This document shows positions 1-28,747 of a stretch of 28,747 nt of DNA, piece by piece. The DNA lies in IMG/VR virus record IMGVR_UViG_3300043119_000127, positions 1 to 28,747 of that record. One strand, written 5' to 3'. Position 1 is the stretch's first letter; each line of letters begins with the position of its first letter. The position numbers were made by a program, and so were the translations under genes. The stretch comes from a virus. The notes below the pieces were generated by a model. That model worked only from the letters and a program-made list of their open reading frames with translations, was not told the origin of the DNA and ran no database searches.

Positions 1-2
1 CT

Positions 3-1259
3 GTTCCAGAAGAAGCAGAATACTGGATTCGCAATCATTTTACAGAAGATGGTAGAGCTATTATTGCTTTTCTTGACTCTGCTATTTGGGAAGAGCTTTC
101 TACTAGCCGTGGTTGGGTTTCAGTAGACTTTCCTATTGTTGAAAACTATGCTAACCTTGATACAGATCAAAAGAAGATGATTGCACCTTATCCTGTTCTT
201 TGGAGAGCAGAAGATGTTATCAACTGGCAAACAGGCTTAGATGCTGCTTCAGGGCGTCCTATTCTTACTAGAGTAGTGTTTCGTTACATTGACCGTACTT
301 ATAGAGAGTCTGCTTGGCATCCTGATCTCGAAGTAGTTGCTGTAGATCATTATCTTGATGACGCTGGTGTTTATAGGGTGCAATATTACAAGAAAGAAGG
401 AGCTACAACTGTAGATCTGATTAACGGTGATTTACGCATGACTCAGATCTTTGGAACTGAAATCTTTGCTAATGATCACTGGATTCCTGCTGGTGACCCT
501 ATCACTCCAATGATGTGGGGTGAACCTATGAGACGACTACCTATTTTCCCACTAAATGGTGAAGTAGGTCTTGAAGCTCCTATGTTGACTCCTTTGATCG
601 ACAAAGAAATCGCTCTCTACAATAAAGTCTCTCGTCGTAACCACTTAATGTATGGTGCTTCAACCTTTACTCCTGTTGTATTCTCTGACATGGGTCAAGA
701 AGACTTTGCTTCAGTTGTTAACGCAGGTCTAGGTTCTTGGATCAAACTAGGGGCTAATGACAAGATCGATGCCTTCAAGACTCCAACAGATGCTCTTGTA
801 GATATGGATCGTGCTATTGAATCTTCTCTTGCAGAGATGACTCGTATGGGTGTTCGTATTCTTGCTCCTGAAGGTGATCAATCTGGTATTGCTCTAGAAA
901 TCCGTAACTCAAGCTTAACTGCACAGCTAGGTCTACTAAATAACAAGCTTTCTGCTACTATGAAAGAAGTTATTAAGCTAATGCTTCGTTGGCGTTATGG
1001 TAAAGATCTTGATGTCAATGATCTTGAATTTAAGCTATCAGCAGACTTCAACCCAACACCTCTTGGCTCTGAGTGGGCACGTCTAGTTACTGAATGGTAT
1101 CAAAATCGGTTGATTCCTCGTTCTGTATGGCTATCTGTTGCTAAACAGCATGATATTCTTCCTTCTGACTATAATGATGAACAAGGTATGGAAGAAATCG
1201 GTCAAGATCCTCTTATTCAAGATAACAGTAGCTTTAGTATTGATGAACAGGCTATGTGA
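3..1259 (+). CDS. Portal protein, DUF4055-type, 5'-truncated by the window edge
   Basis: The frame is open from the first full codon at position 3, so the Met at 177 is internal and the gene starts outside the window; 418 residues are visible. The portal is the dodecameric ring at one capsid vertex through which DNA is packaged and ejected. The visible part has the look of the DUF4055 portal family: a stretch around RMGVRILAPEGDQSGIALEI followed by a long helix (NSSLTAQLGLLNNKLSATMK) and a final RWRYG segment, which in this family leads into a charged C-terminal tail. The tail here is Asp/Glu/Gln-rich. The stop overlaps the next start (TGATG). Portals usually sit next to terminase and a MuF minor head protein. 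Here the MuF domain lies about 10 kb downstream, beyond a fibre cassette. I am confident it is a portal; the exact family is from memory of its sequence style. Confidence 0.82.
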   Translation, partial: VPEEAEYWIRNHFTEDGRAIIAFLDSAIWEELSTSRGWVSVDFPIVENYANLDTDQKKMIAPYPVLWRAEDVINWQTGLDAASGRPILTRVVFRYIDRTYRESAWHPDLEVVAVDHYLDDAGVYRVQYYKKEGATTVDLINGDLRMTQIFGTEIFANDHWIPAGDPITPMMWGEPMRRLPIFPLNGEVGLEAPMLTPLIDKEIALYNKVSRRNHLMYGASTFTPVVFSDMGQEDFASVVNAGLGSWIKLGANDKIDAFKTPTDALVDMDRAIESSLAEMTRMGVRILAPEGDQSGIALEIRNSSLTAQLGLLNNKLSATMKEVIKLMLRWRYGKDLDVNDLEFKLSADFNPTPLGSEWARLVTEWYQNRLIPRSVWLSVAKQHDILPSDYNDEQGMEEIGQDPLIQDNSSFSIDEQAM

Positions 1260-1408
1260 TGCCGTTAAAGAAAGGTTATTCACAAAAGTCTATCTCAGCT
1301 AATGTAAGTAGAGAAATGAAAAGAGGCCACTCTCAAAAACAATCTGTAGCTATTGCGTTGTCAGTAGCTGCAGAGGCTAAAAAGAAAGCCAAAAAGAAGA
1401 AAAAATAA
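1259..1408 (+). CDS. Small Lys-rich protein following the portal (49 aa)
   Basis: The ATG overlaps the portal stop (ATGA-type overlap), giving translational coupling. The product starts MPLKKGYSQKSISANV and ends in a run of Lys and Ala (KKKAKKKKK). Short proteins of this pattern (MPLKKGxSxKxISxN...EMKxGxxQKQAVAIALS...) are common in phages beside portal genes; I recognise the pattern but know of no established function. The basic tail would suit contact with DNA or the acidic portal C-terminus; that is inference. No signal peptide, membrane segment or cysteine is present. Confidence 0.72.
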   Translation: MPLKKGYSQKSISANVSREMKRGHSQKQSVAIALSVAAEAKKKAKKKKK

Positions 1409-1416
1409 TAGTATCG

Positions 1417-1463
1417 TAGTCTCCTCATAAAGACTAAAGAAACAAACCCAGCTGAGGCTCGGT
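1417..1463 (+). promoter_or_regulatory. Two hairpins in the leader of the fibre cassette
   Basis: The 69-base gap between the Lys-rich gene and the first fibre gene holds two inverted repeats. The first has arms TAGTCT (1417-1422) and AGACTA (1431-1436) around an 8-base loop. The second has arms ACCCAGC (1446-1452) and GCTCGGT (1457-1463) around the tetraloop TGAG, with one C-C mismatch. A ribosome binding site, AGAGGAG at 1464-1470, follows directly. There is no T-run, so a Rho-independent terminator is unlikely. They could be promoter hairpins, RNA processing sites or chance. The TAGTCT...AGACT arms recur before the scaffold gene. Confidence 0.3.
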
Positions 1464-1477
1464 AGAGGAGAAACAAC

Positions 1478-1915
1478 ATGGCACGTAGTAAGATCACATC
1501 TACGTCACAAGATCTCATTTCTGATAATGGTTCAGTCCTAGTCAGTCTTGTAGATGGTGAACAATTACAACAAGATGTAACATTGAACTGGTTAACTAAC
1601 TTAACTGGTTATACTCTAAAGGTAAATGTTATTGAAGCTTTAAACATCGGTGACGGTAAAATACCAGTACTAGCTAGACCTAGTGGCATTATAACACAGT
1701 TACCTATTATAGATGCTACAGTAACAGACAACACCTTTAAAGTTATTTTTACTGAAGAACTAATTACTGCTTGGACAGTACAACCTACTCCTGATAAGCC
1801 TGTTTATGGCTTTATTGAACTAGAAGTACGAGACCCTGGCATTGGTAATCTAAAGCAAATCTGGAAACCTGTAAGAGGCCTAGTAGAAGTACTCTACTCT
1901 CCAACGGAGTTCTAA
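1478..1915 (+). CDS. First protein of the fibre cassette, putative baseplate/fibre-base protein (145 aa)
   Basis: I do not recognise a named family with certainty. The product is a mixed beta protein: after a short polar N-terminus comes QDVTLNWLTNLTGYTLKVNV, reminiscent of the N-terminal 'upper baseplate' domains that open fibre cassettes in other phages, then alternating strands to the end (FIELEVRDP...KPVRGLVEVLY). There are no cysteines, signal peptide or membrane segments. The start is set by a good AGAGGAG ribosome site 7 bases upstream and by the hairpin leader. The next gene starts 1 base after the stop. Position and composition suggest a structural adaptor that carries the fibres; this is inference. 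Confidence 0.55.
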   Translation: MARSKITSTSQDLISDNGSVLVSLVDGEQLQQDVTLNWLTNLTGYTLKVNVIEALNIGDGKIPVLARPSGIITQLPIIDATVTDNTFKVIFTEELITAWTVQPTPDKPVYGFIELEVRDPGIGNLKQIWKPVRGLVEVLYSPTEF

Positions 1916-1916
1916 G

Positions 1917-2399
1917 ATGACTTACAAGATAACAACTAAGAACGATAAACTAGAGATTTCTTTAGAAAAAAATGAGTTAGTAACAAAAGTAGTTCAACCA
2001 GAGTATAAAGTATCTTTAGCACGGACAGGTGGTCAAGGTGCTAAGGGTGATACTATTACTTCTGCTTACCTTGATGCTAATAGGCATCTAATCATTGTGG
2101 TACTAACTTCTTCTGGTCAGACAGTAGTCACGGATGTTGGTTATGTAGGCGCTATTCCAGCCCTAGACGATGTAACTAATGTTACTATAACTGACTTAGC
2201 AGATAAAGACTATATTGCTTATGAGGCTAGCACTCAACAGTATAAGAACTATAAGCTAACAACAACTAGGATGCTTGATGTAAATAACACAGCTAGAGCT
2301 GATGGTTCTGTTCTTGTTTACAATGGAACAACGCAGCAATATACAGCTACTAATACAATTAATAATCCTAACTTAATCATTGTCGGAGGTACTTTCTAA
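1917..2399 (+). CDS. Fibre subunit with LDDVTNV motif (160 aa)
   Basis: Short fibre-like protein. The first 50 residues are charged and contain a Gly-rich stretch, TGGQGAKGD, similar to the collagen-like starts of fibre shafts. Residues from about 82 carry the motif LDDVTNVTITDLADKDYIAY ending in YKNY, a divergent copy of the LDxLTDVxI...VLKYNGTNWxN unit found in three neighbouring genes. The C-terminus repeats the style (VLVYNGTTQQYTATN). It is Thr/Asn rich without cysteines, as expected for a trimeric beta fibre outside the cell. The stop TAA overlaps the next ATG by one base, so it is cotranslated with the following fibre gene. Confidence 0.6.
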   Translation: MTYKITTKNDKLEISLEKNELVTKVVQPEYKVSLARTGGQGAKGDTITSAYLDANRHLIIVVLTSSGQTVVTDVGYVGAIPALDDVTNVTITDLADKDYIAYEASTQQYKNYKLTTTRMLDVNNTARADGSVLVYNGTTQQYTATNTINNPNLIIVGGTF

Positions 2400-3358
2400 T
2401 GGCAACTAAAATTATTCATAAAAAATCGAATACAGTAGGTGCGGTACCTCTTTCAACTGATCTAGAAATCGGTGAACTAGGTCTTAATCTTGCTAATCGT
2501 AAAATTTATACTAAAAACAACATTGGTGTAGTAGTCTCACTAGGTTCACCTTTTGTTGGCTCTGTAGCTCCAGGCTCTCCTAACTCAGGTGACCTTTGGT
2601 ATGATACTTCCAGCAACTTCTTAAAGTTCTTTAATGGTTCTGCTTGGGTCATTACTGGCTTCACTTCCCTATCTCAATATCAAGTTTATGCTTCTTCTGA
2701 TGAGTTAAATATTCTTGACGGTGCAACGCTAACAACTACTGAGCTAAACTATGTTGACGGTGTAACGAGTGCTATTCAGACACAACTAGATGGTAAGTCT
2801 TCAACTACTCACAATCATAGCTTGAACTCTCTATCTAACGTTACAATTACTTCTAATACTCCTGGTGAACTTCTAGCTTGGAGTGGTAGTGCTTGGATTA
2901 ATAATACTCTTTTTGAAGCTGGTATTCAACCTGCAGGCTCTTATCTTACAGCAGAAGCAGATACTCTACAAACGGTTACTGATCGTGGAGCTACTACTAC
3001 TACTGCGGTTAGTATTACTGACACAACTACTTCTACCACTGCCGCTACAGGCGCTCTAATCGTATCTGGTGGTGTTGGCATCGGTGAAAATCTTAATGTT
3101 ACTGGTAACGCTGTTATTACAGGTAACTTGACTGTTATCGGTACTACTACAACTGTAAACAGTACTATTGTTGAAATTGGTGATAACATTATCATCCTGA
3201 ATGCTCATGAGACTGGATCTCCTACACAAAACGCTGGTTTTGAAGTAGAAAGAGGAACAGCAGCTAATGTTCAGTTTATCTGGAATGAGACTACTGATTC
3301 TTGGGACTTCGGTTCCTACCCAATTTCAAACGTAGTTATCGATGGTGGTACCTACTAA
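2399..3358 (+). CDS. Tail fibre protein (319 aa)
   Basis: Begins with a conserved fibre N-domain (MATKIIHKKSN...STDLEIGELGLNLANRKIY) shared with the next gene. It then has a tryptophan-rich module (SGDLWYDTSSN...FFNGSAWVITG), two 'LNxxDG' units (ELNILDGATLT, ELNYVDGVTS), a copy of the LNSLSNVTIT...AWSGSAWINN motif, and a C-terminal beta region (TGALIVSGGVGIGENLNVTG...VNSTIVEIGDNIIIL...FEVERGT...WNETTDSWDF). The last two styles are common in virion proteins of cyanophages and other marine phages. It probably forms a trimeric shaft or receptor-contacting fibre. A hairpin and short T-run follow the stop. Family placement is by recognition of these motifs; the receptor is unknown. Confidence 0.72.
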   Translation: MATKIIHKKSNTVGAVPLSTDLEIGELGLNLANRKIYTKNNIGVVVSLGSPFVGSVAPGSPNSGDLWYDTSSNFLKFFNGSAWVITGFTSLSQYQVYASSDELNILDGATLTTTELNYVDGVTSAIQTQLDGKSSTTHNHSLNSLSNVTITSNTPGELLAWSGSAWINNTLFEAGIQPAGSYLTAEADTLQTVTDRGATTTTAVSITDTTTSTTAATGALIVSGGVGIGENLNVTGNAVITGNLTVIGTTTTVNSTIVEIGDNIIILNAHETGSPTQNAGFEVERGTAANVQFIWNETTDSWDFGSYPISNVVIDGGTY

Positions 3359-3364
3359 ACTTAC

Positions 3365-3399
3365 AAGGGGATGGCTTCTATAGTCATCTCCTTCCTTTT
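3365..3399 (+). terminator. Probable terminator between two fibre genes
   Basis: An 11-base-pair stem, 3365-3375 (AAGGGGATGGC) with 3383-3393 (GTCATCTCCTT), has two G-U pairs, a 7-base loop and a short T-run (CCTTTT) after it. The T-run is brief, so termination is probably partial. The stem contains the ATG at 3371, which makes that ATG a poor start. Confidence 0.5.
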
Positions 3400-3412
3400 G
3401 GAGAAAAGCCCG

Positions 3413-4462
3413 ATGGCAACGAAAATTATTCTTAAGAAGTCTTCTGTTACAGGACAGGCTCCTATCTCTACAGACTTAGATGTTGGTGAGCTAGCTGTAA
3501 ACTTAGCAGACAAACTACTTTACTCTAAAGATGGCACAGGTGCTATCATTCAGCTAGGAGGTAGTGGTACTGGTGGTGCAACTACACTAGACGGCCTGAC
3601 AGATGTAGTCATAACTACCCCTACTACAAATGAAGTTTTAAAGTACAATGGAACTAACTGGATCAACACTGTAGACGCTACAGGTTCTGGTTCAGAGCTA
3701 CAACAGCTAACAGTCTACAACGGTACTGGTTCAACTATTGTTAAAGGCTCTGTCGTTTATATCAACGGTGCTCAAGGACAAAAGCCTAGCATCGCCCTAG
3801 CTAGTAATGCCTCAGAAGCTACCTCAAGCAAGACTTTTGGCTTTGTTAGTGCGGATATCGCTAACGGTGCTGACGGTGTGGTTATTACCTCTGGTATCGT
3901 GCCTAACCTCAACACCTCAGGCTTAACAGAAGGTGGCCCTATCTACCTTTCCTCTACTGCTGGCCAGTATACACAAACTAAACCCTCTGCTCCTAATCAC
4001 CTAGTTTCTCTTGGTTGGATTATGAAGGCTGGTTCAGGTTCTTCTGGTAGGCTCTTAGCTCACATTCAAAATGGTTTTGAGCTACAAGAACTACATAATG
4101 TTTCAATCCCTTCTCCTACTGATGGTCAAGTTCTTACTTTTAATAGTACAACAAATTTATGGGAAGCTGAAACTCCAGTTCTTATTGATACCTTTTTAGA
4201 GTTAACTGATACTCCTGACACTTATGTTGGAGCAGCTAATCAATTAGTAGGGGTATCCGCTGGCGCAACTGGTCTAGGTTTTACTAATGAAATTCAAATT
4301 TCAGAGTTTGTTCTATCAGCAATGTCTGCCCCCACTACACCTAGCTCAGACTCTATGTCTATCTATGTAACTGCATCAGGCACTACTCCAAATAGAGAAG
4401 TTGCTTATAAAATTAAAAATGAATTAGGACAAGAAATCATATTGTCTAGCGTATTGGTGTAA
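3413..4462 (+). CDS. Tail fibre protein, paralogous N-domain (349 aa)
   Basis: I chose the ATG at 3413 rather than the in-frame ATG at 3371. From 3413 the protein begins MATKIILKKSS...STDLDVGELAVNLADKLLY, aligning from residue 1 with the previous fibre gene; it also has a GGAG ribosome site 10 bases upstream, while 3371 is buried in a terminator stem. After the N-domain come the motif LDGLTDVVITTPTTNEVLKY, a middle domain (GSVVYINGAQGQKPSIALAS...TFGFVSADIANGADGVVITSG) of the kind seen in phage fibres that mimic 'GxVVYixGAxG' beta modules, and a further copy of the motif (LHNVSIPSPTDGQVLTF). The last 60 residues form a small beta cap. Predicted extracellular trimeric fibre; ligand unknown. Confidence 0.7.
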   Translation: MATKIILKKSSVTGQAPISTDLDVGELAVNLADKLLYSKDGTGAIIQLGGSGTGGATTLDGLTDVVITTPTTNEVLKYNGTNWINTVDATGSGSELQQLTVYNGTGSTIVKGSVVYINGAQGQKPSIALASNASEATSSKTFGFVSADIANGADGVVITSGIVPNLNTSGLTEGGPIYLSSTAGQYTQTKPSAPNHLVSLGWIMKAGSGSSGRLLAHIQNGFELQELHNVSIPSPTDGQVLTFNSTTNLWEAETPVLIDTFLELTDTPDTYVGAANQLVGVSAGATGLGFTNEIQISEFVLSAMSAPTTPSSDSMSIYVTASGTTPNREVAYKIKNELGQEIILSSVLV

Positions 4463-4463
4463 C

Positions 4464-7301
4464 ATGAGCAAACTTATAGTATCAGGATCAGGTGTCCGTG
4501 TAACTTCTTTAAGAGGTAGCACTAGTGTACCTTGGGTCCGTAATCCTTCTTGGCCAGTTTGTGAAGCAAATTCAGGTGACAACAAAGTAACTGGTCTTTA
4601 TGCCGTTTGGCCTGAAGGTGGTAACTTTATCTCTATGACAAATGCTGGGGACTATACCGTTAACTACGGTGATGGTACTACAACTAACTATGCAACTGGT
4701 GTGCAAGCTAGCTACGAGTATGACTATAGCAATGCAGCCTTAGATGGCACTAATGCACCCGTAACCTTTACAGGTGCTACTAACACAGTCAATCGTACTG
4801 CACATGGCTATACTAACGGTATGGCAGTAAAATTCTATAACATTGCTACAACAACGGGCATTGAAAAGGCGCAAACTTATTATGTCACCAATGCTACAAC
4901 TGACACCTTTCAAATAACCCGTAAACGATATAACTCAGTAACTGTAGCCGCACAAGATTCTACTCCAACTGGCGTATTCTTTAAGCCTGATGGTTTAAAG
5001 ATGTATACCACTGGTTCCACAAACGATAGAGTGTATGAATATAACCTAGCTGCTGCTTGGGATGTTTCAACTGCTACTTTTTTACAATTCTTCAGCGTAG
5101 CAACACAAGAAATTATTCCAACAGATGTATTTTTTAAGCCTGATGGTCTAAAAATGTATATCATCGGAAATGGTGGCATAGAAATAAACGAATATGACCT
5201 AAGCAGTGCTTGGAATGTAAGCACTGCCACTTTTGTGCAATTGCTTAGTGTTGCTGCTAGAGATACTGGTCCAACAGGTTTATTTTTCAAAACTGACGGC
5301 TTAAAAATGTATTTTACAGGTGCAACAAACGATAGCGTATATGAGTACAACTTAAGTACCGCTTGGAATATTTCAACCGCTACTTTTAGTCAATCTTTCA
5401 GTGTATCATCTCAGGATGGTACTCCTCAAAGCATACACTTTAAATCTGATGGACTAAAGATGTATATGCTTGGTTCTACTAGTGATAAGGTATATGAATA
5501 TAATCTGAGTTCCGCATGGGATATTTCAACCGCTACCTATTCGCAAAATTTTAGTACACTTCCAGAAACAGCACCGACCTTTATGTTCTTTCACCCCGAT
5601 GGTACAACAATGTATGTTGGTGGTTCTGGTATTGATGTTGTCAATGGGTATACTTTAAGCACTGCTTGGAATGTCTCTACTGCCACTCTTAGTGTAGAAG
5701 CCACAATCGTCGATTTCACAAATGATGGATCAGCGACACTACTACCATATAAAATTGCTACAGTAACAGTAACACCACAAGGTGGGTCTAACCTTACCAG
5801 TATTAACCTTGGCGTGAAGCATACTCAAAGCGGTCTTGTGAGTGGCTATGCTACTGGCTGGCTTGATATGGCAATTGCGGGTGCAAATATCACAACTTTG
5901 ACTATTGCAAATAGTTCACTATTAACAATACACTCGTATTTAGAACGTGCTAGAATAAATCAACTTGGTGCTGTTACAACCCTTGCTTCTCTTTTTTTAT
6001 ATTGCCGAACCCTTCAAAATGTAATTATCTCTGATACTATAACTACAGTAACAACTATGACTGGTATGTTTTCTAATTGTTATTCACTAACTACAGTACC
6101 CATATTTAACACTGCTTCAGTAACAACGATGGCTAATATGTTTAATGCTTGTTACTCACTTACAACTGTACCTTTATTTAATACTGCTTCAGTAACAACT
6201 ATGGCTAGCATGTTTAATGGCTGTTATTCACTTACAACAGTGCCTCTATTTAACACTGCCTCAGTGACAGATATGATTACTATGTTTGCTAATTGTTACT
6301 CACTTACAACTGTACCTTTATTTAATACTGCTTCAGTAACAACTATGGCTAGCATGTTTGATAACTGCCCCGTACTTACATCAGTGCCACTGTTTAATAC
6401 TGCTTTAGTAACAAATATGACTAGCATGTTTAATAATTGTGGTGCACTTACATCAGTACCCTTGTTTAATACTGCCTTAGTGATAACTATGGCTAGCATG
6501 TTTACTAGCTGTGGCGCACTCACAACTGTACCCCTGTTTAATACCGAGAGAGTAACAACTATGGCTGGTATGTTTACTAGCTGTCTTTCGCTTACAACTG
6601 TACCACTGTTTAATACCGCCAGAGTAACAACTATGGCTACTATGTTTAATAATTGCAAATTACTTTCAACAGTACCTTTATTTAATACTACTTCATTAAC
6701 AATTATGACTAGCATGTTTGCTACATGTTCTTCACTTATATCGGTTCCACTTTTTAATACCATCTCAGTAACAGATATGTCTTCCATGTTCTCTGGTTGT
6801 AGTGCACTTACATCAGTGCCTCTGTTTAATACCGCTAGAGTAACAACTATGGCTAGTATGTTTACTTCTTGCTCTTCGCTTACATCAGTACCACTATTTA
6901 ATACTGCTTTAGTAACAGCTATGAATAGTATGTTTAATGGTTGTTCTTCACTTGCAACTGTACCTTTACTTAATACTGCTGCAGTGACAACCATGGCTAG
7001 TATGTTTACTTCTTGCTCTTCACTTACATCAGTTCCAGCCTTAGTTACAAGCGGAGTTACTATTTCAACAAACTTTGGTAACATGTTTAATACTTGCCCA
7101 AGTCTTGCTCGTATTGAAGCAAAGAACTTTAACTATACTTTCTCAGTGGCAAGTTGCAAACTATCAGCAACAGCTTTAAATGAGATCTACACAAACCTAC
7201 CAACAGTTGCAGGTCAAACTATAACAGTAACAGGAAACTATGGGGTTGCAACAGATGACTCAACAATCGCAATTGCTAAAGGATGGACGGTAACAGGATG
7301 A
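4464..7301 (+). CDS. Large tail fibre/adhesin with propeller-like and BspA-type leucine-rich repeats (945 aa)
   Basis: Four regions are visible. Residues 1-150 form a fibre head with a GDYTVNYGDGT strand and a HGYTNGMAVKF module. Residues 165-417 hold five repeats of about 51 residues with the core FFKPDGLKMY...VYEYNLSxAWxVSTAT, which resembles a beta-propeller blade. Residues 418-529 resume a fibre-type domain ending in FLYCRTLQNVIISDT. Residues 530-864 are fourteen 24-residue repeats, consensus TTMASMFxxCxSLTTVPLFNTAxV, matching the BspA-like / DUF285 leucine-rich repeat class, followed by a degenerate repeat and a cap ending in VTGNYGV...IAKGWTVTG. BspA-type repeats in bacteria mediate surface binding, so this is a good candidate receptor-binding protein. 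Domain identities come from recognising repeat patterns; the propeller assignment is less certain than the leucine-rich repeats. Confidence 0.75.
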   Translation: MSKLIVSGSGVRVTSLRGSTSVPWVRNPSWPVCEANSGDNKVTGLYAVWPEGGNFISMTNAGDYTVNYGDGTTTNYATGVQASYEYDYSNAALDGTNAPVTFTGATNTVNRTAHGYTNGMAVKFYNIATTTGIEKAQTYYVTNATTDTFQITRKRYNSVTVAAQDSTPTGVFFKPDGLKMYTTGSTNDRVYEYNLAAAWDVSTATFLQFFSVATQEIIPTDVFFKPDGLKMYIIGNGGIEINEYDLSSAWNVSTATFVQLLSVAARDTGPTGLFFKTDGLKMYFTGATNDSVYEYNLSTAWNISTATFSQSFSVSSQDGTPQSIHFKSDGLKMYMLGSTSDKVYEYNLSSAWDISTATYSQNFSTLPETAPTFMFFHPDGTTMYVGGSGIDVVNGYTLSTAWNVSTATLSVEATIVDFTNDGSATLLPYKIATVTVTPQGGSNLTSINLGVKHTQSGLVSGYATGWLDMAIAGANITTLTIANSSLLTIHSYLERARINQLGAVTTLASLFLYCRTLQNVIISDTITTVTTMTGMFSNCYSLTTVPIFNTASVTTMANMFNACYSLTTVPLFNTASVTTMASMFNGCYSLTTVPLFNTASVTDMITMFANCYSLTTVPLFNTASVTTMASMFDNCPVLTSVPLFNTALVTNMTSMFNNCGALTSVPLFNTALVITMASMFTSCGALTTVPLFNTERVTTMAGMFTSCLSLTTVPLFNTARVTTMATMFNNCKLLSTVPLFNTTSLTIMTSMFATCSSLISVPLFNTISVTDMSSMFSGCSALTSVPLFNTARVTTMASMFTSCSSLTSVPLFNTALVTAMNSMFNGCSSLATVPLLNTAAVTTMASMFTSCSSLTSVPALVTSGVTISTNFGNMFNTCPSLARIEAKNFNYTFSVASCKLSATALNEIYTNLPTVAGQTITVTGNYGVATDDSTIAIAKGWTVTG
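4956..5711 (+). repeat. Five propeller-like coding repeats (about 51 codons each)
   Basis: In the 945-aa fibre the core xDGLKMY recurs at residues 175, 226, 277, 328 and 378, an almost perfect 51-residue period. Each copy also has YEYNLSxAW and VSTAT. DNA copies have diverged, so this is an old protein repeat rather than a recent DNA duplication. Confidence 0.75.
6051..7058 (+). repeat. Fourteen tandem 72-base repeats encoding leucine-rich repeats
   Basis: The repeat unit is exactly 24 codons, with Cys at one invariant position in nearly all copies (MFxxCxSL) and PLFNT in most. No copy length varies, so the reading frame and solenoid geometry are preserved. Copies are similar enough at DNA level (for example ACTATGGCTAGCATGTTTA recurs) to allow slippage or recombination that changes copy number. 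The same repeats create a long spurious antisense frame. Confidence 0.88.
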
Positions 7302-7507
7302 TCGAAGGATTTTATAAACTAGATGGGACTCTTCTTTATGGACCCAACTTTGTTCTTAACTCTAACTATGAACTTCGTAAAGAAACAAAAGATGATCATA
7401 GCTACCCAATTGATGGTTGGTATTGGTTTGATACACTAGAAGAAGCTTGTGTAGTCTTTGGTTTAAATGCTAGCGACTACCAAGAAGAGGTGCTAAATGG
7501 CTATTAA
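7298..7507 (+). CDS. Small fibre-cassette protein (69 aa)
   Basis: I prefer the ATG at 7298, which overlaps the stop of the large fibre (ATGA), over the in-frame ATG at 7283. From 7298 the product reads MIEGFYKLDGTLLYGPNFVL..., the start style I recall for small proteins in marine phage fibre cassettes; the first five residues from 7283 add nothing recognisable. It has a Trp/Tyr-rich core (PIDGWYWFDTLEEAC) and one cysteine. No function is established. It could be a chaperone or a small capping subunit for the adjacent fibre. The next gene overlaps its end by 11 bases. Confidence 0.6.
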   Translation: MIEGFYKLDGTLLYGPNFVLNSNYELRKETKDDHSYPIDGWYWFDTLEEACVVFGLNASDYQEEVLNGY

Positions 7508-8141
7508 GAGATATGCAGGAGATAAGCTAGTAGGACTTAGTTCAGATACAAAACCTACAAATGTCCCAGACGGTGCTAACTTTTATGAGACTAATACTCT
7601 TGACCAGTATATTCTAACTGGTGGCACTTGGGTTAAGCTTGGTAGTGGTACTGTAACAGGTGTAACAGGCACGGCTCCAATTGTTTCATCAGGCGGGGCT
7701 ACTCCAGCGTTGTCTATCAGCGCTGCAACCACTTCTGCTGCAGGGTCTATGAGTTCTGCTGATAAAACTAAGCTAGATGGTATCGCTTCAGGTGCTCAAG
7801 TTAATGTAGCTACAAACTTATCTCAAGGAACAAGAACAACTACTACTGTCCTTTTAGACAGTTCAACTGGTACTTCAGCTACGCTAGACATCGCAACTAC
7901 TAGTTTAGCTGGGGTTATGTCTTCAGCCGATAAAACAAAGCTAGATGGCATCGCTACAGGTGCTACAGCTATTACAAATCTAGATAGTTTAACAGATGTT
8001 GTAGTAGCTTCACCAACTACAGGTCAAGTACTCAAATACAATGGCACTAACTGGGTTAATGATACAGATGCTACAGGTTCTGGTGGTGGTGAGGGTATTA
8101 CTACTGGTAAAGCTATCGCAATGGCAATGATTTTCGGATAA
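7497..8141 (+). CDS. Fibre protein ending in GKAIAMAMIFG (214 aa)
   Basis: The N-domain (MAIKRYAGDKLVGLSSDTKP...GANFYETNTLDQYILTGG) is a recurring start in marine phage fibre proteins. It contains two copies of a fibre unit, MSSADKTKLDGIAxGA, separated by a strand-rich segment, then the motif LDSLTDVVVASPTTGQVLKY shared with neighbouring genes. The C-terminus GKAIAMAMIFG is a conserved ending in many cyanophage-type virion proteins, probably marking the attachment point of the following small protein. Ser/Thr/Gly rich, no cysteine. Likely an elongated trimeric shaft protein in the virion. Confidence 0.7.
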   Translation: MAIKRYAGDKLVGLSSDTKPTNVPDGANFYETNTLDQYILTGGTWVKLGSGTVTGVTGTAPIVSSGGATPALSISAATTSAAGSMSSADKTKLDGIASGAQVNVATNLSQGTRTTTTVLLDSSTGTSATLDIATTSLAGVMSSADKTKLDGIATGATAITNLDSLTDVVVASPTTGQVLKYNGTNWVNDTDATGSGGGEGITTGKAIAMAMIFG

Positions 8142-8152
8142 AGGAATAAAAA

Positions 8153-8512
8153 ATGGCAAACCCAAACATAGTTGGTGTTACAACAATTTCAGGCAAAACA
8201 GCAGTTCAAGCTGTAGGTCTTACTGCAACAGATATTGTAGCAAATGCTGCCGCCTCTGGTAAAATTTTAAAGATCAACTCTTTAACTGTATCTAACATTG
8301 ACGGTACAAATGCTGCTGATGTAACAGTAGATTTTTTCAGGAGTTCTGTAGCTTATAATATCGCAAAAACTGTTACAGTTCCTGCAGATGCTACTCTTGT
8401 AGTTATTTCAAAAGATACAACTATTTATTTAGAAGAAGGCGACTCAATTAGAGTCTTAGCTTCGGCAACAGGAGACTTAGAAGCTATCTGCAGTTATGAG
8501 GAAATCAGCTAA
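8153..8512 (+). CDS. Small beta-rich virion protein (119 aa)
   Basis: Begins MANPNIVGVTTISGKTAVQA and is a single compact beta domain (ILKINSLTVSNIDGTNAADV... / TLVVISKDTTIYLEEGDSIR). In many marine phages a protein of this size and start directly follows the GKAIAMAMIFG protein, as here; it is usually annotated only as a virion structural protein. A clear AAGGA ribosome site lies 6-10 bases upstream. The fold pattern suits a fibre tip or joint. The stop overlaps the next ATG by one base. Confidence 0.62.
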   Translation: MANPNIVGVTTISGKTAVQAVGLTATDIVANAAASGKILKINSLTVSNIDGTNAADVTVDFFRSSVAYNIAKTVTVPADATLVVISKDTTIYLEEGDSIRVLASATGDLEAICSYEEIS

Positions 8513-9843
8513 TGGCTTTTGAAAGTGTTTTTGCTAACGGAGGAGTTATAGGAACACCCTTAGACTTTGGTTCTAGTAAACAATACGAAAGAACAAGACC
8601 TACATTAGTTGGTAGTCAAATCTATGGTAGAGTTGGAGCTGTAAGTTCTATTGCTGTAACAATAGCTTTGACGGGAGGTACAGATGCTCTTCCTAGAACT
8701 GGAGATGTTCTTGTACTTGCTATAGCTATTGGTTCTACTGGTACTCCTTCAAACCTTGCTGTTCCAACAGGTTATACCGTTATTTATCAGGGTACTTCTA
8801 ATGGGACTAATGATACTACATTGCTAGTTTGTTATAAGGTTATGGGATTAACAGTAGATACTACTTTTACAGTTCCTTCTAGTTTAAGTACCGCTAATGC
8901 TCAAACAGCTATTCTTTTTGCTTGGCGTAATGTAGATCTTACAAATCCTTTAGATATTACTGCTGTCTCTAATGTTTTAACAACAAGTAGACTAGCAGAT
9001 CCTCCTGAAATAACACCTACAACTACTAACTCAGTTGTTATTGGAGTAGGTGCTGCTGCTCATATTGGTGGTATTATTAATCCGACTAGTACTGATCTTA
9101 CAGGTTTTCGTGCTGCGGGCGCTGATGACACTTATGATAGCTCTTTAGGAGTTGGTTATTATAACTGGACTTCTGGCCCTTTTAAACCAGCCGCCTTTTC
9201 AATAGGTACTTCAGCAGCTACTGATTCCTCTATTGGTGTAACTTTTGCTTTAAGAGGAAATGAAACTAGTGGCAATTATAGAAACAGTGGTATTTGGGAT
9301 TTAAGGTCAGTCAGTTCTTATTCCTATCAAAATTTAAATAGAACAAGAAGTTTAGAAAACGTTACTAAAAATGTAGCTTTAGATATAGGCGCTTGGCAAG
9401 TTGCTGGCGGTGGAAACGCTTGTACTCTTACAAGAGATCTAACGGTTACAGACTCTCCTTTTGGGGGAGTTCCTTTAAAGATGGCAATAACTGGGGGGGA
9501 TCCTTATACTTTAGGCTGGACCTCAGCCACTTGGAAAATTACAGCAGCTACTAACGGGGAAACTTGGGAACTTAGAGTACTGGCAAAAGCCTCAGTTGTA
9601 GGTAACTTAGAGTTATTCTTATTTGGCAGTCCTTCGACTGGAACTCCTCCTGTTACGGCAGGAACTTATTCTGCTAGTGGACAGTTAGTCACAAGCACTG
9701 ACTGGAAAGAATATAAGTTTCGTTGGACTATAAGTTACAGTGGTATTAGATTTCTCAGTATGAGACTAGACGGTACTCAGAGTGTCGGTAGTGGTCAAAA
9801 TATTTGGTTTGATGGACTTCAGTTATATAAGGTGAGACCATGA
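8512..9843 (+). CDS. Probable adhesin with two beta domains, possible carbohydrate-binding module (443 aa)
   Basis: Two beta domains can be seen. Residues about 40-250 form a jelly-roll-like domain (PRTGDVLVLAIAIGSTGTPS...TILFAW-like core...SSIGVTFALRGNE). A linker SGIWDLRSVSSYSYQ follows; 'WDL/WSLRxxYxxR' segments occur in other fibre proteins, including the next gene. Residues about 295-443 resemble a carbohydrate-binding jelly roll (ETWELRVLAKAS...DWKEYKFRWTISYSGI...NIWFDGLQLYKV), the pattern of CBM-type domains in which the final strand carries 'xxWFDGxxL'. I infer a host-surface glycan-binding role, not enzymatic activity. It overlaps the next gene by 4 bases. Confidence 0.58.
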   Translation: MAFESVFANGGVIGTPLDFGSSKQYERTRPTLVGSQIYGRVGAVSSIAVTIALTGGTDALPRTGDVLVLAIAIGSTGTPSNLAVPTGYTVIYQGTSNGTNDTTLLVCYKVMGLTVDTTFTVPSSLSTANAQTAILFAWRNVDLTNPLDITAVSNVLTTSRLADPPEITPTTTNSVVIGVGAAAHIGGIINPTSTDLTGFRAAGADDTYDSSLGVGYYNWTSGPFKPAAFSIGTSAATDSSIGVTFALRGNETSGNYRNSGIWDLRSVSSYSYQNLNRTRSLENVTKNVALDIGAWQVAGGGNACTLTRDLTVTDSPFGGVPLKMAITGGDPYTLGWTSATWKITAATNGETWELRVLAKASVVGNLELFLFGSPSTGTPPVTAGTYSASGQLVTSTDWKEYKFRWTISYSGIRFLSMRLDGTQSVGSGQNIWFDGLQLYKVRP

Positions 9844-10613
9844 GTAGCATAATTGGACCCCATTTTGGTAACTCCAAAGGAAAAGCTTCAGGAGTCTGGA
9901 GTTTAAGAAAGCAGTATAACGAACGCCAACAAGATTTGTGGCCGAGGGCAGCACCAATAGCAACTTATATAGGAACAACTGTTTATGTCGCTCCAAATAC
10001 TACACCTTTTAATACTTACACCTTTAGTGGTGTAAATCTTGGAACTGGCCCTAATAAGTTCATAATGGCAATCTATGTACAAGCTAATAGCACTAATACT
10101 GGAAACCTTTTATCAACAGCGACTATAGGAGGTAACTCCGCTAGTTTTTACAAATCGAATCCTGGTGCTGTAGCCCAATGGGAAGAAGCTAGCGGTTTAT
10201 TCTTACAAAACTCAAGTTTAACAACAGGCGATGTGACTTTAACTTTTTCTTCTAATTTAAATACCTTTGGTGGTACAGCTAGGGCGTTAATTGCTATTTC
10301 GGTTTATTCAGTTGAAACCTATAGCTCATTAACTTTTCATACATCTAGTATTGCAGGAACTGCAGGAACTACTGCCTTTGCAATGAACTCTGCAGCTGTT
10401 CCAGCTCTAGGTATTGCTGCTGCTGTTCATAAAACTGCGATAGCTGGTTCTTATGGCAGTCTTACTACGGACTATAATGTATCGTCAGGCGCAGCCGATC
10501 CTACTAACGTTCTTAGATATGTTTCTGCAAGTGGACCTTTAGCTGCCAGCAATACAGTTTCACTTCCTTCTACAACTTATGCAGCAACAATAGGTTTCAC
10601 TCTAACAAATTAA
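9840..10613 (+). CDS. Beta-rich virion protein, paralogous domain to the preceding adhesin (257 aa)
   Basis: N-terminus contains ASGVWSLRKQYNERQQDLWP, a short helix-turn segment that occurs in phage fibre/hinge proteins and matches the SGIWDLRSVSSYSYQ linker of the upstream gene. The rest is a single beta domain (TPFNTYTFSGVNLGTGPNKF... AALGIAAAVHKTA ... YAATIGFTLTN) with the same general strand order as the first domain of the upstream protein. Translationally coupled to it by a 4-base overlap. Probably a structural partner in the same adhesion complex; ligand unknown. Confidence 0.55.
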   Translation: MSSIIGPHFGNSKGKASGVWSLRKQYNERQQDLWPRAAPIATYIGTTVYVAPNTTPFNTYTFSGVNLGTGPNKFIMAIYVQANSTNTGNLLSTATIGGNSASFYKSNPGAVAQWEEASGLFLQNSSLTTGDVTLTFSSNLNTFGGTARALIAISVYSVETYSSLTFHTSSIAGTAGTTAFAMNSAAVPALGIAAAVHKTAIAGSYGSLTTDYNVSSGAADPTNVLRYVSASGPLAASNTVSLPSTTYAATIGFTLTN

Positions 10614-10620
10614 GGTAAAC

Positions 10621-11070
10621 ATGTCATTATACTCATATAAACAACAATATCCAACTAACCTACCCTTTCGTATTAAACTTTCGAATGGTATGACAAGAAC
10701 AGATCCTTCTAGTTTTACACAGGAAGAGCTACTAGATGCAGGTTACACCTTAGTCGAAGACCAACCAAGCTATACTTCAAACCAAGTGCTAGATTGGAAC
10801 TCAACAGGAAACTCTTGGACTGTAAGAGACAAGACTGAAGAAGAACTACAAGCAGAAGCTAATTTACACTGGGCTTCTGTAAGGCAAGAGCGAGACAACA
10901 AGATCCAACAAGTAGTGTGGCATTATGAACGTTATGCTCGCTATGAAAGACTTGGTATTGCTCAAGTAGACTCTATTCAAGACTTAGATAACTATATTCA
11001 AACTCTTGCAGACTTACCTGAAACACAAACAGATCCATTTAATATTATTTGGCCTAATCTAATAACTTAA
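10621..11070 (+). CDS. Tail fibre assembly / tail assembly chaperone-like protein (149 aa)
   Basis: Last gene of the fibre cassette. The C-terminal half has WASVRQERDNKIQQVVWHYER followed by IQDLDNYIQTLADLPETQ and a final NIIWP. The pattern 'W..VR.ERD.....W...RY...LADLP.....W' is typical of the small proteins at the end of fibre cassettes annotated as DUF4376 or phage tail assembly chaperone-type. Such proteins help fold or attach the fibre and may not be in the virion. The N-terminal half (MSLYSYKQQYPTNLPFRIKL) is family-specific. Location directly after the adhesins supports this. Confidence 0.62.
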   Translation: MSLYSYKQQYPTNLPFRIKLSNGMTRTDPSSFTQEELLDAGYTLVEDQPSYTSNQVLDWNSTGNSWTVRDKTEEELQAEANLHWASVRQERDNKIQQVVWHYERYARYERLGIAQVDSIQDLDNYIQTLADLPETQTDPFNIIWPNLIT

Positions 11071-11083
11071 TAAAGGATAACTT

Positions 11084-14000
11084 ATGTCTAAATCTCAAGA
11101 ACTCTTTGATCTAAACATTGAGCACTTACTATTAACACGTCGCTACGGAGACGCTGCACGTTTACTAATCGAAAAGGCTTCTGTTCGGCATCGTGGTTTT
11201 CTACAAAAGATCTTAGGCAAAGATTTGAAAGACAAGAAAGAACTAGAGCGTGAGGTTACTCGCCATGTGCAAGAACTTCATGCTTTAGGCTCTAATGCTG
11301 TAACAGACTACATCGGTGCAGAACTAGACTTCCAAACTAACAGCCTAAAGAAGGTTATCGGTGACGTCTATGAAATTAACTCAGTCAATCGAGGAGAACT
11401 ATCTAGACAGATCACTTCTTCTCCTTTGAAGTTGTTTGACTCAACTAAAGGTCACCCCACTCTAGCTAAAAGCTTTGAAAACATCGGTGGTTCTGAGTTA
11501 ACTCGACTAAACCTTACAATTCGTAAAGGCATAGCCTCAGGTTTGTCAGAAGATGCTATTGTTACTAATGTTCTAGCCTCAGCAAAGCTAACAGAAAGCC
11601 AAGCTAAGACTCTTGTTACAACTCATATCACACAAGCTGATAACATCGTTAAACAAAAGGTATTAGAAGCTAATTCTGAAGCTATTTCTGGCTTTGTCTT
11701 TACTGCTATTCTTGATTCAAGAACTAGTGAAATCTGTTCTCGTTATGATAACCTATTTCAAACTAAAGACAATCTAAGAGTACAACCCCCTTTACATTGG
11801 AGATGCCGTTCTACTCTTGTTCCTGTTCTTAGGGGAAAGAAAGAGTTACTAGCGCTAAATAGTCCTAGAGTAAATCAAACTAAATTGCTTAACAAAGCAG
11901 ATAATGTTCTTACTGGTGCTTTACCTTTAAAAGAAACTTTCACAGAATGGCTAGCTAGACAACCTATGGCTACAAAGTTAGACAAACTAGGCTCAGAAGA
12001 AAAGGTAGCTTTATTTGAAAAAGGTTCTTTACCTCTTGCCGAGTTCTTTGGTTTAAAAGGCAACCCTATTGACATCAGTGTTCTTCGTCTAAAAGACAAT
12101 CTTCTAACCTACTTTTCTCCTTTACGTTCAGTAGCTAAAGATCCTCAAGCTTCTTTCATAGAAGTCACAAGACCTTTCCAGATTGTTCGTTCTAAGCAAG
12201 CACAAAAAGATCTTGCTGATCTCATAGTAGCAGATACTTTGAATGCTAACCAAGCTCTTAGCCTAGTTGACTACAAGGGTACTAGTCTTGTTGGTAAGCG
12301 TGGGGTACGTACTCAAACAAATAACGAGTTTGATCCTCGTAACTCTAGCTTTGATCCTTTCACAGGAGAAGTACGCTCTAATCTTTACTATGATCCAGAC
12401 TTTAGTTTACTTAGAGAACGTGTAGACTACATGAAAGAATCTAAACTTCTTGATCGTAATCAAAAGCAGTTCATTGAAGACTTTACTAACTCTCTTGAAG
12501 ACAAGATCTCAGTTAATCAGCAAACAGCTGTAGTTGAGAATCTTCGTATTCTTTTTGAACGTTATCAGAAGTCACCAGAACCTTGGGATAACTTTGTTGC
12601 TACTCTTCGTTCTGAAATGAACTTCTCTGTAGTTAACACTTCTAGACTGCTTGATCGTAGAGCTAGAGCTAAGTCAGAGTTGTTCTTAGGTTTTAAAGGT
12701 GATCCTAACGAGCCTGCAGTTATGATTCAAGGTCAGTTGTTACCTATTTCTAAGCTACATGCTGAAAAGCTAAGCTATGAGCGTTATGTAAACGACTGGG
12801 CTTCAACTGAAGGTATTAAATTCTCCAGGTCTATTTACTACAGATTTAAAGCTCCTTGGCAATCTTATTTCTTTGGACCTGTAACAAAGCCTGATGGTTT
12901 GTTTGAAGAGTTAAAGAATAGTTTTGTTAGAAGGGCTATTCGCTCAACCTTTTATAAAAATGATCCTATTGGTTACTATACCCGTTATGGTAAAACGCCT
13001 GATAAGTGGTCTAAGATAGTTAAGACCTATATCAAAAAAGCTATAACTCCTGATTGGTTTAAAATGTTTCTGGAAATTAAAGAAGAAGGTCTTGCTGATT
13101 TTATTAAAAGGACTATTCGTGAAGAATATCGTTCTATTGTAGATCTTGAATTTCTTTATGCTTTTAAAAGGAAATTAACTTTAGAAAACCTTCTTGTTAA
13201 AGATTTACTAGAACCTATTGAAGGTAAAGCTGTAGAATCTTTATCTAGCCTTGTAAAAGTTATAGCAGAAGGAACTACTACTGACTATGATACTCTTGCT
13301 ATTAATTTAGGGAAAGAATTAAAAAAGAATTGGGATTCTTCTTATCCTATCTTTGGTTCTTCTTTAGAAGATTACCATGAACAAGGTTCTAAGATCTTAG
13401 AGTTATTTAAATCACAAGGGCTTATTCGAGTAAACTCAAGAGGTGTAACTCGTAGAGCTACTACAGATTTAGATACAGGTAGGGCTTCTGGTTTTTGGAA
13501 AGATACTGTTTCAAGAGAAGTTACTGTCCTAGATCCAACTATGCTTAAACTACAAGACTATAACAGACGTATTGAACTGTCTAACCGCTTAGGTGTTGAT
13601 CGTCCTGAAAACAAATACTATGTGGTACCAGGAAAGAAGACCTATGTAGATGCTAGAGGTAAAGATACAGGTGTTCCTTTAGTTACTCGTTCGGCCTTTC
13701 CAAAGTTTGATGAAAAACAAATTGACGGTGATTTTGCTGACATGTTGAATCATACTATGTCTTTTAAGTATGAAGTAGACGATGAATTTTCTAGTTTCAT
13801 GGACGATCTAGTCCGATTTAAAGATCAAAGAGGTAAAGCAGCTTACTATGACTCAATTAATTCGTTTCGCGAAGAAATTATCCGACGGGGAGACCAGGGC
13901 TATGGCCTTATGGAAACTCTCCGTTACTATCGGGCCAATGGAAAGCCTTTTACAGTACATGCCCGTATTGACGGTCGTGGTCGTGTCTACTATAATGGGT

Positions 14001-15607
14001 ATCTAACTCCTACAGGCGGTGAAGTTGTTCGTCCTTTCTTGAACACAGCTCATGCTGTTTCTATGACTCCTCAAGGGTTGCATCAGCTAAAAATCCAAAT
14101 GGCTAGTGTTATAGGGCCAGGTACTGAAGCACTTACAGATGTAGGTCGTCTTGCTATTTTTAAAAAGAATGAAAAATCTATTTTAGAAGTAGGCCAGTTG
14201 CTTAGTGCTAAGACACAACGAGAAAGAAGACTGAGAGAGTTCTTAGAGCATCCTTTGATTCAATCTACAGATCCTGCTGAAGTTGCTAAGATAGCTCGTT
14301 TTAGCCTTGAATACTACAGGATTTATAAGGCTACAGGTGGAGACTTTACTCCTGCTAAACTAAAGCTATACAAAAGCAAATTGTTAGGTGAAGCTGACGC
14401 CAGTGCTAGTGGTCTACAGATGATTGCTTTAGCTACAGGAGATCGTGGTGCAGCTATTACAAGTAACGTTATTCAGTCAGTAAAGAAAAATAGAATCTAT
14501 GACCTTGTTGCTCAAGATACTGTTGCTGATCCACGTTTCCAAGCTTTAATGGATGACTTAGGTCTAGACTTAACTTGGGAAGATCTAAGCAAAGCTGCTA
14601 AATATCAAGTTATGATTGCTTTTTATGGTGCAGGTAAAGCTGGCCAAACAGCAAGAGTAGCTTTAGAACTAGCTAAAGTACTAAGAGGAAAAGATATCCT
14701 TGTTACAACTAGAGCAGAATACCTAACTTTAAGTAAGCAAATAGACGTTAAGATTAAAGAAGCAAAAGCTCTAGGTGCAGTAGAAACTCAAGCAGACCTC
14801 TTAGCTCTAAAGAAAGAAGTCTTTGAAATTATTAACAATCCTGATAAGATTATTAGTGATGAGTTACTTGCAGAAGCTGCAGAGATTCATCCCAGTCTTT
14901 CTGACTTTGTTTATAAGTATTCTAATCGAAGAGGACCTCAAGTAGGGCCAGATCACTTCAAACAAATTGCCTCTATCATGTCAGAGAAGCTAACTGAGCG
15001 AGCACCTGTTACAGGTACTTACATTGACTTTTGGAAACGTGTTGGCCAAGACTATGCTCGATCAACAGGTAAAGTTCGTATTCCTTGGGTTACTTTCGAT
15101 GGGAAAAAACTTTATCAAGACTATCGTCCTAAAATCCAACAAGAAATTCGTTTCTGGGATCCTCAGAGTAAACGCTACATCAAGAACATTTATCAAATGT
15201 CTGCTGAAGATGGTAAGCTCTTAGGTAAAGGTCAAGTAGGTGATGTACGGCTAGGTCTAGGTGTTAACGGTACTCACGCAGACGACGCTAGTGTTGTTAG
15301 ACAACTGCATTTATGGGGACGTAAGGCTGGCATTCCAACTTCTACGATTCACGATGCTGCTGCTCTTAATATAAACGAAATTGATCCTCTATTAGTTGCA
15401 GTTAGACAAATCTATAGTGATTTTGCTAAATACCCTAAGATCAAAAAGACATTAGATGCTCTTCGTGAAGAAGGTTTATCTGATGAGTTGTATTTTAAAT
15501 ACTTAAAAGAAGCTGAAGATTTAGGCTACTTTAATCCACAATTTAAACCAGATGAAATAACGGCACCATTAAAAACAGGATTTGACTATTATTCTTGGGG
15601 GCCATAA
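11084..15607 (+). CDS. MuF-type minor head protein fused to a T7-family single-subunit RNA polymerase (1507 aa)
   Basis: N-terminal region: residues about 135-250 match the Mu gpF head-morphogenesis domain, with DSRTSEICSRYD (Cys218) and PPLHWRCRSTLVPV (His238, Cys241). C-terminal region: a T7-type RNA polymerase core with DGRGRVYY at 963-970 (T7 DxxGR, Asp421), ADASASGLQ at 1104-1112 with Asp1105 (T7 Asp537), KYQVMIAFYG at 1173-1182 (T7 Lys631 and Tyr639, same spacing), IPWVTFDGKKLYQDY at 1333-1347 (T7 HWVTPDGFPVWQEY) and IHD at 1422-1424 (T7 His811-Asp812). A polymerase N-terminal domain presumably fills much of 400-960; residues 270-540 resemble nothing I know. All catalytic residues are present, so activity is expected. 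MuF proteins enter the head with the portal; by inference this polymerase is packaged and ejected, like N4 virion RNA polymerase. RBS AAAGGA lies upstream. Confidence 0.9.
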   Translation: MSKSQELFDLNIEHLLLTRRYGDAARLLIEKASVRHRGFLQKILGKDLKDKKELEREVTRHVQELHALGSNAVTDYIGAELDFQTNSLKKVIGDVYEINSVNRGELSRQITSSPLKLFDSTKGHPTLAKSFENIGGSELTRLNLTIRKGIASGLSEDAIVTNVLASAKLTESQAKTLVTTHITQADNIVKQKVLEANSEAISGFVFTAILDSRTSEICSRYDNLFQTKDNLRVQPPLHWRCRSTLVPVLRGKKELLALNSPRVNQTKLLNKADNVLTGALPLKETFTEWLARQPMATKLDKLGSEEKVALFEKGSLPLAEFFGLKGNPIDISVLRLKDNLLTYFSPLRSVAKDPQASFIEVTRPFQIVRSKQAQKDLADLIVADTLNANQALSLVDYKGTSLVGKRGVRTQTNNEFDPRNSSFDPFTGEVRSNLYYDPDFSLLRERVDYMKESKLLDRNQKQFIEDFTNSLEDKISVNQQTAVVENLRILFERYQKSPEPWDNFVATLRSEMNFSVVNTSRLLDRRARAKSELFLGFKGDPNEPAVMIQGQLLPISKLHAEKLSYERYVNDWASTEGIKFSRSIYYRFKAPWQSYFFGPVTKPDGLFEELKNSFVRRAIRSTFYKNDPIGYYTRYGKTPDKWSKIVKTYIKKAITPDWFKMFLEIKEEGLADFIKRTIREEYRSIVDLEFLYAFKRKLTLENLLVKDLLEPIEGKAVESLSSLVKVIAEGTTTDYDTLAINLGKELKKNWDSSYPIFGSSLEDYHEQGSKILELFKSQGLIRVNSRGVTRRATTDLDTGRASGFWKDTVSREVTVLDPTMLKLQDYNRRIELSNRLGVDRPENKYYVVPGKKTYVDARGKDTGVPLVTRSAFPKFDEKQIDGDFADMLNHTMSFKYEVDDEFSSFMDDLVRFKDQRGKAAYYDSINSFREEIIRRGDQGYGLMETLRYYRANGKPFTVHARIDGRGRVYYNGYLTPTGGEVVRPFLNTAHAVSMTPQGLHQLKIQMASVIGPGTEALTDVGRLAIFKKNEKSILEVGQLLSAKTQRERRLREFLEHPLIQSTDPAEVAKIARFSLEYYRIYKATGGDFTPAKLKLYKSKLLGEADASASGLQMIALATGDRGAAITSNVIQSVKKNRIYDLVAQDTVADPRFQALMDDLGLDLTWEDLSKAAKYQVMIAFYGAGKAGQTARVALELAKVLRGKDILVTTRAEYLTLSKQIDVKIKEAKALGAVETQADLLALKKEVFEIINNPDKIISDELLAEAAEIHPSLSDFVYKYSNRRGPQVGPDHFKQIASIMSEKLTERAPVTGTYIDFWKRVGQDYARSTGKVRIPWVTFDGKKLYQDYRPKIQQEIRFWDPQSKRYIKNIYQMSAEDGKLLGKGQVGDVRLGLGVNGTHADDASVVRQLHLWGRKAGIPTSTIHDAAALNINEIDPLLVAVRQIYSDFAKYPKIKKTLDALREEGLSDELYFKYLKEAEDLGYFNPQFKPDEITAPLKTGFDYYSWGP

Positions 15608-15616
15608 AGGAAAACT

Positions 15617-15850
15617 ATGACTGATAAGATTGTAAACATTTTTAATAAGCAACCAGTAGAAACTACTTTAGATCGTGGTGAACTAAATGAAGTCATTGAC
15701 GATTTGTCTCAACGTAGAGATTCTGTCGACGAAGTCCTAGTAATCACTATCGACAAAGATGATGAAATGCTTGTTCGTACAGGCAATATGAGTAGAGAAA
15801 CAGCCTACTTTATTTTAGGTTTAGCTCAGTTGAATGCTCTAACACAATAA
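15617..15850 (+). CDS. Small acidic protein downstream of the RNA polymerase (77 aa)
   Basis: Starts 9 bases after the polymerase stop with an AAGGA site, so it is in the same transcript. MTDKIVNIFNKQPVETTLDR is followed by an acidic middle (ELNEVIDDLSQRRDSVDEVL) and a strand-loop-helix region (VLVITIDKDDEMLVRTGNMSRETAYFILGLAQLNAL). The 'MSRETAYFILGLAQL' ending resembles small phage proteins of unknown function that report presence/absence-type alpha-beta folds; I cannot name it. A terminator follows. Its position between the polymerase and the terminator makes a partner or regulator possible, but nothing in the sequence proves that. Confidence 0.6.
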   Translation: MTDKIVNIFNKQPVETTLDRGELNEVIDDLSQRRDSVDEVLVITIDKDDEMLVRTGNMSRETAYFILGLAQLNALTQ

Positions 15851-15878
15851 TGCCACCTCTTAGCTATAAAGAAGAGGG

Positions 15879-15939
15879 AGTGAAAATCTCAAGGGGGCGG
15901 GAGCTTTTGTTCCTGCTCCTCTCTCACTTTTCTTTTTTT
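15879..15939 (+). terminator. Strong Rho-independent terminator after the RNA polymerase unit
   Basis: A 12-base-pair GC-rich stem, 15893-15904 with 15909-15920, has four G-U pairs and the tetraloop TTTT. It is followed by TTTTCTTTTTTT (15928-15939). An outer pair of arms, AGTGA (15879-15883) and TCACT (15924-15928), can extend it. A separate 6-base stem (CCTCTT 15856-15861, AAGAGG 15872-15877) lies just upstream. It ends the fibre-polymerase transcript before the zinc-ribbon and capsid genes. Confidence 0.75.
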
Positions 15940-15954
15940 ATCTGAAAGAACATA

Positions 15955-16101
15955 ATGACTCGTGATTATACTTACTTCTCTGGTTGTACATGTCCTTCTT
16001 GTAAAAGAGGTAAACTAAAAGAAAAAACAATTTGGGATAAATTAGAAGTTTATCTTGTTTGTTCTGATTGTAATTTTAGAGTTAAATACTCTCTCAAATA
16101 G
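15955..16101 (+). CDS. Zinc-ribbon mini-protein (48 aa)
   Basis: Reads MTRDYTYFSGCTCPSCKRGK then a basic/aromatic middle and YLVCSDCNFRVKYSLK. Four cysteines, CPSC (13, 16) and CSDC (36, 39), form a classic treble/zinc ribbon of about 30 residues, with an extra Cys at 11. Such mini zinc ribbons occur as free-standing nucleic-acid or protein-binding adaptors; this one is unassigned. It starts 15 bases after the terminator T-run with a GAAAG ribosome site, so it is the first gene of the next unit or is reached by read-through. It sits between the polymerase and the capsid genes. A role as transcription factor is only a guess. Confidence 0.68.
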   Translation: MTRDYTYFSGCTCPSCKRGKLKEKTIWDKLEVYLVCSDCNFRVKYSLK

Positions 16102-16111
16102 GTTTTAAAAA

Positions 16112-16267
16112 ATGAAATTAAAAGAATTCAAAGAATGGTTTGCTGACTTTGCTAATGGTGTTCCTGTTGAAGGTACTAATTCAAGCCAGTGGAAAAAACT
16201 AGTTACTACTGTTAACTCTCTAGAAGTAGAAGTTGTTAAAGCTCCTGCTAAAGAAGTTACTAAGTAA
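16112..16267 (+). CDS. Small protein of unknown function (51 aa)
   Basis: Begins MKLKEFKEWFADFANGV, an amphipathic basic helix, and continues SSQWKKLVTTVNSLEVEVVK with a Lys/Ala-rich end (APAKEVTK). It starts 10 bases after the zinc-ribbon stop. A weak ribosome site precedes it. Composition (Lys-rich ends, Ala/Pro/Lys tail) and codon use match the surrounding phage genes, which supports it being real. I do not recognise a family. Its helix start resembles small phage proteins ahead of scaffold genes, but no function can be given. Confidence 0.5.
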   Translation: MKLKEFKEWFADFANGVPVEGTNSSQWKKLVTTVNSLEVEVVKAPAKEVTK

Positions 16268-16382
16268 AAGAGATAGTCTACGCCACATTCAGACTCTAAA
16301 TAAGTGGTGCTTAAAAATCTATTGTTGTACCTTTAGATTTACAAATAACTTAATGCTGTGCAAAAAAGGAAATAACTAAACT
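16268..16382 (+). promoter_or_regulatory. Hairpin-rich leader before the scaffold/capsid genes
   Basis: This 115-base gap is the longest non-coding stretch with no gene. It has three inverted repeats: TAGTCT (16274-16279) with AGACT (16291-16295); TAAG (16301-16304) with CTTA (16310-16313); and AAATCTA (16315-16321) with TAGATTT (16334-16340), a 7-base-pair stem. None is followed by a T-run. An AAGGA ribosome site at 16366-16370 serves the scaffold gene. No convincing host sigma-70 promoter is visible. The region is the natural place for a strong late promoter. The first hairpin shares its arms with the one at 1417. Confidence 0.4.
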
Positions 16383-17069
16383 ATGACTGACTCAAACGAC
16401 GATAATAATCTCGATAACAACGAAGACAATAATGATACCAACGCTGACGGTAAAGACCTCTCTCAAAAGAGAGCTTCTCTTGCTGAAGAGCATCAAGCTC
16501 TATTGAAGCAATTGGTAGCTGATGAGCTTAAGCAAATGAAGACTAACGTCGACAAGGCTTACAAGAAGATGGATGAGTTAACTCGCGAAAACACTCGTCT
16601 AAAGGAAGATGCTCAATCAAAGCAGCGTAAACAGCTTGAGGACGAAGGAAAACACTTCGAAGCTGCTAAGCTAACTATCGCAGAACTACAAGAACGTGAA
16701 AAGATTCTTAATGAGAAACTAACTTCGATTACTCGTGATCGTGAACTAGATCGTCATCTAGCTTCTTTTGATTTTCGTAACGACTTCGCTCGTGAAACTG
16801 CTTTTAAAACTATCCTCCCTGAACTTGTCCAAGATGAAGACGGCTCATGGGTTCACAAGTCCGGTGCTAGTATTAATGACTATCTAAAGGCTTTCGCTAA
16901 AGATCCTAACAAGGATTTCCTCTTTAAACCTAAAGAAAACTCAGGTGCTGGTTCAAATAGCAACAAGAGTTCTGCAAGTACAGCTCGTCCAAAGAAACTC
17001 TCTGGACTAACTACAGAAGAACTACTTCAACTAGCTGATTCCGGTAAACTCGGCTCAATGACTTTTTAA
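16383..17069 (+). CDS. Capsid scaffolding protein (228 aa)
   Basis: Located directly before the major capsid gene, as scaffolds are. The N-terminal 25 residues are almost all Asp/Asn/Glu; residues about 28-125 are a long charged heptad-type helix (LLKQLVADELKQMKTNVDK...RENTRLKEDAQ...KLTIAELQEREKILNEKL). A folded middle (RELDRHLASFDFRNDFARET...SWVHKSGASINDYLKAFA) follows, then a Ser/Asn linker and a C-terminal RPKKLSGLTTEELLQLADSG helix, the usual capsid-binding end. Scaffolds direct coat assembly and leave or are degraded on maturation. No protease motif is seen. Length and order fit well; the family name is uncertain. Confidence 0.8.
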   Translation: MTDSNDDNNLDNNEDNNDTNADGKDLSQKRASLAEEHQALLKQLVADELKQMKTNVDKAYKKMDELTRENTRLKEDAQSKQRKQLEDEGKHFEAAKLTIAELQEREKILNEKLTSITRDRELDRHLASFDFRNDFARETAFKTILPELVQDEDGSWVHKSGASINDYLKAFAKDPNKDFLFKPKENSGAGSNSNKSSASTARPKKLSGLTTEELLQLADSGKLGSMTF

Positions 17070-17101
17070 AAGTCTTTACAAAACTATAAGGTACAACAAA
17101 A

Positions 17102-18193
17102 ATGGCTATTAATCATACTAACTTTCAAAACGTTGCAGTAGCAATCTCTGCTTATGCTGACGAAGCTTGGACCGAAGAAAAGCGTATCAACTCAACTGGG
17201 ATGGTCGGCGCTTCAATGGAAATCGACACTACTGGCGAAGGCTTTGCCGGTCAGATGCGTTGGTACAAGCCATTGTCTGCAACCATCAACAATGCTTCTC
17301 TAAGCTCTGCTTCAGATGGTACTTTCTCAAGCATTTCAACTGATATTGCTAACTACATCAAAAACGCTCGTACTATTGGTGCAGAGCAAGTCAATCTACA
17401 GCGCATTGTTTCACAGCAGGACGGCCTAGCTTTCTTTGCTCGTAACTTTGCTCAGTCACGCGCTCAAGACGAGCACACTGCTGTTCTAAACAGCCTAAAA
17501 GGTGTTGCTGCTTCTGAAGTAGCTCTCGGTGCTGGTGTTGTTGATTTCGACACTGTTCCTTCAGGTTCAGTCGGTGCTTTCATTGACATTAACGCTGCTG
17601 GTGCTTTTGGTACCGCTGCTACTACCACAGGTACTTCTCGTAAGCTAATTGATGCTTCACAAGCCGGTGCAGCTCGTGGCGAACGGTTGTTCCGCGCTAT
17701 GGGTATGTTCTTCAAAGACTACGAGCCCGATTATGTCTATATGGTAACTTCACCTGAAGTTCTATCAGATCTACGTGCTGCTAACTTAATCGACCAAGAT
17801 CGTGTACGTGACGGTAACCTAGACTTCCAAACCATTTTCGGTGGTAAGTTCCGTCTAGTTCTATCACGCGCTGCTCAAGGTAACCTTGGTGCTTCAGCTA
17901 ATGTTAATGACTATTCAACCAAGACTACTTTCATTGTCAAGCCAGGCGCTATTGCTTTCAGCGAAATCGCTATGCCAGTACCAACAGAAGTCTTCCGTAA
18001 TGCTGCTAGCTATGCTGGTGGTGGTTCAACTGCTATTTGGTATCGTTATGGCTTCGTCACTCATCCAATGGGTTACGACTGGACTGGCGCTACCAACAAC
18101 TTCGCTACCAACACTACTCTTGGTACTGCTGCTTCTTGGACTCGTACTGTAGATCCTCTAAATCTAGGTATTCTCCCAATTCTACACGCCTAA
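17102..18193 (+). CDS. Major capsid protein (363 aa)
   Basis: Forms the icosahedral shell. Identification is by position (after the scaffold, before connectors), length (363 aa, usual for HK97-fold coats) and composition: Ala/Gly/Asn rich, no cysteine, with a conserved-looking centre YEPDYVYMVTSPEVLSDLR and FQTIFGGKFRLVLSRAA, which corresponds to the peripheral-domain beta/alpha pattern of coat proteins. The N-terminus (AVAISAYADEAWTEEKRINS) resembles coats with an N-arm that is not cleaved. Codon use is distinct: 14 of 21 Leu codons are CTA, as expected for a selected, very highly expressed gene. No strong terminator follows, so transcription can continue into the connector genes. Confidence 0.85.
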   Translation: MAINHTNFQNVAVAISAYADEAWTEEKRINSTGMVGASMEIDTTGEGFAGQMRWYKPLSATINNASLSSASDGTFSSISTDIANYIKNARTIGAEQVNLQRIVSQQDGLAFFARNFAQSRAQDEHTAVLNSLKGVAASEVALGAGVVDFDTVPSGSVGAFIDINAAGAFGTAATTTGTSRKLIDASQAGAARGERLFRAMGMFFKDYEPDYVYMVTSPEVLSDLRAANLIDQDRVRDGNLDFQTIFGGKFRLVLSRAAQGNLGASANVNDYSTKTTFIVKPGAIAFSEIAMPVPTEVFRNAASYAGGGSTAIWYRYGFVTHPMGYDWTGATNNFATNTTLGTAASWTRTVDPLNLGILPILHA

Positions 18194-18226
18194 TTTGTGT
18201 AGTAAAATTTAACTCAAGGAGGCATC

Positions 18227-18727
18227 ATGGCACTAACACTCTTTCAAAATTCTTATTTAGCATCAGCTGACGACTATCTAGCAGATAACCCTTATTGGGA
18301 AGAAGCAACTGATGATCAAAAAGAGCAAGCCTTAGTTGATGCAACCCGAATTCTAGACCAAAATGAATGGATTGGGGCGGCGGTTTCGCCGTCTCAGTCT
18401 CTAGGTTGGCCTAGAGCTAAACTTAGTTTTTTTGATCCTGTTCTTTCTCTCTCTGTTCCTTGCGAACAAGGAGAAGTCCCTATTAGACTACAAAAAGCTA
18501 CAGCCTACTTAGCTTTACATTTGTTAAAATATCCTTCGGTAAATAAAGGTTATGAGCAAAACTATAACTCTGTAACTATTGGTCCTATTTCTTTAACTAA
18601 TACAGACAGCAATAATGGTTCACTAGTTCGAGTACCTACAGTACCTGGCGAAATTACAAAGCTTATTTCTCCTTTAATCTTTGGACAAGGCTCTATTGCT
18701 CAAGGAAATTGGTGGAGGTCTAACTGA
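18227..18727 (+). CDS. Head-tail connector/adaptor, DnaT-like domain type (166 aa)
   Basis: First gene after the coat, with a perfect AAGGAGG ribosome site at 18216-18222. Reads NSYLASADDYLADNPYW...DDQKEQALVDATRILDQNEWIG...SLGWPRAKLSF then VPIRLQKATAYLALHLLKYP. The pattern 'YlsxxxAdxYxxxR...W...sdxxKexALxxATxxLD...W.G......q.L.WPR' is that of the phage adaptor family often annotated 'DnaT-like ssDNA-binding domain', equivalent to HK97 gp6/SPP1 gp15-type connectors that dock on the portal. The DnaT name reflects database history, not function. A single-base overlap joins it to the next gene. Confidence 0.75.
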   Translation: MALTLFQNSYLASADDYLADNPYWEEATDDQKEQALVDATRILDQNEWIGAAVSPSQSLGWPRAKLSFFDPVLSLSVPCEQGEVPIRLQKATAYLALHLLKYPSVNKGYEQNYNSVTIGPISLTNTDSNNGSLVRVPTVPGEITKLISPLIFGQGSIAQGNWWRSN

Positions 18728-19062
18728 TGGGTCTTACACAAACTGTAGAGTCTGCGGTAGATAAGGCTTTTTTAGCTGCTGATGATCTTGTAAAAACAGG
18801 CGTCTTATCTGAAGAAACTGCAACAGGTTTTAATTTCAGTACAGGCTCGCTTATTTCTGATGAAGCACTCTACTCTGTAGATTTCATTGAAACTAGTTCT
18901 GTATTAGATAAAGATCTGAATATTGTAAAAGAATTAGTCATTCGGACTAAAGACTTAGATGGTTCAAGATATTCTACTATTACTTTTGAAAATAAAACTT
19001 TTCGATTTGAAAAAATAGAAGAGTATCCTGGCATTACTTTGTTAACTGTTAGGAGTGTATAA
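18727..19062 (+). CDS. Probable head closure (stopper) protein (111 aa)
   Basis: Lies in the standard place between the adaptor and the tail terminator, with one-base overlaps on both sides (ATGGG... / TAATG). An N-terminal helical segment (VESAVDKAFLAADDLVKTGV) is followed by a beta domain (VLDKDLNIVKELVIRTKDLD...TITFENKTFRFEKIEEYPGITLLTVRSV). This is the general architecture of HK97 gp7/SPP1 gp16-type closure proteins. The similarity is by position and fold pattern; no signature motif is visible. Confidence 0.6.
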   Translation: MGLTQTVESAVDKAFLAADDLVKTGVLSEETATGFNFSTGSLISDEALYSVDFIETSSVLDKDLNIVKELVIRTKDLDGSRYSTITFENKTFRFEKIEEYPGITLLTVRSV

Positions 19063-19454
19063 TGTTTGAAGAAATCATTGACACTTTCTACTCGTTACCT
19101 CAGAATAACTTACTAGCAAATTTGCCCATTTATCCGGCTGATTACAAAGGAACTATTTTAAGTGTTCCTTTTTTAAAGTTGAACGTAATAACTGGTAAAG
19201 CAAATCAATTTGCCTATAGAGATAACAAACTCGTTACTGGTCTCGTCGTAGTAAGTATTTATTATCCGGCTGGTGCTGGTCAAAAGCAACCCTCTACTAT
19301 CTCATCTTCTTTAGATACTGTATTTCAAAATAAACTATTAGCTTATAGTATTCAAACTAATGTAAGTTCATTACAATTCATGGGTCCAGATCCTGATGAT
19401 TCAACTCTTTCAAGGGCAGACTACTCTGTACCTTTTTCATACTTTGGAGAATAA
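19062..19454 (+). CDS. Probable tail terminator/completion protein (130 aa)
   Basis: The product starts FEEIIDTFYSLPQNNLLANL and has YPADYKGTILSVPFLKLNVI, then GLVVVSIYYPAGAGQKQPSTI and FSYFGE at the end. A short helix, a beta strand with 'VSIYYPAGxG', and a C-terminal hairpin is the pattern of gpU/gp17-type tail terminators that cap the tube and join it to the head. It lies directly before the tail tube genes, as expected. The next gene begins 3 bases after its stop. Confidence 0.68.
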   Translation: MFEEIIDTFYSLPQNNLLANLPIYPADYKGTILSVPFLKLNVITGKANQFAYRDNKLVTGLVVVSIYYPAGAGQKQPSTISSSLDTVFQNKLLAYSIQTNVSSLQFMGPDPDDSTLSRADYSVPFSYFGE

Positions 19455-19457
19455 CTA

Positions 19458-20045
19458 ATGGCATATCCTACTTCTATTTCAGCAGCACAGTATTCTGCGC
19501 TAGCTGTTTCTAGAGTAGCTGTCCCAACCACGCTTACTGAAGCTACCCTAAAAGCAAACTTTTCAGGTTCAACTACTTCAGGCGCACGTGGTGATTACGT
19601 AGAAATTAAGAATATTCGTGACATGCCAGCTTTTGGTACCCCCGCTAATATCGTTAAAGTTCCCGTATATGGACAAGCTCAAACTCAATCTATTGGTGCT
19701 CAATCTGACGCACCTGATCTAGAACTATCAATTAACTTCGTAGCTGACGACTGGGCTAAAGTCAATTCAACCTTTGGTAATCCCTCAGGTTCATCTGCTG
19801 GCACAGGTACTCTCGGCGATGCTGTCGCCGATGGCGTAGCAAAAGTATTTCAGTTCGCTCTTCTACCTGCTAAGCCTACTAGTCTCAATGCTCTAGTTGG
19901 TGGTGTTGGTACTGTTCCTAATGCGCTTATCTACTTCGTAGGTAAAATGGAATCTCTACTGATTACTCCTTCTCGTGATGATGCCTCCACTGCTACTGTG
20001 GCACTGTCAATTCAGTCTGATTTCTATGGCCCCTATACCGTATAA
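19458..20045 (+). CDS. Major tail tube protein, copy 1 (195 aa)
   Basis: Forms the hexameric rings of the tail tube. Starts MAYPTSISAAQYSALAVSR and contains NIRDMPAFGTPANIVKVPVY, SDAPDLELSINFVADDWAKV, GDAVADGVAKVFQFALLPAKP and the C-terminal GKMESLLITPSRDD/STATVALSIQSDFYGPY. The central segment, a loop between beta strands and the final strand pair, matches siphovirus tube proteins. Next to an almost identical second copy. Position between tail terminator and assembly chaperone is standard. Copy 1 has an insertion of about 11 residues (SGSTTSGARGDY region and STFGNPSGSSAG) relative to copy 2. Which copy is the main tube component cannot be read from the sequence. Confidence 0.83.
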   Translation: MAYPTSISAAQYSALAVSRVAVPTTLTEATLKANFSGSTTSGARGDYVEIKNIRDMPAFGTPANIVKVPVYGQAQTQSIGAQSDAPDLELSINFVADDWAKVNSTFGNPSGSSAGTGTLGDAVADGVAKVFQFALLPAKPTSLNALVGGVGTVPNALIYFVGKMESLLITPSRDDASTATVALSIQSDFYGPYTV

Positions 20046-20057
20046 GGAACAATAAAT

Positions 20058-20636
20058 ATGGCATATCCTACCTCTATCTCAGCTGCTCAGTATTCTGCGC
20101 TAGCTGTTTCTCGTCTAGCAGTACCTGCTACTATTAATGAAGCTAACCTAAAAACAAACTTTGCTACTACCAGTAACTTTGTTGAAATTCAAAACATTCG
20201 CGACATGCCAGCTTTCGGTACTCCTGCGAATATCGTTAAAGTTCCTGTTTATGGCCAAGCACAGACCCAGTCAATTGGTGCTCAGTCAGATGCTCCTGAC
20301 TTAGAGTTGTCAATTAACTTTGTTCCTTCACTTTGGGCAAAGAATGGTGCAGCTTTCTCTGCTACAGGTACTCTCGGCGATGCTGTTTCTGATGGCGTGG
20401 CTAAAGTATTCCAGTTCGCACTACTTCCAGCTAAACCTCCTGCTCTAACAACTGCGCTAACAGCGGGTGTTGGTGGTACTACAGCTGCCCCAATTCCGAA
20501 TGCTCTTATCTATTTCGTTGGTAAGATGGAATCACTCTTAATCACTCCTTCACGTGATGACGCTTCAACCGCTACTGTGGCACTGTCAATTCAGTCAGAC
20601 TTTTATGGTCCTTATACTTTGACCGCTACTAGCTAA
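20058..20636 (+). CDS. Major tail tube protein, copy 2 (192 aa)
   Basis: Paralogue of the preceding gene, 12 bases downstream. Segments from NIRDMPAFGTPANIVKVPVY to the PDLELSINFV strand and the last 40 residues (IYFVGKMESLLITPSRDD...SDFYGPYT) are identical or nearly so. It differs in three loops: a shorter first loop, a variable middle (PSLWAKNGAAFSATG) and an inserted Ala/Thr/Gly loop (LTAGVGGTTAAPIP). Short identical DNA runs (for example 20 bases around CAGTATTCTGCGCTAGCTG) sit among synonymous differences, so the duplication is not recent but the copies may exchange sequence. A hairpin follows the stop. The two copies could make a mixed tube, or one could form a specialised ring. Confidence 0.82.
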   Translation: MAYPTSISAAQYSALAVSRLAVPATINEANLKTNFATTSNFVEIQNIRDMPAFGTPANIVKVPVYGQAQTQSIGAQSDAPDLELSINFVPSLWAKNGAAFSATGTLGDAVSDGVAKVFQFALLPAKPPALTTALTAGVGGTTAAPIPNALIYFVGKMESLLITPSRDDASTATVALSIQSDFYGPYTLTATS

Positions 20637-20643
20637 CAATGGT

Positions 20644-20661
20644 AGCCCCTTTCGAGGGGCT
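20644..20661 (+). terminator. Hairpin with TTCG tetraloop after the tail tube genes
   Basis: Arms AGCCCCT (20644-20650) and AGGGGCT (20655-20661) enclose the very stable tetraloop TTCG. Only TT follows, so it is a weak terminator by itself. It may instead stabilise the 3' end of the abundant tail tube mRNA or be an RNase processing site. Its position directly after the two highly expressed tube genes fits either role. Confidence 0.5.
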
Positions 20662-20681
20662 TCCCTCATCAGGATATAACA

Positions 20682-20906
20682 ATGAATAAACCATTTTCAA
20701 ATGATTATGTTGTAAAAGAAACGCTAAAGCACATGCAAGCGTCTATTGCTATTTCAACACAAAAAACAATCGCTAGACTACAAGAGTTTCAAGGTCAACC
20801 AGAAAAAATGAAAGAGATTATGGCTACACTGTCTAATCTAGGACGTTTAAATTCTATGATTGAGTCGATTCGCGAAAATAATACAGATATTTTAGGAAAA
20901 GAATAA
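20682..20906 (+). CDS. Small helical tail-region protein (74 aa)
   Basis: Entirely helical-looking: FSNDYVVKETLKHMQASIAI, TQKTIARLQEFQGQPEKM, LSNLGRLNSMIESIRENN. It has no cysteine, signal or membrane segment. It starts with an AGGAT site after the tetraloop hairpin and ends 2 bases before the tail chaperone gene. I do not recognise a family. Its location between tube and chaperone genes suggests a tail assembly or tape-measure-associated helper. Confidence 0.55.
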   Translation: MNKPFSNDYVVKETLKHMQASIAISTQKTIARLQEFQGQPEKMKEIMATLSNLGRLNSMIESIRENNTDILGKE

Positions 20907-20907
20907 T

Positions 20908-21255
20908 ATGAAAAATCTTCTAAAAATTAAACTACCAACTAAAAAGTATAACTTTATGGGACAAAAGGACTCTGTAGAGATCCGTAAACTTTCTGCTCAA
21001 GAAGTTTTAGATTTCCAGACCTATGTTAAGTCTATTTCTGCTAAAGATGAAAAAGCTGAACAAGATGCTGATGCTGGACTTTCTGTTCAATTCTATTTAA
21101 TTCGAAAAACAGTAGAAGGTGCAGAAGATATCACCGATGCAGAACTAAAGAGTTTTCCACTAGAAGATCTTTCAAGACTTACAGAAGAAATTTTAAAGTA
21201 CTCAGGACTTGATACTAGTAAGACTGAGGGAAACGACTCACCAACGAAGAAGTAA
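20908..21255 (+). CDS. Tail assembly chaperone, gpG-type (115 aa)
   Basis: The short, zero-frame product of a G/GT pair. It begins MKNLLKIKLPTKKYNFMGQK, then EIRKLSAQEVLDFQTYVKSI, a charged helix with AEQDADAGLSVQFYLIRKTV and DAELKSFPLEDLSRLTEEIL, ending in SKTEGNDSPTKK. This matches the phage lambda gpG class: a mixed domain that binds the tape measure protein, followed by a short tail. The lambda pair is made in a fixed ratio by -1 frameshifting. Here the slippery heptamer GGGAAAC lies at 21228-21234, 19 bases before the zero-frame stop. It acts in the cytoplasm and is not in the virion. Confidence 0.83.
   Translation: MKNLLKIKLPTKKYNFMGQKDSVEIRKLSAQEVLDFQTYVKSISAKDEKAEQDADAGLSVQFYLIRKTVEGAEDITDAELKSFPLEDLSRLTEEILKYSGLDTSKTEGNDSPTKK
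21228..21234 (+). promoter_or_regulatory. -1 ribosomal frameshift site GGGAAAC
   Basis: The heptamer is in the correct phase (G GGA AAC) for a tandem slip into GGG AAA. Lambda uses GGGAAAG at the same place in its G gene. The -1 frame is closed by TGA at 21225-21227 just upstream and open from 21228 to 21566. A 10-base-pair stem (21252-21261 with 21266-21275, loop ATGA, two G-U pairs) begins 17 bases after the heptamer and overlaps the zero-frame stop. The spacing is longer than usual, so it may or may not help. Confidence 0.82.
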
Positions 21256-21566
21256 GTTACTATGAAGTAGCTTATCATCTTAAGAAGACAGTAACAGAAA
21301 TAAAAGAGTTGCCTTATGAAGAAGTTTTAGGTTGGTTTGAATTCTTTGATAGATTCCCACCAGAGTGGAGAGCAGATCGTAGAGCAGCTATTATTTCAAT
21401 GTCTATGGCAGGAGATAAAGTTAAACCTGAAGATCTGTTTGATTCCTTAAGAGTAATTAAAGATCAGATGAACAAAGTTAATTCTGAAACAGCTAGTGTA
21501 AGCTCAAGATTTGTTGATAGATTTAAACACTTATTCACAGAAAAGGTAGATTTTATCAATGATTAA
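21234..21566 (+). CDS. gpT-type extension, expressed as a -1 frameshift fusion with the gpG-type chaperone
   Basis: The T part has no ATG near its start; only a TTG at 21309 could open it. Entering from GGGAAAC gives RLTNEEVSYYEVAYHLKKTV, TEIKELPYEEVLGWFEFF and PPEWRADRRAAIISMSMAGD, the layout of lambda gpT-type domains (an EF-like helix pair, then PxEWRADxR). The fusion spans 20908-21234 and 21234-21566, 109 plus 110 residues, 219 in total. In lambda the T domain recruits the tube protein to the tape-measure-bound chaperone. It overlaps the next gene by 8 bases. Confidence 0.8.
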   Translation, partial: RLTNEEVSYYEVAYHLKKTVTEIKELPYEEVLGWFEFFDRFPPEWRADRRAAIISMSMAGDKVKPEDLFDSLRVIKDQMNKVNSETASVSSRFVDRFKHLFTEKVDFIND

Positions 21567-21870
21567 AACAAGAATAGTCTTTGATAGACATGCTTTAGAA
21601 AAACAAGTAGCTAACGAAGTTTTAAAAGAAGTTAATGATATAAGTAACCTAATCTTATATGAATTGAAACTTCAAACGCCAGTTGATACAGGTGAAGCAA
21701 GAGCTTCCTGGACTAAACACATGGAGAAAGATAAGCTAGTTCTTGAAAATGATGAAAACTATATTTTTTATGTAAACAGTGGAACTTCTAGAATTGCTCC
21801 TAGAAATTTTATCGAAAGAGTATGTTTACAATTCGGAAAAGCAGCAGGGCCAGTAGCCTTGCTAAAATAA
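21559..21870 (+). CDS. HK97 gp10-like head-tail/tail completion protein (103 aa)
   Basis: The segments LQTPVDTGEARASWTKHM (residues 39-56) and YVNSGTSRIAPRNFIERV (71-88) are the hallmark of the HK97-gp10/lambda gpZ-like family ('TPVDTGxxRxSW ... LexGTSRxaPxxFxxp'). Members complete the tail end that meets the head. In most siphoviruses the gene lies among the connectors, before the tube gene; here it lies between the chaperones and the tape measure. It overlaps the frameshift product by 8 bases, so it is coupled to it. A strong terminator follows. Confidence 0.75.
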   Translation: MIKTRIVFDRHALEKQVANEVLKEVNDISNLILYELKLQTPVDTGEARASWTKHMEKDKLVLENDENYIFYVNSGTSRIAPRNFIERVCLQFGKAAGPVALLK

Positions 21871-21880
21871 TCAATACTAC

Positions 21881-21913
21881 GCCCCATGATTTTATATTGT
21901 GGGGCATTTTTTT
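21881..21913 (+). terminator. Rho-independent terminator before the tape measure gene
   Basis: Arms GCCCCA (21881-21886) and TGGGGC (21900-21905) enclose a 13-base AT-rich loop, and ATTTTTTT follows at 21906-21913. The AGGAGG ribosome site of the tape measure gene starts directly at 21914, so termination and the next gene's translation signal are contiguous. Confidence 0.78.
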
Positions 21914-21924
21914 AGGAGGCCTAA

Positions 21925-24900
21925 ATGACAGTTTATGTCGATTTTGAAGTAAGAGATGCTAATGTTAGGTCTTCAGTAGATAATATTAACAAGTCTATAA
22001 CTAGATTAGCTTCTTCTACTGGTAAGACCAGTAATAATATGGTGAAATTAGATAGTACTAATTTAAATCATTTAAATAAACAACTATCAAGTATAAATAA
22101 CAACATTACAAAAATAAGTACTTCTTCAACTGAAGCAATTTCTAAAATGAAAACTCTTGCAGTTTCAGTTGGTGCTGCTATTACTGGCGCTTTTGCAGGT
22201 ACCGCTTTTACTAGAGCTGGAGACTCTGTTACAAATATCAATAACAGACTGGCACTAATCGTCGGGAGAGGAAAAGAGCTAAATGAAGTTAGACTACAAC
22301 TAGAAAAGATTTCTAGAATTTCCAAAACATCTGTTTATACCGGTCAAGAAGTATTCAGTAGAATGGGTATGGCTTTAAAGGGTAAGTTCCCTACAACAGA
22401 TCTTCTAAAAGCAACAGAAGCTATTCAGTTAGCTGCAAAAATTGGTGGTGGTTCTGCAGAGTCTGTAGATGCTGCCCTTATTCAGCTAAGCCAAGCTTTC
22501 TCTGGAAACTTTAGAAATGCTGGTGCAGAACTGATGTCCTTACAAGAACAAGCACCAAAAGTAGCTATGGCTATTGCCGATGGTCTAGGTATTGCTTATG
22601 GAGATCTAAGAACTTATGCTGCTGATGGTAAACTTTCTACAGATCTTGTTATGAAAGCTTTAATCAATCAGTTAGGTTCTCTTCGCAAAGAATCTGCTTC
22701 TATGGAAGGTACTGTTGGAAGCTCTTTCATGGTTCTAGGAGAGTCTGTTACTAGATTCTTTGGTGAAGTAAACCGAGGTATGGGTACTAACAAGCGGTTA
22801 GTGAATACTATTGATGAGTTAGCTTTCTCTTTCTATTATCTAGCAAGATTTGTTGCAAAAGACGTATCAATAGTAGTAGATCATGTTCTTGATTTCTTTT
22901 CAAAAATTTATAATTCTGCTAAACTATTTTACAATAACTTTGGTAAGCCTATTGTAGACACCTTCAAAAAGCTAGTAGCTTCTGTATATGCAGTTTCTCT
23001 TGATATTTGGAGTAGAATAGAAAAGCCTATTGCAGATTTTATAGGTAGACTTAAGACTCTATTTTGGGATTTTTATATTTGGCTTGTAGGTAATTCTGTT
23101 TGGCCTGACACTTGGGACGAAGTAGTTCTTCTTGTAAAAAATCTTTGGCCTCGTATTCAAGGTGGTATCAGTACTTTCTTTGCTAAAATAAAAGGTGCTT
23201 TTTTAAGATTTCAAGACTTCGCTATTGTAGCTTTAGCTACTGTTTTTAACTTTGTTGATTCTATTGACTTTGAAACTTTAGTAAAAAAGTTTGAAGAATT
23301 TACAGGCTATATTTCTGAAATTAATTTTAACAAGTATTTTGCTTTAGCTGTTCTTGGCTTAGCAACTGTATTTAGTACTACACTAAGAGCTGTTTTAATT
23401 ACAAACATTAAAAGAAGTTTGCTAATAGCTAGCACTTTCCTTCTAGATTTTAGTTTCATACAAGGAGTAGCTATTAGCTTTGCTAATGGATTAACTGATT
23501 ATCTATATGATGCTCTTATTGGTGAGTCTAAGAAAATAAGTAATAATGCCATGAGTAAGATCATGGAAGGTATGTTTCTTAAAGCCGAAGGAGATAGTGA
23601 AAGACTTATACCAAGGCTCTCTAAATCTTTTGGTAATCTCATAAATGCAGTAGGTGTAGGTGTAGGTGGTACTCTTATTCCCTCTATTTTCACTAACTTA
23701 AGTACAGCTGAAGCTGAAAATGCCGTAAAACGTTTTGCTACTCCTATCGGTACTGCTATTGCTCTTGGATTACTAGCTATTATGAGTAGCAGTTTTAGGA
23801 AGTACAGTAGTACTTTCTTAGCATTTGTTTTTAATGTTGGTGAAGCCGGTATGTATAAACGAATCAACGAGCACGTAGGTAATATTGGTACTTTTTATAA
23901 AAGAGCTATTACTGCTAGTTTAGCTTTAGCTGCAGGTTATAACTTAGGTGCTATTATATCTGATCAACTACAGTTAGGCCAAGGCTCTGTTTTAGATATA
24001 GCAACTAAGCTAGGTACTGCAATAGGTGTCACAATTATGCAAGATGCCGTTGTTGGTATGGCAGAAGGTAAAGATAAAGGTACTTTTGCTCATAGTCTTA
24101 AGAGAATAGTGATAGCCTCTCTGGTTGGTTTTAGTTTAGGTAGTTTTGCTTCAGATTTATTAATAAAACCCTTACTTGAGTCAATGACCAATGCCCCTCT
24201 AAGTGCTAATGCTGCAAAGTACACAGATATAGCTGCTTCTGTTCTTACTGGCGTGGCTTATTTCTTTGGCGAACCTTTAGCTAACAATACCTATGAATAC
24301 CTTAAAAAGCAGGGTTCAGCAGCTATGTCTAGAATGACCGGCGCTATCGGTTCTGGTATGAAGAAAAGGACTGGTCAAGGTACTCTAATGAGAGATCTTG
24401 GTGTTTCTCTTGGTTTTGGATATCTGAGTTATACTATTGCTAGCAATATGATTGCTGAGTCTAATATTGCTTTGTCTCCAATGCAGGAAGCAGGAGTTTA
24501 CATTGGTACTGCTTTAGCTGGTGAGCTGTTTGCTATGATAGCAAAAAGTTTACTTAAGAAGATACCAGCTAATTTAGTTCAAAATCTAGCTAAAAGTTTT
24601 ATAGCAAGAATTAAAAAGCTATTTGGTAAATCTTTTGGTAGAGGTGCTTTTGCTGGCTTATTTGTTGGTTTATTTGCAGTTATTAGTTCAGATATCGAAG
24701 GAGAACTTAACTCTCTTGTAGGTGACCTTATTGGTATTAAGATTGAACCTCGTAGTTGGCAAGCTCAAGGTGTATTCTTTGGATCTATTATTGTATTTGG
24801 GTTAGTAGGTGGTATAGTAAGTGCCTTAGGTGCCTTAGCTACTACATTAGTAACTGCAATTGGAACTTCAATTGTAACAGCAATAGCTGGCGTAGCTGCA

Positions 24901-26868
24901 ACAACTTTTGTAACTATAGGAGCAGTTATCGGTGGTGTAGTACTTCAAACTATGTCAAAAGGTTTAACTGGAAAAGGTATAATTGAAAGCTTTATTCCTG
25001 TCGGTTACGAATGGATTGGTAAAATTCTTGATGTTATTGCTACTGCAGCTTTAGCTTTAATCTTAATTGGTTTTGGTTGGCCTGTTGTTGTAATTGCAGC
25101 TATTGGTTTAGCTATTTGGCAAGCCTTACAATCTTACGATATCATAGATCAAGCTGCTATTAATACTTTCTTTCAAAATATTTGGGATGCTATTACTTCT
25201 AGTGTAGACGCTATTATAGGTGCAGGTAAAAGTATTTGGGAGTATATTCTTGATTTCAAAGGTTTAAGTTTCACCGAAATGGGTGCTAAAATTGCTAGAG
25301 ATATCTTTAAAGGTTTAACTAGTTTAGGTGCCACTATCAAAGACTGGTTTAAAAGTTTATTTAATATACAAGTTGGTCTTAACTGGAATCAAGAAACTCA
25401 ACAAATCTCAGCCCAAATGAATGACGTATTTGGAGGGCCTACACCACAAGAAAGAGCAGCTACACATAGAGCTACAGGTGGTTACATTTCAGGCCCTGGT
25501 ACCGGTACTAGTGACTCTATTCCAGCTATGCTTTCTAATGGTGAGTATGTTATTAATGCTCAAGCAACTAAAAAGTTTGGACCTTTACTTCAAAAAATAA
25601 ACTCTGGAACTTACGGTAAGTTTGCTGCAGGTTATACTCCTGGATCAACTACTTCAGGATATACTCCTGGAGAATCTACTACTAGAAGTAGTGCAGATCC
25701 TCAAAATTTCGTAGAAGCAGTTATGGCTCTTTGGAATGGAACTGCTTCAAAAGAAACAGAAGCTGCTGCTCTAGCACAAAAGCAACTAAATGAAGCTAAT
25801 AAAGAAAGTACAGTAGTAACTAAAGCGTTATCTAAAGAAGCACAAGCTGCTGCAGACAAATTAAAAGAAACTAAAGATGCACTAAAAGATATCTCAAAAT
25901 CTCTAGTAGATATGACTACTATGGATGTTGTTTATTTTGCAAAAGTAGGACAAGCTGGCGCAGAGTCAATGCTAACTTCTTTTCAAGAAAATGTAAATGG
26001 CTTACTAACAGGTGAGTTAAGCTTTAGTGGTGCTTTAGATGGTTTGTTGAATACTTTTACAAACCAAATGATTACTAGTTTTTCTAATAGTCTTGTTTCT
26101 TCTTTATTTAATAAGTTTGATTTAACTAGTGTATTTGGAAGCTTATTTTCTGGTAGTGCAAACTTAGGTGCTAAAGCAGGTGGTGGAGTTCTTGCTCCTA
26201 ATGCTGCAGGATTGATCATGGGCGGTACACCTGTTTATGTAGTAAATTCTGGTGCAGGCGGTCTTGGAGGTATTCCTGATGCTACTTCTCCTACTGGTCC
26301 TGCTTCTGCTGCTGCTCCTGGAGGCGTAGGTGGTTTCTTTACCTCTATGATCTCTGGTTTTAAATCTATGTTCTCTGGCCTGTTTTCAAGCCTAAGTGGC
26401 ATGCTTTCAAATGTATTTTCTATGTTTGGAGGCGGAGGCGGCGGCCTTGGTTCTATCTTCTCACTCTTTACAGGGGGAGGAGGAGGAGCAAATCTTACTA
26501 GACGAGCTACAGGTGGTAAAATCTCTGGTCCTGGTTCAGGTACTAGTGACTCTATCATGGCAATGTTATCTAATGGCGAGTATATCGTTAATGCGGCTAC
26601 CACTAAAAAGTGGTTACCTTTCTTAGAACAAATTAATGCTAACAATGGTAAATTACCAGCTTTTGCTAAGGGTGGTTCTGTAGGTGCTGCTAATCCTTCA
26701 GCAATGAAGACAGTACATACTAACAATCCAAAAGCAAAACAACAACAAACATTTAATATCAACATAACTGGAGATGTCGGAATGCAAACTCGTAAAGAGA
26801 TCGCACGTATGATTCCAGAAATCACTTCTGGTGTAAATATGACAAATCGGGAGAGAGGATCAAGATAA
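21925..26868 (+). CDS. Tape measure protein (1647 aa)
   Basis: Sets tail length and is ejected with the DNA. The N-terminal coiled region (20-130) is followed by a tape measure domain at about 120-290 (VYTGQEVFSRMGMALKGKFP...LLKATEAIQLAAKIGGGSAE...DAALIQLSQAFSGNFRNAGAE). Many hydrophobic, Gly-rich segments lie between about 470 and 1090 (for example FGSIIVFGLVGGIVSALGAL and LALILIGFGWPVVVIAAIGL). The C-terminal part has two similar modules (near 1183 and 1528) of the form ATGGxISGPGxGTSDSI...AMLSNGEYxxNAxxTKK, before a Gly/Ser-rich region and a final helical tail. Using the general value of about 0.15 nm per residue, the predicted tail is about 245 nm. Good AGGAGG ribosome site. No lysozyme or peptidase motif was recognised. 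Confidence 0.9.
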   Translation: MTVYVDFEVRDANVRSSVDNINKSITRLASSTGKTSNNMVKLDSTNLNHLNKQLSSINNNITKISTSSTEAISKMKTLAVSVGAAITGAFAGTAFTRAGDSVTNINNRLALIVGRGKELNEVRLQLEKISRISKTSVYTGQEVFSRMGMALKGKFPTTDLLKATEAIQLAAKIGGGSAESVDAALIQLSQAFSGNFRNAGAELMSLQEQAPKVAMAIADGLGIAYGDLRTYAADGKLSTDLVMKALINQLGSLRKESASMEGTVGSSFMVLGESVTRFFGEVNRGMGTNKRLVNTIDELAFSFYYLARFVAKDVSIVVDHVLDFFSKIYNSAKLFYNNFGKPIVDTFKKLVASVYAVSLDIWSRIEKPIADFIGRLKTLFWDFYIWLVGNSVWPDTWDEVVLLVKNLWPRIQGGISTFFAKIKGAFLRFQDFAIVALATVFNFVDSIDFETLVKKFEEFTGYISEINFNKYFALAVLGLATVFSTTLRAVLITNIKRSLLIASTFLLDFSFIQGVAISFANGLTDYLYDALIGESKKISNNAMSKIMEGMFLKAEGDSERLIPRLSKSFGNLINAVGVGVGGTLIPSIFTNLSTAEAENAVKRFATPIGTAIALGLLAIMSSSFRKYSSTFLAFVFNVGEAGMYKRINEHVGNIGTFYKRAITASLALAAGYNLGAIISDQLQLGQGSVLDIATKLGTAIGVTIMQDAVVGMAEGKDKGTFAHSLKRIVIASLVGFSLGSFASDLLIKPLLESMTNAPLSANAAKYTDIAASVLTGVAYFFGEPLANNTYEYLKKQGSAAMSRMTGAIGSGMKKRTGQGTLMRDLGVSLGFGYLSYTIASNMIAESNIALSPMQEAGVYIGTALAGELFAMIAKSLLKKIPANLVQNLAKSFIARIKKLFGKSFGRGAFAGLFVGLFAVISSDIEGELNSLVGDLIGIKIEPRSWQAQGVFFGSIIVFGLVGGIVSALGALATTLVTAIGTSIVTAIAGVAATTFVTIGAVIGGVVLQTMSKGLTGKGIIESFIPVGYEWIGKILDVIATAALALILIGFGWPVVVIAAIGLAIWQALQSYDIIDQAAINTFFQNIWDAITSSVDAIIGAGKSIWEYILDFKGLSFTEMGAKIARDIFKGLTSLGATIKDWFKSLFNIQVGLNWNQETQQISAQMNDVFGGPTPQERAATHRATGGYISGPGTGTSDSIPAMLSNGEYVINAQATKKFGPLLQKINSGTYGKFAAGYTPGSTTSGYTPGESTTRSSADPQNFVEAVMALWNGTASKETEAAALAQKQLNEANKESTVVTKALSKEAQAAADKLKETKDALKDISKSLVDMTTMDVVYFAKVGQAGAESMLTSFQENVNGLLTGELSFSGALDGLLNTFTNQMITSFSNSLVSSLFNKFDLTSVFGSLFSGSANLGAKAGGGVLAPNAAGLIMGGTPVYVVNSGAGGLGGIPDATSPTGPASAAAPGGVGGFFTSMISGFKSMFSGLFSSLSGMLSNVFSMFGGGGGGLGSIFSLFTGGGGGANLTRRATGGKISGPGSGTSDSIMAMLSNGEYIVNAATTKKWLPFLEQINANNGKLPAFAKGGSVGAANPSAMKTVHTNNPKAKQQQTFNINITGDVGMQTRKEIARMIPEITSGVNMTNRERGSR

Positions 26869-27473
26869 TGACAGTATACTATTTCGAGGGTAGCCCTATT
26901 GTGGCTCCCCTTACAATTGAATCAAACGAACCTATATTCGTTGCGGATAGTGTTAGTCTCAAACAACAAAGGGCATCGCAAGGTGCCCAGCGTTGGGAGC
27001 TAAGCTTTGGAATACAAATGACTGGTAATGAGGGTGATTTCTTAGTAGGTCTAGTAACAGGTTTATCGCAAGCTAAAACTATGGTTATGCCACAGTTAGT
27101 TTCTACTGATAACAAAGTTACTGCAACAAACACAGGAGTACCTTCTGCTACAGCTGCAGGTCAATCTTCTGTGCTAATAAACTTTAGTCAAATAGGCGGA
27201 GTCTTACCAAAGGGTTCTTTCATTAAGTTTTCTAATCATGCTAAGATTTACATGGTAACTAATGCAGTTACTACTTCAACTTCTGCAGTTTCTGTTTCTA
27301 TCTATCCTAGTTTACGTACTGCAGTAACTACAACTCATTCAGTCTATCATCCGGGTTCTTCAACTAAACCTCTTTTTCAGTACTATAGAGATATGGAAAC
27401 TTTACAAGGTTTAATTTATGAAGATGGTATCATGGTAAACCCTGGCACAATTAAATTAATAGAGGCTTTATAA
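26868..27473 (+). CDS. Tail-tip protein, probable distal tail protein (201 aa)
   Basis: Overlaps the tape measure stop by one base, the usual place for a distal tail (Dit) or first tail-tip protein. The N-terminus is a beta region (YYFEGSPIVAPLTIESNEPI...LKQQRASQGAQRWELSFGIQ) and the rest a beta barrel-like part with a motif GSFIKFSNHAKIYMVTNAVT and a closing SIYPSLRTAV. 'GSFIKFxxHxKxYMVT' is recognisable in phage tail-tip proteins. It has no cysteine. Assignment as the Dit is from position; it might be a minor tail protein of similar size. Confidence 0.6.
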   Translation: MTVYYFEGSPIVAPLTIESNEPIFVADSVSLKQQRASQGAQRWELSFGIQMTGNEGDFLVGLVTGLSQAKTMVMPQLVSTDNKVTATNTGVPSATAAGQSSVLINFSQIGGVLPKGSFIKFSNHAKIYMVTNAVTTSTSAVSVSIYPSLRTAVTTTHSVYHPGSSTKPLFQYYRDMETLQGLIYEDGIMVNPGTIKLIEAL

Positions 27474-27474
27474 T

Positions 27475-28044
27475 ATGAGACAATTAAGTGCAGCTGCATT
27501 AGCAGCACTCGATCTAGCTCCTAAATTCTTTTTACTAGCTGAAATTCAGTTCAGTACACCATTGAGAGCTACAAGTACACCTTTTGATGTTACCTTTCCC
27601 GCTAGTGGAGGTAATGTTTATTCTAGTTTAACTAGTGTTCTTGGCTTTGGACCACCTAGGGTTTCTACTTCTGTAGACAGGGAGGTTTACGAACTAATGT
27701 TTTCAGACCATGATAATTCTTTACAAGAAGAATTGAGAAATGGTATTAACGGGAAACTATTAACAGTTTATGCAGGTTTTTTTGATGCTAATGATCAACC
27801 ACTTTTAAATTCAACAGATGTTTTTATTGCTTATAAAGGCTTTATAAACTCAGGTAAAATTTCAAATGATGGAGATAGAAAGATAGCTGTTATTCAAGCT
27901 GCTTCTCCAATGGGTTCCTTAGATGCTATTAGTGGTTACCTAGTTTCAAAAGAAGGTATGGACCAAGTTAGTCTAACAGATACTTCTTTTGATGATGTTT
28001 ATTCTGGTGGTAAATCTATAAGTTTAAAGTGGGGTAAAGACTAA
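27475..28044 (+). CDS. Tail-tip / hub-type minor tail protein (189 aa)
   Basis: Starts MRQLSAAALAALDLAPKFF, then a beta domain (LLAEIQFSTPLRATSTPFDV...VYELMFSDHDNSLQEELRNG) and ends SLTDTSFDDVYSGGKSISLK. The ending 'MDQVSxxDTSFDxVxSGGKSxxLKWGK' and the preceding SPMGSLDAISGYLVS are typical of minor tail proteins at the tail tip annotated as DUF2163/DUF1833- or phage BR0599-like. Such proteins join the tip to the tube. It begins 1 base after the previous stop, and its TAA overlaps the next ATG by one base. Confidence 0.58.
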   Translation: MRQLSAAALAALDLAPKFFLLAEIQFSTPLRATSTPFDVTFPASGGNVYSSLTSVLGFGPPRVSTSVDREVYELMFSDHDNSLQEELRNGINGKLLTVYAGFFDANDQPLLNSTDVFIAYKGFINSGKISNDGDRKIAVIQAASPMGSLDAISGYLVSKEGMDQVSLTDTSFDDVYSGGKSISLKWGKD

Positions 28045-28747
28045 TGGTTATTTTCACAGCGCTATTAATGATAGCCATTCCAACTCTGACGTATGCAACA
28101 GCTGCTGCTATTGTTTCTATAGCTTTAACTGTAGCTTCTATAGCTTATCAGCAATCTCGTATGCGTAAGCTAAAGTCTGAAATGGACAAACGTAAACAAG
28201 TAAACGTTGCTATAGATGGAGAACCTTTTTATCTTCCAATTGTTTATGGTCGTGCTAAAGTTTCTGGTGGCAAAGTTAGACACAAACTAAAAGATAGTTA
28301 TGTTTACTCTGCAGAGTCTGATCTTAATAGTTCTACTGTAACACAGTATAGTTTAACAGCAGGATCAGAATCTTACTTTAAAGAAGTCACATCAAAAACA
28401 AGCAATTTACTTACAACACTTGAAAATCATAGTACTACTACTGAAGTTAAATGGGGTGGTGTATTAAAAAATAATCCTAATTCAGCTCCTCCATCTGGTT
28501 ATGGTATTCTTCTTTTAAAAATAGCTGGCTATCTTAGAGGTAATTCAATAAATTCTACTTCTTTTGAAAATTCAGATAATTTCCTTTATATTAAAGGGAA
28601 CTTACAGTCTAGTTCTTCTACTTCTTCAGTAGACGGTAATGGAGATACAGTAACTACTACAACTAAGTACTACCAAATCAAAAGGTCTGGTGTTCGAAAT
28701 AAACAAATTTTTACTAGTGGTTTAACAGCAAGTGCGATTGGTTCTAA
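28044..28747 (+). CDS. Central tail-tip (gpJ-like) protein, 3'-truncated by the window edge
   Basis: The frame is open from the ATG overlapping the previous stop (TAATG) to the last base, 234 codons. The first 30 residues are hydrophobic (FTALLMIAIPTLTYATAAAI, IVSIALTVASIAYQQSR) and a basic region follows (RMRKLKSEMDKRKQ). Then comes VNVAIDGEPFYLPIVYGRAK, matching the early 'xxPIVYGRxRVxG' segment of the lambda gpJ class of central tail-tip proteins. The rest seen is a Thr/Ser-rich beta domain with WGGVLKNN and TTKYYQIKRSG. The hydrophobic start could be a membrane-penetrating element. The gene continues beyond the window. Confidence 0.6.
   Translation, partial: MVIFTALLMIAIPTLTYATAAAIVSIALTVASIAYQQSRMRKLKSEMDKRKQVNVAIDGEPFYLPIVYGRAKVSGGKVRHKLKDSYVYSAESDLNSSTVTQYSLTAGSESYFKEVTSKTSNLLTTLENHSTTTEVKWGGVLKNNPNSAPPSGYGILLLKIAGYLRGNSINSTSFENSDNFLYIKGNLQSSSSTSSVDGNGDTVTTTTKYYQIKRSGVRNKQIFTSGLTASAIGS

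Follow-up and report, generated by a model that had tools for sequence, protein, structure and literature searches.

The question raised by this locus is whether a phage could vary a receptor-binding protein by means of a tandem repeat array. Diversification of such proteins by reverse transcriptase is well known in phages; a repeat array would be another route to receptor-binding variation, for which homologous recombination alone would suffice. The window, by which we mean the whole stretch of DNA analyzed, is a 28,747-base virus record of IMG/VR with its main genes all on the + strand, including those for a portal (phrog_145), several fibre proteins, a leucine-rich repeat (LRR) protein, a fibre assembly protein, a MuF-RNAP fusion, a major head protein and a tape measure. 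An earlier note on this DNA had singled out the LRR gene as a phage fibre whose repeat number might change without a frameshift. Related loci or contigs are given L-numbers (L002, L135 etc.); all sequences are metagenome assemblies, and comparisons were made on assembled contigs. The features on which the argument rests are as follows.

1478..11070, +: fibre island, between the portal gene and the MuF-RNAP gene (tail/fibre PHROG matches; gene content varies in backbone relatives)
4464..7301, +: LRR fibre/adhesin gene, an ORF of 945 aa (DUF285, E 1.2e-99; TIGR02167, E 1.2e-39)
4464..4742, +: N-terminal domain, first part, about residues 1-93, GDYTVNYGDG region (conserved columns to Y86/L93 in an 18-protein alignment)
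4743..5726, +: insertion of about 330 aa in the N-terminal domain (conserved columns resume at G422)
about 4929-5732, +: five 51-aa blades of a probable beta-propeller (blade starts at residues 168, 219, 270, 321 and 371)
5727..5972, +: N-terminal domain, second part, leading to the solenoid (conserved columns G422, K430, A432, P438, G441, N443)
6045..7052, +: array of 14 LRR units of 24 residues, consensus SVTTMASMFTNCYSLTTVPLFNTA (pLDDT block means 79-96)
7053..7301, +: C-terminal cap ending in KGWTVTG (conserved columns C898 to V943; KGWxV ending upstream of the partner at 78/80 loci)
7283..7507, +: partner gene, 74 aa, GFYK..YGPN..YPIDGWYWF (its first 19 nt lie within the end of the LRR gene)
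10621..11070, +: probable tail fibre assembly protein (phrog_4912, E 7.9e-8; phrog_8716, E 7.4e-7)

Units, period and sequence identity of the array

The array consists of 14 units, each exactly 72 nt long, in frame and without indels (6045-7052), which agrees with the 14 in-phase units reported earlier at 6051-7058 save for a shift of 6 nt. Tandem Repeats Finder placed it at 6046-7033, with a period of 72, 13.7 copies, 75% matches, 0% indels and a score of 807; the period is exact, as had been claimed, and the unit sequence is not. Mean pairwise identity of the units was 0.736 at the nucleotide and 0.668 at the amino acid level, and the longest exact repeat in the LRR gene was 67 nt, values that do not bear out the description of the units as high-similarity DNA repeats. 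The same program offered an alternative period of 216 nt (score 904), and this higher-order unit was rejected, since unit identity did not depend on distance (permutation fractions: lag 1, 0.26; lag 2, 0.15; lag 3, 0.78). Degenerate repeat-like stretches lie on both sides of the array (5973-6044 and 7053-7124).

At residues common to two units the same codon was used in a fraction of 0.632, against 0.422 expected from the codon usage of the window (1000 simulations, sd 0.023, maximum 0.504), and in a comparison with 12 other arrays the fraction was 0.64 within the window's array and only 0.28-0.48 between its units and theirs. This excess indicates that the common descent of the units is more recent than protein constraint alone requires. 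A cysteine is present in 14/14 units, and we propose V, M, M, F, C, L, V, P, L, F, N and T as the constant frame of the unit. Across arrays, variation is concentrated at unit positions 1, 4, 6, 7, 10, 11, 13, 16 and 24 and the frame is nearly fixed, the constancy of M5 and C12 being by construction because the search pattern required them. In a search of the coding DNA for dyad symmetry no inverted repeat of at least 12 nt was found, and the best palindrome scores, by a statistic of our own and not the MEME run of Roske et al., were 5 in the unit consensus and 7 in the array, values also attained in 339/500 and 49/60 codon shuffles, respectively.

Family, fold and domain layout of the protein

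The LRR protein matched DUF285 (PF03382) in 9 stretches, with 328.8 bits against a cut-off of 25, and TIGR02167/PARCEL with 133.4 bits against a cut-off of 30; a DUF285 search of the genome returned 5 stretches above cut-off. The similarity to DUF285 put forward earlier is therefore substantial, and its pairing with a BspA-type class is less clear: the best solved match, by sequence (E 1.4e-13) as by fold, is the BspA-like protein 4fs7 of Bacteroides ovatus, but the LRR_5 profile (PF13306) gave no match to the window protein at E 1. Two proteins elsewhere (L115:2232-4016 and L145:2022-4016) match LRR_5 and DUF285 alike and link both repeat classes.

The closest solved sequences are LRR proteins. 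Structure prediction, which had been proposed as a check, gave a solenoid resembling solved LRR proteins. A single-sequence model of 452 residues had a mean pLDDT of 72.8, and Foldseek found no PDB match to it at E 0.001 or better. A whole-protein model built with 20 aligned relatives had pLDDT block means of 79-96 in the array, 74-94 in the N-terminal domain (residues 31-90) and 27-59 in the inserted propeller. Its best match was 4fs7 (Z 19.1, rmsd 4.1, 365 residues aligned); human SHOC2 was practically tied with it by Z (18.5) but with an rmsd of 9.0, so that the model points clearly to the LRR class and less clearly to any one subclass. Among predicted viral structures (BFVD), those that matched best belong to phage proteins annotated as surface protein 26-residue repeat.

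The gene is a mosaic, in that the N-terminal domain is unbroken in relatives and split in the window by about 330 residues. We infer a PKD-like fold for the first part of this domain, for which BFVD gave a match to a protein of phage S-SKS1 named PKD domain-containing protein. The five blades of the insertion probably form a beta-propeller, and the region matched the profiles SGL (E 4.6e-8) and, below the cut-off of that profile, WD40_Prp19 (E 8.9e-6). L044, L045 and Lentibacter phage ICBM2 encode fibre-like proteins with similar blades.

A variable fibre island in a tailed phage

The LRR gene lies within the tail/fibre locus, between portal and head genes, and the reading as a phage fibre made from the sequence is supported by the tail and fibre genes of a tailed phage around it. 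The portal is common to 19 loci, of which L047 is the near-identical contig and L046 ends just 3' of the portal; the other 17 (L048-L064) have portals of 46-85% identity. Units of the window's motif were found in 0/17 of these in a six-frame search that used the Cys-type motif, which degenerate DUF285 genes would escape. Eight of the 17 (L048, L049, L050, L053, L054, L058, L060 and L061) cover the whole island, including both the last conserved fibre gene and the MuF gene, and hold other fibre genes there; L052 and L063 do not extend far enough to reveal it. In L062 and L064 the MuF gene follows the portal after about 1.5 kb and 0.1 kb, respectively, and this interval contains no matching fibre genes. 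The backbone is thus kept while the content of the fibre island varies, and the LRR gene is one of the genes that can fill it. In L135 an LRR gene with the same partner and fibre setting stands next to tail fibre proteins.

Judged by portal and MuF-RNAP, the closest isolates are DSS3_VP1, DSS3_PM1 and EBPR siphovirus 1 (31-44% identity), and a portal scan of genome contigs, as a prophage route to the host of the window's phage, gave no relative. Some neighboring genes deserve mention in their own right. At 11084-15607 a MuF head morphogenesis domain is fused to a T7-like single-subunit RNA polymerase in one ORF of 1507 aa, a fusion kept in backbone relatives and in DSS3_VP1/PM1 (about 44% over 96%), where the annotation of the counterpart names no more than a minor head or head morphogenesis protein; this suggests a virion-carried polymerase. 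Two adjacent, very similar genes (19458-20045 and 20058-20636; 195 and 192 aa) possibly encode duplicated tail tube proteins, and an ORF neighboring the LRR gene has a weak head cement match (PF09956).

A small partner gene downstream

The gene that overlaps the end of the LRR gene is conserved at about 60 aa across relatives, with 16 invariant positions in 13 aligned homologues. A scan of viral contigs with this family gave 233 loci, and the best 80, which include near-identical copies, were kept. In 78/80 of these an ORF ending in the KGWxV motif of the LRR protein lies directly 5' of the partner, the exceptions being L128 and L144, of which L144 lies at the start of its contig. By unit count, the upstream ORF held a clear array at 49/80 loci, one to two units at 9/80 and none by motif at 17/80; 5/80 had no upstream ORF of 60 aa in reach. 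All of the motif-less upstream ORFs given to Pfam (5/5) were DUF285. Among LRR genes with a readable 3' side, many of them near-identical copies, 29/31 have the partner (5 more were not determinable), and those without it are L004 and one of the two LRR ORFs of L035.

Five partner loci lie in bacterial MAGs. At four of these (4/5) the ORF upstream carries the cap motif along with degenerate repeats, and the remaining one, L151 (E 5e-5), lacks such an ORF. Beside the LRR-plus-partner pair of a Bacteroidales MAG is an ORF (L149:3813-5050, - strand) which we take to be tyrosine recombinase-like. Searches with the partner gave no match in the phage collection and weak matches only in Pfam (best E 0.0045, Inhibitor_I69, 5/13 members) and PHROGs (best E 0.025). 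Our guess is that it might serve as an assembly chaperone or as a cap for the solenoid tip; having no convincing Pfam or PHROG match, it may represent a new kind of fibre chaperone or tip protein. In L025, L027-L031 and L033 the partner is extended to about 133 aa by an extra C-terminal part.

Whole-unit change in repeat number among relatives

Relatives were collected by scans whose queries were the L005 N-terminal domain (35 loci), L004 (3 loci), the window protein, its N-terminal half and the partner (best 80 of 233). Among 59 complete LRR genes there were 57 pairs with both flanks more than 94% identical, of which 25 were identical, 28 equal in length but different and 4 unequal in length. 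All four unequal pairs differ by multiples of 24 residues, i.e. by whole units. Expansion and contraction without a frameshift, as suggested in the earlier note, are thus seen in 4/4 unequal pairs, and repeat number, whose comparison across relatives that note had advised, is not constant, with length varying in 3/9 groups of close alleles (counted with L043/L118, which are one contig, and without L005, whose gene starts at a contig edge). The suggestion has its limit in the other 6/9 groups, which are constant in length, so the change is neither constant nor very fast. Strict units per gene ranged from 4 to 18 in 44 distinct genes.

The clearest case is L135/L136, two relatives whose contigs are otherwise identical. 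They show 0 substitutions over 29,047 compared nt (17,538 upstream + 2,004 + 9,505 downstream), and their sole difference is 144 nt, two units in frame, giving 13 against 11 turns; the L136 gene is the L135 gene without mismatch save for this gap. The crossover is 7 identical nt, which makes k-mer collapse in assembly unlikely. L134, with 22 differences from L135 in 8,216 positions, also has the long 13-unit form and differs from L136 by 2 units. The L135/L136 pair is a natural experiment, with 13- and 11-turn alleles in an otherwise identical 29-kb setting. L012/L013 differ by 1 unit, with 1 mismatch in the gene, and make a weaker case, as the 79 nt of exact identity at their crossover could be collapsed by short k-mers; also weaker is L008/L009, which differ by 1 unit and 33 other mismatches, the partial L010 having the same unit spacing as L009. 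For the window's own array no relative of other length was found: L002, the one contig near-identical to the window (4 mismatches in 6707 nt), breaks off within the array, as do L010 and L014 within theirs, and no second contig came up when exact copies of the window's cap sequence were sought.

Block replacement and stable arrays

In addition to gain and loss of units, blocks of units are replaced. L070 and L085 both have 13 units and gene flanks 0.98-0.99 identical; their same-index identity is 0.90-0.97 in units 1-6 and 13 and 0.72-0.88 in units 7-12. Synonymous changes numbered 26 in 312 array codons, against 4/181 and 1/82, and their rise alongside the others suggests import or conversion of units 7-12, and not selection on residues alone. 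In L005/L008 the gene flanks are 99.4% and 97.7% identical and the partner is in common, with only 73% identity beyond the cassette; 14/16 units differ, and units 3-16 have best matches of 0.72-0.92 (same-index codon counts for this pair are partly out of register and were excluded). In several pairs similarity ends about 420 nt 5' of the gene and about 155 nt 3' of it, and some other pairs have longer upstream DNA in common. A donor array elsewhere in the same genome was considered and rejected, as each of 11 records, possibly fragments, has one LRR locus; L035 has two LRR ORFs. At the other extreme, the array is identical or differs by one change across several metagenomes in L016-L018, L025/L026 and L027-L031. 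Together with the length-variable groups, these fixed arrays mean that repeat-number change is real but not constant.

Proposed explanation and alternatives

Taken jointly, the best explanation is a tail-fibre-type adhesin that varies by whole-unit recombination and by cassette swap, and we regard it as probable. The protein would have a virion-proximal N-terminal domain with the beta-propeller inserted, then a 14-turn DUF285 solenoid and a C-terminal cap, the end of the gene overlapping the start of a small dedicated partner gene. The variable unit residues on the solenoid would form the binding face, and the protein would sit on the virion, bind the host and perhaps affect host range. Recombination within one array, or between the arrays of different phages, would add, remove or replace whole 24-residue turns, and would do so without a frameshift because all units are homologous and in phase; it is presumably recombination, rather than replication slippage, that causes the unit changes. 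The two-gene unit of LRR gene and partner would also be swapped between phages as a cassette. For a putative host-binding protein, change in whole steps could be a simple means to remodel phage binding. We suggest more tentatively, with doubt prevailing, that the DUF285 solenoid and its 60-aa partner form a widespread two-gene adhesin module of tailed phages, the array being a recombination-driven diversifier free of reverse transcriptase, whose changes in length, through crossovers between imperfect units, outpace point mutation in the rest of the genome and which may be exchanged between unrelated phages because each unit offers homology.

The protein might instead be a fibre whose array turns over neutrally, by concerted evolution through slippage and recombination, with a spacer-like solenoid that has no selected role in binding or host range. 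Codon sharing within arrays would be the outcome of simple repeat turnover, the wide length range fits it too, and synonymous and non-synonymous changes occur together in the replaced block of L070/L085. We nevertheless hold this to be unlikely, given that variation is concentrated at certain unit positions on a nearly fixed frame (apart from the two residues fixed by the search) and that the gene is located where backbone relatives swap fibres. It is more improbable still that the LRR gene is cargo, or that it encodes a virion protein of another kind, exported or decorating, and not a receptor-binding fibre: DUF285 proteins are reported also from giant viruses (BFVD) and, in PMC2996958, from cells, and the head cement match next door would suit a decorating role, but fibre and fibre-assembly genes surround the LRR gene, and that of L135 stands 3' of tail fibre proteins. 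That the length differences are short-read assembly artefacts at repeats is very improbable, for although contigs break inside arrays as expected of repeats, and the L012/L013 crossover is a long exact repeat, the 7-nt crossover of L135/L136 is below any usual k-mer, the 13-unit form occurs in two records, and block replacement by 72-92% identical units is impossible through collapse.

Comparison with known systems

Among the closest described counterparts of the adhesin proposed here is PARCEL. Roske et al. 2010 (PMC2996958) report PARCEL arrays of variable number in bacteria and eukaryotes and DUF285 proteins from cells, and PMC7765460 reports PARCEL in a jumbo phage, which its authors call undescribed in phages. 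The window protein shares with PARCEL, as PMC2996958 describes it, the profile match, tandem arrays of variable number, a conserved hydrophobic frame, variable polar positions and a proposed horizontal spread. It differs from it in having units of 24 residues (14/14), the canonical PARCEL repeat described there being 25, in the invariant Cys and the VPLFNT motif, in that no dyad symmetry was found in the window's coding DNA, and in that the array is in a phage fibre gene with a partner gene. Our literature search, which covered few of the subscription journals, found neither a paper on an LRR-partner module nor one on phage DUF285 fibres that change in repeat number.

BspA-like/LRR_5 proteins (4fs7, TpLRR 6mlx) provide the best sequence and fold matches, but the window protein, unlike those of L115 and L145, is without the LRR_5 match. 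Phage proteins named "BspA family LRR" or "surface protein 26-residue repeat", as in Aeromonas phages D3 and LAh10, Synechococcus phage ACG-2014f and Vibrio phage pir03, are of the same repeat class and also from tailed phages; however, no phage record covers 80% of the window protein, and the partner is absent from the phage collection. BFVD matches include DUF285 proteins of giant viruses. Listeria InlJ (3bz5, Z 16.0) is likewise an LRR solenoid, with a cysteine ladder according to the structure title, but is a cell-anchored bacterial protein with a different repeat. Given this precedent, the invariant Cys outside the cell, which the earlier note had rightly seen in each unit and found notable, is not by itself strange. 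The DUF285 family is thus already known, and what the relatives of this phage show beside it is change of array length in whole units.
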